IMG/VR virus record: IMGVR_UViG_3300020122_000133
Location: 1 to 48,494 of that record
DNA: 48,494 bases
Direction: 5' to 3' (one strand)
DNA from: a virus
Numbering within the stretch: position 1 is the first letter of the stretch; the number at the start of each line of letters is the position of its first letter. The position numbers and the translations under genes were made by a program. Shown here in pieces: positions 1 to 48,494 of this stretch. The notes under the pieces were generated by a model that saw only the letters and a program-made list of their open reading frames with translations, had not been told where the DNA came from and did no database searches.

Positions 1-127
1 ATGAGCGACTTCGCAGTATCGGTGAGTTGACGAATCATTCGCCACTCGTCGTAAGGACTCGGCCGATTCGAGTTCGTAGTGTCGAGAATGGAACACTCCA
101 CGCATTCGACAGCAAGGGTAGCGCACC
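1..127. repeat. Terminal direct repeat, left copy
   Basis: Bases 1-127 are identical to 48368-48494. The length of exactly 127 fits the largest k-mer of common short-read assemblers, so this is most simply the overlap of a circular assembly graph rather than a biological terminal repeat. It implies a circular or circularly permuted genome of 48,367 bp. A minus-strand gene stays in frame across the joint, which supports the closure. Confidence 0.95.
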
Positions 128-143
128 TCAGATCAATCGCCAT
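1..143 (-). CDS. 5' part of a gene that crosses the contig ends (147 aa in total)
   Basis: The ATG at 143 on the minus strand starts a frame that runs off the left edge and continues in frame at 48367 down to the stop at 48067. The whole product is 147 aa and begins MAIDLRCATLAVECVEC, with a CxxC at residues 14-17. An AGGGG element lies about 8 nt upstream, and the previous minus gene stops at 155, only 11 bases away. The middle (IRQLTDTAKSLIAEVERLRD) is probably coiled coil. A start chosen inside the linear window (48468, GTG) would lose 14 residues. Function is unknown; it belongs to the minus operon that begins at 352. Confidence 0.7.
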   Translation of the reverse strand, partial: MAIDLRCATLAVECVECSILDTTNSNRPSPYDEWRMIRQLTDTAKSL

Positions 144-154
144 CGTACGATCCC

Positions 155-352
155 CTACTTCTTGAAGCCCTTGAGCGTCTTGGCGAGTGACTTCTCTTCC
201 TGCACCGTCGGCGAGTCTCCCGGCTTCGGCGCGAGCTTCTTTGCCGGGATCTTCTGGCCCTCAGGCACCCCGAGGTTCCGGTGAAGCGCGCCCTTGTTCT
301 GCGTTGCGCCAGCGATCCACTTCTGTGCAGCCTTTTTGATGCGATCGGCCAT
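155..352 (-). CDS. Small basic phage protein, 65 aa
   Basis: This 65-aa lysine-rich protein (MADRIKKAAQKWIAGA..., then GALHRNLGVPEGQKIPAKKL) has a GAGGAGG ribosome binding site 9 nt before its ATG at 352. Short proteins with a GALHR.LGVPEG..IP..KL core occur in many phages without a known function (recalled, not searched). It is the first gene of a minus-strand operon that crosses the contig joint, and it diverges from the terminase genes. A longer open frame extending to 922 is antisense to the small terminase and was not used. Confidence 0.75.
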   Translation of the reverse strand: MADRIKKAAQKWIAGATQNKGALHRNLGVPEGQKIPAKKLAPKPGDSPTVQEEKSLAKTLKGFKK

Positions 353-374
353 AGGATTCGAGCCTCCTCGGGGT

Positions 375-403
375 AACTTACCTCCGAACTTATTCAAAAG
401 CAA
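375..403 (-). promoter_or_regulatory. Possible promoter for the minus operon at 352
   Basis: On the minus strand, TTGCTT (403-398), a 17-nt spacer and TAAGTT (380-375) lie 23 nt upstream of the ATG at 352. Both hexamers are imperfect, so this is only a candidate sigma70-type site in the divergent gap. Confidence 0.3.
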
Positions 404-451
404 GGGCCAATAGGCCAAAGCGATAGCTTTCTGACTTTCTCGCGCCAACTG

Positions 452-481
452 TTGACTTTTTACCACACCGCGCCCTACCGT
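452..481 (+). promoter_or_regulatory. Possible promoter for the packaging/structural genes
   Basis: TTGACT (452-457) is followed after 18 nt by TACCGT (476-481). Transcription would begin only a few bases before the ATG at 491. That start codon has no spaced Shine-Dalgarno element, so the transcript may be nearly leaderless. The -10 is poor. Confidence 0.35.
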
Positions 482-490
482 CGAGTCAGG

Positions 491-1072
491 ATGGGCGACG
501 AGGCTCCGAAACAGCAAAAACCGCCCGACGATCTCGACATTCAGATCGGCGTTCTCGCTGGTTTCGGCTACAACTTCTCGGAAATCGCCCGCTTTGCTGG
601 CGTGAGCGAGGCCACTGTCTGCCGGAGGCGCAAAGAGCGCCCCGAATTCATCGGCAAAATCCAGAATTTCGCCGAAATCGGCTGCCGCACGAAGCTGGCC
701 GAAAAACTCAAGGAAATCGAAACGAAAGCGGACGCGAAAGCGCGGATTCAGGCCGCGGCTTACGAACGTCTTGAACAACTCCTCGAACGTGGCGAGGCAG
801 ACCCGAAGGAACTCGACTTCCTCCTCCTGGCGAGCGTGAAAGAGGGCCTGGACCGCACCGAAGGGAAGGCCCTCGACCGCAAGGCCATCCTCATGAAGCA
901 GCAGCAGGATGTGACCGTCCACGTCGTTCTGGACGAAACGGTCGAGCGGATCATGAGCTACGCGTCCCGCTTCGGCCAGGCCCAGGCCGCACTCCCTCCC
1001 GTTGAGGATGACGACTACCTACCCGATCAGATGGAGGCGACTCATGCCGAGCATGAATCAGCACCTGTCTGA
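491..1072 (+). CDS. terS: Terminase small subunit (putative)
   Basis: This 193-aa protein has an N-terminal helix-turn-helix (about residues 25-50, NFSEIARFAGVSEATVCRRR) followed by charged helices suited to oligomerisation. This is the usual plan of small terminases, which bind pac/cos DNA and present it to the large subunit. Its 3' end overlaps the large terminase start by 29 nt. The ATG at 491 has no good Shine-Dalgarno; an in-frame TTG at 452 would add 13 residues but coincides with a possible -35 box. The name rests on the HTH and position, not on strong sequence recognition. Confidence 0.7.
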   Translation: MGDEAPKQQKPPDDLDIQIGVLAGFGYNFSEIARFAGVSEATVCRRRKERPEFIGKIQNFAEIGCRTKLAEKLKEIETKADAKARIQAAAYERLEQLLERGEADPKELDFLLLASVKEGLDRTEGKALDRKAILMKQQQDVTVHVVLDETVERIMSYASRFGQAQAALPPVEDDDYLPDQMEATHAEHESAPV

Positions 1073-2978
1073 CATCGAGAACATGCAGGACGTCATGGAT
1101 TCGCCAGCGCGCCGACATTCCATGTCCACGGACGCCATGAAGCGGTTCCGCGCTGATCTCCTCTCGGACTCCTTCAAGTTCACCGTGATCGTCTGCGGCC
1201 ACATGGACCTCATCCCTGAGTACCACATGCCGCTTTCCTACGCGGCCTGTGGGCTCACCGACAAGTTGATCTGGAGCCTCACGCAGTCAGGCTTTGACGG
1301 ATACGTCGTCGAGCGCTTTCGCGAGGAGTTCTTCCTCCGGCACATCGACCTCCGCGATCCTGCGCACCGTGACAAGGTCGATGCCTCGCTCGACTGGGTC
1401 AATATCCGTTGGAGCCGCGGGACATTCAAGTCCTCGGTCGTCACGCATGGCGGCGCGACGTTCACGGCAACGCGCGATCCGAACACGACGGCCAAGATCA
1501 CGCACGCCCGCGATGACAAGGCATGGGAGTTCTGCGGGCAGATCGCCGAGACGATCCGTTCTGGACCCTATCGCGACATCTTCCCCGACCGCGTTCCGGA
1601 AGGGAATCTCAACGAGCTGCTGACCACCAAGAAAATCACGCTCGGCGGACGGACGATCTCCCATCCGCAGACGACGATCCAGGCCCTCGGCTACCTCTCG
1701 AAGGAGATTTCCGCCCACTACGATACGTTCTGGACGAACGATCTCGTCGTCGGCGGAGAGGGGGGCAACGCGACGCCGGCGCTTCTTCCGGGCGTAACGA
1801 ACTGGATTCGCGGCATGACTGGTCTCTTCATGCCGACGAAGCGAATCCGCCGCATTCACGAGGGAACCAAGTGGGATGAGGATGACGACGATACGTTCCT
1901 CACGAAAGACCGCCGGCGCTTCGCCTGCCTCACAATACGCGTGCCCATCGAGGTCTACGATGGGCCAGTCACCAACATTCTCGAACGCGGGACGCCGACG
2001 CTCCCGAAACTCTATCCGGTTCCGGCCATTCAGGCCATTCAGGACTCGATCCTCTCCGATGATTCGGAATCGGACGGCGCGCGCATCTGGCGCTGCAACT
2101 ACCTTCTCGACGCCTACGCCGGCTCGGCGCGCCTTTTCCCTCCGTCGCTCGTCGATGATCCGGACAACTGGTGGAAGGGGCCATTCCGCCACCCGAAGGA
2201 TGAAGAGGACCGGCGCGGACGCTTCGTCATCGCCCGGTATCGGCGCGACAAGCAAGGGCGACCCCTCGACGCGAAGCAGCTCAAGCGCGGGAAGGTCGTT
2301 CCGCTCGTCGAAAGGGACGATCGCGGCCGTGAAGTGCTCGTCAAGGGATGGCGGGAAGCCGCCGCGCTCATCGTCCTCGATCCGTGGAAGGATCTGGACC
2401 GCATCTGCCTCGTAGACCCAGCTTGGGTGGAGAAAGCCGACAATTGGGCGGTCTCAGGCATCGGCGTTGATCCCGAGATGGTCGAGCTTCAGCTTGCGAC
2501 GCGCTCGGCGACCTCCGGCATGGATGGCTGGATCGATGCCCTCGCCGAACTCGACGAGGAGTATCACTTCCGCGCCGTCGGCTTCGATGGGGGAGCCTAC
2601 CAGGACCGTTTCATTCAGAATCTCATCGCGACGGACAAACGGCTGCGCAGGCTCCGGAGCCGGATGGTCAAGGTTCCACACCGCGGGAAGGCGAAGATCG
2701 CCCGCATTCGGGAAGGCGTCGCGGAACTCCTACACATGCACCGCCTGCTTCTCGACCCGACCGAGGACGGGACGCCGACGCGCGACGAGATGAAGAAGTA
2801 CAAGGGCGGCGACAAGGCAGTAGACGGCATCCTCGACTCGCTCGCCATGGCCCCTGCGGTCTATAAGCGCCGCCGCTCACGCGAGGAGCAGGAAGCTGCG
2901 GCTGCTGCCGCTGTCGTGCGCGATGTCAAGCGCCGCCGAATCATCGACCCAGCGCTGGGGGTGCCGTTTGCAGCTTAA
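1044..2978 (+). CDS. terL: Terminase large subunit
   Basis: This 644-aa protein has an N-terminal ATPase with the deviant Walker A RGTFKSS seen in many phage terminases (about residues 135-141), and a Walker B-like stretch near YDTFWTNDLVV. The C-terminal RNase H-fold nuclease shows its acidic residues in CLVDPAW, AVGFDGG and VDGILDSLAMA. The enzyme would cut concatemers and pump DNA into the prohead through the portal. The ATG at 1044 is chosen because GGAGG sits 6 nt upstream. An earlier TTG at 1002 lies inside the small-subunit gene. Confidence 0.9.
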   Translation: MPSMNQHLSDIENMQDVMDSPARRHSMSTDAMKRFRADLLSDSFKFTVIVCGHMDLIPEYHMPLSYAACGLTDKLIWSLTQSGFDGYVVERFREEFFLRHIDLRDPAHRDKVDASLDWVNIRWSRGTFKSSVVTHGGATFTATRDPNTTAKITHARDDKAWEFCGQIAETIRSGPYRDIFPDRVPEGNLNELLTTKKITLGGRTISHPQTTIQALGYLSKEISAHYDTFWTNDLVVGGEGGNATPALLPGVTNWIRGMTGLFMPTKRIRRIHEGTKWDEDDDDTFLTKDRRRFACLTIRVPIEVYDGPVTNILERGTPTLPKLYPVPAIQAIQDSILSDDSESDGARIWRCNYLLDAYAGSARLFPPSLVDDPDNWWKGPFRHPKDEEDRRGRFVIARYRRDKQGRPLDAKQLKRGKVVPLVERDDRGREVLVKGWREAAALIVLDPWKDLDRICLVDPAWVEKADNWAVSGIGVDPEMVELQLATRSATSGMDGWIDALAELDEEYHFRAVGFDGGAYQDRFIQNLIATDKRLRRLRSRMVKVPHRGKAKIARIREGVAELLHMHRLLLDPTEDGTPTRDEMKKYKGGDKAVDGILDSLAMAPAVYKRRRSREEQEAAAAAAVVRDVKRRRIIDPALGVPFAA

Positions 2979-3231
2979 GGTACGTGTTCTTGAGAAGTTC
3001 GATCCCGAACGCAACATCATCGTAATTTATGGAATGAGCGAAGATCCGGACTTTAGTTATCGCGTTGCTGTCGATCTAAAGCCGCATTCATCGGATTCGA
3101 TTCGACGAGCCGTAAGAACGAAGCTAGAAGGCATCCTCAGTGATTCTGGAAGAGCGCCGGAGTTTCGCGTGCCGTTCTTTGATGCGTGTACTCATATCAG
3201 ACCGGAGCACTTAGGACTGGAATCGGAATGA
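2968..3231 (+). CDS. Small unknown protein between terminase and portal
   Basis: An 87-aa product if the TTG at 2968 is used; an ATG at 2923 is in frame but deeper inside the terminase gene. The body (IIVIYGMSEDPDFSYRVAVD) reads as a compact alpha/beta protein. Its codons are visibly less GC-rich than those of the flanking genes, which suggests later acquisition. It ends with TGA overlapping the portal ATG. Function not recognised and start uncertain. Confidence 0.55.
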   Translation: MQLKVRVLEKFDPERNIIVIYGMSEDPDFSYRVAVDLKPHSSDSIRRAVRTKLEGILSDSGRAPEFRVPFFDACTHIRPEHLGLESE

Positions 3232-5561
3232 ACGACGATTCAACCGAAGCTTCGCGCGTTCTTAACCTGGACAAGGCGTCCGGAAAGCTCGTCCTTGATG
3301 AGGACGGCCACACGCGATTCCTCCCTTCGACGCAGCCGAGTGGGGATGATGGGAAATCGGAACTCCAGCGAATCGAAGCGTTCCTCTCGCAGGAACTCAA
3401 ACAGACCATCGAAGATTACGCCGAGCGCTGGCGGCTCGCGGCCGAGAACGTGCTGACGTATAAGGCCGAGAAGATCCATATCCCGGAGTCCGGGGAATCG
3501 ATCCTCCCGTCACCGATCGCCCGCATCCCGGCCGATCAGATCATCGCCTTCGAGACAAACACGATCTTACGTCCGAAACCCGTCGTCTCGATCAGCCCCT
3601 ACTTCAACGAAGACGTTCAGGTCGTCGTGCCTATGGATGTGCCGGGGCCGCCAGGACAACCTCCGCAACAGATCCCGACCGTTGTCACGAAGTCCTCCGA
3701 AGACGTTGCGCATGGGCTCGAAGTCGGGCTCGAATTCAAGAACCGCGAGAAGCTGGGGATTCACAAGCTCATCTACGGAGCCGTCACCGAATGCGTGAGA
3801 CTCGGCACAGTGCCGGTGTGGATCAAGGTCATTGCAGATCCGCAGAAGAAGAGAACGGCGCTCGGTCCGAAGGTCAACGGAGCGTTTCTGGATCTGACCG
3901 ACAAGGACGAATACGAAGTGGACGCCGGTGAGGTTGTGACGATCCACCGCATTCCATGGGCGAACGCGATCATGCCCGTGGACGAAGACGACGCCGACGA
4001 GTCGCCTTGGTGGGCCGAGAGGCTTCGTGAGAACCGGCCGTCCGACATCATCTTCAAGCAGGCATCCGGCGAGTACTTCCTTCTCACTGCGGAAGATGCA
4101 AAGGTACTTGCCAAGAACACGACGGAGAGCTTCAACCCCTACAAGGAAGAGTTGCGCGCGAAGACCGAAGCGCGGAGCCCATCGCGACCTCGTCCCCGGC
4201 TCGACATGTGGCAGGTCTGGTTTTATTGGTTCGCGAAGTACATCGATCCAAAGGATGGCCAGAAGAAGACGAAGCGCCTCAACCTCATCGCCGACTTCCA
4301 TCTGACCGGGGAACGCGCCTGCAACATTTACCTCAACGAGTATGAGCACCAATGCCGGCCGGTCGTGCCGTGCTACCAGATCCCTGATCCTGATTCGGAC
4401 TCAGGCTCCTGCACGGTTGGCATTCTCAAGTACTACCAGCGCGCCGCGACGCATGTCGTCCAGGCCGAGTACAAGAACGCCTTCCACGCGAACAACTTCA
4501 CCTACTGGTACGACCCCAACGGCGACACGGCCGACTACTTCGACAGGAACAAGACCATCGGCCCAGGCGAGCAGATCCCCGGGAAGTTCGGGGAGGATTG
4601 GGGTGTCACGCGCGTGGGTGCTGAACACTACTCGCTCCTGCCGTTACGTCAGGCTCTCATCGCTGAGGCCAAAGAAGCGTCAAACGTCTCCTCCTATCAG
4701 GCCGGCCAAGACATCCCCGGTCGCACTCCGGCCATGTCGATCTCGCAGATCATGCAGGCAGGACTTCAACAGCCTATGCTCTTCATGAAGAACCTCAACG
4801 ACTGTTTCGCAAAGGTCTATCGGCTCTATCTTCTGACCTGCAAGCAGTATCAGCCGATGGGCGAGACGATTCCAGTCAAAGACCCGACGACCAAGGCCAT
4901 CCTCGAAGTTCCGTTCCGTCATCCGGTGGGCGACATGCTCTCGAACTTCCGAATCTCGCTCACCGCGGCTGACGAGATGATGGCGAAGGAGCACGAGTTC
5001 GACCAGCTCGGGATGCTCAAGAACACGATCATGCAGGATGGAACCTACGTCGCGCAGATCGCCGGACCGATGATGAGCGAGCAGGCCACCCCGGCGACCG
5101 TAGCCCTCTTCCAGAAGATGATCGAGCGCAACGAGCGCATCACCCGGCGCATGGCTGCGATCTTCCGTGCTGACGAGGACGACTTTGACGTGACCAAGGA
5201 AGTGGACGCGCTCGTCAAGGAACGCGAGGAAGCCTTGGAAGCTGCGGCGAATGCGCCGCCCCCGCCTCCCCCAGCTCCGCCTCCTCCGAAGGTCGTTCTG
5301 TCGGGGAAACTCAGTCCCGAGCAGGTAGCGAGTGCTGCGGCGCAGGACGGCATCACGGGACCATCGATGCCACAAGGAGGCCCAAGTGCAGGACAGAACC
5401 CAGGTCAAACTCCCTCGCCCGGCGGACCTGTTTCCGGAGCCGGAGGGCAAGCCAACCCTCCGGGAAATCCTGGAGTTGGAGGCCAACCCGGCATTCCGCC
5501 GCATCCTGTGCCTCGTCCAGCGCAGGGCGTACCTCAGCCGCCCGGAGGTGCTGTCCAGTGA
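3228..5561 (+). CDS. Portal protein (podovirus type)
   Basis: This 777-aa protein follows the terminase and has portal-like features: an N-terminal acidic region, a long alpha/beta core (LKYYQRAATHVVQAEYKNAF, QAGQDIPGRTPAMSISQIMQ) and a C-terminal helical region. It would form the dodecameric DNA gate at one capsid vertex. The last ~95 residues are low-complexity Pro/Gly (a run of prolines, then PGG/PGQ repeats) and are overlapped out of frame by the next gene. The ATG at 3228 overlaps the previous stop. Size is close to the large P22-like portals. Confidence 0.8.
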   Translation: MNDDSTEASRVLNLDKASGKLVLDEDGHTRFLPSTQPSGDDGKSELQRIEAFLSQELKQTIEDYAERWRLAAENVLTYKAEKIHIPESGESILPSPIARIPADQIIAFETNTILRPKPVVSISPYFNEDVQVVVPMDVPGPPGQPPQQIPTVVTKSSEDVAHGLEVGLEFKNREKLGIHKLIYGAVTECVRLGTVPVWIKVIADPQKKRTALGPKVNGAFLDLTDKDEYEVDAGEVVTIHRIPWANAIMPVDEDDADESPWWAERLRENRPSDIIFKQASGEYFLLTAEDAKVLAKNTTESFNPYKEELRAKTEARSPSRPRPRLDMWQVWFYWFAKYIDPKDGQKKTKRLNLIADFHLTGERACNIYLNEYEHQCRPVVPCYQIPDPDSDSGSCTVGILKYYQRAATHVVQAEYKNAFHANNFTYWYDPNGDTADYFDRNKTIGPGEQIPGKFGEDWGVTRVGAEHYSLLPLRQALIAEAKEASNVSSYQAGQDIPGRTPAMSISQIMQAGLQQPMLFMKNLNDCFAKVYRLYLLTCKQYQPMGETIPVKDPTTKAILEVPFRHPVGDMLSNFRISLTAADEMMAKEHEFDQLGMLKNTIMQDGTYVAQIAGPMMSEQATPATVALFQKMIERNERITRRMAAIFRADEDDFDVTKEVDALVKEREEALEAAANAPPPPPPAPPPPKVVLSGKLSPEQVASAAAQDGITGPSMPQGGPSAGQNPGQTPSPGGPVSGAGGQANPPGNPGVGGQPGIPPHPVPRPAQGVPQPPGGAVQ

Positions 5562-5664
5562 CGAGTTCAAGATCATCAAGGAAGTGCTTCGCGCGGAAGG
5601 CGCGGAGCTGTGCTTGGGAGACATCGACAAAGTCCTGAGCGACCGACCGAAAGAAGAGGAGTAA
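5386..5664 (+). CDS. Small gene overlapping the portal tail out of frame
   Basis: This 92-aa protein starts at GTG 5386 behind a strong AAGGAGG (5374-5380) lying inside the portal coding region. It shares 176 nt with the portal in another frame, then continues 103 nt alone to a stop 4 bases before the scaffold gene. The product is a charged, helical, globular-looking protein (LREILELEANPAFRRILCLV, DEFKIIKEVLRAEGAELC). The strong RBS, the sensible amino-acid composition and the non-overlapping remainder support real translation. Its function is unknown; position suggests a head-assembly accessory. Confidence 0.75.
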   Translation: MQDRTQVKLPRPADLFPEPEGKPTLREILELEANPAFRRILCLVQRRAYLSRPEVLSSDEFKIIKEVLRAEGAELCLGDIDKVLSDRPKEEE

Positions 5665-5668
5665 TCTC

Positions 5669-6610
5669 ATGCCAGAACCGCAAGCCACGCCTCCAGAACC
5701 GAAGGTTTCGCCCCTCGCCAACCTGGACGAATGGCTCAATGACCCAAAGAATACCAAGCCCGCGGCGGACGCGAAAGCCGAACCGGCAGCGGCACCGGAA
5801 AGCTCCTCAACGCCTCAGCCCCAGACGAGCCAACCCTCTTGGAGGGACCAAGTCATCGGGGATGATGCGGAGAATGAGTTTTTCCGAGGAAAGAAAGTCG
5901 GCGATCTCTTCACGTCTTACGATCACGCCCAACGCGCAATGCGCGACGCCTTGACCGAAAAGAACGAACTGAAGCGCCAACTGGAGATACGCCAAGCCGC
6001 CGATGCGGCAGTCCAGCAGTCCATCGCAGCGGCCCAGCCGAAGCCGCCCGCTCCCGCAGATCCGCGAGAGGCAGAAATCGACGAGGTCTGGTTTTCCGAT
6101 CCAGCCCGCGCCCGATTCCTCCAGCAGCAGATTTTCGAGGAGAAGGCGCGCACGCTGGCCGCTGAGGAAGCGCGACGTATCCACGAGCAGGCGACGTCCG
6201 AAAACCAGCGGACCCAACTCCTGCAAGCCGGTTATGCCGCGTGGGAACAAGCCCGCACGCACCTTCAGATCCCGAAAGAGGAGTGGGATGGGAACGCTGA
6301 CGCGCTCATGTATGTGACATCGACCAAGTTCGCCGCCCAGGGCGGTCCACTCGATGCACGCAACGTGGTTGCCGCATGGAACCTGCTTCATCCGCAGGCC
6401 CCTGCGTCAGTGCCAGCAACTCCGCCGACTCCTGTTCCAGCCGTACCACAACAGCCCAAACCACCCGGCTCCGGCCGACCCGCAGCAGCAGCGCAACCGG
6501 CGACGCCAAGGGTTTCCACCGTCGCGCAGAACGCTCTCGAAGACTGGGGCGACTTCGCCCAGTCCGTCGGGGTGCCAAAGGATCGGTTCATGGAGCGACT
6601 TGCGAGGTAA
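5669..6610 (+). CDS. Scaffolding protein (putative)
   Basis: This 313-aa protein has Pro/Ala-rich ends, a central highly charged helical part (about residues 85-200, coiled-coil potential) and a short C-terminal structured tip (DWGDFAQSVGVPKDRFMERL). This composition and the place between portal and major capsid protein match internal scaffold proteins, which bind capsid subunits through the C-terminus and leave the prohead. An AGAGGAG ribosome site precedes the ATG at 5669. Confidence 0.75.
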   Translation: MPEPQATPPEPKVSPLANLDEWLNDPKNTKPAADAKAEPAAAPESSSTPQPQTSQPSWRDQVIGDDAENEFFRGKKVGDLFTSYDHAQRAMRDALTEKNELKRQLEIRQAADAAVQQSIAAAQPKPPAPADPREAEIDEVWFSDPARARFLQQQIFEEKARTLAAEEARRIHEQATSENQRTQLLQAGYAAWEQARTHLQIPKEEWDGNADALMYVTSTKFAAQGGPLDARNVVAAWNLLHPQAPASVPATPPTPVPAVPQQPKPPGSGRPAAAAQPATPRVSTVAQNALEDWGDFAQSVGVPKDRFMERLAR

Positions 6611-6617
6611 ACGGAAG

Positions 6618-7097
6618 ATGGCAAACTATGGAGACGTGGCACTCAACCTGCCACCCGACTGGAGCCGGGAAAGGCTCCTCAACAAACGCCCCAACCACAT
6701 GACCATCGGTCACACGGCCGGCAGGTCTGACGTGGCCCTCAAGGACGACCCCGAGGCTCGTCACGCCTTCGCGTGGTGCGCCGTTGGACCTCAGTTCATT
6801 GACGAGCTTGATGCCCGGAAGTCAGACGGCTTCTCGTTCGTCAACAAGAACGATTGGGACTCGGTGTACTACGAGTGGGATGCCGAAGGGTATCTCGTCG
6901 CTCAGAATCAGCGTCTCATGGCCATTCCGGAAGCGAAGTACATCGAGCTCCGGGCGGCCGAGCGCGAGGAACTGGAGCGAACCTCGGTCAATACGGCCAA
7001 CGAGGAAGCGCTCGGCTTGGCCGATCGGGTCAGCGGCATCACTCTCACCAATCGCGACGGCGAAGCACTCAACCGGAAGCGAAAGGGACGGAGGTAG
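6618..7097 (+). CDS. Unknown head-region protein, 159 aa
   Basis: The product (MANYGDVALNLPPDWSRERL...) is acidic and charged with a basic C-terminal tail (NRKRKGRR). It starts at ATG 6618, eight bases after the scaffold stop, with GAGG about 11 nt upstream. The upstream part of the open frame overlaps the scaffold gene and is not used. Position suggests a head-associated or assembly role. Confidence 0.7.
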   Translation: MANYGDVALNLPPDWSRERLLNKRPNHMTIGHTAGRSDVALKDDPEARHAFAWCAVGPQFIDELDARKSDGFSFVNKNDWDSVYYEWDAEGYLVAQNQRLMAIPEAKYIELRAAEREELERTSVNTANEEALGLADRVSGITLTNRDGEALNRKRKGRR

Positions 7098-7100
7098 CCG

Positions 7101-7562
7101 ATGGCAACACCAACCAACATGAACACGGGAGTGAACGTAACGAATCCTGTCGGCCAGACGGCAAACGCCACGAACAAGGGCCTTCAGATCGGAACTTTCT
7201 ATCCCGTCCACCTTGTGCAGGGAACGGACCTCGGCGACGCCGTAACCGCTGTGCTTGTGGCGCAGTGGACGGCACCGTTCGCGGGCTTTTTCCGGCACGT
7301 CGGCTACTCCAACTACTCATCCGCCGCGACCTCGACGTTTCTCGTCTACAACGCAACGCAGGCCGCGAACGTCATCGGCGCTGTCACTCCGACTTCAAAC
7401 GTCGCCGGGGCAGTGACCTCATTCACAACCGCAGCCTTCGCTGAAGGAGACGTGATCCAGCTTCGCGTCACGACCTCCGGCGGCTCGGGCGCATCGAAGG
7501 GGCTCAACGTCTGGCTGACGGCAGTCGTCACTGCGGACTCGGGCTCCAATCCTGCCTACTAA
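7101..7562 (+). CDS. Probable head decoration/fibre-like protein, 153 aa
   Basis: The product is rich in Thr, Ala, Val and Gly with alternating beta-type patterning and an N-terminal low-complexity segment (MATPTNMNTGVNVTNP). It lies between scaffold and capsid with a GGAGG site before its ATG. Small beta-rich proteins at this position are often capsid decoration proteins. This is inference from composition and context. Confidence 0.6.
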   Translation: MATPTNMNTGVNVTNPVGQTANATNKGLQIGTFYPVHLVQGTDLGDAVTAVLVAQWTAPFAGFFRHVGYSNYSSAATSTFLVYNATQAANVIGAVTPTSNVAGAVTSFTTAAFAEGDVIQLRVTTSGGSGASKGLNVWLTAVVTADSGSNPAY

Positions 7563-7574
7563 GGAGGCAGATCA

Positions 7575-8069
7575 ATGGCTCAGACTGGAAAAACCTACGT
7601 CCCCATCTCCCCTGGTGATCGGGCGGCAGGCGTACCAAAGACGATGGGAATGCTGCCGGAAGCCTCGGCTCAGACCTACCTCAAGGGCGCGCCGGTCCTC
7701 CTCTCCTCGGGGTACATCCGCGAGGGCTCCTCGGTCCCGCAGACCATTCGGGGTTTCGCCCGTGTGGCCGGCCAGAACCTTGCCTCCGATGGCGCAAAGA
7801 ACGCGTCGTTCTACGTCGCCGAGACGGGTAAGCACTTCATCGGCACTCTTGGAACCGAAGTCCTCACGTTCACGCACATCGGCATCAAGGCCCTTCTCTC
7901 GAAGTCGGCCTCGAGCTGGTTTGTCAACGCCGCAACGGCCGCTACGACCGCGTCGGCCTCGTACAACTGTTTCATCGACGGCTATGACACGACCCGATGG
8001 TCGATTGGCGATACCTCGCCCGAGATCATCTTCACGGTCATTCCCGCCTGCATCCAGGGTGAGGTGTAA
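7575..8069 (+). CDS. Probable capsid decoration/stabilising protein, 164 aa
   Basis: The product (MAQTGKTYVPISPGDRAAGV...) is beta-rich with an Ala/Ser/Thr-rich middle. It starts 12 nt after the previous gene behind AAGGAGG and ends 3 nt before the major capsid gene. That position and size fit a head decoration protein, but no family-specific motif is visible. Confidence 0.6.
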   Translation: MAQTGKTYVPISPGDRAAGVPKTMGMLPEASAQTYLKGAPVLLSSGYIREGSSVPQTIRGFARVAGQNLASDGAKNASFYVAETGKHFIGTLGTEVLTFTHIGIKALLSKSASSWFVNAATAATTASASYNCFIDGYDTTRWSIGDTSPEIIFTVIPACIQGEV

Positions 8070-8072
8070 GCC

Positions 8073-9026
8073 ATGGCACAGGTCCTAACACGAAACGAAG
8101 CGCAAACCCTCATCTTCAACCTTCTCGACATGGTGTACGAGGTGGCTGGCGAGGAAGAGCCGAAGACCTTCGAGAAGTACATGAAGGTCGGAGAGTTCGA
8201 CCGCGGCCAGTTCATCAACTACCGCATCGCCGGATTCCAGCAGCACACCGAGCGCGGCGACGTGGACGACATCACTTACGATCAGTTCGAGTTCGGCGAG
8301 TCGCAGACGATCAATCCCCGCGATTGGGCAACCGGCATCCGCATTTCGGAGTCGGTAATCGACGACCTCGCGGACTCGGGACCGACTGAGTCGTTCAACC
8401 GGGCCAAACTCGCAACGTTTTCGGAGATCACGCGGCGGTTCCGCATCTCCGCGAACTGGACCGTCGAGAATCTTTGCACGCAGCTCTTCACGAACTTCAC
8501 GTCAACCGCCGCCGGGTACGTCGGGCGCGACGCTCTCGCCCTCGGCTCGGCCTCCCATGTCACGCTGAAGAACCCGACGACCATCTGGTCCAACCTGCCG
8601 ACGGCGGCCAGCCTCTCGGCCCTTCAGCTTCAGTCCATCTTCACGTCGTTCGCGTCGATCCCTGATGACACCGGCAACTACATGCCGATGTCTATGGCCT
8701 ACACGGTCATGGTCTCTCCGTACAACATGATTCGCCTCGGCGACATCATCGCGACGAAGGGGCAGGTTGACACGAACAACAACAACACCAACCCTCTCAA
8801 CGACTACGACCTCACGAAGGTCATCAACCAATACCTCGGGCCGTCGCACAAGGGCTTTTACGTCTTCGACAAGAAGCGGGCCACGAACTTCTGGCGCTGG
8901 AGGAAGAAGCCAACCTTCTCGAAGGAAGGCGACTTCGACTCGGTGTCCATGAAGATGCGCTCGGTCTTCCGCGGCGAGCGGTTCGTCATCGATCCTCACG
9001 GTATCATCGGGAATACGGGGGCCTAA
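8073..9026 (+). CDS. Major capsid protein (HK97-fold type)
   Basis: This 317-aa protein follows scaffold and decoration candidates. It has an acidic N-arm region, a helical segment corresponding to the HK97 spine helix (around SESVIDDLADSGPTESFNRA), a central domain with VSPYNMIRLGDI and a C-terminal strand FRGERFVIDPHGIIGNTG. This pattern is typical of phage major capsid proteins that assemble the icosahedral shell. The assignment is strong from position and general architecture; no search was possible. Confidence 0.8.
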   Translation: MAQVLTRNEAQTLIFNLLDMVYEVAGEEEPKTFEKYMKVGEFDRGQFINYRIAGFQQHTERGDVDDITYDQFEFGESQTINPRDWATGIRISESVIDDLADSGPTESFNRAKLATFSEITRRFRISANWTVENLCTQLFTNFTSTAAGYVGRDALALGSASHVTLKNPTTIWSNLPTAASLSALQLQSIFTSFASIPDDTGNYMPMSMAYTVMVSPYNMIRLGDIIATKGQVDTNNNNTNPLNDYDLTKVINQYLGPSHKGFYVFDKKRATNFWRWRKKPTFSKEGDFDSVSMKMRSVFRGERFVIDPHGIIGNTGA

Positions 9027-9047
9027 GCGCCGGTTCTTGCAAAGATG

Positions 9048-9076
9048 CCTCCGGGGTGGTACTCTCATCCCGGAGG
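9048..9076 (+). promoter_or_regulatory. RBS-sequestering hairpin ahead of the HNH gene
   Basis: CCTCCGGG (9048-9055) and CCCGGAGG (9069-9076) form a perfect 8-bp stem with a 13-nt loop. The 3' arm contains the GGAGG Shine-Dalgarno of the next gene, 6 nt before its ATG at 9083. Folding would hide the ribosome site and keep endonuclease translation low in long transcripts. Similar RBS hairpins control phage T4 homing endonucleases. Confidence 0.65.
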
Positions 9077-9082
9077 TATCAA

Positions 9083-9520
9083 ATGGCAGGTAAGCCTCAA
9101 AATCCTCGGAAGCGTTTCGAAAGGAAGTTCGAGAAGACAAGTGGCTGCTGGATTTGGAAGACCGGGACGAACGGAAAGAACGGCTACGGGATGTTCTTCG
9201 ATGGCGCGCGGAAGGTTTGCGCCCATCGATTCTCGTGGGAGCTCTATCGGGGACCGATTCCTGTCGGCATGGAAGTTGACCATCTCTGCAAAACACGACT
9301 CTGCGTCAATCCGGATCACATGGAAGTGGTCACGCGAGCCGAGAACATCAGGCGATCCGATGCTCCGCAGGCGATTAACGCGCGCAAGACGGCATGTCCG
9401 AAAGGCCATCCATACGAGCAGTTCGGCTACGTCAATCCGACGACCGGCAAGCGCCGCTGCCAGCCGTGCGGCAATCAGCAGTCTCTCGATTACTACTATT
9501 CACACAAAGGGAAGCGGTGA
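9083..9520 (+). CDS. HNH homing-type endonuclease
   Basis: This 145-aa protein carries a classic HNH centre, VDHLCKTRLCVNPDHMEVVT at about residues 65-84 (D66-H67, N76, H79, with C69 and C74 as zinc-type ligands). A C-terminal Cys cluster follows (CPKGHPY ... RRCQPCGN). Such free-standing nucleases spread by cutting alleles that lack them, and they often sit beside essential virion genes. This one is directly after the capsid gene. The ATG at 9083 is favoured by GGAGG 6 nt upstream, which lies in a hairpin. Confidence 0.88.
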   Translation: MAGKPQNPRKRFERKFEKTSGCWIWKTGTNGKNGYGMFFDGARKVCAHRFSWELYRGPIPVGMEVDHLCKTRLCVNPDHMEVVTRAENIRRSDAPQAINARKTACPKGHPYEQFGYVNPTTGKRRCQPCGNQQSLDYYYSHKGKR

Positions 9521-9552
9521 TATCCGCACGGATTCGGGTGTGAGTGGCGGAG

Positions 9553-9578
9553 AGCGGGGCGCGCCGTGGCGCCCCGCT
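9553..9578 (+). terminator. Strong GC hairpin after the HNH gene
   Basis: AGCGGGGCGC (9553-9562) pairs perfectly with GCGCCCCGCT (9569-9578) across a 6-nt loop. No T-run follows, so it is not a standard intrinsic terminator. It may attenuate transcription, protect the upstream mRNA or mark the border of the inserted HNH cassette. Confidence 0.4.
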
Positions 9579-9590
9579 GATGGCTGACCG

Positions 9591-10175
9591 ATGGTGAGAA
9601 TTCTCGCAGAACGAAAGCAGTTCGCTCGGAACTCGAATCCGAACGACTACGATCTGAGGCGCATCCGCGAGATGCGTCAGGAGCGTTGTCAGGGCGGCTG
9701 CAATGGCCTCTTTCCTTCATCTGTGATGCAGTGGGAGGACGGTCGAAGGAAGTGCCCCGGATGCTTCGAGATTCGGGGCACCACCGAGTTGGAGCGCATC
9801 AGGGCGGTAGCACAGGCATGGATCGCCGAAGACGTTGTGAAGGGCCAGCCTTGGGCTCCTGTGCGCCCCGCGGCGGACTCCCCGTCCGGGACCATCACGA
9901 AGATGCAGCGAGCCGACAACTCGGACGTGCTCTTCACGTCGCCACTCACCCTCTCGAAGGGAGGCGCGGCGGTCACGCTCCTTCTCACCGGCGCACGGTT
10001 CTCAGCGTCCGACACGTTCAGCTACTCGACCGGTATCACCGACAACGTCGCCCCGGCCCTCACCGGTACAACGCTCTGGACGCTTTCCCTCAAGGCGGCG
10101 AACACGATGGCCGGAGGGGAGTACAATCTCACGTTCAACGGGACAACCTGGCGCGGCATCTTCCGCGTCCGATAG
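9591..10175 (+). CDS. Zinc-ribbon plus beta-sandwich virion protein, 194 aa
   Basis: The N-terminal ~70 residues carry a four-Cys zinc-type motif (CQGGC ... CPGC). From about residue 105 a beta-rich domain follows, with alternating hydrophobics and a closing strand WRGIFRVR. The second half resembles small Ig-like or baseplate-type beta domains of phage structural proteins. The two-part build may be a fusion. No clear Shine-Dalgarno precedes the ATG at 9591, which sits 13 nt after the GC hairpin. Confidence 0.6.
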   Translation: MVRILAERKQFARNSNPNDYDLRRIREMRQERCQGGCNGLFPSSVMQWEDGRRKCPGCFEIRGTTELERIRAVAQAWIAEDVVKGQPWAPVRPAADSPSGTITKMQRADNSDVLFTSPLTLSKGGAAVTLLLTGARFSASDTFSYSTGITDNVAPALTGTTLWTLSLKAANTMAGGEYNLTFNGTTWRGIFRVR

Positions 10176-10184
10176 GAGAAAGGC

Positions 10185-10604
10185 ATGCATCAGGATCATT
10201 TCAACGCTCTGGTCACTGAAATCGACAACATCGTTGACAGCGGCGCAGGCGCGCAAGGCATCGTTCGTCACATGGAACTCGCGGCCTCCGGGAGAGGCGT
10301 CGAGTACCACGGCGAAATCTGCGTTCTTGTGCACGACGCGATCAACGCGAGGGACAAGCTGGAGACCTCATGCCCATGCGGAGCAAAAGCGAAGGCCGTC
10401 GTGCCGCTCGGGATGCCGGGCGTTCCGGAAAACATGACCGTCGGCGAGCCCGAGGCTGCAACCGCCGTCCGGAGCGAAAAGGCGCTTCTCTTCGAAAGCG
10501 CTCGCGAGGACGCACCGCCATCGACGGAGTTGACCACCGAGCAACTGACCGACTTCGTCTCTGCCGCATCCGAACAGCCGGATGACAGGCAACCGGAGGA
10601 CTAA
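10185..10604 (+). CDS. Unknown protein, 139 aa
   Basis: It starts MHQDHFNALVTEIDNIVDSG and contains a CPCG motif near residue 63. The second half is acidic and probably disordered. AGGAGAAAGG precedes the ATG. It lies among small virion-type genes and has no recognisable family. Confidence 0.6.
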   Translation: MHQDHFNALVTEIDNIVDSGAGAQGIVRHMELAASGRGVEYHGEICVLVHDAINARDKLETSCPCGAKAKAVVPLGMPGVPENMTVGEPEAATAVRSEKALLFESAREDAPPSTELTTEQLTDFVSAASEQPDDRQPED

Positions 10605-10608
10605 GCCG

Positions 10609-10986
10609 ATGGCAGCCGGTCCAGTCCTAAAGCTCCATCCGTACGTCAACGGCGCGTCCTACGGGCAGCTCGCCGTTGTGGCTGCGAACAATGGCTACGC
10701 GCGTTACGCGAACCTCTCGACCGTCAAGAACATCTGGTCGGATGCTCCCTCTGCCGGGGATCAGGGGAACGCGCTGACTCCTCCTCCGACGGCGGCGATG
10801 ATCGCGGTCAACTCCCAGCCGGTGCGTGTCCGGACGAAGACGAATCCGACAGCCGCCGAGGGCGTTCAGCTGCCCGTCGGAACGGTCTTCATGCTCATCG
10901 ATGAGCCGGAGATCCTCCGCGACTACCGGTTCATCGAAACGACCGCGTCGGCCGAAGTAACGATTCAGTACTTCTATCAGGAGTGA
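10609..10986 (+). CDS. Small beta-rich virion-type protein, 125 aa
   Basis: The product (MAAGPVLKLHPYVNGASYGQ...) has repeating Val/Thr/Pro strands and ends TIQYFYQE. GGAGG is 9 nt before the ATG at 10609, so the 9-codon upstream extension is not used. Context suggests a structural or decoration role. Confidence 0.6.
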   Translation: MAAGPVLKLHPYVNGASYGQLAVVAANNGYARYANLSTVKNIWSDAPSAGDQGNALTPPPTAAMIAVNSQPVRVRTKTNPTAAEGVQLPVGTVFMLIDEPEILRDYRFIETTASAEVTIQYFYQE

Positions 10987-10993
10987 TGCCGCA

Positions 10994-12124
10994 ATGATCA
11001 TCATTCTATCGAGCGGTGGAGGTGGTGGAGGCGGTCTCGCGACGAGTGGCGCGACTACTGGAGCCACATCGCAATCGCAGACATTCACGGACGGAATCAA
11101 TACCGCTGCGGTCACCGGCCTTGTCGGTATCGGCATGGTGCCAGTGCAGTTCGTGGACATCACCGCTCCTTCGAACCTGATCGCCATTAACGTGGTCGGT
11201 ACTCAGCCGGCCGCAGTCGGCGGCACGTCGTCTGGAACCGCAGCGCAGAACATTGTGACAGCGATAGCGCCGAACGGCGGCGATACTTCGTCCACGTCTT
11301 CGAATAGGTCGGGCGGTGTCGGCGGCGGCGTGACGCTTAATTCCGGTGTCGGCGGTCAGCAGACGGCCGTGGCCACCGGCACGAACGCTCATGGCGGTGT
11401 CGGTGGGCAAATCACCATAACAACCGGCGGAGGCGGTGCTGCGACCGGTGCGACAGGAACAGGTAAGGGTGGAACTGGAGGAACCCTCCAGATTCAGACC
11501 GGCGCGGGAGGTACGAGCCTCGCATCGTCGGGCGGCGCGGGCGGAAATATCAATGAATCGGCTGGCCCGGGGGGTATCTCGTCTGCCGCGGCCCCATCAG
11601 GCGCAGGCGGCGCGGTCACGATCACTGCTGGGAACGGCGGCGACAACGCGAATGCTGCCGGAACGGCGGGCAGCGGAGGCGCTGTAACGATCGATGCCGG
11701 GGTGGCAGGTAATGCATCCGGTGGTGCCGCGGCAGGATCGAACGGGAACGTCAACATCGGCGCGACGAACGCCAAGACGATCACGATTGGCAACTCCACC
11801 TCTAAGACGACCCTCAACGGTGCCACCACGGCGAATGGTCTTTATCTCAAAGCGCGCGTCGTCACTGCTACTGATTCAGTCGCGGCATCTGACGTAGTAC
11901 TGGCATGCGACGCGACGATTGCAGCGTTCGCCGAAACGCTCCCTGCTGCAACCGGAACCGGCAGGATGCTCCGCATCAAGAAAGTGGACTCCTCCGCGAA
12001 TGCCGTGACGGTCACGGCCGCTGGAGGGGACGCGATCGACGGAGCGGCCACGAAGGTGCTTTCGACGCAGTACGCCTCGATCGACATTCATGACGTGTCT
12101 GCGGGCAACTGGTACATCTACTAA
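10994..12124 (+). CDS. Gly-rich repeat fibre/spike-like protein, 376 aa
   Basis: After a short N-terminus with seven consecutive glycines, residues ~95-255 are imperfect Gly/Thr/Ala repeats of the form GGxGG.(V/I)TI.(A/T)G.GG, expected to stack as a beta-solenoid or collagen-like rod. The C-terminal ~85 residues (LPAATGTGRMLRIKKVDSSA ... SAGNWYIY) resemble a domain common at the ends of phage fibres. The protein is probably a virion surface fibre or spike involved in attachment. It is followed immediately by another small beta protein. Confidence 0.65.
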   Translation: MIIILSSGGGGGGGLATSGATTGATSQSQTFTDGINTAAVTGLVGIGMVPVQFVDITAPSNLIAINVVGTQPAAVGGTSSGTAAQNIVTAIAPNGGDTSSTSSNRSGGVGGGVTLNSGVGGQQTAVATGTNAHGGVGGQITITTGGGGAATGATGTGKGGTGGTLQIQTGAGGTSLASSGGAGGNINESAGPGGISSAAAPSGAGGAVTITAGNGGDNANAAGTAGSGGAVTIDAGVAGNASGGAAAGSNGNVNIGATNAKTITIGNSTSKTTLNGATTANGLYLKARVVTATDSVAASDVVLACDATIAAFAETLPAATGTGRMLRIKKVDSSANAVTVTAAGGDAIDGAATKVLSTQYASIDIHDVSAGNWYIY

Positions 12125-12134
12125 GGGAGAACGA

Positions 12135-12512
12135 ATGGCCTACCAACCGCTCGGCCCGCAGATGCTCGGACGCCTCATCGGGGCGAACATGAACTCCACG
12201 GCCGATCAGGCTATCCCTATCTCCATCCCGACCGGAGCGAAGTACACTGTGACGAAGATCCTCGTGACGAACACTTCGGCATCCTTGACGCTGGCAGCAG
12301 GCGGCTTCTACACCGCCGCCTCGAAAGGTGGAACGGCGATCGTCGCCGCCGCGCAGGTCTATAGCGCGCTCACCGCCGCCGGGAAACTCCTAGCGGCAAC
12401 CATCGCTGTGACCGACACGCAGACGGTCGCGACTCTCTACCTCTCGCTGACGACGGCTCAGGGAGGCGCGGCCACGGCAGATATCTATGTTTTCGGGGAT
12501 GTGCTGGCATGA
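12135..12512 (+). CDS. Small beta-rich virion-type protein, 125 aa
   Basis: The product (MAYQPLGPQMLGRLIGANMN...) continues in Thr/Ala-rich beta strands, much like small decoration or fibre-associated proteins. GGGAGA lies 5 nt before the ATG at 12135. Its stop overlaps the start of the glycosyltransferase gene. Confidence 0.6.
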   Translation: MAYQPLGPQMLGRLIGANMNSTADQAIPISIPTGAKYTVTKILVTNTSASLTLAAGGFYTAASKGGTAIVAAAQVYSALTAAGKLLAATIAVTDTQTVATLYLSLTTAQGGAATADIYVFGDVLA

Positions 12513-13324
12513 CGGCCGAAATTCGGAACACGCGCGCAGGAGAATCCCACAACAAGGGGCTGGCCTGGAAGCCAGAGACAATCGCGGCGTACGAGAGGAT
12601 GAAGTCTTACCGGGATCAATCAGTCGTATGGGTGATCCCGACGCGCCGAATGCTGGACATCTCGGTTGCGATGTCTTGGTTCAACATTGACTGGCCGATG
12701 AACGCGGCACGAACGCATCCGATTTCAGCGGTCGGGCTCGAAGTCGCGGACGCCTACAACCGCCTCTTCCGGTTGGCAATCGATGAGGAATACTGCGCGA
12801 TCGAGAACGGCGATAAAAGCTACGCTGAATTCGTTGCAAAAATGCAGTTCATCCTCACAACGGAGGATGACAACCTCATTCCGCCGAATGCCGTCACGGG
12901 CCTGTTTTCCTCGATCTACGCCTGTCCGGACTGCGGAGGCGACATCGATCCCGAGGCATGGGCCTGTGCCGATGGGCATCACGGCTTCGACGCGGTCGGA
13001 GGGCTGTACTGGACAAAGTCCCTGCCCCCGCGCCCGATGGCCTACGGTGATCCGAAGTTGACCGAGGACTTCCGGCCGGTCTCTGTTGCCGAGGCGATCA
13101 AGAAGGGCTCGACGATCGAGGTCAACGGGATTGCCATGGGCTGCACGCTCTGGCGCAAGGAGACCTTCCGGCATGTCTCGGCCCCGTGGTTCTCGACCGA
13201 GAAAGGCATCACTCAGGATCTCTATTTCTGCCGGAAGGCAAAGGCCGAGATCGGAGCACGGTTCGGTGTGAACTGCGGCGTGCAGGTCGGGCACATCGAC
13301 ACCCGGACGGGGATGAGGTTCTGA
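12509..13324 (+). CDS. GT-A-type glycosyltransferase-like protein, 271 aa
   Basis: A DxD-like metal/nucleotide-sugar motif appears in LTTEDDNLIPP (about residues 110-120). A later acceptor-side block (GCTLWRKETFRHVSAPWF ... TQDLYFC) resembles phage GT-A enzymes with a conserved acid in the TQD position. A Cys pair (CPDCGG) with a further C.. H-H stretch is inserted in the middle. It lies between fibre-type genes and a methyltransferase that starts one base into its stop. Likely work: glycosylating a virion or host-surface component; the target is inferred only. Confidence 0.7.
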   Translation: MTAEIRNTRAGESHNKGLAWKPETIAAYERMKSYRDQSVVWVIPTRRMLDISVAMSWFNIDWPMNAARTHPISAVGLEVADAYNRLFRLAIDEEYCAIENGDKSYAEFVAKMQFILTTEDDNLIPPNAVTGLFSSIYACPDCGGDIDPEAWACADGHHGFDAVGGLYWTKSLPPRPMAYGDPKLTEDFRPVSVAEAIKKGSTIEVNGIAMGCTLWRKETFRHVSAPWFSTEKGITQDLYFCRKAKAEIGARFGVNCGVQVGHIDTRTGMRF

Positions 13325-14169
13325 TGACCAAGAGAGCGCGATGCTTCGAGACTGAGCCTTTCCCTTTAGTAGATGGAGTCGTCGGATTTGGGCAGCATGA
13401 AATCGTCGATGAGAATGGGGCGATACAGTTCCGGGATACTGAGTTCCTAACACGCGATGAGGAGTTTAGAGGTACGCCATCCGAGCAGCCGAAAGAATCC
13501 AACCTCCAGCTTGCCGAGAACGAGATTCTGGAGAAGATCCGCGCCCGCGTCGAGCACCCGATGCTCTTCGACCTCGGCTCCGGCCAGGTCGAACCGGCCG
13601 AAGGCTTCATCGGCCTCGACCTCTACCCGCAGAACGACCGCACGATGAAGTGCGACCTCTTCAGTGAGCCGTGGGCTCCATGGCGAACCGTGACGGCCTA
13701 CGACATCAACAGGGAGGAAGAGCGCGAGGTAACGGGTTTCATCCGCCTTCAGGACGAGACGGCCGACTACCTCGTCTCCTCGCACTTCGTCGAGCATGTC
13801 CCGGATTGGGATCTCCACTTCCGCGAGGCGTGGCGCATCCTCAAGCCCGGTGGCTTCTATAAGATCGTGGGGCCGTACTACAAGTCCGATCGGTACTTCC
13901 AGGACCCGGACCACAAGCAACCGCTCCTCGCTCAGCGCTTCGCGTATCTCGATCAGCAGTGGCTTCGCGATGTTCACCAAGAGCACAACCGCCGCGCGGA
14001 CATGAACTTCAAGGTGGTCTTCATCGGCTACGCCTTTCACGAGGACTTCATTGAGCTGGCCGAAGAAACGAAGCTCTGGCACTTGTCGCACTCGTGGAAC
14101 GCGGTGGACGATATCGCCGTCATCCTCTGCAAGGTGCCGCTGTTGGAGCCGAAGAATGGCGTGGACTGA
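13324..14169 (+). CDS. SAM-dependent methyltransferase, class I
   Basis: This 281-aa protein shows a class I methyltransferase core: motif I FDLGSG (about residue 80), the acidic strand end IGLDLYP, then ADYLVSSHFVEHVPDWDLHF and WRILKPGGFYKIVGPYY (motifs post-IV to V/VI). The sequence is of the small-molecule/sugar methylase type rather than a DNA methylase, since no DPPY or PCQ motif is seen. It is tightly coupled to the upstream glycosyltransferase (TGATG), so it may methylate the added sugar. Confidence 0.8.
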   Translation: MTKRARCFETEPFPLVDGVVGFGQHEIVDENGAIQFRDTEFLTRDEEFRGTPSEQPKESNLQLAENEILEKIRARVEHPMLFDLGSGQVEPAEGFIGLDLYPQNDRTMKCDLFSEPWAPWRTVTAYDINREEEREVTGFIRLQDETADYLVSSHFVEHVPDWDLHFREAWRILKPGGFYKIVGPYYKSDRYFQDPDHKQPLLAQRFAYLDQQWLRDVHQEHNRRADMNFKVVFIGYAFHEDFIELAEETKLWHLSHSWNAVDDIAVILCKVPLLEPKNGVD

Positions 14170-14914
14170 GGTCGAAACGCAGTCTTGGCCCGGCTCGGCC
14201 GAGGCGGTCCCCTTCTCTTCAATGAAGACGCGCGTCGCCTTGCAGTGCGACAATATGTCCTCGGCCGATCCGCACTTCTCTCTCCTCCCGAACTACATCA
14301 ACGAGGCGCGGAATGAGTTCGTCTTGATGGCGATCGGCGATGACCCGCGGCGAATCAACCTCTTTCCGGAGCTTCGTCGCTGGCGGTGGTATCAGGTCAC
14401 CGTGACTGGACAGGGGTATCTCGAGCTCCCGGAGGACATGCTGGTCTTCGATTCGGTCGCGTACACGAAACTCCAGACAGCCTACGATCCCTCGGCGACG
14501 ACCGAGTACCCGATGACCGAGGAGACGGACGAAGTCCAGTTCGGGCAGCTCACTAAATCATCCACCGGCTGGCCGATCCGCTACCAACGTGTTGGCTCGC
14601 TCCTCAACTTCTGGCCTACGCCGGTAGCGAGCCCGACCGACTACCGAACGCAACTTGTCGTCCGCGGCATTAGGGCCGAGACGTACCTCGTCAATCCGAA
14701 CGATGTGCTGATGATGCATTCCAGGTGGCATCCCTTCGTCATCGACCTCGCCACCGTGATCACGATGAGCAAGCGTGGATGGGTCGAAGAATCGGCCACG
14801 AAAAGACAGGAACTCGTGAGCCGGATCTCGAATGTCGCGGGACTCGTCGGGAAGGAACGCCTCAAGGAATCGCGCCGCGTGCAGATCGCTGGAGCGCAAG
14901 GCAGGGTGGCCTGA
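14156..14914 (+). CDS. Head-tail adaptor (P22 gp4 / T7 gp11-like, putative)
   Basis: This 252-aa protein contains the recurrent pattern of podovirus adaptors: an N-terminal helix with YINEARNEF, a strand leading to LPEDMLVFDSV, then PIRYQRVGSLLNFWPTP, and a C-terminal helical part beginning WHPFVIDLATVI. It would attach under the portal and receive the nozzle protein encoded next. The start at ATG 14156 overlaps the methyltransferase by 14 nt; the frame further upstream is antifunctional. Confidence 0.65.
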   Translation: MAWTEVETQSWPGSAEAVPFSSMKTRVALQCDNMSSADPHFSLLPNYINEARNEFVLMAIGDDPRRINLFPELRRWRWYQVTVTGQGYLELPEDMLVFDSVAYTKLQTAYDPSATTEYPMTEETDEVQFGQLTKSSTGWPIRYQRVGSLLNFWPTPVASPTDYRTQLVVRGIRAETYLVNPNDVLMMHSRWHPFVIDLATVITMSKRGWVEESATKRQELVSRISNVAGLVGKERLKESRRVQIAGAQGRVA

Positions 14915-17319
14915 TGGCGAAGCGCGTCACGGTTCCGCTCGGGGTTGGGGGAAAGTTCTCTGGCGGGGACGCGGCGAAGATCCCGCCGGGCCAGACGCTC
15001 GACATGCTCAACCTCGTTCCTCGAGCGGCCGGGGCGTGGGTCAAGCGTGACCCATGGCTCTACGATTCGAAAGTCTCCTCTGTGGGGAGACTCCTCTCGC
15101 CCTTCGCGCTTTGGGATGATCTCGCGACCGCCTCGAAGCGGCTCATGACACTCCAGGGCGACTCGGGAGCACTCACAGAAACAATCTCCCTCAAGGCCGC
15201 GAGCGGAGAAGCGTGGACGGCCCTCAGCGCAGCGGCAGTCACTCTTCAGCAGTACCTCGGCACGATCGGCGACTACGCGAACCTACACGGCAATCTGTAC
15301 GCGAACGGCTCGGCTGGGCCGTCCACATCACAGGGAACGACGACGCACTTCAACTTCAACGGGACATCCCGTGCACCGACTGGTGCCGCCCTGTACGGAT
15401 CCAACGTCATTCCGACCGCGTTCCAATCCTTTTCGTTATGCTCGTTCATCGACCGCCTGTTTTTCGGGTGGATTCAGGCCTCCGTCCAGAACCTGCTCAC
15501 CCTCGTTCGTTGGCAGTCGGCATACAGTCCAGCCGATGCCGCATGGACGCTCACCAATCTCTCGTCGTCATCGCAGACGACCGGCGGGGCAACCACCTAT
15601 CGCATTTTGCCAACCAGCACAACCAGCGCGAACGCCACGATTTTGGCGACGAACAACTCAATCCCAGCCAACTCTGCTCCCCTCGGGGCGATCTATCGAT
15701 CAGACCTTTGCAACGAAGATCCGGCCTACTCTGCGCCGCTGACCTTGGATGTCCTCCTGGCGACGACATGGGGCACAGGTCTCGCCTATTCGGTCGGAGA
15801 CATCATCATTCCGTTGGCGGCGCGCAACGGGTTTTACTATCGGTGCTCAACTGCGGGCACCTCCGGAGGCGGTGAGCCAGCGTGGGGGACGACGCGCGGC
15901 GGGACAACGGCTGACGGAGGCACGCTCGTTTGGACGAACATGGGCTCGGAATCATTCGGCACGTTGGACGTGACGCTGCCAACGGCCTCAACTGATTTCG
16001 ACTTTCAGCCCTACTGGTGCTCTGCGACGATCCCGCCGCATACGAACAACATCGGTCTCGCGGTTCGGCTGAAGTGGGGCAATATCGCAACGCCAACCGG
16101 ATGGACTCCAACGAGCGTCAAGGTCGGGTACACGGACGGCCTCGGGGCGACAGATCCGAGGAAAGCCAATCGGGGCCAGCAGCTCACGCTCGACACGATC
16201 AAGTACCCCTTCTTTAATCGAGAGGCAACCGGCGCGGTCATCATGGACATCGCGGACATCGGCTGGAGCGAGACGAGCCAGCCGGGCGTCATCCGCGCTT
16301 CGAACACCTTCCAACTCGTCGAAGCGCCGGGGCACGTGACCTGCGTTCGTGTCTGCCGGGAACGCTTTTTTGCGATGAAGCGGAACGCGTTTGGGATGTT
16401 TCAGGGGACCGATGACCCTGACAATCCGCTGGCGATCGAGGATACCTTCGTGGGGGTCGGATGCCTCCATCACCGGGCCTTCGACAGCCTCGATGGGATG
16501 GCCTACTGGATCGGGGAGAACGAGGTCTACTCGTACATGCCCGGCAAGTGGACCGGGGGTGGGGCGCAGGCCCCTCAACCGCTCTGCGGGCCAGCGATGC
16601 GAGAAGAGGTCATGAACAAGGCCACGTCATCGTGGGTCGAGAATCAGGCGGCGAACTACAACACGCCCATCCTGGCCATCGACCGCCGCCGCCGCATTCT
16701 CTACGTCTATACGCAAAAGGCGAAGATTCACGGAATGTATCTCGACTCGGGCGAATGGTTCCGGCTCGACATCGCGACCGGCAGCGGTACGACGGCCGAG
16801 GTCTCCTCGCTCATCTATGATCCTCAGACGCTCAACATGTACGCCCTCATCGCCTATCCCGGCGCTTCCCAACAGGAAGTGCGGCGGCTCGATCCTTCGA
16901 GCTCCAATGACATTGACTCGGCCGGTGGAAGCTGGCCGGTGACGGCTCAGGTCACCTTCGCCCCGATCGAGGCTTCCGCGCCGCGCTTCGAAGCCGTGCT
17001 CGATTCGGCCAGGATGTTCCATCAGGCGACGGCTTCGCAGTCCGGGCAGACAGTGACAGCGAAGGTCTCATTTGATCAGGGGCAGACCTTTCCGAAGACC
17101 GCGACGCTCACCATGTCCCCGCTCTCGACTGGCGGGGAGTCCGTGCCGCTATTCCTTCCGGTCGGGCCTCAGCTCGGCGAGAGCCTGACAATCGCCGTCG
17201 CTCATGCCGGGAAGGCCGGAGCGGCGAACTTCTCGATTACGAGGGCCGAAGCAGCCATGCGTGTCATGCGCGGGGAATGGCCGAAGCAGCTCCCGACCGT
17301 TCAGGGGGCGAGCCTATGA
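14914..17319 (+). CDS. Tail nozzle / DNA-stabilisation protein (P22 gp10-like, putative)
   Basis: This 801-aa beta-rich protein follows the adaptor. It begins with a short N-arm (VPLGVGGKFSGGDAAKIPPG) typical of nozzle proteins, and has propeller-like strands such as MAYWIGENEVYSYMPGKW and TPILAIDRRRRILYVYT. It ends with MRVMRGEWP. In podoviruses this hexameric protein closes the portal channel and carries the spikes or needle. The ATG overlaps the previous stop (TGATG). Assignment is by order, size and fold-like pattern. Confidence 0.65.
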   Translation: MAKRVTVPLGVGGKFSGGDAAKIPPGQTLDMLNLVPRAAGAWVKRDPWLYDSKVSSVGRLLSPFALWDDLATASKRLMTLQGDSGALTETISLKAASGEAWTALSAAAVTLQQYLGTIGDYANLHGNLYANGSAGPSTSQGTTTHFNFNGTSRAPTGAALYGSNVIPTAFQSFSLCSFIDRLFFGWIQASVQNLLTLVRWQSAYSPADAAWTLTNLSSSSQTTGGATTYRILPTSTTSANATILATNNSIPANSAPLGAIYRSDLCNEDPAYSAPLTLDVLLATTWGTGLAYSVGDIIIPLAARNGFYYRCSTAGTSGGGEPAWGTTRGGTTADGGTLVWTNMGSESFGTLDVTLPTASTDFDFQPYWCSATIPPHTNNIGLAVRLKWGNIATPTGWTPTSVKVGYTDGLGATDPRKANRGQQLTLDTIKYPFFNREATGAVIMDIADIGWSETSQPGVIRASNTFQLVEAPGHVTCVRVCRERFFAMKRNAFGMFQGTDDPDNPLAIEDTFVGVGCLHHRAFDSLDGMAYWIGENEVYSYMPGKWTGGGAQAPQPLCGPAMREEVMNKATSSWVENQAANYNTPILAIDRRRRILYVYTQKAKIHGMYLDSGEWFRLDIATGSGTTAEVSSLIYDPQTLNMYALIAYPGASQQEVRRLDPSSSNDIDSAGGSWPVTAQVTFAPIEASAPRFEAVLDSARMFHQATASQSGQTVTAKVSFDQGQTFPKTATLTMSPLSTGGESVPLFLPVGPQLGESLTIAVAHAGKAGAANFSITRAEAAMRVMRGEWPKQLPTVQGASL

Positions 17320-17594
17320 AGCGCGCGATCGTGCTTCTCGTCCTTCTCCTTTTCGCTCATGGCGCGCTCGGGCGATCAAGACTCGTACGGCCGCCCTGCG
17401 AATGGACGGTCACCGGCCGATACTCGATCTGGATGCTCTTTTCGGACGGATCAGAGATCGCTTGGGGCGGCGAAAACCTCACCGATTGCTACGGCCGTCA
17501 GAAGCGAGATGTTCTTTGGGCTGCACCGTACTGCCCAGCAGGTGCCGAGCAGTGCATGGCTCTCGATCTCTGGAACTCGGGGTGGCATCCGTGA
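17316..17594 (+). CDS. Small exported Cys-containing protein, 92 aa
   Basis: A clear N-terminal signal peptide (MKRAIVLLVLLLFAHGALG) is followed by a ~70-aa domain with four cysteines (PPCEW, TDCYG, PYCPAG, EQCMA), suited to two disulphides in the periplasm or outside. It starts in the ATGA overlap with the nozzle gene. A secreted protein within the tail/ejection cluster is unusual. Its role is unknown. Confidence 0.65.
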   Translation: MKRAIVLLVLLLFAHGALGRSRLVRPPCEWTVTGRYSIWMLFSDGSEIAWGGENLTDCYGRQKRDVLWAAPYCPAGAEQCMALDLWNSGWHP

Positions 17595-18079
17595 ACAAGT
17601 TCCACCCTGTTCCCGACCTCTCCATTCCGGCGATCAACACGGCGCTCAAGATCAACTTGCGCAACGTGGCGACCATGGATGACGTAGAGAAGGCGACAGA
17701 GCGGCAATGGGAGGACGCGCCGTTCGCCAGCTCACTGTTCACATCAAACGCCGGATCGTGGACGGTGGCTTCCGGAAACGTCGAGACCTATGCGTATCGC
17801 CTTGACGGTGATGAGATGGTCGTGGACTTCCGCGTGATCTCCACGTCGGTGGCGGGAAACCCCGCTGAGTTACGGATCGCCATTCCGGTCAGCAAGGTTG
17901 CGCGACGGCGCATGGATGCAACCTACGTTTACGACGACGGGACGGGAACGCCTGTCATCGGCCCGATGTATACTTTGGTGGGTAGCACATTCATCACGCT
18001 CATCAAGATCACAGGAACTTGGGCGACGACGACGAACGCTACGGGAGTGTGGGGCCAAATGAAGCTGTCCCTGAGGTGA
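17591..18079 (+). CDS. Tail-region beta-rich protein, 162 aa
   Basis: GTG 17591 overlaps the previous TGA. The product (NKFHPVPDLSIPAINTALKI...) has a helical N-terminus and a beta-rich C-terminal half ending GQMKLSLR, similar in general look to small tail or fibre attachment proteins. The family is not recognised. A longer upstream frame is antiparallel noise inside the nozzle gene. Confidence 0.6.
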   Translation: MNKFHPVPDLSIPAINTALKINLRNVATMDDVEKATERQWEDAPFASSLFTSNAGSWTVASGNVETYAYRLDGDEMVVDFRVISTSVAGNPAELRIAIPVSKVARRRMDATYVYDDGTGTPVIGPMYTLVGSTFITLIKITGTWATTTNATGVWGQMKLSLR

Positions 18080-18082
18080 ACG

Positions 18083-18952
18083 ATGGCTGACTCGACCGGC
18101 ACGGATCTTCTCGGGTTTGGGTTGTCGTACTATCTCAATCAGCAGGCGCGGAACGACGCTAAGAACGCGGCCAATCGGCCACCGACGTTCTATCAGGCTC
18201 CCCTGTCTCCAACCGATCAGTGGAATGCTCTCTTCAAACAGCAGGGGCTTCCCTATGTCCGCGGCTACGCCCAGCAGTTCCTTCAGGGTCTCAACGGGAT
18301 CAACCCGAGCAATTTTCACTTCAACGCCCCGCAGTTTCAGGGACAGCCTTTCGCCGGCGGGATCGGGATGCCGTCCATCGACTTCTCGAAACTCCCGAAC
18401 CTACCGAGCGGAGCCGGGACGATTCCCGGCGCTCTCGGGACGGCCAACTCGACCGGCACCCCTCCTCCCACGAACTACGACAAGAACGGCAATCCGCAGG
18501 AGAACTCGATGCCGAATCTCTCCGGAGCGAACCTCGGCGGCAATGCCCGAACGATGAGGACGCAGGAAGGGGGCACCGGGAATGATGACACGATCTACGG
18601 AGCGATGACGAATCAGGGAGCGTCGGGGTACGACATCAACGCCGCCCTTCCCGCCGATCAGAAGACCCCGCAGGAGATTTGGCAGACCTCGCCCGGTTGG
18701 CATCCCTCTCCTCCTGGGTCAACCCCGCCAGGACAGAAGCCAGGAATCGTGACCTGGGGTGAGCAGTTCATTCGCGATCACCCGAGCGCCTGGATGGTTC
18801 TCAAGACAATCGCCGGGGCTGGCGCAGGATTACCCGGAGCGCTTACCGTCACCGCCGCGCAGTGGCTCTACAACCACTACGGCCCCGGGAGTTCCCAGCC
18901 ATTGCCTACGAATCCAACGCCTCTCCCGACGGGACCGGGGGTCAAGCCATGA
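18083..18952 (+). CDS. Ejection-type internal virion protein 1, 289 aa
   Basis: The product is rich in Gly, Asn, Pro and Gln, with a disordered middle and a single hydrophobic segment near residues 233-255 (WMVLKTIAGAGAGLPGALTV). It is the first of four large low-complexity proteins between the nozzle gene and the accessory region. That is the place of podovirus ejection proteins, which leave the capsid to form a transenvelope conduit. Role inferred from position. Confidence 0.55.
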   Translation: MADSTGTDLLGFGLSYYLNQQARNDAKNAANRPPTFYQAPLSPTDQWNALFKQQGLPYVRGYAQQFLQGLNGINPSNFHFNAPQFQGQPFAGGIGMPSIDFSKLPNLPSGAGTIPGALGTANSTGTPPPTNYDKNGNPQENSMPNLSGANLGGNARTMRTQEGGTGNDDTIYGAMTNQGASGYDINAALPADQKTPQEIWQTSPGWHPSPPGSTPPGQKPGIVTWGEQFIRDHPSAWMVLKTIAGAGAGLPGALTVTAAQWLYNHYGPGSSQPLPTNPTPLPTGPGVKP

Positions 18953-21189
18953 CCTCACCATGGGGCTATGGAGCGAATTCCTTCGACCCGAGTCAGTTCG
19001 ATCCGTCGAAGCAGGGGCCGCAAGGACAGGTCGGGCAGTATCAACCCGGATCGGCATCGAACAGCGTCGGGAACGCGGGCTCCGGCGCGGGCTCTACGAA
19101 CGCCTCAGCGGGGAACGCCTTTGAGGCGATGGTCAATCACGCCGCTCAGGTGAGTCAGTGGCTCAAGATGCGTCGGCAGGGAGCCGCCACTCCTGCGCCC
19201 GCTCCTGCGCCATCTCCAGCGCCAGGACCTTCTCCATTCCTGACGATGGCCCTCAACAGCTACATCGGCACCCCGCCACCACCCTCAGCGCCGTCACCGC
19301 TCGGTCCGGCCACAGGCGTATGGACAGGGCTCACCCCGCCACCACCGAACCTCAAGGGCCACATTGCGACGAACATCCTCAACCAGGACGGCGGGACCGA
19401 CACGGGTACGGGAACCGGTACCCCGGACACTCCGTCCCCGCCGGGTACGCCTGCACCGGGGACAACGCCGAGTGATCCGACAAAGCCACCGCCAGCAACG
19501 AAGCCGCCAGTCGTGACGCGTCACAGGGCGACGACACCGAACCCTCCGAATCCAAGCGACACGACACTCAAACCGGGAGCGACGCTTCCGGATGGATCTG
19601 CGCTCCCCGATCCGAACGCGCCACCGCCCCCTCCTCCTGCTGCCACGGGAGCTACACCGATGCCTTGGTGGAACCGTGCCAGCGTTGGCAACATCCCGAC
19701 CGGTATGCGTTACGATCCGTTCCTCGGTGAGGTGCCGATCACGACACCGGGGATGAACACGGACGGGACACCCTATATCCCGCCGAGCACGACTACCCCG
19801 CCGGCGACGCCACAATCCGGCACGCCTCCCGCCGCTCCCGCTCAGTCGCAGCAGGGCACTCCGCCCGGTACTGTGTACACGCCGGGATACACGCCTCCCG
19901 TGCTCGGCGGCTCTGGGCTCAATCCTGATGGTACGCGCAAGGTGTGGGCATTTTCGCAGTACACGCCCGCCGGAAACGCCCTCGACCAGACGCCAGATCC
20001 AAGCACGGGCGGACTGCCGGACCCGAACGCTTCGCCGCCAACGACAACTACGACTCCTCTTCCGCGGCGACAACCGTCCGTGACGAATCCCGTTCAGACG
20101 ACAACGGGACCTTTTGACGTGGGTCCGAGCATGTACACGCCGCCGCCACCTACAGATGGCCCGACGACGACACCGCCGCCGGCGAACACGCCAGCGGGCG
20201 GACCGACCCCTGTTCCCTACTGGCAGCGCGGAATGCCGGTGCCACCGGGCTTTCATGTCAACCCCTACAGTGGGGGCCTTGAGCCTGACGCGCCCGCCTC
20301 CACGCCCCCGCCGGGCACGCCTCCGCCATCCGGCACGCCACCCGGTCCCGCTACTGCGCCGCCTTCCCCGCCTCCGGCAGGAACGCCGCCTCCGGGTATT
20401 CCCGCTGGTCCTGCAACGCCACCAGCGACGACTCCGCCTCCGGCCACTCCAGCCGCCCCCGACACGTCGGGATTCCAGCAGTATGAGAAGCTGTTCGCAC
20501 CGCTCTTTGCGAATCAGACGGCAGAGACGGAACGTCAGCTCCGCGCACAAGCGGCCCTCTCGGGGAACATCAACTCGGGCGGTTTCGGCGACACGATGGG
20601 GAAGGCCCTCACCAATCTGCAAGCGGAGCAGGGAGGCAAGCTCGCTGACTACGAGTTCCAAGGAACGCAAGCCGACAAGCAACTGGCGATGCAAAAGTAC
20701 ATCGCGGATCAGGCCGCGCAAACGGAGCTGGCCAAGACGAATACGGAGGTCGGGATGCAGAAGTACATCGCTGACCTCAACGATGCGACCCAGCGCGCGC
20801 AGATCAAGACGAACGACGATCTTCAGCGCTGGCTCAACGACCCGAAGAACGAGACCATCCAAAAGTACGGCATCGACAAGAATGTCTTCATCGAGCAATA
20901 CAAAGCGCAGATGCAGGAGCAGGGCCTTGCCGCCAGCGGGAACGCGGCTTACTCCGCAGCGGTTCTCAACTCGACGGCGCAGAAATACGCCATCGATCAG
21001 AACATGAAGAACGACGAAGCGAACCGACAGCTTCAGCTTCAGCTTGGTCTCGGAAGTGAGGACGTGACGCGCGAGCAGAACTACTACAACCTGCTTCTTG
21101 GGATGGCTGGCCTATCTCCGGCGATGCTTCAGGCGATCCTCGGGAATGGCAATAGTCTGCCGCCTGGTAATACGATCTTCAAGCCTTGA
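18949..21189 (+). CDS. Very proline-rich ejection-type protein with internal repeat, 746 aa
   Basis: Residues ~80-500 are Pro/Thr/Gly-rich and would be extended. Within them two related modules stand out, near residue 234 (PMPWWNRASVGNIPTGMRYD) and near residue 420 (PVPYWQRGMPVPPGFHVNPY), sharing P(W/Y)W.R...P.G and a DPF/NPY.G tail. The last ~240 residues are long amphipathic Gln/Ala-rich helices (AQTELAKTNTEVGMQKYIAD). This is likely an internal virion protein released into the envelope. ATG overlaps the upstream stop (ATGA). Confidence 0.6.
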   Translation: MTSPWGYGANSFDPSQFDPSKQGPQGQVGQYQPGSASNSVGNAGSGAGSTNASAGNAFEAMVNHAAQVSQWLKMRRQGAATPAPAPAPSPAPGPSPFLTMALNSYIGTPPPPSAPSPLGPATGVWTGLTPPPPNLKGHIATNILNQDGGTDTGTGTGTPDTPSPPGTPAPGTTPSDPTKPPPATKPPVVTRHRATTPNPPNPSDTTLKPGATLPDGSALPDPNAPPPPPPAATGATPMPWWNRASVGNIPTGMRYDPFLGEVPITTPGMNTDGTPYIPPSTTTPPATPQSGTPPAAPAQSQQGTPPGTVYTPGYTPPVLGGSGLNPDGTRKVWAFSQYTPAGNALDQTPDPSTGGLPDPNASPPTTTTTPLPRRQPSVTNPVQTTTGPFDVGPSMYTPPPPTDGPTTTPPPANTPAGGPTPVPYWQRGMPVPPGFHVNPYSGGLEPDAPASTPPPGTPPPSGTPPGPATAPPSPPPAGTPPPGIPAGPATPPATTPPPATPAAPDTSGFQQYEKLFAPLFANQTAETERQLRAQAALSGNINSGGFGDTMGKALTNLQAEQGGKLADYEFQGTQADKQLAMQKYIADQAAQTELAKTNTEVGMQKYIADLNDATQRAQIKTNDDLQRWLNDPKNETIQKYGIDKNVFIEQYKAQMQEQGLAASGNAAYSAAVLNSTAQKYAIDQNMKNDEANRQLQLQLGLGSEDVTREQNYYNLLLGMAGLSPAMLQAILGNGNSLPPGNTIFKP

Positions 21190-21198
21190 GGAAAATCT

Positions 21199-22491
21199 AT
21201 GGCCTTGATCGAAATGTCACGCCCAGCACCGCCGAACAATGACATCCTGCTCGCTGGGTTGAATAACTTCATCGCCCAGCAGGAAGCCGCGCGCCGCCAG
21301 CAAGAGCAGCAGGATGCCGAGAATCAGCGGCAGACCCAAGCCCTCCAGGCGGCACAGCATCAGAACGTGGCCCGCGCCTTCATGGCCCTTCCGGCCGATC
21401 AACAGGCAGCCTATTATCCTCAGCTTCAAGACGAGGTGAAGAGCTATCTGCTCGATCCATCGAAGCTCCCGCCGCACACGCCGACACCCGATGAACAACT
21501 CCACACCGGGATGGTGCAGAAGGCAATCGAACAGATCCCGAGCACACCCGCGTCCGTCGCGCAGGCCGGAGCCTATCAGGCCGGGTACAGAGCGGCTATG
21601 CCAGCAGACCTCGTCAAGCAACAGGACGCGGCGGACGTGTACGGTCATCCTCAGAGCTTTCCTCCGCAGATGCAGACTCGTCAGGCGATCGAGGACAAGT
21701 CGCAACCGACAGGAGAGCAGACGGCCAACCTCGCTCAGCTCGGGCCGGTCAGAGCATCCGAAGCAAAGAAGAACACGGCAACGGCCACGGCCGAATACGC
21801 GACTGCCGGGTTGGCGGGAGCAAAGACGAAGGCCGTGACGGCCGGCCTCACGGAGGACGGCACGCTCTCTCCGGCCGTACAGAACCTCACCGCCGCCGCG
21901 CTCGGAGCCGCAAAGCAGGGGCTCGATCCGAAAGTGGTGCTCGATCGCATTGCCGACAAGAAGGTCAAGCAGGCCGTCGTCGAGCAGTTGGCCAAGCCCG
22001 AGAACGTCACGGCGATCCAGAAGACGCCGCTCAAAGCGGCGCAGGCAACAGCACTCGCGGAGATCGAGCCGATCATTGCCCAGGCGAAGAAGGTCCAAGC
22101 CGCCTATGCCCCTTACAAGGATCAGAACGGTCTCACCGATCGGGACTCGATCGACTACGGCCTCTACATGCTCGGGAAGAAGCCTCCCGATGACAGTCCG
22201 TCGTCACAGCTTGCCAACCTCCAGATGCTTAAGGTCCAGGCTGGAGCTCGACTGCTCAAGGGCGGCTCGCGGGCCTACCCGGCCCTGAAGATGGCCATGC
22301 AGCACGCCGGGGACGGCTTCAAAGACACGAGAGCCCAAATCTTCGACAAGACCTCGAAGCTCCTCGCCCAGCTCGAACAGGTGCGGCAAGAACAGCAGTC
22401 CTATGGACGCACAGGTGCGACGGGGGACGCCGGGGGGCCGGCCGCTGCGGGACCGACCTCTGACCCGCTGGGCCTCTTCGGAGGGCAGTGA
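21199..22491 (+). CDS. Helical ejection-type internal virion protein, 430 aa
   Basis: The product is almost wholly helical, Gln/Ala/Lys-rich (NFIAQQEAARRQQEQQDAEN at the N-terminus), with an uncharged Pro/Gly tail. No enzyme motif is visible. It is placed between two other ejection-type genes and coupled to the next by TGATG. Probably packed inside the capsid and delivered with DNA. Confidence 0.55.
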   Translation: MALIEMSRPAPPNNDILLAGLNNFIAQQEAARRQQEQQDAENQRQTQALQAAQHQNVARAFMALPADQQAAYYPQLQDEVKSYLLDPSKLPPHTPTPDEQLHTGMVQKAIEQIPSTPASVAQAGAYQAGYRAAMPADLVKQQDAADVYGHPQSFPPQMQTRQAIEDKSQPTGEQTANLAQLGPVRASEAKKNTATATAEYATAGLAGAKTKAVTAGLTEDGTLSPAVQNLTAAALGAAKQGLDPKVVLDRIADKKVKQAVVEQLAKPENVTAIQKTPLKAAQATALAEIEPIIAQAKKVQAAYAPYKDQNGLTDRDSIDYGLYMLGKKPPDDSPSSQLANLQMLKVQAGARLLKGGSRAYPALKMAMQHAGDGFKDTRAQIFDKTSKLLAQLEQVRQEQQSYGRTGATGDAGGPAAAGPTSDPLGLFGGQ

Positions 22492-24602
22492 TGGGCCTTT
22501 CGGTTGACGACTTCGCCGCGCTGGTCAAGCAAAAGTATCCGGTCTATGCCGATATGGATAACGGCGCGCTGACGCAGGCCATCATCGCGAAACATCCGGA
22601 GTATGCAAGCCAAGTCACCGGCTTCGAACCGGACGTGCGAACCTCGATCGCCATGCGGAAAGCCAACCCACCTCCGACCGCGACCGGCGATCCAAACGCG
22701 GGGAAGAACGATCCAGGCGTCGGCGGGTACCTTGGAGCGGCTGTCCAAGGCGTTGGCGCTGCGCTCGGCGTGCCATCGACGGTTGGTGAAGCTGCTGCTG
22801 ACTTTGCTCTGCCAGGTCTCGCGCAGGCCCGACAGGCCGTCAATCTCATGCAGGGTGTTGCGGCTCCGAGCGCAGCTTACGCTTCAGGAAGGGCACCTAC
22901 GGGACGCGAGAACGCGGGAGCCGTCCCGATCGTAGGGGCACCTGTTTTCGACGTGTCACGCCCCGCTGCCGCTGTCGCTGAAGGCCGTCCGCCAACATCC
23001 GAGGAGAACCTTCAGGCCACGCAGTCGGGAGCCTCGCTCGCCACGATGGCCGCACTTCCAAAGATCGTTCCAAAGATCGTTCCGGCGGCAGCGAAGATGG
23101 CTGGAGCGCTTGCGGAGCACGCATCGGCCATCTCTCCGGCACTCAAGAATGCGGCCGTCGCTCGATACTCCGAAGCTCTCGGTGCCGCGGACAATCCCCG
23201 GCTTCAGGAAGCGGTCATTCCGCGCATGATGGCCGAGGGACGGCTCGCGACAGAAGGGCATCTCGACCAGCTCAACCAGGAAGTCGATGCGCACTCCCAG
23301 CATCTCATCGACATGGAGGACCAGCACGGGGCTGTGCCGCAGAAGGTCGTACCGATCATCCAGAACCTTCAGGGCCTCAAGGGAGAGTTCCTAACTCCTG
23401 ACTCCGGAGTCCCGACCTCACCCGAAGCGCTGAAACTCATCAACAAACTCACCGGCCAGGTGCGCCAGGCCGCGCCGCGCGACACGGTGACAACGGCGGA
23501 TCTTGTCGCCCTGCGCGATCGCTGGGATCAGGTGGCCAAAAGTGGCGGCGCATTCAACGATGGCACCGACCTCGATCCGGCCGCGAAGGCAGCGGTCTAT
23601 CAGAAGGCAGCAGCGGTTCTGCGGGATCCCATCAATTCGGTCGAACCGCTGGGAAAGGCGAACAACGATCTGAGCTATGCCATCCAAGCGCGTGATCTCA
23701 TCGATGGAGCCGTACGGGGTGCCAAGCCTCAGACGATCGGCGACTTTGCTCACGCGATGATTCGCCCGGGGCTCATGAAGTGGAGCACGGCCGGGATGGC
23801 CGGAGGTGGAGTCGTCGGGGCGGCGCTCGGGCATCCCGTCATCGGCGCTGAAGTCGGGGGAGCGCTCGGCAACCGTCTCGGAAACGTTGTTGAAGGTCCG
23901 GGCATGCAAACGCGCATCGCCTTGGCTCAGTCACGTCTCGGGAACGCACTCGAACAGCCTTCTGCGGCCGGCCGAATCGTCGGGCCACATGAGACAGTGC
24001 TTCCTTCGGATGCTCCGATTCGAAACGAGCCCGTGCCGCCACTTCAGATCACGCCGGGGAACATGGGCAATCCTCCGAAGCAGCTCGGCCCAGCACCGAC
24101 TGAAGCGCCGCAAGGCTTCCAAGTTGCGGAAGGCGCGCGAGATGTTGGAACGCGACTCGGGCAGATGCCAGAGGGCGACTCGCACGTCATCGCGCCCGTG
24201 AGCAAGCCGCCGACAGGGCCAGCCGTCAAACCGTTCACGACAGCGCCGTCACAGCCGCCATCACTCGCGCAACTCCAAGCGGCGGCAGACGCGGCGCATC
24301 CCTCGATCGTCCGCGGGGTCGGGGCTGGACGGCAAGCGCCTCTCACTCCGCTTCAGATGGCCGTGTGGGCCGCGCAGAACGATGCCCCGGCCGTCAAGGT
24401 CGCGCACTCTGCGGCGGACACCTTCGGGCACGATGCGGCCGTGCACAACGTCCTCACTGATGCGGTGAAGGCCGTAGGGCCGAAGCCCGACCTCATCCGG
24501 CAGTACCTCATGGGTCGGAAGGCTGTCTACGTTGCTCCCGATGGAACAGAGACGCCGATTCCCTACGGGATCGTTCAGGGCTTCATCAACGGAGTGAAAT
24601 GA
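22491..24602 (+). CDS. Large ejection-type protein with glycine-zipper segment, 703 aa
   Basis: The N-terminus (VDDFAALVKQKYPVYADMDN) resembles a short domain found at the start of many phage internal or transglycosylase-type virion proteins. A hydrophobic glycine zipper near residues 427-460 (MAGGGVVGAALGHPVIGAEV) could insert in a membrane. The rest is helical with Pro-rich linkers. No catalytic Glu motif of a lytic transglycosylase was seen. GGAGGG precedes the ATG at 22491, which overlaps the previous stop. Confidence 0.6.
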   Translation: MGLSVDDFAALVKQKYPVYADMDNGALTQAIIAKHPEYASQVTGFEPDVRTSIAMRKANPPPTATGDPNAGKNDPGVGGYLGAAVQGVGAALGVPSTVGEAAADFALPGLAQARQAVNLMQGVAAPSAAYASGRAPTGRENAGAVPIVGAPVFDVSRPAAAVAEGRPPTSEENLQATQSGASLATMAALPKIVPKIVPAAAKMAGALAEHASAISPALKNAAVARYSEALGAADNPRLQEAVIPRMMAEGRLATEGHLDQLNQEVDAHSQHLIDMEDQHGAVPQKVVPIIQNLQGLKGEFLTPDSGVPTSPEALKLINKLTGQVRQAAPRDTVTTADLVALRDRWDQVAKSGGAFNDGTDLDPAAKAAVYQKAAAVLRDPINSVEPLGKANNDLSYAIQARDLIDGAVRGAKPQTIGDFAHAMIRPGLMKWSTAGMAGGGVVGAALGHPVIGAEVGGALGNRLGNVVEGPGMQTRIALAQSRLGNALEQPSAAGRIVGPHETVLPSDAPIRNEPVPPLQITPGNMGNPPKQLGPAPTEAPQGFQVAEGARDVGTRLGQMPEGDSHVIAPVSKPPTGPAVKPFTTAPSQPPSLAQLQAAADAAHPSIVRGVGAGRQAPLTPLQMAVWAAQNDAPAVKVAHSAADTFGHDAAVHNVLTDAVKAVGPKPDLIRQYLMGRKAVYVAPDGTETPIPYGIVQGFINGVK

Positions 24603-24757
24603 TGGCTAAAAGCGATCCGCAAGACCTCTTCCCGACTCCTCAGCCGAATCAGAAGATCGGACTTCCAAACCGGCCCATCCGCCTGTGGCTGCAGGCCATG
24701 CAGAAGCAGGGGAAGATTCCCGCGGGCGGACGACTCGTCTTTCATCCAAAGCCGTGA
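24602..24757 (+). CDS. Small basic protein, 51 aa
   Basis: The ATG at 24602 overlaps the preceding TGA. The product (MAKSDPQDLFPTPQPNQKIG ... RLVFHPKP) is Pro-rich and basic. It closes the structural cluster. Coupled start and codon use support it; function unknown. Confidence 0.6.
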   Translation: MAKSDPQDLFPTPQPNQKIGLPNRPIRLWLQAMQKQGKIPAGGRLVFHPKP

Positions 24758-24786
24758 CCCTCGCCGGAAAAATTCAATTTCAATCC

Positions 24787-24815
24787 TTGACATTCTCCGC
24801 GGCCGGCGCTATCTT
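24787..24815 (+). promoter_or_regulatory. Strong sigma70-type promoter for the accessory region
   Basis: TTGACA (24787-24792), a 17-nt spacer and TATCTT (24810-24815) lie between the last structural gene and the first accessory gene, leaving a leader of about 20 nt to the ATG at 24842. The same pair of hexamers with the same spacing is used on the minus strand at 43281-43253. Confidence 0.85.
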
Positions 24816-24841
24816 GACGGTCAAGAAGGAGAAATCAACAC

Positions 24842-25069
24842 ATGACCAAGGGACGACTGTTCGAGTATGCCGTACTGCACCACCCAACCCCGACCAAGGA
24901 TCAGACCGAGCGCGGCGAGTCGCCGAAGAGCGAACTGATTTCGGAAGGTCTCCGGCTCGTCGTCGCCATCGATGAGAAGCAGGTTGCCGTCTTGGCGGCG
25001 CGGAGCCTCGGCGATGAGTACGTGGAGAAGCTGCACGAGGTGGAAATTCTTGTGCGCCCTTTCGCGTAG
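24842..25069 (+). CDS. Small conserved phage-type protein, 75 aa
   Basis: The product (GRLFEYAVLHHPTPTKDQTE ... AARSLGDEYVEKLHEVEILVRPFA) is of a kind I recall from many phage genomes, with the closing EVEI.VRPF. No function is known to me. AGAAGGAGA lies 9 nt before the ATG and the strong promoter at 24787 serves it directly, so it is probably highly expressed early. Confidence 0.75.
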   Translation: MTKGRLFEYAVLHHPTPTKDQTERGESPKSELISEGLRLVVAIDEKQVAVLAARSLGDEYVEKLHEVEILVRPFA

Positions 25070-25116
25070 CGCATCCTGAGCAGGTCAGGGGTCAACGCTT
25101 CGAAGAGGCGACACAA

Positions 25117-25227
25117 TTGGCGGCAGCGTTCATCAACCGCGGGACGAATTGCGCAATCCCGGTAAACTTCACGCAAGGCCTTCAGGCTCCCGCAGCGTCG
25201 GCCTATTCGGCGGCGAGCTTGCGATGA
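25117..25227 (+). CDS. Coding-like small frame with uncertain start, 36 aa or more
   Basis: The frame ends LQAPAASAYSAASLR with a TGA overlapping the next ATG (ATGA), and reads as protein upstream as well (RFEEATQLAAAFINRGTNCA). The only usable start is TTG 25117, although protein-like sequence continues above it with no ATG, GTG or TTG. Either the start is further up and non-canonical or an indel has removed it. Confidence 0.4.
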   Translation: MAAAFINRGTNCAIPVNFTQGLQAPAASAYSAASLR

Positions 25228-25376
25228 AACGAGAAGAGATCAGCCGTTACTTCTCCGATCTCGGGAAGAAGGGCGGTCCAGCTCGGGCGAAGAAGCTCAG
25301 CGCGAAGCGGCGAAGCGAAATCGCCCGGAAGGCCGTGAATGCTCGAAAGCGGAAAGGAGGTAAGCGACCACGATAG
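25224..25376 (+). CDS. Small highly basic protein, 50 aa
   Basis: The product (MKREEISRYFSDLGKKGGPA ... ARKRKGGKRPR) combines a short helix with a Lys/Arg-rich segment KKLSAKRRSEIARKAVNARK, a pattern widespread in mobile-element and phage proteins that probably bind nucleic acid. ATG overlaps the upstream TGA. Confidence 0.65.
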   Translation: MKREEISRYFSDLGKKGGPARAKKLSAKRRSEIARKAVNARKRKGGKRPR

Positions 25377-25393
25377 GAAGTCCCTCGGGATGG

Positions 25394-25457
25394 TCGGTCG
25401 CGGGTCTGGCACCGCGAAACCGATGCAAGACGGGTTTGCTGAGTCGCGCCACCCGTC
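25394..25457 (+). ncRNA. Two-hairpin structured leader
   Basis: TCGGT-CGCGG (25394-25403) pairs with CCGCG-aa-ACCGA (25412-25423), giving a 10-bp stem with a 2-nt bulge. It is followed by GACGGGT (25429-25435) pairing with ACCCGTC (25451-25457). The structures fill the 108-nt gap before the gene at 25485. They match no riboswitch class that I recognise. Confidence 0.35.
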
Positions 25458-25484
25458 AGAGCGTACGCAAAGGGGCAGCCGTTC

Positions 25485-25754
25485 ATGGACGAGGCAAGCC
25501 ATGAGGTTTTGAAGTGCGGATCTTTGAGTCATCTGCTCGCGTCACTGTGGACGGACATAGTGGATGCTGGAAAGGCCGACTCAGAAGGAGTGCCGTTGGG
25601 ACGTGCGGTTGATCTCTTTCGGGTTCCACGGCCGCGAAAGCGCATTACGTCACACCAGGTGCGCGGAGTAGCGGTGAAGCTAGTGCGGGTGGTCAGCCGG
25701 TACTCAAGCCCGGCACGCGAGCAGAACGCGTTTGTGGGAAAGGAGCGAGCATGA
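25485..25754 (+). CDS. Unknown protein, 89 aa
   Basis: The product (MDEASHEVLKCGSLSHLLAS...) has an amphipathic N-terminal half and a basic middle (FRVPRPRKRITSHQ). Its stop overlaps the next start (ATGA), which favours translation. A weak GGGG site lies upstream. No family recognised. Confidence 0.45.
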   Translation: MDEASHEVLKCGSLSHLLASLWTDIVDAGKADSEGVPLGRAVDLFRVPRPRKRITSHQVRGVAVKLVRVVSRYSSPAREQNAFVGKERA

Positions 25755-27238
25755 CCCGCTGGCTAGGTGACGTTCGCATCCAGATCACCGTTGTCGTTGC
25801 CGCGATTGTAGCGCTCATTGTTCTGACCGAGAACAAGCCCAATCGCTGTCCGCCCATCCGCCAGACGGCAACGCCGCACTACATGCGCCCCGTCACGGCG
25901 ACGGTCGATACGGCTGGCCAGGTGACGACGGGCGGCGGAGTGCTCGACGATCTCGCCGAGTTGCGGATCGAAAACGCACGACTACGAAAAGCGCTGGCCG
26001 AGTGCCAGCAGAAGGGAGCGGACAATGAAATCACGCGGACCGGTGGAGCATTATCTGGTGGAGATCATGGGTCGGTACACAACGTCGTGCGGTCGCCAAG
26101 GATCATTCAACACGACATCTTCCCGCCGAGCGGTCACCTGCAAGCGATGCCGCAAGATCATCGGGCTGTCGCCACGAAAGGAATAGCACATGCCGAAACG
26201 GATAGCGATCGTACACTACCGGTCGGAAACTTGGAAGTTCGGGACGGGGTGCAGCAGCTCGAGTTTCTCAGACAGCATCCAGGTGACATCCGACAAGAGC
26301 GCGGTGACGTGCAAGCGCTGCCGCCACTTCAACGAGATGTGGCCAGATCCATTCCCGACTGCGCCTTATTCGTCCCCGGTCCGCTGAGCGATGGGTACGT
26401 TGACGGCTTCGGCCGTTCGACGCATTACACTCGCTACAGGCCGGAGTGGGACAACCCGTGCTGGGCCGCAGAGGTCCAGCCATACACCGCGGCGACGATG
26501 ACGATCTGCGGACGGTCGGACGTGGCATCGATCGCGCAGTGTAGAGCCGCGATAGCGGCAGGAGGACAAGCATGGACGACACCACAGAATTCTTTGAAAT
26601 CACTTGCAGTTGCGAGTGCGGATGCCATCACGAAGTCCGCGAAGTCGGAGATCGTTGCGAAGATTGCAAGTCCGGCATTCATAAGAGTTGAGCGCTCCTC
26701 CTCCGTCGCCCTCGCGCGCTCGGGCCTGCCGACGTGGTCAACGTCGTTGAACGACTTCCGCGGCGATTGGGACGCGCCGCCGCGACCTCAGCCCATCGTC
26801 TCGCCACGCATGATGGCAGCGCTGATTCGCCGACCGAGCAACCCGCCGGAGCCAGTTCTCCCAACGCTGTGTGATGACTCGGACGTGCACGGCCCATTCG
26901 GCACTGAGCGATACTCCGGCTACGTCAACTACGAATACCTCGCCGACAAGTGTTTCCTCATTCACGACTGGAAACGCAGCGGCCAAGAGCTGCACGTCTA
27001 CCTCGCAATTCATGGGTACCCGTCACCAGGGGCGGCGTACGACCTGTTCGTCCCGTGGGAGGTATACGCCGGTGCTCACTGGCTGGGCGTCTGTACGACC
27101 CTCAGCGGGTGCCGCTGGTTGCCGGTGGACCCGAACGCGAGAGAGGGTGTCACAGTAGAGGTGCCGATGGACCTGCCGTTCGAGCAACCGGCGTTGCTTC
27201 GATCGATGACGGACCATTGGATGGGAGGGAAGCCGTGA
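25751..27238 (+). CDS. Composite 495-codon frame: membrane/coiled-coil start and separate C-terminal domain
   Basis: The first ~92 residues look real: an N-terminal membrane segment (IQITVVVAAIVALIVL) and a coiled coil (LAELRIENARLRKALAECQQ). Residues ~93-215 are low-quality and overlap two Cys-rich small genes in another frame. The last ~140 residues again look real (YSGYVNYEYLADKCFLIHDW, YDLFVPWEVYAGAHWLGVC). A separate gene could begin at ATG 26810 (142 aa). Either one protein is overprinted by small genes, or two genes share an open frame by chance. Stop 27238 overlaps the next GTG. Confidence 0.4.
   Translation: MTRWLGDVRIQITVVVAAIVALIVLTENKPNRCPPIRQTATPHYMRPVTATVDTAGQVTTGGGVLDDLAELRIENARLRKALAECQQKGADNEITRTGGALSGGDHGSVHNVVRSPRIIQHDIFPPSGHLQAMPQDHRAVATKGIAHAETDSDRTLPVGNLEVRDGVQQLEFLRQHPGDIRQERGDVQALPPLQRDVARSIPDCALFVPGPLSDGYVDGFGRSTHYTRYRPEWDNPCWAAEVQPYTAATMTICGRSDVASIAQCRAAIAAGGQAWTTPQNSLKSLAVASADAITKSAKSEIVAKIASPAFIRVERSSSVALARSGLPTWSTSLNDFRGDWDAPPRPQPIVSPRMMAALIRRPSNPPEPVLPTLCDDSDVHGPFGTERYSGYVNYEYLADKCFLIHDWKRSGQELHVYLAIHGYPSPGAAYDLFVPWEVYAGAHWLGVCTTLSGCRWLPVDPNAREGVTVEVPMDLPFEQPALLRSMTDHWMGGKP
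26025..26186 (+). CDS. Small zinc-type protein, HY...C...VTCKRC, copy 1 (53 aa)
   Basis: AAGGGAG lies 8 nt before ATG 26025. Residues H9, C22, C39 and C42 make a plausible one-zinc site, with the signature RAVTCKRCRKIIG. The neighbouring gene at 26190 has the same HY near residue 9, one mid-chain Cys and SAVTCKRC, so the two are paralogues. Small proteins ending VTCKRC are common in phages; their job is not known. Confidence 0.75.
   Translation: MKSRGPVEHYLVEIMGRYTTSCGRQGSFNTTSSRRAVTCKRCRKIIGLSPRKE
26190..26387 (+). CDS. Small zinc-type protein, HY...C...VTCKRC, copy 2 (65 aa)
   Basis: ATG 26190 lies 3 nt after the stop of copy 1 behind AAAGGAA. H9-Y10, C21, C41 and C44 parallel the ligands of the first copy; VTCKRCRHF is the shared signature. 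A Trp/Pro-rich tail (EMWPDPFPTAPYSS) is unique to this copy. Confidence 0.75.
   Translation: MPKRIAIVHYRSETWKFGTGCSSSSFSDSIQVTSDKSAVTCKRCRHFNEMWPDPFPTAPYSSPVR
26572..26691 (+). CDS. Cys-rich mini-protein, 39 aa
   Basis: A strong GGAGG (26560-26564 region) precedes ATG 26572. Seven of the 39 residues... are metal-type ligands: TCSCECGCHH gives C12, C14, C16, C18, H19, H20, followed by C29 and C32 in DRCEDCKSGIH and H37. That density suggests one or two zinc ions hold the peptide together. It is translated from a frame different from the long frame that covers it. Confidence 0.65.
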   Translation: MDDTTEFFEITCSCECGCHHEVREVGDRCEDCKSGIHKS

Positions 27239-27420
27239 GGGCGACGAAGGTTATCCTCGCTACAGGTGATGCGCTGGTTGTCGAAGCCGGAGAGCATCGG
27301 TGTTGGCATGCCGATGAAGTCTCCGATTTCCCCGTTCAGGTTGATGACGGAACGGTCTGTGATATCTGCGAAGAGGTCATCGGCTTCGTTGACTATCCGT
27401 ACGTTGGGGGGCAGCCGTGA
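27235..27420 (+). CDS. Small zinc-type protein, 61 aa
   Basis: GTG 27235 has GGGAGGGA 5 nt upstream and overlaps the preceding TGA. Potential ligands are H22, C24, H26 (EHRCWHADE) and C44, C47 (VCDICEEV). The layout resembles a small rubredoxin-like or zinc-ribbon fold. Coupled by GTGA overlap to the next gene. Confidence 0.65.
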   Translation: MRATKVILATGDALVVEAGEHRCWHADEVSDFPVQVDDGTVCDICEEVIGFVDYPYVGGQP

Positions 27421-27605
27421 GCGAGGAACGCTTTTACCCGACCTTCTATGAGTATCCAGGCTATTTCTCCCCGCCCGACTCTGAGGACGACCCTGAGTGC
27501 ATCTGTGCTGATCCGGACAATCCTGATGCCGAACCAACCCCCGACTGTTACTACCACGGCGATCATAGATCGAGGGCGCAGCGGCAGGCCGATGAATACC
27601 TTTGA
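27417..27605 (+). CDS. Acidic small protein with CIC...PTPDCYYHG motif, 62 aa
   Basis: The product is acidic and Pro-rich with the signature ECICADPDNPDAEPTPDCYY followed by HGD. The same signature recurs at about 29468-29520 in a broken gene. C, C, C and H in this pattern suggest one metal site. GTG overlaps the previous stop. Confidence 0.7.
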   Translation: MSEERFYPTFYEYPGYFSPPDSEDDPECICADPDNPDAEPTPDCYYHGDHRSRAQRQADEYL

Positions 27606-27614
27606 GGAGGCAAC

Positions 27615-27773
27615 GTGACCGACCGAGAGCGACTTCGCCGTATTGCGGAGATCATTGATGCAGTAGACAACCGATGTATGGCCGTCGATGGGCCAGTGAC
27701 GCCAACGCTTGAGGAGATGAGACAGGAAGAGATTTCGGAAATCTACGAGCTGGCGTGTGGAGACGACCGATGA
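27615..27773 (+). CDS. Small conserved phage protein (DNRCMA.DGPVTPT type), 52 aa
   Basis: The product carries IAEIIDAVDNRCMAVDGPVT followed by PTLEEMRQEEISEIYELACG. I recall near-identical cores in unrelated phage genomes, always unannotated. GAGGAGG lies 4 nt before GTG 27615, and TGA overlaps the next ATG. Too short to be found by a 60-codon cutoff. Confidence 0.75.
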   Translation: MTDRERLRRIAEIIDAVDNRCMAVDGPVTPTLEEMRQEEISEIYELACGDDR

Positions 27774-28045
27774 GCCCGCGCGGCTACTCCCCGAAACGCG
27801 TGCCGAAAGAGTGTCCCGTCTGCGGAGGTCCAGCGGGAACGGGCCATTCCGGTTCACCGGCCGTTGATCTGATCTGCTGGACATGCTGGAGTTCGATCCC
27901 GTTGCAGACTGTGGAGTTATGGCATAACGACGAAGGCATCACGACAGCGAGCCTCATCGCCATCGCCCGCGAGCGCCGACAGTCTTGCAAGACCATCAAG
28001 CGATCGAGCGGAGCGCTGAAGGCGAAGTCGGGGAGGGTGCGATGA
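27770..28045 (+). CDS. Zinc-ribbon-like protein, 91 aa
   Basis: Two Cys pairs, CPVCGG (about residues 15-18) and CWTCW (about 37-40), are spaced as in a zinc ribbon; a helical basic tail follows. ATG 27770 overlaps the upstream TGA and its own stop overlaps the next ATG. Confidence 0.7.
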   Translation: MSPRGYSPKRVPKECPVCGGPAGTGHSGSPAVDLICWTCWSSIPLQTVELWHNDEGITTASLIAIARERRQSCKTIKRSSGALKAKSGRVR

Positions 28046-28215
28046 GTCGGTATCGCTGCTGTATACGTTGCGGTTCGGGTCGCACCAAGACGCAGATCAC
28101 GGCCAATGGATATCGATGCGTCAACGTGCTCGGATGTCAGCGGAGAGTGCACGAAAGACATACGATACCACTGTCCCGCAAGACATCTGACGGCAGCAAG
28201 CGGAGAACGGGATGA
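28042..28215 (+). CDS. Zinc-ribbon-like protein, 57 aa
   Basis: CCIRCGSGRTKTQITANGYR with CVNVLGC downstream gives two Cys pairs ~20 residues apart, as in a compact zinc ribbon. The tail is basic. Coupled by ATGA on both sides within the small-gene array. Confidence 0.7.
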   Translation: MSRYRCCIRCGSGRTKTQITANGYRCVNVLGCQRRVHERHTIPLSRKTSDGSKRRTG

Positions 28216-28535
28216 GCATCCAACCGGAAATCCGCTGTCGCTACTGCGACGCCCTCCACATCAACCCGCAGGCGATGGGCGCGCATCGAGTTGGTTGCGC
28301 GAACAGGAGTTCCGGTTCGGGCTTTGAGTTCGTGGCGGAGGATGGCGCGAAGCCGAATACCTGCGATGGACACGTATCACCCGAGTGGACGTGCACCCGA
28401 ACAGGTTGCGGCCACTCGACCGAGATGCACGCTCGGGATGATGGCACGCGACATGCTGGCACGTACTGCCTCGTGCCTGATTGCGACTGCTCGGCATTGA
28501 TCCCGACTAGTAAAATGGTAAGGCGAGTCCGATGA
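28212..28535 (+). CDS. Multi-zinc protein, 107 aa
   Basis: The first third is C2H2/C2HC-like (CRYCDALHINPQAMGAHRVG then C). The rest holds more Cys/His clusters (TCTRTGCGHSTEMH; YCLVPDCDC). These could form two or three zinc sites. ATG 28212 overlaps the previous TGA. Confidence 0.65.
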   Translation: MSIQPEIRCRYCDALHINPQAMGAHRVGCANRSSGSGFEFVAEDGAKPNTCDGHVSPEWTCTRTGCGHSTEMHARDDGTRHAGTYCLVPDCDCSALIPTSKMVRRVR

Positions 28536-28906
28536 CCACACAGGCTATTTGCGTGTGTCCGAGACACAATCACTTCCACGAACCGGGAATTGTCGGTTGT
28601 ATCTACTCGCGCGCTTCCAGACCTCCTTACGCCGAGCCGCCAGCCGTAGCAGCAGAGCGGGTATTTCCCTGCCCAACGTGCCAGAGCATGAATGCAGATG
28701 ACTGTGCACGGCAGGACTGTCCCGAATCGTTCACGTCCGCCGAGCCGCTGGATATGGACCCTCACGTCCGTTGCCGCGAGGTCATCGCGAAGCTGCGGGG
28801 ATATTCTGCCCATCGGTCATCATGCCCACATGTTTGGGGCGAGGGATTGTCTTGCACCTGTGGCCTTGACGCGCTACTCGCCGAGCTGGCGAAGGGGGAG
28901 AAGTGA
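28532..28906 (+). CDS. Cys/His-rich protein, 124 aa
   Basis: Metal-type ligands are spread along the chain: CVCPRHNHFH near the start, CPTCQS in the middle, and CPHVWGEGLSCTCGL near the end, before a short helix (ALLAELAKGEK). Function is not recognised. Start and stop overlap both neighbours. Confidence 0.65.
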   Translation: MTTQAICVCPRHNHFHEPGIVGCIYSRASRPPYAEPPAVAAERVFPCPTCQSMNADDCARQDCPESFTSAEPLDMDPHVRCREVIAKLRGYSAHRSSCPHVWGEGLSCTCGLDALLAELAKGEK

Positions 28907-29186
28907 GTTACTTCAGAGCAGCAAATGGCAAGCTGGTTACTGTTCAAGGTCAGCGCTGCGGCGATGTTCGTCCTGGCGACGTGTACCTTGACGCATCTGG
29001 CGCAATGCTCAATTCAATGACCGCCCGGAATATTGCCGCAATGATCCTCGAAGCGGCGGGACCGGAGCCGGTCGCGGAAGCGCCACCTGACCGCTTCCCG
29101 AGACGGGACAGCCGACGCATAACCGGCTCACCAAGACGCAGCGTGCGATCCTCGCCCTCATCAGCGAGTTGGAGGGAACAAAATGA
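28903..29186 (+). pseudogene. Small protein gene with apparent one-base frameshift
   Basis: The GTG at 28903 starts a good frame (YFRAANGKLVTVQGQRCGDV ... LNSMTARNIAAMILEAAG). After about 29090 the coding signal moves to the frame one base earlier: LPETGQPTHNRLTKTQRAIL then ALISELEGTK, ending with a TGA that overlaps ATG 29183 exactly as in the neighbouring genes. One extra C near 29091 would restore a ~94-aa gene. As written, the first frame runs on antifunctionally to 29292. No canonical slippery heptamer is present. Confidence 0.55.
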
Positions 29187-29544
29187 CTTACGTACCCGCT
29201 TGCCCTATGTGTGGATCTCCGAACTTCGTCAGCCTGCCGGGAGGGCCAAAGACAATCAGTTCAGGACAGATCGGTCGTCTTCGCTCGATTGAGAAGCATC
29301 TAGACGAAGCGCGAAATGACGACAGCGGACTTTGGGCCATCGCGACGCGGACCGTCAACGCGCTCCACGGGATCATCGGCGAGCTGGAGGGGAAATTAGA
29401 AGCGTCCACGATCCGCCAAGTCCGTCTGACCCCGATCCGCGAGAGGATGAACCGCAGTGCATCTGTAATCCCGACACGCCAGAAGATCCGACGCCGGATT
29501 GTTACTACCACGGAACCGACGCCGACGATGATGACCAGCGGTGA
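29183..29544 (+). pseudogene. Zinc-type protein gene whose second half is in another frame
   Basis: From ATG 29183 (GGAGGG upstream) the product begins TYVPACPMCGSPNFVSLPGG and continues helical to about residue 75. From about 29440 the coding signal lies one base earlier, as EDEPQCICNPDTPEDPTPDC followed by YYHG, a copy of the motif in the gene at 27417; it ends at TGA 29542-29544. That second frame has no ATG, GTG or TTG of its own. An indel, or an unusual ATT start near 29395, would explain it. Confidence 0.45.
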
Positions 29545-29755
29545 TGCAGACTTTCATGCTGGCGTGATGGCGGCACTGGCGATCGTCTACCAATTCGACG
29601 CCGAAACCATCGCCGAGGAGATCGTGCGCGCCTGCTCACATGAGAAACTTGTGAGTGTTGCGCGACGAGAGGACGATCCCTGGTTGGGAAATCTCCGGGC
29701 AACGATCAGGGAAGTGAACCGAAAGAGGCGAACGGGGAAGAGGCGCACGGGTTGA
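29528..29755 (+). CDS. Small helical protein, 75 aa
   Basis: Start ATG 29528 (or 29531) overlaps the end of the preceding frame. The product (DADFHAGVMAALAIVYQFDA then ETIAEEIVRACSHEKLVSVA) is helical with a Lys/Arg-rich tail. Related short proteins with EEIVRAC occur in other phages as far as I recall. Function unknown. Confidence 0.6.
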   Translation: MMTSGDADFHAGVMAALAIVYQFDAETIAEEIVRACSHEKLVSVARREDDPWLGNLRATIREVNRKRRTGKRRTG

Positions 29756-29803
29756 TGGCTTTGCAGCCATCTTTCATGCGACAATTAACCAAAAGGAGAA
29801 GCC

Positions 29804-30325
29804 ATGAAGAGATTCGGAATCGAACAGTTCACTCTCGGCGTCCTGCTCATCGTCGTCGCGCTCGGGGGCCTGATGCAGGGCTGCGCATCTGCACCCGTCG
29901 TGAAGCACCCATGCGGGGTGCCACCGTGCCCTGGTGATCCAACTTACCTACCCCCGCCGGCTGGGGCGTCGGCATCGGAAACGACCGGCAACGTCGCTGA
30001 TCCGCTCCCACCGCCTCAGGACCCCCCGGGCGGCGGCTTGCTGCGCTCCGACTTGTTGAACGCTCTGGCGCGCGCTCAACAGGGCGGCGACACGATCGGA
30101 GCGAAGTGCTGGGCATCGGCATTGGCTTTGGTCGATTCGATCCATCCTCCGGCGCTCGGGCTGCATGGCGTGGCATCGGCGATCGAGGAGACGCGATTGA
30201 TCCAACGGGCGACGGCGAATCCGCTGCTCGAACAGGCGCACGTCGATTGCGCACCGGTCTACGTCGATGCGCACTTCATCGCGGTCAAGCTGGGACTTGG
30301 CGCGGCTGGGCTGAAGCTGCCGTGA
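29804..30325 (+). CDS. Predicted lipoprotein, 173 aa
   Basis: A hydrophobic N-terminal segment (FTLGVLLIVVALGGLMQGC) ends in a lipobox-like LMQGC, predicting lipid attachment at C27. A Pro/Gly-rich linker and a helical C-terminal domain with three more cysteines follow. AAAAGGAGAAG precedes the ATG. It could act in superinfection exclusion or as an outer-membrane lysis subunit, but size and sequence do not decide. Confidence 0.6.
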   Translation: MKRFGIEQFTLGVLLIVVALGGLMQGCASAPVVKHPCGVPPCPGDPTYLPPPAGASASETTGNVADPLPPPQDPPGGGLLRSDLLNALARAQQGGDTIGAKCWASALALVDSIHPPALGLHGVASAIEETRLIQRATANPLLEQAHVDCAPVYVDAHFIAVKLGLGAAGLKLP

Positions 30326-30342
30326 GCACTTGGAGGCAACCC

Positions 30343-30927
30343 ATGAAAAGTCTACTCGCCGCCGTTCTGACGTTCGCTGCCGTAACGCTATCGGCATCGT
30401 CGCTCAAGTGCCCAGCCGACTGGACATGTATCGACTGTGCGAGGATTGCCCTTGTGCTCGATACCTGCGATATCTTCGCGCCGACCGGCAACTATTCAGC
30501 GGATGTTGCGGGCCTCGTCTCGACCGATCAACGGACGCTGGACCGGTATGAGGACGCAGTGGTCGATGCATCAGCCAACCACCTCATCTCAGAGGGGGAT
30601 GCCCGTTACCTGATGCACCGCGCTGAGCAGTTGCGGGACTTGGCTGGACTTCCGAGATGGGAACGATCCACTGGCGCACCGTGGCGACCGCCAGAGTATC
30701 CACGGGAGAGCGTCCACCATTCTGCGCGTCGAGCTCTGTCTCTTGACACTCTGACCGACGACCTCACGGTCCTGGCCGCGATGCGCTTCTTGGGACTTGG
30801 GAGCCGCGGCGCGATCGTGAGGCGACTCGCGGTGTACGAGACACACGTAGTCGCGGCCGTGGCACGGCGCGAGGTGACGGCGGCTCAAGGATGGACGCTG
30901 ATGCGAGCCGGGGCGGCGTTCCTCTGA
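30343..30927 (+). CDS. Exported helical protein, 194 aa
   Basis: A signal peptide (MKSLLAAVLTFAAVTLSASS) precedes a domain with C-rich start (LKCPADWTCIDCARIALVLD) and long helices. GGAGG lies 6 nt before ATG 30343. I see no lysozyme, amidase or peptidase motif. Together with the lipoprotein gene and the mini membrane gene it forms an envelope-directed set. Confidence 0.6.
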   Translation: MKSLLAAVLTFAAVTLSASSLKCPADWTCIDCARIALVLDTCDIFAPTGNYSADVAGLVSTDQRTLDRYEDAVVDASANHLISEGDARYLMHRAEQLRDLAGLPRWERSTGAPWRPPEYPRESVHHSARRALSLDTLTDDLTVLAAMRFLGLGSRGAIVRRLAVYETHVVAAVARREVTAAQGWTLMRAGAAFL

Positions 30928-31001
30928 TGACCCGCCTCCTCATCGCCCTCGTCTGCCTCGCCACCGTTTGGGCGGTTGTGGCGTGGTGGGAGGGGATGTG
31001 A
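30927..31001 (+). CDS. Single-span mini membrane protein, 24 aa
   Basis: ATG 30927 overlaps the preceding TGA and its own TGA overlaps the next GTG. The product MTRLLIALVCLATVWAVVAW, then WEGM, is one hydrophobic helix with a positive N-terminus. Coupling on both sides favours real translation; possible holin-like or regulatory micropeptide, not decided. Confidence 0.5.
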   Translation: MTRLLIALVCLATVWAVVAWWEGM

Positions 31002-31564
31002 ATCACGCCGATCTCGTAGCTGTGGCAGCAAAGTGGCTCAAGGTCCAATGTCGCTGCCCGGTGGTGATCACGGAAATGGTCACGGCCGCGATGGAAACGC
31101 CGGACGCGATCGGCTGGACGCGCGGCGGAGTAACGACCGTCGTCGAATGCAAGACGAGCCGCTCGGACTTCGCGGCCGACGCGAAGAAATTCTTCCGACG
31201 CTCGCCGAATCACGGGATGGGACGCTTTCGGTATTTCATGACGGAGCCGGGACTTCTCAAGCCTGATGAACTTCCGGCCGGATGGGGCCTGCTCGAAGTC
31301 ACGGCGAAGCGCGTCAACATCGTCAAGCGCTCACACGGAAGCGAGTGCACGTGCACGAGGACAGCGATGATGGGGAGCACCACTTACAGCTATGCTCATT
31401 GCGAGCAGGCATTCCCGGTCATGGATGGCTGCGGCGAATTCGCCATGCTCCTATCGCTGATCCGGCGGCTCGCCGGTCCAGGCGTGCGCGGCAAGGCTTC
31501 CGTGTTCATCGATCCGTACACGAACGACGAACACGGGCAACCCATTGCGCAGTCCGAATCCTGA
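30998..31564 (+). CDS. PD-(D/E)xK nuclease-like protein, 188 aa
   Basis: The sequence shows the acidic/Lys pattern of this fold: E26 (VVITEM), D36 (PDAIGW), then E50-C-K52 (VVECKTSRSDF) with D57. The GMGRFRYFMTEPGLLKPDEL stretch that follows is typical of a phage/bacterial family with this fold, as I recall it. Such proteins cut or process DNA; the phage role is unknown. GTG 30998 has GGAGGGG just upstream. Confidence 0.7.
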   Translation: MNHADLVAVAAKWLKVQCRCPVVITEMVTAAMETPDAIGWTRGGVTTVVECKTSRSDFAADAKKFFRRSPNHGMGRFRYFMTEPGLLKPDELPAGWGLLEVTAKRVNIVKRSHGSECTCTRTAMMGSTTYSYAHCEQAFPVMDGCGEFAMLLSLIRRLAGPGVRGKASVFIDPYTNDEHGQPIAQSES

Positions 31565-31571
31565 TCCGCCC

Positions 31572-31600
31572 TTGCGCGGCGGACGGATCGGACCTATATT
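31572..31600 (+). promoter_or_regulatory. Promoter upstream of the exported gene at 31645
   Basis: TTGCGC (31572-31577), a 17-nt spacer and TATATT (31595-31600). The spacer end and -10 (GGACCTATATT) are identical to those of the promoter at 46275-46303. A small GC hairpin (TCCGCC/GGCGGA) overlaps the -35. Confidence 0.75.
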
Positions 31601-31615
31601 TCGCATGTCACAAAC

Positions 31616-31631
31616 TTCCGTTCGAACGGAA
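31616..31631 (+). promoter_or_regulatory. Perfect 16-bp palindrome in the leader
   Basis: TTCCGTTCGAACGGAA lies ~16 nt after the -10 and immediately before the AAGGAG ribosome site of the gene at 31645. It could be a repressor operator or an mRNA hairpin that partly hides the ribosome site. Confidence 0.5.
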
Positions 31632-31644
31632 AGGAGAATAGACA

Positions 31645-31953
31645 ATGAAGTACACCATTGCCCTTCTGGCGCTCGTCGCGTTGATGATCGCCTTCCTCCC
31701 CGAGGCCATCGCTGGCAGTCGTACCAACGGCGCTCCGACGATGAGCGCCATCAACTTCGACGTTCCGGCTCCGGTCGTGCAGCCGACGCTCACCATCACT
31801 CCGGTGACCGTTGCGGCGGCCAGGATCGCTCAGCGCGTCGAGGCTACTTTGAACGATAAGGTTGACGGCACCGACAGAACGCCGACTGCGACCGGTTCGG
31901 GACACGCCAGGGGATTCGCCCAGCCAACGCGGGCCGTTCCGTTGACCACCTGA
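31645..31953 (+). CDS. Small exported protein, 102 aa
   Basis: A signal peptide (MKYTIALLALVALMIAFLPE, cleavage near AIAGS) is followed by a Thr/Pro/Val-rich chain with no cysteines. It has its own promoter, a palindromic leader and a good AAGGAG site, so it may be strongly and separately expressed. Role unknown; exclusion or envelope modification are possibilities. Confidence 0.6.
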   Translation: MKYTIALLALVALMIAFLPEAIAGSRTNGAPTMSAINFDVPAPVVQPTLTITPVTVAAARIAQRVEATLNDKVDGTDRTPTATGSGHARGFAQPTRAVPLTT

Positions 31954-32302
31954 TGACGAAAGAAGAACATCGATTCTTGGGGAGTCGATCCGCCGCCTGG
32001 TAGTGGGTCAGTTTGATAGTTATTGAATGCGCTGATGGGGTCCGGCTTCGAATTTGCCAGCCATCGGTTGCGACCGTCCGATCACTTTCCAAATCGTCTC
32101 GGGTGGCCATTTTTCACGCTCTCGACACGGTCTGTGCTCATCATCGGAACCGAAGAAATGCTCACGCACGAAATTTCACGGGAGCTGTCGACTTACGTAA
32201 CTCGTCAGAAATAAACGGCTTAAGGTTGCGTGCTGCCAAAAAAGGCGGCAGTCTGTCGACCGAGCCAGCGCTACCAGTGCCGCCCTTTGCCTTCGCTGCA
32301 CG
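31954..32302. other. Mostly noncoding stretch of lower GC
   Basis: About 350 nt with no convincing gene. Frames at 32013-32363 (plus) and 31844-32110 (minus) are open but lack ribosome sites and good composition. A hairpin with an A-rich loop (GCTGCC-aaaaaa-GGCGGC, about 32229-32250) lies shortly before the terminator. A small RNA or acquired filler is possible. Confidence 0.4.
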
Positions 32303-32329
32303 CGCCGCCTCGAAAGGGGCGGCGTTTTT
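32303..32329 (+). terminator. Intrinsic terminator with GAAA tetraloop
   Basis: CGCCGCCTC (32303-32311) pairs with GGGGCGGCG (32316-32324; one T-G pair) around a GAAA loop, followed by TTTTT. It ends plus-strand transcription of the accessory region just before the next promoter. Confidence 0.9.
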
Positions 32330-32340
32330 CGTTTCTGCGC

Positions 32341-32380
32341 CAACTTGCCACTTGACAAGTTGATATGACGGCGATATGAT
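32341..32380 (+). promoter_or_regulatory. Strong promoter with operator-like dyad
   Basis: TTGACA (32352-32357), a 17-nt spacer and TATGAT (32375-32380). An inverted repeat CAACTTG (32341-32347) / CAAGTTG (32356-32362) overlaps the -35, so a bound repressor would block polymerase. The Arc-type gene at 32660 in the same transcript is the natural candidate, which would make this an autoregulated promoter. Confidence 0.8.
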
Positions 32381-32403
32381 GTACCTGAAAATGAGGTTAC
32401 ATC
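32379..32403 (+). promoter_or_regulatory. Imperfect inverted repeat at the transcript start
   Basis: GATGTACCT (32379-32387) and AGGTTACATC (32394-32403) are complementary apart from one bulged base. They span the likely start of transcription and the GAGG ribosome site of ATG 32404. This may be a second operator or a leader hairpin. Confidence 0.45.
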
Positions 32404-32469
32404 ATGAGCGACGACAACCACCTCGGAGATGAATTCGACCAGGGCGATGCGGTGAGGAGTGCGAAATGA
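32404..32469 (+). CDS. Acidic leader micropeptide, 21 aa
   Basis: MSDDNHLGDEFDQGDAVRSA then K, starting 24 nt after the -10 with a GAGG site 7 nt upstream. Its TGA overlaps the next ATG. It may serve mainly to couple translation. Confidence 0.45.
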   Translation: MSDDNHLGDEFDQGDAVRSAK

Positions 32470-32660
32470 GCCGCGCATACTGCCCGATGCATCAAGGCGG
32501 TAAGCACCGCTGGGGCGCAATCCAACGGAGCGAGGAGGATGGCACACTTATTCGTTTCTGCGCATACTGCACGACACCGCAAGCCGGATCGCAGATTCCG
32601 AAAGATCAACGGACATGGTTCGAGCAACTGGAGCGAGTCAAGAGCGAGGGCCGAGCATAA
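32466..32660 (+). CDS. Small zinc-type protein, 64 aa
   Basis: Ligand-like residues CPMHQGGKH (C6, H9, H14) and CAYC (C32, C35) suggest a single zinc site, followed by a charged helix (TWFEQLERVKSEGRA). It is co-transcribed with the Arc-type gene, whose ATG overlaps this stop (TAATG). Confidence 0.65.
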   Translation: MSRAYCPMHQGGKHRWGAIQRSEEDGTLIRFCAYCTTPQAGSQIPKDQRTWFEQLERVKSEGRA

Positions 32661-32824
32661 TGCGCGACAACGAAACGGCCTACGCCCTACGCCTCCCGAC
32701 GAAGCTCTACGTTGCCCTCCAGCGCATCGCCAAGAGGGAGGGGCGATCGGTCAACTACCTCATCGCCAAGGCGTGCGAGGCGGTAGCGTGGGGTCCGATG
32801 GAGCGAATCGGGAAGAAGCGCTGA
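32660..32824 (+). CDS. Arc/CopG-type ribbon-helix-helix regulator, 54 aa
   Basis: The product has the RHH layout: a short strand YALRLPTKLY, helix A (VALQRIAKREG) and helix B (SVNYLIAKACEAVAW). Such proteins dimerise through the strand, which reads the DNA major groove. The operator-like dyads at 32341-32403 upstream of its own promoter are plausible targets. Confidence 0.8.
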   Translation: MRDNETAYALRLPTKLYVALQRIAKREGRSVNYLIAKACEAVAWGPMERIGKKR

Positions 32825-32861
32825 GCGGTCACTGACGATCTGCGGTACACTGCTGGCCGTG

Positions 32862-33176
32862 ATGTCACACCTCGCCGCTGGATGGCTCGCTCTCCACTTC
32901 GCGGCCGAGATCGTCATCCTCATTGCTGGCGCGACCATCGCCATCATCAAGTTCGCCGCGGCCGGCCGGATCGATGACCCTATCGGGAAGCTGATCCTCC
33001 GACTGCTCGGCTGCTGCACTCTCTCCTTCGCCGTCAAGGCCATCGTCATCAGCGTCACGACGTGGGCCGAGACGTGGAGGCTGCTGATCATCATGGAAGG
33101 CGTGACGGCCGTATTTCTCGCGGCGGCATGCACGCTGCTGGTCAGGCTCGTCGCGGCGTGGAGGCGACAGGCTTGA
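32862..33176 (+). CDS. Multi-span membrane protein, holin candidate, 104 aa
   Basis: Three hydrophobic segments are visible (about residues 8-30, 44-65 and 75-98: AAEIVILIAGATIAIIKFAA; LLGCCTLSFAVKAIVISVTT; LLIIMEGVTAVFLAAACTLL) with a basic C-terminus WRRQA. Size and topology fit a holin, and the next gene is a membrane-anchored coiled coil. No endolysin is adjacent, so the call is tentative. ATG 32862 follows an in-frame GTG. Confidence 0.45.
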   Translation: MSHLAAGWLALHFAAEIVILIAGATIAIIKFAAAGRIDDPIGKLILRLLGCCTLSFAVKAIVISVTTWAETWRLLIIMEGVTAVFLAAACTLLVRLVAAWRRQA

Positions 33177-33457
33177 CGATCACCTGGACCCTCATCAGTC
33201 AAATCCTCGGTGTCTGCGTCATCCTCGGCGGCTTCGGCGCATTCGTTTTCAAGCTCGGCGGTCGCTGGGGGAAGGTCGAGAACTGGCGCAGCGCGGTGGA
33301 CGAGCTGAAGGGACTTCTCGACGGGCTGTCGAAGACGATGGCAACGAAAGAGGATCTCCGAAACTTGAAGGCAGAGATTCAGAACGACCAACTGAAAGCA
33401 CGCGTCAAGGAACTTGAGTCCGAGAAACGCCGAGCCGGGGAGAAGGGCAACGAGTGA
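33173..33457 (+). CDS. Membrane-anchored coiled-coil protein, 94 aa
   Basis: TTG 33173 has GGAGG 8 nt upstream and overlaps the previous TGA. One N-terminal span (ISQILGVCVILGGFGAFVFK) is followed by a charged coiled coil (TKEDLRNLKAEIQNDQLKAR). The layout is that of inner-membrane spanins or XhlA-type haemolysin-like lysis proteins. Inference from topology and the upstream holin candidate. Confidence 0.5.
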   Translation: MTITWTLISQILGVCVILGGFGAFVFKLGGRWGKVENWRSAVDELKGLLDGLSKTMATKEDLRNLKAEIQNDQLKARVKELESEKRRAGEKGNE

Positions 33458-33504
33458 TGGATTCCTTCCGGCACTCATGAGACAATCGCGGGCGGAGGCG
33501 AACC

Positions 33505-33765
33505 ATGTCCTACATCCGAGCCGAGGTCTCCGGAGGCGTGCCAGTCACCGTGAACGGGAGCGACTACTCGATCGACCTGTTCACCGTGTTTCAGGCCGAT
33601 CCGAGCAATCCGAGCGTGTGGGCCGGACTCAACGATGACGCCCGAGGCGTCGGATTGGGTTCGCTCCAGAACTACGGCGACACGATGCCGGACGCTCCAG
33701 TCGGCTACAGCTACGGAGCGCCTGATTCGACGGACATCAAGGCCATCATCTGCACGCCAGGCTGA
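33505..33765 (+). CDS. Unknown protein, 86 aa
   Basis: GGAGG lies 7 nt before the ATG. The chain (SYIRAEVSGGVPVTVNGSDY...) is beta-rich, Gly/Asp-rich and soluble, with one Cys near the end. No family recognised. Confidence 0.6.
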   Translation: MSYIRAEVSGGVPVTVNGSDYSIDLFTVFQADPSNPSVWAGLNDDARGVGLGSLQNYGDTMPDAPVGYSYGAPDSTDIKAIICTPG

Positions 33766-33781
33766 TGGGTGCTCGCCGCCG

Positions 33782-34213
33782 ATGACGCACCGTCCGGAGC
33801 ACTCAGGGCCTCATGCCGTCGATCGTGAAACCGATCGCGGGCCGTGGTTTCGGCGGATCAAGGGAGTATACGCGATCGTCTATGCTGTGGCGGTCGCCTC
33901 GTGTGCGGTCGTCAGCTTCGCCTTCGGAGTACTTGGTGACTACGCGGCCACCAAGGCCGGGATCAAGATGGCTCGTGAGGACAAACTCGTCGCCATCGAA
34001 ATGAAGGAACTGATTGACCAGCGGACCGCGCAGATGCTCACCAACCAGCAGCAGCAACAGGCCGAGGTCCGAAGCTGGATGCAGCAACAGGGCAAGATTG
34101 CATTCCAGATGGGATCAGACATTGATACGCTCAAAAACCAATACGCGAATCTCAACGAGTCCCGAGTAGATCACGAGAAGCGGATCGAGAAATTGGAGAA
34201 GAAGAAGCCGTGA
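33782..34213 (+). CDS. Membrane-anchored Gln-rich coiled-coil protein, 143 aa
   Basis: A positively charged N-terminus and one span (IVYAVAVASCAVVSFAFGVL) are followed by ~90 residues of coiled coil (MLTNQQQQQAEVRSWMQQQG ... DHEKRIEKLEKKKP). This could be another spanin-like subunit or a membrane tether. The ATG follows the previous stop by 16 nt with only a weak ribosome site. Confidence 0.55.
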   Translation: MTHRPEHSGPHAVDRETDRGPWFRRIKGVYAIVYAVAVASCAVVSFAFGVLGDYAATKAGIKMAREDKLVAIEMKELIDQRTAQMLTNQQQQQAEVRSWMQQQGKIAFQMGSDIDTLKNQYANLNESRVDHEKRIEKLEKKKP

Positions 34214-34226
34214 TGCCGATGGCATC
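34212..34226. terminator. Short hairpin between converging genes
   Basis: GATGCC (34212-34217) / GGCATC (34221-34226) with a 3-nt loop, in the 33-nt gap between converging transcripts. No T-run follows on either strand, so termination strength is doubtful. Confidence 0.25.
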
Positions 34227-34246
34227 GTGAGCGCTGGCCGCGCTAG

Positions 34247-34777
34247 TCATCGAAGCCCCCCCCCGTAAGCCTCCTCCGGCAAGCGCAATCTCGCCGCTGC
34301 GCTGCGATGATCGTCAAGGACGTAGAGAACAGTGCCTCGGGCTCTGCGCGTCCTGACGGTCAGATTCCACGGCTTTCCGCGCAGTCGGCGGATAGCCCTC
34401 CCGAGATCGACTTCCGGATCAAGGGCCAGGATGCGCCGGAGATCGCGCCTCGAGTACTCCCGACCGTCCGCGAAGATCTGCAGGAGGTCTCTCGCGATGC
34501 TTACCACCTCTCGCCGCCGGCGCAGCTTTGACGGTGTGAAGATCTGGTTAATGAGGTGCAGGACTTCGTTGCAGTCTGGACGGTAGTGGACGAAGCCATG
34601 ATCCCAAAGCGCCTCGCCCAGTTCGTCCACCGTCATCCCCCGTCGGCTGAAGTAGCTCTTGCCGACGTTCGGGTCCTCGCGTAACCTTCGAAGTTCGCCG
34701 GCGTACATCGGGTCGATGCAGAGCTTCCGACGGCGGATGAGGCCGAGGACCGGGGAGATGTGCTCGGCTTCGATCAT
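34247..34777 (-). CDS. Last gene of the minus operon, unknown, 176 aa
   Basis: The product is Arg-rich (RRRKLCIDPMYAGELRRLRE ... RRREVVSIARDLLQIFADGR) with several helices that may form a winged-helix-like DNA-binding protein. ATG 34777 overlaps the XRE gene's TGA, suggesting the two act together. Nine consecutive G's (minus strand, 34264-34256) sit at the 3' end, a possible slippage site. Confidence 0.6.
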   Translation of the reverse strand: MIEAEHISPVLGLIRRRKLCIDPMYAGELRRLREDPNVGKSYFSRRGMTVDELGEALWDHGFVHYRPDCNEVLHLINQIFTPSKLRRRREVVSIARDLLQIFADGREYSRRDLRRILALDPEVDLGRAIRRLRGKPWNLTVRTRRARGTVLYVLDDHRSAAARLRLPEEAYGGGLR

Positions 34778-35088
34778 TCATCCCACTCGAAGAATTCGGC
34801 CGTGCTTGCGTCGTAGCAGTCCAGCAGGTCCATGAGTTGCGAAACCTTCAGTGAGTTGATGCGCCGGCCGGTTTCAAAGGAACTAATGCTCTTCACGCCG
34901 ATCCCGCTTCGGGCCGCCGCCTCAGGTTGGGTGAGATGCGCGCGCTGACGCAGCAGTTTGAGGCGCAAGGCCATATCCGGAACGGGCGCAGGGGGCGGGG
35001 CAGGCTGCCTGACGGTGCAGCCCAGCAAATGCCAGTCGCGCGGGCAGGCACATCCCGCCGTGCCACGTTGCTCCTGCGTTGCGCTCAC
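34774..35088 (-). CDS. XRE/Cro-type transcription regulator, 104 aa
   Basis: The C-terminal ~65 residues form a Cro/C1-type helix-turn-helix: LRLKLLRQRAHLTQPEAAAR then SGIGVKSISSFETGRR. An N-terminal ~40-residue extension has Cys (GCACP, LLGC) and a proline linker. GTG 35088 has GGAGG 6 nt upstream. It is placed near the end of the long early operon and is a candidate for its repressor. Confidence 0.8.
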   Translation of the reverse strand: MSATQEQRGTAGCACPRDWHLLGCTVRQPAPPPAPVPDMALRLKLLRQRAHLTQPEAAARSGIGVKSISSFETGRRINSLKVSQLMDLLDCYDASTAEFFEWDE

Positions 35089-35156
35089 GGCTTCCTCCAC
35101 GAGTTGCACGGAAAGTGAGGGTTGTTGTATTTGCCGAAGTGGCCCTTGCGATCCAT
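35085..35156 (-). CDS. Basic micropeptide, 23 aa
   Basis: ATG 35156 to TGA 35085: MDRKGHFGKYNNPHFPCNSW then RKP. It fills the short gap between two genes, and its stop overlaps the XRE GTG, so it probably couples translation. Small and uncertain. Confidence 0.4.
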   Translation of the reverse strand: MDRKGHFGKYNNPHFPCNSWRKP

Positions 35157-35161
35157 GATGA

Positions 35162-35398
35162 TCACGCCAATGTGGTTGATGAACGTTTTCGGAAAACGCG
35201 CAACTTCCGGCGCGTTCGTTCGCGCCATGCCGAATAGCGCGCATCGTCGGGCGCACCGAGCGCTTTCTCTAGCCTCTCGAACAGCGAGTCGAGGGGATGG
35301 CCACTACCACCGAGCATCCCTACCAATTCGGCAAGAGCCATGGTTTCACGTCGAGTCATAGTGAGAACAACCTCTGAGCCAAGCGCCTCGATTTTCAC
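35162..35398 (-). CDS. Unknown small protein, 78 aa
   Basis: The product starts KIEALGSEVVLTMTRRETMA, with alternating strand/helix and a helical middle (LDSLFERLEKALG) and a basic tail. GTG 35398 overlaps the preceding TGA. No recognised family. Confidence 0.6.
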   Translation of the reverse strand: MKIEALGSEVVLTMTRRETMALAELVGMLGGSGHPLDSLFERLEKALGAPDDARYSAWRERTRRKLRVFRKRSSTTLA

Positions 35399-35646
35399 CT
35401 GCCACTCACTTTCCGCGCAAAATAGTGCTGCACAGCCGTCAAGGCTTCGTCCCGCAGGCTTGCGCGTACCCGCGGTGTGGCTCCGTTCATCCGGTCATCG
35501 ATCGAAGCGAGACGTTCTCTCAGCTCATCGATCGGCGAGAGGGGTTGGGCGGTCGGAGCTGGAGGATCACCCCGGCCGATGACGTAGGGGAACGGCACGG
35601 TGGGTTTCACGGACGCCTCCGCGCTGTTCCGAATCCGCCACGCCAT
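35395..35646 (-). CDS. Unknown small protein, 83 aa
   Basis: A Pro-rich N-terminal half is followed by a helix (PIDELRERLASIDDRMNGAT) and a basic tail. It overlaps the membrane-protein gene upstream by 40 nt in another frame and couples to the next gene by GTGA. Confidence 0.55.
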   Translation of the reverse strand: MAWRIRNSAEASVKPTVPFPYVIGRGDPPAPTAQPLSPIDELRERLASIDDRMNGATPRVRASLRDEALTAVQHYFARKVSGR

Positions 35647-35912
35647 CGCCTCCGGGCGGCGCGGAAACCATCAATCGCATACGCGCCAGCGAGCACGATT
35701 CCGCGGAACAGCAAACACGCGGTCGCTCCGGCGAGTAAGACGGCGAGTGGCCCCCACAGCGGTACAAACACCCACCACCAAGACCAGTCTGCAACCGGAG
35801 TGTGAAAGTGCTCACCGATCAGCTTGAAGACAACGAAGACGACGGTGAGGAGCCCTCTGAGCCCAATCCCGCCACCTCCGGCTGTTGCCGCTGCTGTTGT
35901 TCTGCCGCTCAT
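35607..35912 (-). CDS. Two-span membrane protein (Tmemb_185A-like), 101 aa
   Basis: The motif LLTVVFVVFKLIG ... WSWWWVFVPLWGPLAVLLAG closely follows small phage and bacterial membrane proteins I know as the Fragile-X-F-associated type. Two membrane spans are predicted, with a basic cytoplasmic tail. Function in phages is unknown; exclusion is a possibility. Confidence 0.7.
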   Translation of the reverse strand: MSGRTTAAATAGGGGIGLRGLLTVVFVVFKLIGEHFHTPVADWSWWWVFVPLWGPLAVLLAGATACLLFRGIVLAGAYAIDGFRAARRRWRGGFGTARRRP

Positions 35913-36235
35913 AGCGCATGCTCCTTTGTGATCTGCTTCGGCCAGTGGCGCTTCAGGACCTCATCGGCCAGCAGAAAGGCGTCATCGATGAACGATCCGA
36001 AGGCCGCTCGAATCGGGAAGTCGTGATACTGAATCGAGGCCACGATGAAGGCTTCCGCGAGGCGATACCGCTCGGAATGTTTCCAGTCGGCGAGAGTTCG
36101 CTGCATGACTTCAGCGGCATTGAAGGTATGGGGAGGCATCGCCGAGCTGGGCCATGCACCTGGCGGCGATGGCTCACGCGTCAGTGGACATGCGCCTTCT
36201 TCATGATCGAGTCCACACGTGGGATCGAACATCAT
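35909..36235 (-). CDS. Unknown protein, 108 aa
   Basis: Starts MMFDPTCGLDHEEGACPLTR (C and H that could bind metal), then a helical domain (VMQRTLADWKHSERYRLAEA ... LKRHWPKQITKEHAL). ATGA overlaps on both sides. Not recognised. Confidence 0.6.
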   Translation of the reverse strand: MMFDPTCGLDHEEGACPLTREPSPPGAWPSSAMPPHTFNAAEVMQRTLADWKHSERYRLAEAFIVASIQYHDFPIRAAFGSFIDDAFLLADEVLKRHWPKQITKEHAL

Positions 36236-36714
36236 TCGCCTCCCTTCTTCACCGTTGGATTCGGTCTGACGATGAAAGAGGTCCGCTTCGGAGGCTCGAC
36301 TACGGGGCGGTGCGTGACCTTGACGACGAGGTAATGACCCGGAGACGCTGTGCGCAGAGAGTCTAGTGCTTCGCGCTGCGTCCCGAAGCCGCCAGTTCCG
36401 TCGTTTCGTGGAGGAAAATCCTCGTTCCCTCCAAGTTCACCAGCGACTCCACGAGCGAAGCAGAGAGCGCTCCCTCTCCGATCGGTTGCGCTGTCACCGT
36501 AAAATCCGGTGCGCGGGAACACATACCACTCGCCCGGCTTCGCGGGCTTCTTCGGCTTCGCTTCGGGTTTCGGGTCTGCCTTCTTCGTTGCCATCTCTCG
36601 TTTCTCCTTTTCGCTAAACGCGTCCTCTATGAGTTTCGTACCCAAATCAAACCTGTCCTTAGCCAGTTGTGCTCGTTCAAGTCTGCGGGCCAGTTCGGCC
36701 GGCGTAACCTGCAC
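36232..36714 (-). CDS. Unknown protein, 160 aa, with coding-like sequence above the start
   Basis: From GTG 36714 the product has a helix (ELARRLERAQLAKDRFDLGT), a Lys/Pro linker (KKADPKPEAKPKKPAKPGEW) and a beta-rich C-terminal domain. A second gene could start at ATG 36594 (AAGGAG upstream). Protein-like sequence continues above 36714 in the same frame (EPIDIGTEPYGCIHCGSPTH, with a CxxC) right up to the TGA of the previous gene, with no ATG, GTG or TTG. See the finding on this locus. Confidence 0.55.
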   Translation of the reverse strand: MQVTPAELARRLERAQLAKDRFDLGTKLIEDAFSEKEKREMATKKADPKPEAKPKKPAKPGEWYVFPRTGFYGDSATDRRGSALCFARGVAGELGGNEDFPPRNDGTGGFGTQREALDSLRTASPGHYLVVKVTHRPVVEPPKRTSFIVRPNPTVKKGGE

Positions 36715-36816
36715 ATCGTGATAGCTGTCGCTATGGGTTGGTGATCCGCAATGGATGCATCCATACGGCTCCGTGCCGATATCAATAGGCTCCAGCAGTC
36801 GGCGGTAGACGGGACC

Positions 36817-37188
36817 TCATCGTTGCGCCTCATGCTCGGCGCTCATCGACAGATTGTGAGAACCGCCATCCGGCGACAGGAGAATCGCCCGGGCGATGCG
36901 CCACGGTTCGCTGTTTGGAACGAATCGTTGATCTCCGAACGAGCCAGCATCAAAGATTCGCGCATGCTCCTCGAATGCCTTCGCGAGTTGTTTCGCGTCC
37001 TGCAAGGAATGCCCACAGTGACACACGGCTCGTCCAGTCGGAATGTGAGTCACGCTGAACTGACCCGGAATCGGGTTGTGCAGCTCGCTCAGCCTGGGCG
37101 TGACAGCGAACACGGTTCCGCGCCATCTCGTTCTCACGGCTTGCCGGACGGGCTCATTGCGGCAGCAGAGATGGACAGGCTGTTTCAT
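36817..37188 (-). CDS. Unknown protein, 123 aa
   Basis: The ATG at 37188 overlaps the previous TGA and has GGAGG 8 nt upstream; a GTG at 37203 is less likely. It contains LCCRN and VCHCGHSLQDAKQLAKAFEE, possible metal ligands leading into a helix. The stop is followed directly by in-frame coding-like sequence. Confidence 0.6.
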   Translation of the reverse strand: MKQPVHLCCRNEPVRQAVRTRWRGTVFAVTPRLSELHNPIPGQFSVTHIPTGRAVCHCGHSLQDAKQLAKAFEEHARIFDAGSFGDQRFVPNSEPWRIARAILLSPDGGSHNLSMSAEHEAQR

Positions 37189-37454
37189 GATCGCGCCCTC
37201 CACGGAAACGGGTTATCCAGCATCCTGAAATCCTTCTTGGGCATCGCATACAACGTCCCGCGTTCAAGGTAAGGATGAGCGATCACGCGACGAGGCGGGT
37301 ACCAGTAAGAGCAGTTGAGATGATCGATCAATGCTGCCAACCAGGATCCTGGTATAACTTCTGCGAGATCATCGGGATTGATCAGGAGCGCCCCGCCATC
37401 CATGAGAACTTTCATGAAGGCTTCGGCTCGTTCCTGCGCAGTCGGCTCGCTCAC
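37185..37454 (-). CDS. Unknown protein, 89 aa
   Basis: GTG 37454 has GGAGG 7 nt upstream and overlaps the RusA-like gene's TGA. The product (SEPTAQERAEAFMKVLMDGG then ALLINPDDLAEVIPGSWLAA) is a mixed alpha/beta small protein. Not recognised. Confidence 0.6.
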   Translation of the reverse strand: MSEPTAQERAEAFMKVLMDGGALLINPDDLAEVIPGSWLAALIDHLNCSYWYPPRRVIAHPYLERGTLYAMPKKDFRMLDNPFPWRARS

Positions 37455-38017
37455 GGTCGGGCCTCCACGCGAATCCTGATCGATGGCGGACGCCCCGCGC
37501 ATGGCTCCTGACTGTAGCGCCACTCCACGAGGGGCGTGTCATCGTTCGTCAGACCGAGCTGCACCGTGATCTCATCGCAGACGTGCTTGAACGCAGCGCG
37601 GAGAGAGTCGTGCTCGTCCATCCGCCGGCCGATCCGGGTCATGGTTACGATGACAGGGAGAGCGGGATTGAATCGACCAGCGGTGGCCAAAACCCGACCC
37701 GTGGTGTGCATCGCTTTTGTATCCTTATGCCAGTCTGGCCCATTCATGTGACATCGCCATGCCAAGGCAACCCAACTCCGTTGCTCCTTCACGTGCCGGC
37801 CGCGATGGTAGGGATTCATGGCCCGCAGTCGATTCTCGGTGAACAGTTCCATCGGCACACCAAACTCGATCGGCTCAGCGAGCGGCACCCGCTTGATTTC
37901 GACCGGAACCGGGGCAAGGCGGCGCATAGACTGCTCAAGCCTGTCCATGTCGGCTTGGCTGATCTGGCCGCGCTGGGCCAGCCGCCGCGCTTCAGCGAGG
38001 GTGATTCGCCGGCTCAT
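37451..38017 (-). CDS. RusA-like Holliday-junction resolvase (putative)
   Basis: The C-terminal ~90 residues match the RusA pattern: PVIVTMTRIGRRMDEHDSLR then AAFKHVCDEITVQLGLTNDD, with acids and the Lys spaced as D-x2-D...K...D, followed by strand VEWRYSQE. RusA enzymes resolve four-way junctions as dimers. The N-terminal half is a helical extension. ATG 38017 (GAGGAAC upstream) is preferred over TTG 38062. It belongs to the recombination cluster with the exonuclease and Sak4-like genes. Confidence 0.65.
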   Translation of the reverse strand: MSRRITLAEARRLAQRGQISQADMDRLEQSMRRLAPVPVEIKRVPLAEPIEFGVPMELFTENRLRAMNPYHRGRHVKEQRSWVALAWRCHMNGPDWHKDTKAMHTTGRVLATAGRFNPALPVIVTMTRIGRRMDEHDSLRAAFKHVCDEITVQLGLTNDDTPLVEWRYSQEPCAGRPPSIRIRVEARP

Positions 38018-38065
38018 ACGAGGCCGTTCCTCGCGTCGATGCCGAACTGGATCAATTTTCAAACC

Positions 38066-38758
38066 TCATACGACCTCCTGAGGTACGAGGTAGCGCTTCG
38101 CGAATTCGACGTACTCCCCGAGGACGCGCAGACAATCGGCGTGGAGCTCTGGGTACCGAACGAGTGGGAAAGGGACGAAGTCGGTCAGCTTCACCCGTGC
38201 GATGCCGTCCGAGCCCGTCTCGATCTTCCCTTCCTTGCCGAGTCCCTTGCCGATGAAGATGTTGTACTTGAAGCGGTTCGCCTCGTAGATGTCGAGATAG
38301 AGGCGCCACTGGTACGCGTCGAAGTAACGATCCGGGGTGAAGTAACTCGTCGTGAACTTGTGGTCGTCGATCGCGAGGCCGTCCATGCCGTCCACCTTCC
38401 CAACGAGCATGACCGAAGTGCCGTTGATGATGTACTCCTTCTCGGCCTTGATCTCCCGGAGGGGCTGGAGCGGGAGCGTTGCTTCGAGCCGGGAGAAGTC
38501 GAAGCGGAAACCGTCGATGTCGATGCTCTGGTAGCCGTCATCGAACGGTGTATTCAAAATCGACTCGTCCAGCGAAAGTCCGAAGGTATGACCTGGCTGA
38601 GCACCGGTCTCGAGAAACCGATGCAGAGCCTTCCCGGCTCGCATCTCGATCGTCTCGGGCTCCTCACGCCTCAACCGACGCAGGAGCTTGTCGAAGTCGC
38701 CATCCTCGTCGTCGAGATAGTAGCGGTAGGTATCGATATCCGAGACCGCGACTCTCAT
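38066..38758 (-). CDS. RecB/Cas4-like PD-(D/E)xK exonuclease, 230 aa
   Basis: The residues of this nuclease family are visible in order: G42...H46 (RAGKALHRFLE), D123 (GKVDGMDG), D132-H-K134 (AIDDHKFTT) and the QxxxY element Q150-Y154 (YQWRLYLDIYE). Such phage exonucleases resect DNA ends for single-strand annealing. It is placed two genes after a Sak4-like ATPase, the usual partner arrangement. Confidence 0.8.
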   Translation of the reverse strand: MRVAVSDIDTYRYYLDDEDGDFDKLLRRLRREEPETIEMRAGKALHRFLETGAQPGHTFGLSLDESILNTPFDDGYQSIDIDGFRFDFSRLEATLPLQPLREIKAEKEYIINGTSVMLVGKVDGMDGLAIDDHKFTTSYFTPDRYFDAYQWRLYLDIYEANRFKYNIFIGKGLGKEGKIETGSDGIARVKLTDFVPFPLVRYPELHADCLRVLGEYVEFAKRYLVPQEVV

Positions 38759-38931
38759 TGGCGCACCTTCCTTGGAGCTTCACGGATGACAACACGATCA
38801 CCCGGTTGAAAGCCTGCGAGCCAAAGAGCCTTACGAATTTCGATTCGTCCTGGACCACCTTCCGCCAGCAGGATGGCGATCGGAACTGGACCGACCGTGG
38901 GCACGATGATGCACTCGATCTGTTTCAGCAT
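38755..38931 (-). CDS. Small AbrB/SymE-like beta protein, 58 aa
   Basis: The C-terminal half, GRIEIRKALWLAGFQPGDRV then VIREA, resembles the swapped-hairpin AbrB/SymE type (a WL.AGF.PGD.V core). It is compact and could bind nucleic acid. It overlaps the upstream ATPase gene by 7 nt. Tentative. Confidence 0.5.
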   Translation of the reverse strand: MLKQIECIIVPTVGPVPIAILLAEGGPGRIEIRKALWLAGFQPGDRVVIREAPRKVRQ

Positions 38932-39854
38932 GGCGCACCCTGCACTTCCGGCTCCGCCTTCTCCGTGAACGCTTTGCGGTCCTTGTCGTAGGTCATGCCG
39001 TGCTCTTTGGCATGCTTCCAGAGGATGGCCTTCGCCGCGGCGACGGCACGCGAATCGATGTGATCGAGCGCGGGCAGGAGCTTGTTCAGGGCGTCCGGCG
39101 TCGTCGCCTTCTGCACCATCTCGTTCCATTCGACCAGGGCGGCGGAGACGACGATCTGATCTTCTGACATGCGGTTGAGATACGCCTTGGCGTCGTCGAT
39201 GATCTTCGCGAGAAAGTCTTTCGGAAGGCTCGCAGGAACTTCAATCGGTGGGAACTGAGCCGGATTCTTACTCCACGCGTCGGCCGGCGAGAAGTTCAGA
39301 AATAGCTTGTCGCCCACGTAAGCAAGCTCCCCGATCATGTCCGAGACCATGTAGACTTCGTTCTTCGCGATGTTGCCTCCGCAGAGGATGCGCTTCTCCG
39401 TTTTGTCGCCCTTCGGCGTCTCCTGCATGTGGCAGAGGATGACGATGTCCTTCTGGAAGCTCCGGAGGAGCTTGACCCAGTTGACGAAGCCGGAGCCGAT
39501 GCGGCCCCACCCTGACTGAGAAGGGGTTCCGGGACCTGCGCTCATTTTCGGATCTTTGGCCATCACGTCAAGGCCGAACTTCTCAACCGCGCGGCCGAGG
39601 GTGTCGATGATGGCTGTGTCAAAGCCTTGGAGATCCTCAGCGGTCATGCTCGCGACATCGCTCCAGCGCTCCGCCTTCGCAGCATCGTCGCGAAACACGC
39701 CGGCGCGAATGATCGCTTCGTCAAAGTCGAAGTTCAACGGCCGATGAGTGGTGAAGCCGAGCGTTGTCTTGCGGGAGCCTGGAACGCCAACGATGGCGAC
39801 GATCAGGTGTTCTTTTCTGATTGGGTCGGTAGCCTTGATGATCTTGAGGGCCAT
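38925..39854 (-). CDS. Sak4/RecA-like phage recombination ATPase, 309 aa
   Basis: A P-loop near residue 23 reads GVPGSRKTT, with Arg where the last Gly of GxxxxGKT is usual. A Walker B-like strand is GFDTAIIDTLGRA (about residues 75-87). Further RecA-core strands follow (KDIVILCHMQET). Such proteins load on single-stranded DNA with SSB and promote annealing. A good AAAGGAG precedes the ATG at 39854. The ~85-residue C-terminal extension is helical. Confidence 0.75.
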   Translation of the reverse strand: MALKIIKATDPIRKEHLIVAIVGVPGSRKTTLGFTTHRPLNFDFDEAIIRAGVFRDDAAKAERWSDVASMTAEDLQGFDTAIIDTLGRAVEKFGLDVMAKDPKMSAGPGTPSQSGWGRIGSGFVNWVKLLRSFQKDIVILCHMQETPKGDKTEKRILCGGNIAKNEVYMVSDMIGELAYVGDKLFLNFSPADAWSKNPAQFPPIEVPASLPKDFLAKIIDDAKAYLNRMSEDQIVVSAALVEWNEMVQKATTPDALNKLLPALDHIDSRAVAAAKAILWKHAKEHGMTYDKDRKAFTEKAEPEVQGAPC

Positions 39855-39884
39855 ATGCTACTCCTTTGGTCAATCCGCTATCGG

Positions 39885-39989
39885 GGTTGACTCAGTGCTG
39901 CTACCGGGTGACCCGCTACGATTTTCACCGGCGCGTGGCCGTAGGTTCCTATGAACGGAGGGGCCATCGGTAGCAGCACTCAATCAACC
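39885..39989. promoter_or_regulatory. Long inverted repeat in the gap upstream of the Sak4-like gene
   Basis: Arms of 21-22 nt (39885-39906 and 39968-39989) are complementary with two mismatches; their inner 12 bp (GTGCTGCTACCG / CGGTAGCAGCAC) are perfect. The 61-nt spacer holds two more dyads (CGGGTGACCCG at about 39905-39915, and GTTC-ctat-GAAC). It is a candidate operator pair, processed mRNA hairpin or replication element. Confidence 0.6.
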
Positions 39990-40307
39990 TCGTTCCTTCA
40001 ACAGTTCCGTCATTCGTTTGCGGTTTCGGTGAGTCGTTCGCTTGCCTTCATTGTTTGGCTGGCCAGCGGCTTGCCACAATTCGAATGCGGCCTTGCACTT
40101 CGCCTGCGCCTTCTCGATCTGCTTTGCCGAAGGACGCAGGATCGCCTCAACACCGGGATACAGGTCTTCGAGCTCGATCTGCCACTGTGACGGCTCGGCG
40201 TTGGCGGCGGCAAGCTCGCGCTTCAGTCGCCGCAGCTTCGCACTCGCCTGCGTGAATTCGTGGTGAATTCGCAGGGGATGATACTTCGGAAGGTTCCACC
40301 ACTTCAT
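39984..40307 (-). CDS. Helical basic protein, 107 aa
   Basis: The product is helical and charged (FTQASAKLRRLKRELAAANA ... HRNRKRMTELLKERG) with a Trp-rich start MKWWNLPKYHPLR. GGAGGG lies 5 nt before ATG 40307. Probably nucleic-acid binding or coiled coil. Not recognised. Confidence 0.6.
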   Translation of the reverse strand: MKWWNLPKYHPLRIHHEFTQASAKLRRLKRELAAANAEPSQWQIELEDLYPGVEAILRPSAKQIEKAQAKCKAAFELWQAAGQPNNEGKRTTHRNRKRMTELLKERG

Positions 40308-40564
40308 GCCGCCCTCCGATGCCACTCTTCACGAAGTGCCCAGCACTGCATCCACAGGTAGGCAACTATCTGCCACGGCAACGTTTCCGCATCGAGCATC
40401 GAGTGGTGCAGAGCGCAGAGCGGGATGCACGACGCGTCAGAGCCCTTGATCGAGAGTCCTCCGGATTGTAGATGAGCCGCTGCGATGTCACCTTGGCACG
40501 ACCGCTCGTACTTCGGTAGGAGGCAGCGCTTCGTCCTCACCCAGGCGCGGTTCGCGTCCTTCAC
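40304..40564 (-). CDS. HNH/zinc-finger nuclease-like protein, 86 aa
   Basis: The pattern WVRTKRCLLPKYERSCQGDI ... AAHLQSG ... CIPLCALHHSMLDA matches phage HNH-like recombination proteins with H.R...C...C...AAH...PLC..HH. Cysteines give a structural zinc and the HH pair is in the catalytic place. GTG 40564 overlaps the upstream TGA. Confidence 0.65.
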   Translation of the reverse strand: MKDANRAWVRTKRCLLPKYERSCQGDIAAAHLQSGGLSIKGSDASCIPLCALHHSMLDAETLPWQIVAYLWMQCWALREEWHRRAA

Positions 40565-40761
40565 GACTTGATTCCCGCGCCGCGCATGAACGCGGCCTTG
40601 TGCTGTTGCGCCTCGGGATGGTTGGTTGAGTAGACTTTCCATTCACCTTCGACGAAACCCCGGAAGGCATCAGTGTTGGTTCGTCTTCCTGCGGCGGTGG
40701 CCCGCGTGGCTGTGGCGAAGCCTTCGGAGCGGACGGTGGCCATCAGTTCGTGGTCGGTCAT
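40561..40761 (-). CDS. Unknown protein, 66 aa
   Basis: The product (TDHELMATVRSEGFATATRA ... FVEGEWKVYSTNHPEAQQHK) is small, soluble and alpha/beta in look. ATG overlaps the stop of the pentapeptide-repeat gene. No family recognised. Confidence 0.6.
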   Translation of the reverse strand: MTDHELMATVRSEGFATATRATAAGRRTNTDAFRGFVEGEWKVYSTNHPEAQQHKAAFMRGAGIKS

Positions 40762-41486
40762 TCCGCCGGCTCCGAAGATTCGAGAGCGATCGCATCCTCG
40801 ACGACAGATCGAGGGATCAGGCCCGCATCGAAGAGACTCACGAATTGTTGTGCGCGCGGACGGTGAAGGGCCGGAATATCATCAAGCGAATGGACGGAGA
40901 AGGCAACAGCCATAGGGCAGTTCGCCCAGTCGTTACATTCCCATGCGCCCGCGTCGAGGATTGCGCGGAGAGTCAGTCCGCCAGCGCGAAGCAGGGGCGG
41001 CACGACCTCAGACAGATAGGCCGCGAACGTTGGCACGCCAAGAGCGCAACCGGCGACAATCGCGCCCTCCAGGTACGCGCCCTCCAGGTACGCGCCCTTC
41101 AGGTACGCGCCCTTCAGGTACGCGCCATCCAGGTACGCGCCATCCAGGTACGCGCCCTCCAGGTACGCGCCCTCCAGGTACGCGCCCTCCAGGTACGCGC
41201 CCTTCAGGTACGCGCCCTCCAGGTACGCGCCCTTCAGGTACGCGCCCTTCAGGTACGCGCCCTTCAGGTACGCGCCATCCAGGTACGCGCCATCCAGGTA
41301 CGCGCCCTCCAGGTACGCGCCCTCCAGGTACGCGCCCTTCAGGTACGCGCCCTTCAGGTACGCGCCCTTCAGGTACGCGCCATCCAGGTACGCGCCCGCG
41401 GCTACGGCCGCGATGACGGTTTCGCGCTCTGTCGTGTGATCGGATTCATAGATGCATGCGTTGGTCCATCGATTCAGAATCTTCAC
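40758..41486 (-). CDS. Pentapeptide-repeat protein with 22 near-identical units, 242 aa
   Basis: After a 30-residue leader come 22 copies of AYL(D/K/E)G, ending AIVAG; then a ~95-residue C-terminal domain (AWECNDWANCPMAVAFSVHS ... FVSLFDAGLIP) also seen in other phage proteins. Pentapeptide repeats form a square beta-helix that can mimic DNA; some bind gyrase. Here the i-1 position is always Tyr and only the residue after Leu varies, giving charged and Tyr ladders. GTG 41486 overlaps the upstream stop. Confidence 0.85.
   Translation of the reverse strand: MKILNRWTNACIYESDHTTERETVIAAVAAGAYLDGAYLKGAYLKGAYLKGAYLEGAYLEGAYLDGAYLDGAYLKGAYLKGAYLKGAYLEGAYLKGAYLEGAYLEGAYLEGAYLDGAYLDGAYLKGAYLKGAYLEGAYLEGAIVAGCALGVPTFAAYLSEVVPPLLRAGGLTLRAILDAGAWECNDWANCPMAVAFSVHSLDDIPALHRPRAQQFVSLFDAGLIPRSVVEDAIALESSEPAE
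41066..41395. repeat. 15-bp tandem array encoding the pentapeptide repeat
   Basis: 22 consecutive 15-bp units of AGGTACGCGCC(C/A)T(C/T)C type with almost no synonymous change. The only variation is at the codon for D, K or E. The minus-strand order is DKKKEEDDKKKEKEEEDDKK then EE, which itself contains longer repeats and points to recent expansion by unequal exchange. Confidence 0.95.
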
Positions 41487-42175
41487 AACCCCTCCAGTCG
41501 TTCGCGCAGGACGCGGGCGAACTCTTCGACGTACACGCAGGCGAGGATGTCGTGTTCGACCTCGGCGAGTACCACGCCCGCGTCGCGCACGTCATCAGCG
41601 AACTGCTGATAGGCAAGATGGCGCGCCTGACTGACGGCCCGAAGGAGCGATGCGGTGGGGCTTCCTGTCTGCGTTTCCTGCGCATCGGTCTGCGCCAACT
41701 CTCGCACACCCTGCTCGACCTCGGAGAACCAACGCGGGCGGAGGGCGGTCATCGCGGCCCGATATGCTGTCGGCGCGCAACGCTCCGCTTCTTCATCCGT
41801 TACCGGGACGCCAGCGAGCGGCGGGACGAGTTGGCAGTTCTCGCGCGCCTGCGCAAAAGCGCTGATCTCGTCAGTCGCTTGAACGTAGACGCTTCCGTCC
41901 TTGCTGGCAATCTTGTACCAGCGGAGAGATCGGGAAGGGAGAGCCTGCGAGACTCCCTCCCCGATGGCCTTTTCATTCCCGTTTCCGATAGGGTCCAAGT
42001 ACTCGGCGGGCGGTACGGCAGCAGTGGCAGGCTGCGGACTGAGATGATGATCAGATCGTGGATGACGGATCTCCGTGCCGGCGTGAGCCGAGCAGGTGAT
42101 ACAGACTTCGCCGCCGGCTGTGGCGATGCTACGCCGCAGGATGCGGATGGAGCGGATGGATTCGTTCGTGTTCAT
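41483..42175 (-). CDS. Unknown protein, 230 aa
   Basis: An N-terminal part with VCITCSAHAG and a disordered Pro-rich linker is followed by a domain around RWYKIASKDGSVYVQATDEI and a helical C-terminal part (AYQQFADDVRDAGVVLAEVE). It may be two domains fused. GGAGG lies upstream of ATG 42175, about 11 nt away. Not recognised. Confidence 0.6.
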   Translation of the reverse strand: MNTNESIRSIRILRRSIATAGGEVCITCSAHAGTEIRHPRSDHHLSPQPATAAVPPAEYLDPIGNGNEKAIGEGVSQALPSRSLRWYKIASKDGSVYVQATDEISAFAQARENCQLVPPLAGVPVTDEEAERCAPTAYRAAMTALRPRWFSEVEQGVRELAQTDAQETQTGSPTASLLRAVSQARHLAYQQFADDVRDAGVVLAEVEHDILACVYVEEFARVLRERLEGL

Positions 42176-42223
42176 CGTTCATGGCCTCCATCCCGCCCTC
42201 GGGTGAGCGAGGACAGGGGCAGG

Positions 42224-42619
42224 CTACGAGCCTTCGAAAATCAAGACGGGACAGTCTCCGGAATGGTAACCAGTGGTGGCAACGCTGCATCGGCATGATG
42301 GCTGAAAGGACATCAGCCACGTAGGACCGAAAGAGTTGCGTACTTCTTGGAGCAGCCCGCGCGTCGTGCCGCTCTCCCAATCGGCCAGTAGACTCGCCTT
42401 CCACGCGCGTCCATGGCGGCGCTTGTAGAACGCAAGCTCCTCAAGCTGCTTCCGATTCGGGATTGGTCTAGCCAGCGCTTTCGCGCGCCTTTTCGCGAGT
42501 TTGACGGCCTCCGTGAGCTGATTCCCAATGACCGTCCAATCATCGGTGTCTTGTGGTGGCGCACTCATGCGAGCTTCAACGACTGCAAGAATCGATCGAA
42601 TCTCGGAACTGGTAGTCAT
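42224..42619 (-). CDS. Unknown protein, 131 aa
   Basis: The product is helical and basic in the middle (LTEAVKLAKRRAKALARPIP then NRKQLEELAFYKRRHGRAWK) with a Cys-containing tail. AAAGGA lies 8 nt before ATG 42619. Not recognised. Confidence 0.6.
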   Translation of the reverse strand: MTTSSEIRSILAVVEARMSAPPQDTDDWTVIGNQLTEAVKLAKRRAKALARPIPNRKQLEELAFYKRRHGRAWKASLLADWESGTTRGLLQEVRNSFGPTWLMSFQPSCRCSVATTGYHSGDCPVLIFEGS

Positions 42620-42639
42620 GGGTGTGTCCTTTCTGGCCC

Positions 42640-42798
42640 TCAGCGGGCCGACGTGATGAGTGCGGTTGGAGCCCACCCAGCGCAGAATGCAACAAGGATG
42701 AGCGACGGGTGCCAGCAGCCGGTCTTGAGGACGAAAGCTGCGGCAACAACGACGCCGACAACGAGCGAGAGACGGAAGGATCCCTGCTCGCGCGTCAT
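42640..42798 (-). CDS. Small two-span membrane protein, 52 aa
   Basis: MTREQGSFRLSLVVGVVVAA, then AFVLKTGCW, and HPSLILVAFCAGWAPTALIT form two hydrophobic segments. ATG 42798 overlaps the preceding TGA. A leading-operon membrane peptide could act in exclusion. Confidence 0.6.
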   Translation of the reverse strand: MTREQGSFRLSLVVGVVVAAAFVLKTGCWHPSLILVAFCAGWAPTALITSAR

Positions 42799-43076
42799 GA
42801 CCGCACCGCCTCTTTCGCGCGCAACGAGGCCACCAGAGCCTCAGCGCGTGCCTTGGCCTGTCCGAGCATGGAACGCGGGCCTGAGTGCTCAGCGTAGCCC
42901 TCGCCGATGTAGGTGTAGCTGATCCCGCGCGCCTTCATGACCGCGCGGAAGTTGCTGGCCGGAGCGATCACGCCATCGGGAATGGCGAGGACGGAAACGT
43001 AGGTGTCGGGTCCACCAAAGTTGCCACGTCTCGAACCCTTGGAATGCTGGCTACGGATGCGGATTTCGTATCTCAT
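42795..43076 (-). CDS. First gene of the long minus operon, 93 aa
   Basis: The product (MRYEIRIRSQHSKGSRRGNF ... LGQAKARAEALVASLRAKEA) is basic, probably a small alpha/beta protein. GGGGGA lies 5 nt before ATG 43076; an in-frame TTG 12 nt earlier is less likely. It is the promoter-proximal gene ~180 nt from the -10 at 43253. Confidence 0.6.
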   Translation of the reverse strand: MRYEIRIRSQHSKGSRRGNFGGPDTYVSVLAIPDGVIAPASNFRAVMKARGISYTYIGEGYAEHSGPRSMLGQAKARAEALVASLRAKEAVRS

Positions 43077-43120
43077 CGAATCCCCCAATCAATCCCCCGT
43101 CAGACTCCCGCACGCTGGGT

Positions 43121-43245
43121 GTGATGCTGCACGGCAGGATCGGCGACGTAGTCCGAGCGAAACGATCGGGCGGAGCCGACAACAAGCGTACAACGCCAGG
43201 GCGGGAGTCAGATCGGGGATGAATCGGTAGGTTGTGCAGCATCAC
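43121..43245. promoter_or_regulatory. Leader dyads downstream of the minus-operon promoter
   Basis: GTGATGCTGCAC (43121-43132) and GTGCAGCATCAC (43234-43245) are perfect complements ~100 nt apart. A second pair, GACTCCCGC (43102-43110) / GCGGGAGTC (43201-43209), interleaves with it. They lie in the transcribed leader of the minus operon and may form alternative RNA structures or looped operators. Confidence 0.55.
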
Positions 43246-43252
43246 GAGGAAC

Positions 43253-43281
43253 AAGATACACTCCCCGGCGTAGATTGTCAA
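43253..43281 (-). promoter_or_regulatory. Strong sigma70-type promoter of the minus operon
   Basis: On the minus strand TTGACA (43281-43276), a 17-nt spacer and TATCTT (43258-43253). The hexamers equal those of the plus promoter at 24787. It would drive the whole early operon down to 34247. Confidence 0.85.
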
Positions 43282-43289
43282 GGCCAAAA

Positions 43290-43319
43290 GGGCGTAAGTT
43301 CGGACTAAATGGGCGTAAA
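43290..43319. promoter_or_regulatory. Two direct repeats GGGCGTAA, 21 bp apart
   Basis: GGGCGTAAG (43290-43298) and GGGCGTAAA (43311-43319) start 21 bp apart, two helical turns, immediately upstream of the -35 of the minus promoter and before the plus-strand methyltransferase. They have the look of a tandem activator or repressor site. Confidence 0.55.
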
Positions 43320-43367
43320 GTCACGCTGAAGATGGACGGTCACGACGGGTGATGCTACCGTGCGGCT

Positions 43368-44141
43368 GTGCGGCGACCGGTGTTGATTGATCTGTTCTGC
43401 GGCTCCTTCGGCTGGTCGGTCGGTTGGCTCGAGTTGGGCGGGCGGGTCATCGGCTTCGACATCGACCATCAGCCTTACCATGGACCTGTGCCGCGCGGGG
43501 CTGATCTCGTCTTGCAGGATGTCCGGACGATCGACGGTGCGCGGTTCCTCGACGCCTCGCTGATCGTGGCCAGCTCGCCGTGCCAGGAGTTCAGTTACCG
43601 GGCGATGCCATGGAAGCGCGCGAAGGCGCTCGACCCTCCGACCCTCGGGATGGAGTTGTTCGCCCAGGCCGAGCGGATTCAGCACGAGGCGATTGCTGCG
43701 GCTGGGCATTTCATCCCGATGCTGCAGGAGAACGTGCGAGGGGCGCAGCCGTGGGTGGGGCGAGCTCGCTGGCACTACGGCTCGTTCTACCTTTGGGGAG
43801 ACGTTCCGGCGTTGATGCCCATAGTCAGCCGTCGCGCGCACCACAACCGTCCCGAGTTCGAGGAACGCGCCACAAAGAACGACGGCGGCTCATGGTTCAA
43901 CGTGGCGCACAACAGAGAGAGCGGGACGGGACAGAATCCATGTCGGTTCAGCGACGAAGGAACGAAGCAAGGCGGCATCTCCGGTCCGCGAGACAACGGC
44001 AAAGGCGATGCGTGGTTTCAGGACGGAGTCGCGCAACACGGCTCAAAGTCCTCGGCCCGCAAAGCCGCCTCGGCCCGCATCGCGAAGATACCGCTGACGT
44101 TGGCGCGGCACATCGCCAAAGTCTACTTTCCGAAGGAGTAA
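43368..44141 (+). CDS. C5-cytosine DNA methyltransferase, 257 aa
   Basis: Motif I DLFCGSFGWSVGW (about residues 8-20), the catalytic PCQ in SSPCQEFSYR (Cys72) and motif VI QENVRG (about 120-125) are clear. The protein is short, as in phage enzymes with a reduced target-recognition region. It would protect phage DNA from host restriction. GTG start; the promoter is not obvious. It precedes the replication gene by 6 nt. Confidence 0.85.
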   Translation: MRRPVLIDLFCGSFGWSVGWLELGGRVIGFDIDHQPYHGPVPRGADLVLQDVRTIDGARFLDASLIVASSPCQEFSYRAMPWKRAKALDPPTLGMELFAQAERIQHEAIAAAGHFIPMLQENVRGAQPWVGRARWHYGSFYLWGDVPALMPIVSRRAHHNRPEFEERATKNDGGSWFNVAHNRESGTGQNPCRFSDEGTKQGGISGPRDNGKGDAWFQDGVAQHGSKSSARKAASARIAKIPLTLARHIAKVYFPKE

Positions 44142-44147
44142 AGGCGC

Positions 44148-45338
44148 ATGTACGGTAAGCTCTTCAGTTCGATTACGGACAGCTCGTTGTGGACCCGACC
44201 ATCCGACACCTGCAAGCTCTTCATGACGATGATCGCGATGGCCAACCGCGGCGGATGCGTCTACGCGTCGCGGAGCGGCTTGGCCAGGCGCGCGGTCCTC
44301 GTGGACGCGACTCTCCAGCCTGATGCTCGATTCGAGGCTGCCATCGCGGACCTCGAAAGTCCTGACGCGGAAAGCGGCGACAGAGAGCGAGCCCCGGAAA
44401 ACGAGGGCCGACGCATCAGGCCGATTGCCGGCGGATGGCTCATCCTCAACTACAGCTACTACCGTGAGTTACGCGATGAGGACGAGCGGCGGGACGCCGA
44501 CGCTGAGCGCAAGCGCAAGTCCAGAATGTCACAAAAGGCTGTGACTGAACGTGACGGAGAAGACGCGTCCGCGCTGTCACGAAAGTCCGCCATCAGAGGA
44601 GAGGAGAGGAGAGGAGATCATAGGAGAGGAGAGCACACAAACCTCGCGCGCGCGCCCGAGGCCCCGGCTGCGCCGGCAGAACCGCCGCCGCCCGACCCGT
44701 GGCCGACGATCGCACCTGCCGAAGCGATCGAAGCTGCGGCCAGGCTCCGAGTCAAGCTCGATGTCAGCCCTCTGCGAACAAAGCCGACAGATCAAATCCT
44801 CGTAGCACTCGTGACCGAGTACGGCGAGGACTTGATTGTCGAGACCATTACAGACTGTTGGACCGAGTTGACGGGGAAGCCGTGGAAGTACCTTGAAGCA
44901 ATCCTCACTAGACGCAGAGACAACTCGGCAGAGCGACCGAGGGAGCGACGAAAGGGGGTGATGCCGAGTGATCCCAAGCTATCTCAGGGAGGCTCCAATG
45001 GCATGAGCGGGACTGGACATCCCGCTGTAGTGGCTGAAGACCGACCAGAGACGGATCAGGAGGCCGAGGCTCGTATTTGGCTCGAGGCCGAAGGAGCCAG
45101 ACGTCACGCTCTCCTACCGGGACTCCGCGGTTGTCCCTCGTCACGAGCCGATCCGGCCGGCTGGGAGGCCTGGCAGCGGCACTACGTCGAAGTCTTCGGC
45201 TACTCCGAGCGCGAATGGCGGGAGTACGAGGATTGGGCGTGTTGTTCGCCGGGCTTCTCGTACGTGCGGGGGACGATCGAGGACTGGCGCAAGGTGCCGT
45301 CCGATCGCGCCGTCCGCTCCGCCTCCTCCGAATCGTAA
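44148..45338 (+). CDS. Replisome organiser / replication initiator (lambda O-like, putative)
   Basis: The N-terminal ~110 residues (MYGKLFSSITDSSLWTRPSD, then TCKLFMTMIAMANRGGCVYA) resemble the winged-helix start of phage replisome organisers. A disordered Arg/Glu/Pro linker (about 120-190), a second helical domain (LRTKPTDQILVALVTEYGED) and an aromatic C-terminus follow. Such proteins melt the origin and recruit helicase. The linker DNA carries a purine-rich direct repeat, as origins inside O genes do. AAGGAG precedes the ATG. Confidence 0.65.
   Translation: MYGKLFSSITDSSLWTRPSDTCKLFMTMIAMANRGGCVYASRSGLARRAVLVDATLQPDARFEAAIADLESPDAESGDRERAPENEGRRIRPIAGGWLILNYSYYRELRDEDERRDADAERKRKSRMSQKAVTERDGEDASALSRKSAIRGEERRGDHRRGEHTNLARAPEAPAAPAEPPPPDPWPTIAPAEAIEAAARLRVKLDVSPLRTKPTDQILVALVTEYGEDLIVETITDCWTELTGKPWKYLEAILTRRRDNSAERPRERRKGVMPSDPKLSQGGSNGMSGTGHPAVVAEDRPETDQEAEARIWLEAEGARRHALLPGLRGCPSSRADPAGWEAWQRHYVEVFGYSEREWREYEDWACCSPGFSYVRGTIEDWRKVPSDRAVRSASSES
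44595..44633. repeat. Purine-rich repeat inside the replication gene
   Basis: AGAGG is repeated four times (44595-44614), then after a short break AGGAGAGGAGAG (44622-44633). It encodes the Arg/Glu linker. Tandem repeats inside an initiator gene are a hallmark of lambda-type origins, so this is an origin candidate, although no AT-rich run is adjacent. Confidence 0.5.
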
Positions 45339-45371
45339 CGGCCCTCCAGCACTTCCGATCCACACGTTGGA

Positions 45372-45653
45372 ATGGTCCTCGATCCGGCACTTGCCGTCAG
45401 GGGATGGTCCAGACGCACGGAAACGGCCCACCATTCGACGATCGCACCTCGACCCATACCTCTCCATACGTCGCGTGCGATCGTGCGCTGTAGCGAATGC
45501 GCGACGGCTGCGCAACGATTGTGGCGGCAGGGCAGGCGTGTGAATCGGACGGCAGCGGCATGCCCCCGACCCCCAGGGCGGGCGGCAGACAAGCGGAAGG
45601 CGAAGCTACCCTCCGCACACCAAAAAAGTGAAAGGAACGAAATCGGAAGGTGA
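45372..45653 (+). CDS. Possible small basic protein, 93 aa
   Basis: The C-terminal half (VRCSECATAAQRLWRQGRRV then NR) is coding-like with a CxxC, but the first half is poor and no ribosome site precedes ATG 45372. Shorter alternatives exist in another frame (45407-45493, 45497-45631). One of them may be real. Confidence 0.35.
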   Translation: MVLDPALAVRGWSRRTETAHHSTIAPRPIPLHTSRAIVRCSECATAAQRLWRQGRRVNRTAAACPRPPGRAADKRKAKLPSAHQKSERNEIGR

Positions 45654-45690
45654 CACTTTTTGTCACTATCGGTATGACACTTTTTGTCAC
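45650..45690. promoter_or_regulatory. Tandem operator-like dyads GTGACA-ctttt-TGTCAC
   Basis: GTGACACTTTTTGTCAC (45650-45666) is an inverted repeat with a 5-nt centre. TGACACTTTTTGTCA repeats exactly at 45675-45689, 24 bp on. A looser GTCAC-N8-GTGAC dyad is in the replication gene at 44528-44545. Two identical dyads spaced by a little over two turns suggest paired repressor sites. Confidence 0.65.
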
Positions 45691-45775
45691 AGGTAGTTGA
45701 GGACACCTGAATCCTTTCTACCTTTCTGTGCGCGCGGGCGCGCGTTCATAGATTCTAAGCGTGGCCACGGACATA

Positions 45776-45805
45776 TTGACGGATGTGGCCAAACCGTGAT
45801 AGGGT
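45776..45805 (+). promoter_or_regulatory. Promoter candidate for the gene at 45844
   Basis: TTGACG (45776-45781), an 18-nt spacer and TAGGGT (45800-45805). A palindrome CGTGGCCACG lies just upstream of the -35, and GTGGCCA recurs 24 bp later inside the spacer, so an operator is possible. Confidence 0.5.
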
Positions 45806-45843
45806 ACGTGCATGAGAAAGCCTTTCCCGAAAGGAGAATCCTG

Positions 45844-46269
45844 ATGGCCATTCGCTCCGCACGCTCGCAACGCCGCGCCAGGCAGATGTTCGAAGAGCGC
45901 GTCATCGAACAGCTCTCCGAGATATCCCAGGAGCTCGAACGCCTCAAGAATGCGATCTACGAGGCAGATTCGAAGATCGTCGCCTTGGAGATCGCCACGG
46001 GATCATCGAACTTCACGCTTTCGGCTGACGTACCATCCGACGCTACCGCCGCCTCAGGAGTCGGATCGGAAGATTCGCTCGAAGAGATTGCCATCGAACT
46101 GGCGTATGGAAAATCCGGAATACCGCCGCTCTCTCATATCATTCCCACCGTCTCAAGGATGATCCCAAAGGGCATGATCCGCCATGACCATCCAGCGGCC
46201 GTATGCTGGCAATACCCCGAAGATTACATCGTAGGAGACGATCGCATCTGCCGAAAGCGTTGGCATTAA
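45844..46269 (+). CDS. Coiled-coil protein, 141 aa
   Basis: AAAGGAGAA lies 6 nt before ATG 45844. A basic start (AIRSARSQRRARQMF) leads into a coiled coil (LSEISQELERLKNAIYEADS), then a linker and a C-terminal part with AVCWQYPEDYIVGDDRICRK. Could be a small DNA-associated oligomer. Own promoter and monocistronic look. Not recognised. Confidence 0.6.
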   Translation: MAIRSARSQRRARQMFEERVIEQLSEISQELERLKNAIYEADSKIVALEIATGSSNFTLSADVPSDATAASGVGSEDSLEEIAIELAYGKSGIPPLSHIIPTVSRMIPKGMIRHDHPAAVCWQYPEDYIVGDDRICRKRWH

Positions 46270-46274
46270 CATAC

Positions 46275-46303
46275 TTGACACACCCGACTTTTGGACCTAT
46301 ATT
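46275..46303 (+). promoter_or_regulatory. Strong promoter giving a leaderless transposase mRNA
   Basis: TTGACA (46275-46280), a 17-nt spacer and TATATT (46298-46303), with GGACC just before the -10 as at 31590. The ATG at 46310 falls at the expected first transcribed base, and no ribosome site is present. Confidence 0.8.
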
Positions 46304-46309
46304 GTCTGC

Positions 46310-47245
46310 ATGAGCATCGCCAACCGGGAATCCGACCATCCCCTGCCGAAGACTCCGAAGGGTCTGCACGACGCGATCATCTACTTCGCCGACAAGGAGC
46401 GCGTCCTTGCCTTTGCCGTCGCCTTTCGATGGCCGGAAGGCGTGACGTGCCCCTACTGCGGTTCGACGACGGTCAGCTTCCTCTCGACCCGGTCTATCTG
46501 GAAGTGCCTGAGCAAGGACTGCCGGAAGCAATTCTCGGTGAAGGTCGGGACGATCTTCGAGGACTCCCCCATTTCTCTGTCGAAGTGGTTTACGGCGATG
46601 TGGATGCTCACCAACTGCAAGAACGGTGTGTCGTCGTACGAGATCCACCGGGCGTTGTGCGTGACGCAGAAAACAGCGTGGTTCATGCTCCACCGCATCC
46701 GCGCGGCCATGAAGGCTCGCAGTTTCGACAAGAAGCTGGCCGGGATCGTGGAAGCCGATGAGTGCCACGTCGGCGGGCTCATGGAGAACATGCATAAGGA
46801 TCGCCGCGAGCGAATCAAGGGCGGACGGAAGGCGAACAGCGCAACCGGCAAGACGATCGTGCAAGCCGTGTTGGAGCGCAGTGGCGAGATCCGCACTCAG
46901 GTTCTCAACGATCTGACTCTCACCCCACGCCTCGACTTCTTGCAAGCGAACGTGGAGGACGACGCGAAGCTGATGACGGATGAGGGTTACAACAGCCCGC
47001 GCGTGGATTCGGCGTTCGAGCACGAATTCGTGAATCACAAGCTGGAGTACGTTCGCGGCAACGTGCACTGCAACGGCGTGGAGAACTTCTGGAGTCTCCT
47101 CCAGCGCGGCCTGAGCGGAACCTACATCGCCGCTTCGGCCGGCCACTTCGAGCCCGGATATCCGCGGAAGAGAATCGTCGTGTTATGGTCGATATCCTGT
47201 CGAAAGATCAGGGCCACGTACCACTCATCGAGTGCCGGTTCCTGA
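46310..47245 (+). mobile_element. IS1595-type (ISXO2-like) transposase, C-terminally replaced, 311 aa
   Basis: An N-terminal zinc ribbon (C47, C50, C66, C71), the typical CRKQFSVKVGTIFEDSPISL and TQKTAWFMLHRIR helices, and a DDE core with D150 (VEADECHVGG), D224 (MTDEGYN) and E258 (NGVENFWSLLQRG) are intact. After about residue 280 (SAGHFEPGYP) the expected C-terminus is lost: the last ~31 residues are antisense to a minus-strand phage gene. No flanking inverted repeats were found. It may be an inactive remnant or a domesticated enzyme. Confidence 0.85.
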
Positions 47246-47271
47246 TCGGAGAAGAGAATCCACTCGGCCAT
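47122..47271 (-). CDS. Small protein truncated by the transposase junction, 49 aa
   Basis: GGAGG lies 5 nt before ATG 47271. The product MAEWILFSDQEPALDEWYVA then LIFRQDIDHNTTILFRGYPG looks normal until its last eight or nine residues, which read antisense through transposase DNA to a chance TAG at 47122. It was probably longer before the insertion. Function unknown. Confidence 0.6.
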   Translation of the reverse strand: MAEWILFSDQEPALDEWYVALIFRQDIDHNTTILFRGYPGSKWPAEAAM

Positions 47272-47618
47272 CACTCCTCCGGCGGTAGGCTCACGGAAAG
47301 CTCGGTGATGCGGTATGCCCGCACATCGGCCAGCCATGCCAGCGACGGATCGATCACCGTGCTATCGTCCCCAGCTTGGAAGAAGCTCACCCCAGCGCCG
47401 TACGAGACGGGGAAGACCTCTCCTGCGGCATCTCGCTCGATAATCTCCCGTGCCAGGATGCGCTCGTTGTCATTCAGCGGAGCACCGATCGAGACGAGCT
47501 TCCCGAACTCGGGACGGCGAGCGCTCGTTTTCGGGATGATGATCCCGCCCTGGTTCTGCTCAACGGGCTTCTGGAACAGGAGAACCACTCTCCCCGGCAT
47601 TGCTTTGAGCATCGGCAT
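47271..47618 (-). CDS. GroES-like co-chaperonin (Cpn10-type), 115 aa
   Basis: The opening MPGRVVLLFQKPVEQNQGGI then IIPKT fits the GroES first strands and mobile-loop start; EFGKLVSIG is the G.V...G strand, and PVSYGAGVSFF the closing barrel strand. Phage Cpn10 proteins replace or adjust host GroES for capsid folding. The mobile loop is hard to delimit. A strong GGAGGG precedes ATG 47618. Confidence 0.65.
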   Translation of the reverse strand: MPMLKAMPGRVVLLFQKPVEQNQGGIIIPKTSARRPEFGKLVSIGAPLNDNERILAREIIERDAAGEVFPVSYGAGVSFFQAGDDSTVIDPSLAWLADVRAYRITELSVSLPPEE

Positions 47619-47835
47619 CTTGTTCCCTCCTGCGGATCTCTTCCGCTGCTTTCTTTGCGTGAATCCGGCCCCACGGCCGGTATCGCTCAGTTGAACCGAA
47701 ACGATAGACGACGAGGTAGCACGGCCAGCAGTACGGACCGATGCCGCGGCGGTAGTGCCGCCCCCGGCGACGGCACTGATAGCCGCCTGACCATCCGATA
47801 CAGCGCGGCCGATGGGATTTACTCGATCGCAGCAC
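47560..47835 (-). CDS. Small basic zinc-type protein, 91 aa
   Basis: CIGWSGGYQCRRRG and GIGPYCWPCYLV give two Cys pairs for a zinc site, followed by basic helices. It overlaps the GroES-like gene by 59 nt in another frame and the upstream gene by 17 nt at its GTG. The overlap lowers confidence in the exact ends. Confidence 0.55.
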   Translation of the reverse strand: MLRSSKSHRPRCIGWSGGYQCRRRGRHYRRGIGPYCWPCYLVVYRFGSTERYRPWGRIHAKKAAEEIRRREQDADAQSNAGESGSPVPEAR

Positions 47836-48055
47836 GGTGCGCCTTCATCTTCGCTCGCTTGGCAGCCTTCATCGCCGCCTTCCCGCGGCGACGCGTTCCC
47901 TGATCGTTGATCGTCACATACGTCGTCAGGCCGTCGGCACTCTTGAAAGGCGCGCTGAGTCGCAACGCGGCCGGCTTGCGAGTCCGGCGCTTCGGACGAC
48001 CGTCATCCTCGGGAATTTCGGCTTTGAATCGTTCCAGCTCCTCGTCATGTTCCAC
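47819..48055 (-). CDS. Small basic-tailed protein, 78 aa
   Basis: GTG 48055 has GGAGG 7 nt upstream. An acidic N-terminus (EHDEELERFKAEIPEDDGRP) passes to KRRTRKPAALRL, a short beta part (GLTTYVTINDQG) and a Lys-rich tail. The start codon lies inside the parS-like palindrome. Confidence 0.65.
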   Translation of the reverse strand: MEHDEELERFKAEIPEDDGRPKRRTRKPAALRLSAPFKSADGLTTYVTINDQGTRRRGKAAMKAAKRAKMKAHRAAIE

Positions 48056-48062
48056 GTGGAAC
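48049..48062. promoter_or_regulatory. parS: parS-like palindrome
   Basis: GTTCCACGTGGAAC is a perfect 14-bp palindrome; with flanks it reads TGTTCCACGTGGAACC, which is the canonical bacterial chromosomal ParB-binding site as I know it from Pseudomonas and relatives. It overlaps the start codon and ribosome-site spacer of the gene at 48055. No ParA or ParB gene is in the genome, so a host ParB would be the binder. Confidence 0.65.
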
Positions 48063-48066
48063 CCTC

Positions 48067-48494
48067 CTACTTCACGATCTGATGAACGACGTAGTGGCCG
48101 TGCTGCTCGGCGCAGTGGCAGTATCCGGCACCCTTACAAAGTATCTGCTGAAAAATCACTTCCTGCCCTACACAAACTGCATGCGAGGCGCGGTTGCCGA
48201 TGTGCAGCCGGGCGCGAAGAACGTTGATCTGCGCTGCCGCCTCATGGATCAGAAAGGGCGCACCCGGCAGAATCGGGGGAAGGCCAGCCAATGCCTCGCG
48301 AAGCTGCTTAAGATACTCAGCTTCGTTGGTGAACGACGCGGCATCTCGCAACCTCTCGACCTCGGCAATGAGCGACTTCGCAGTATCGGTGAGTTGACGA
48401 ATCATTCGCCACTCGTCGTAAGGACTCGGCCGATTCGAGTTCGTAGTGTCGAGAATGGAACACTCCACGCATTCGACAGCAAGGGTAGCGCACC
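48067..48494 (-). CDS. 3' part of the gene crossing the contig ends
   Basis: This is the remainder of the 147-aa protein that starts at ATG 143. The true codons continue from base 1 to base 48367 of the circle. It holds the coiled coil (RQLTDTAKSLIAEVERLRDA), a middle segment GLPPILPGAPFLIHEAAAQI and a C-terminal tail with C and H residues (AVCVGQEV, GYCHCAEQHGH). Stop TGA at 48067, 11 bases before the next GTG. Function unknown. Confidence 0.7.
   Translation of the reverse strand, partial: CATLAVECVECSILDTTNSNRPSPYDEWRMIRQLTDTAKSLIAEVERLRDAASFTNEAEYLKQLREALAGLPPILPGAPFLIHEAAAQINVLRARLHIGNRASHAVCVGQEVIFQQILCKGAGYCHCAEQHGHYVVHQIVK
48368..48494. repeat. Terminal direct repeat, right copy
   Basis: Identical to bases 1-127. 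It should be removed once to obtain the circular 48,367-bp sequence. Confidence 0.95.

Follow-up and report, generated by a model that had tools for sequence, protein, structure and literature searches.

Can a phage that encodes no partition proteins of its own carry a parS site of the bacterial type, and would such a site be read by the ParB protein of its host? This question is raised by a palindrome at the start of a small gene in the window, by which we mean the whole stretch of 48,494 nt that was analyzed. The exact 14-mer GTTCCACGTGGAAC is found at positions 48049-48062 as the sole copy in the window. The preliminary description of this DNA had reported a perfect parS core there and had placed it over a start codon, and both statements hold: the match is exact and present once, and it includes the GTG at 48055 which starts the ORF 47819-48055. 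The second-closest match to GTTCCACGTGGAAC in the window has three mismatches, with about 2.3 matches at up to three mismatches expected there by chance, and no second parS-like site or cluster of sites was found in the window by the mismatch scan. The features of the locus are the following:

48048..48063, palindromic core 48049-48062: parS-like site TGTTCCACGTGGAACC, the same as P. aeruginosa PAO1 parS1/parS4 (PMC4368675, Table 1; ChIP-seq in PMC5098823).
48063..48068, minus strand: Shine-Dalgarno sequence AGGAGG, directly 5' of the palindromic core and 7 nt before the GTG start.
47819..48055, minus strand: ORF of 78 aa from gene calling; it starts with the GTG contained in the CACGTG core.
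48067..48494, minus strand: upstream gene of the same operon, continuing over the circular junction; it begins with MAIDLRCATLAVE... and ends 11 bp upstream of the 78-aa gene.
47560..47835, minus strand: next ORF downstream in the operon, 91 aa with several Cys/His residues and no Pfam match.
47271..47618, minus strand: last gene of the operon, a phage GroES-like (Cpn10) gene (PF00166, E 9e-6).

On the minus strand the site reads AGGAGG-GTTCCAC-GTG-GAAC. In the order ...GTAGGAGG-GTTCCAC-GTG-GAA-CAT-GAC... the palindrome reaches from the end of the Shine-Dalgarno sequence to codon 3 of the 78-aa gene, and its central CACGTG provides the GTG start. The run of minus-strand genes begins at a divergent region next to the terminase genes, which lies about 0.7 kb away from the parS-like site, and ends with the GroES-like gene; no GroEL was seen. 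Neither Pfam nor PHROGs gave a match for the 78-aa protein, and no relatives of it were found in the viral contigs searched.

The position of the GTG at the center of the palindrome allows for an explanation at the level of RNA, namely that a hairpin in the mRNA hides the start codon and controls translation, as GUUCC could in principle pair with GGAAC around ACGU. We regard this as highly improbable and rejected it on the fold: the 76-nt initiation region, when folded, is no stabler than its shuffles (z -0.22), and in the structure predicted for it the palindrome is not used as a hairpin. Moreover, a stem of 5 bp needs no full parS consensus with CACGTG.

The identity of the site can be compared to experimentally characterized sequences. 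With its flanks the window site is identical in 16 of 16 bases to parS1 and parS4 of P. aeruginosa PAO1, both of which are TGTTCCACGTGGAACC (PMC4368675). These two are among four sites bound by ParB in vivo according to ChIP-seq, for which the species motif TGTTCCACGTGGAACM was proposed (PMC5098823). The core had been called canonical beforehand, and this designation is confirmed by the match of the flanked 16-mer to validated parS sites. Compared to the chromosomal consensus TGTTNCACGTGNAACA, TGTTCCACGTGGAACC agrees with the perfect palindrome in 15 of 16 positions; the CACGTG core is intact, and the outer flank is C where the consensus has A. The parS of M. xanthus is TGTTCCACGTGGAACG (PMC3899335). 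Thus the window site resembles the chromosomal parS1/parS4 of P. aeruginosa in its CACGTG core and its GTTCC/GGAAC arms, but it differs from them in that it resides in a phage without parAB, in one copy and over a translation start. Bacterial chromosomes usually have several parS sites, compared to the one in the window.

A statement about missing partition genes depends on the completeness of the record. Its first 127 bases are the same as its last 127 (direct repeat of 1..127 and 48368-48494), and one ORF runs cleanly over the circular junction. The record therefore represents a complete circular phage genome of 48,367 bp, so that the absence of ParA and ParB becomes meaningful. The G+C content is 61%. 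A terminase is encoded (PHROG match), and the adaptor and portal models of SU10 are matched as well. Six-frame searches of the complete genome for ParB_N (PF02195), HTH_ParB (PF17762) and the ParA-type AAA_31 domain (PF13614) yielded no match, and no ParA-like ORF was found by Pfam among the 55 ORFs, the only ATPase of note being Sak4-like (AAA_24). This is in agreement with the initial claim that the phage lacks both proteins. A self-contained ParABS locus of the P1/N15/RedRock type is ruled out, as neither parA nor parB is present in the complete genome. Plasmid-phages with ParABS (P1, N15 and the RedRock-type mycobacteriophages) share with the window phage a centromere-like site on a phage genome, but they encode their own ParA/ParB together with cognate sites, whereas the window phage encodes none.

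Further elements of the genome were recorded in passing. No tRNA genes were found in it. A strong sigma-70-like promoter (46275-46303) directly precedes an IS1595-family transposase (46310-47245, plus strand), which has a zinc ribbon and an ISXO2-like DDE domain and around which terminal inverted repeats were not clearly found. The transposase gave no indication of the host: its best matches have less than 60% identity and are scattered over many phyla. A pentapeptide-repeat protein (40758-41486, minus strand; Pfam E 1e-30) is possibly a DNA mimic.

How many copies of the 14-mer would be expected by accident? For the window the expectation is 2.0e-4 under an i.i.d. model, 1.9e-4 under a first-order and 3.1e-4 under a second-order Markov model, which falls within the range of about 10^-4 to 10^-3 estimated at the outset. 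Perfect 14-bp palindromes as such are common in the window (six against an expected 4.1); what is unusual is therefore which palindrome this is, not that it is symmetrical.

To put this into a broader context we surveyed IMG/VR, the contigs of which may contain host DNA or be fragments, a concern that the named phages described below answer for the most part but not entirely. The 14-mer occurs in at least 120 contigs. The parS 16-mer likewise occurs in at least 120, compared to 2 for a composition-matched control palindrome and 0 for the reversed sequence, which is also a palindrome. Among the matches listed, 60 of 121 viral 14-mer sites have both T..A consensus flanks and 43 have one, where about 6% and 37%, respectively, would be expected by chance at 25% per flank. 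Also among the matches listed, 46 out of 107 (43%) non-redundant full 16-mer sites lie inside called genes, whereas positions drawn at random from these contigs do so in 88% of cases (p about 2e-29). Sites without either consensus flank behave more like chance, with 13 out of 17 located wholly inside genes. A two-component mixture model was fitted to the flanks and the location of the viral 14-mer sites, and it assigns about 80% of the viral 14-mers to a non-chance component. For the class of the window site (a single consensus flank and a position not entirely within a gene) the posterior of being non-chance is 0.95 (bootstrap 0.89-0.99), and it rises to 0.96-0.97 when the contigs have a G+C content of 55% or more. 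These values depend on a custom gene caller and on background frequencies that were assumed for the flanks. The earlier suggestion that the match is unlikely to be accidental is thereby supported, viral 14-mers of this class being mostly non-chance. ParB_N was detected in 1 of 50 long IMG/VR records with parS, i.e. 49 out of 50 are without ParB.

Related genomes were compared as well. The sole relative found is a distant one, a 40.7 kb IMG/VR contig obtained by the capsid-region search. It shares structural genes and the groES-terminase neighbourhood with the window at 24-67% protein identity (67% for the capsid-region protein), and a 50%-identical orthologue of the GroES-like gene adjoins its terminase. 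This single distant relative possesses neither a parS at the equivalent locus nor the 78-aa gene. In the phage collection no relatives were found by DNA, portal, terminase or capsid-region searches; a terminase scan of IMG/VR found none, and a capsid-region search of 84,980 species genomes gave no match. Retention of a site is observed between the Coopervirus phages Zemanar and Bane1 and within the KPP25 group, where the sequences around it are nearly identical.

It is conceivable that an accident placed a functionless 14-mer at a gene start. While one must keep in mind that the sequence is only 14 bp long and that some accidental copies must occur in a collection of the size of IMG/VR, that the flankless sites behave like chance, and that the only relative compared is without the site, we consider an accident improbable. 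Only 2-3e-4 copies are expected per window, one consensus flank together with a start-overlapping position defines a class with about 5% chance matches, and the site is identical to the proven parS1/parS4.

Named phages offer a second line of evidence. In the phage collection, 18-mers of the Pseudomonas type were matched in 41 records, those of the Bacillus type in 198 and the window's own CATGTTCCACGTGGAACC in 48, counts that include duplicates and close kin; three control palindromes were found in 0 records. Out of 27 parS-bearing records that were checked, 25 are without ParB and two have ParB_N. The sites are situated between genes or beside terminators in the Pseudomonas phages KPP25, R18, CRPAP1904 and Lana, in Stenotrophomonas phage BUCTxx99, Ruegeria phage DSS3P8, Butyrivibrio phage Arian and Glutamicibacter phage Voltaire, and in Microviridae. 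Within a gene they are found in B. subtilis phage B103, Pseudoalteromonas J2-1 and Klebsiella RaK2. Some of the exact sites inside phage genes may be due to chance or coding, because a few lie deep in genes, including those of Klebsiella RaK2-like jumbo phages.

Several observations accompany this survey. An intrinsic-terminator-like hairpin often directly adjoins phage parS sites between transcription units (at one site, 1502-1515 of the examined segment). The phi29-like Bacillus phage B103 has a perfect B. subtilis parS in gene 15 (15610-15627 of the record). The circular Inoviridae genome PQ006097.1 (bajarodino virus 3; 6.2 kb) contains six perfect parS sites of the B. subtilis type, and related records contain 5-6 each. 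In the M. smegmatis phages Zemanar and Bane1 the window's own 18-mer is located at 701-718 of the examined segments.

The Coopervirus mycobacteriophages Zemanar and Bane1 are of interest with respect to regulation. As in the window, GGTTCCACGTGGAACATG is located where a gene starts, and an alternative GTG start inside the palindrome is possible there as well; if parS is preceded by a Shine-Dalgarno sequence, the GTG of its core can at the same time act as start codon. The proteins are unrelated, with no homology found between the 78-aa protein and the Coopervirus gene starting at the same string. This recurrence at gene starts, together with the location of the window site exactly between the Shine-Dalgarno sequence and codon 3, would fit a palindrome without a role in segregation that mainly serves the transcriptional or translational control of the 78-aa/groES operon, its reader being host ParB as a repressor or else a phage DNA-binding protein. 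Candidates of the latter kind exist, as the phage encodes helix-turn-helix and ribbon-helix-helix proteins. We nevertheless judge a pure operator to be unlikely. Unlike most phage operators, the sequence has no copy at any other promoter in the window, and most phage parS sites are situated between genes or beside terminators and not at starts. Were the reader a phage protein, the identity to parS would be a coincidence.

Taken together, we consider it likely that the palindrome is a genuine host-type parS in a phage without its own partition proteins, and that it is functional and recruits host ParB. Observed are the identity with proven parS sites, the absence of ParA and ParB, the non-chance enrichment and the bias towards intergenic positions in ParB-less phages. 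We infer that the host of the phage has a ParABS system, that host ParB binds the site and that the phage gains a benefit from it. ParB is a CTP-dependent clamp. At infection, host ParB could load on 48048-48063 and then slide into the adjoining phage DNA. The phage genome would thereby join the DNA that is handled by the ParA/SMC machinery of the host, and might be held at the nucleoid or the pole and, if lysis comes late, be shared out to the daughter cells. A tendency to silence the operon would be a further consequence of ParB binding, since the site overlies the Shine-Dalgarno-GTG start of the 78-aa gene and is situated about 0.7 kb away from the divergent region next to the terminase genes. 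Repression, tethering and genome marking, the effects suggested in the preliminary description, are candidate effects. The overlap with a translation start further implies that part of the site may be under coding or initiation constraint.

The use of a foreign ParB has precedents. DNA of phage phi29 is trapped in spores through the host protein Spo0J (ParB), according to Meijer et al. 2005 as cited in PMC9437464. Like the window phage, phi29 has no partition proteins of its own, and host ParB places its genome; the phi29-like phage B103 has a perfect B. subtilis-type parS. The phi29 work reportedly proposed parS sites on the phage genome. The two cases differ in that phi29 hosts form spores, and in that the arms of the window site are of the Pseudomonas/Myxococcus type and not of the Bacillus type. 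A second precedent is SGI1, whose parS mimics bind the ParB of the IncC helper plasmid and stabilize SGI1 (PMC10954446). SGI1 resembles the window phage in having parS without ParAB, and it uses the ParB of another replicon for its stability; in contrast to the phage it is an integrative element, and it relies on a plasmid ParABS rather than a chromosomal one. As in this hitchhiking of phi29 and SGI1, parS is present and own ParAB is absent in the window phage.

Hitchhiking on host ParB is already known, and the more interesting result is the breadth of the pattern in phages. In the mainly open-access literature searched, a host-type parS in phages that lack ParB is not reported as a general pattern. 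It may be a widespread, repeatedly evolved trait of phages, including lytic tailed and small ssDNA phages, to carry one or a few host-type parS sites and no ParAB, a trait by which host ParB clamps, positions and partitions (or silences) phage genomes far beyond sporulation in phi29. The window would then be one case of it, in which the site and a translation start are fused; we hold this generalization to be evenly balanced.

If the site binds host ParB, a phage without partition genes uses the chromosome-segregation machinery of the bacterium. The survey, with its strong enrichment of exact chromosome-type parS sites in phages that mostly lack ParB, suggests that phages borrow this machinery from their hosts and that such use is more than a curiosity of phi29. 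Cultivable hosts exist for such parS-enriched phages (Bacillus, Mycobacterium smegmatis, Gordonia, Microbacterium, Pseudomonas and Ruegeria), which also include tiny Microviridae and Inoviridae. Whether lytic phages exploit ParB or are silenced by it is thus directly testable in laboratory strains.
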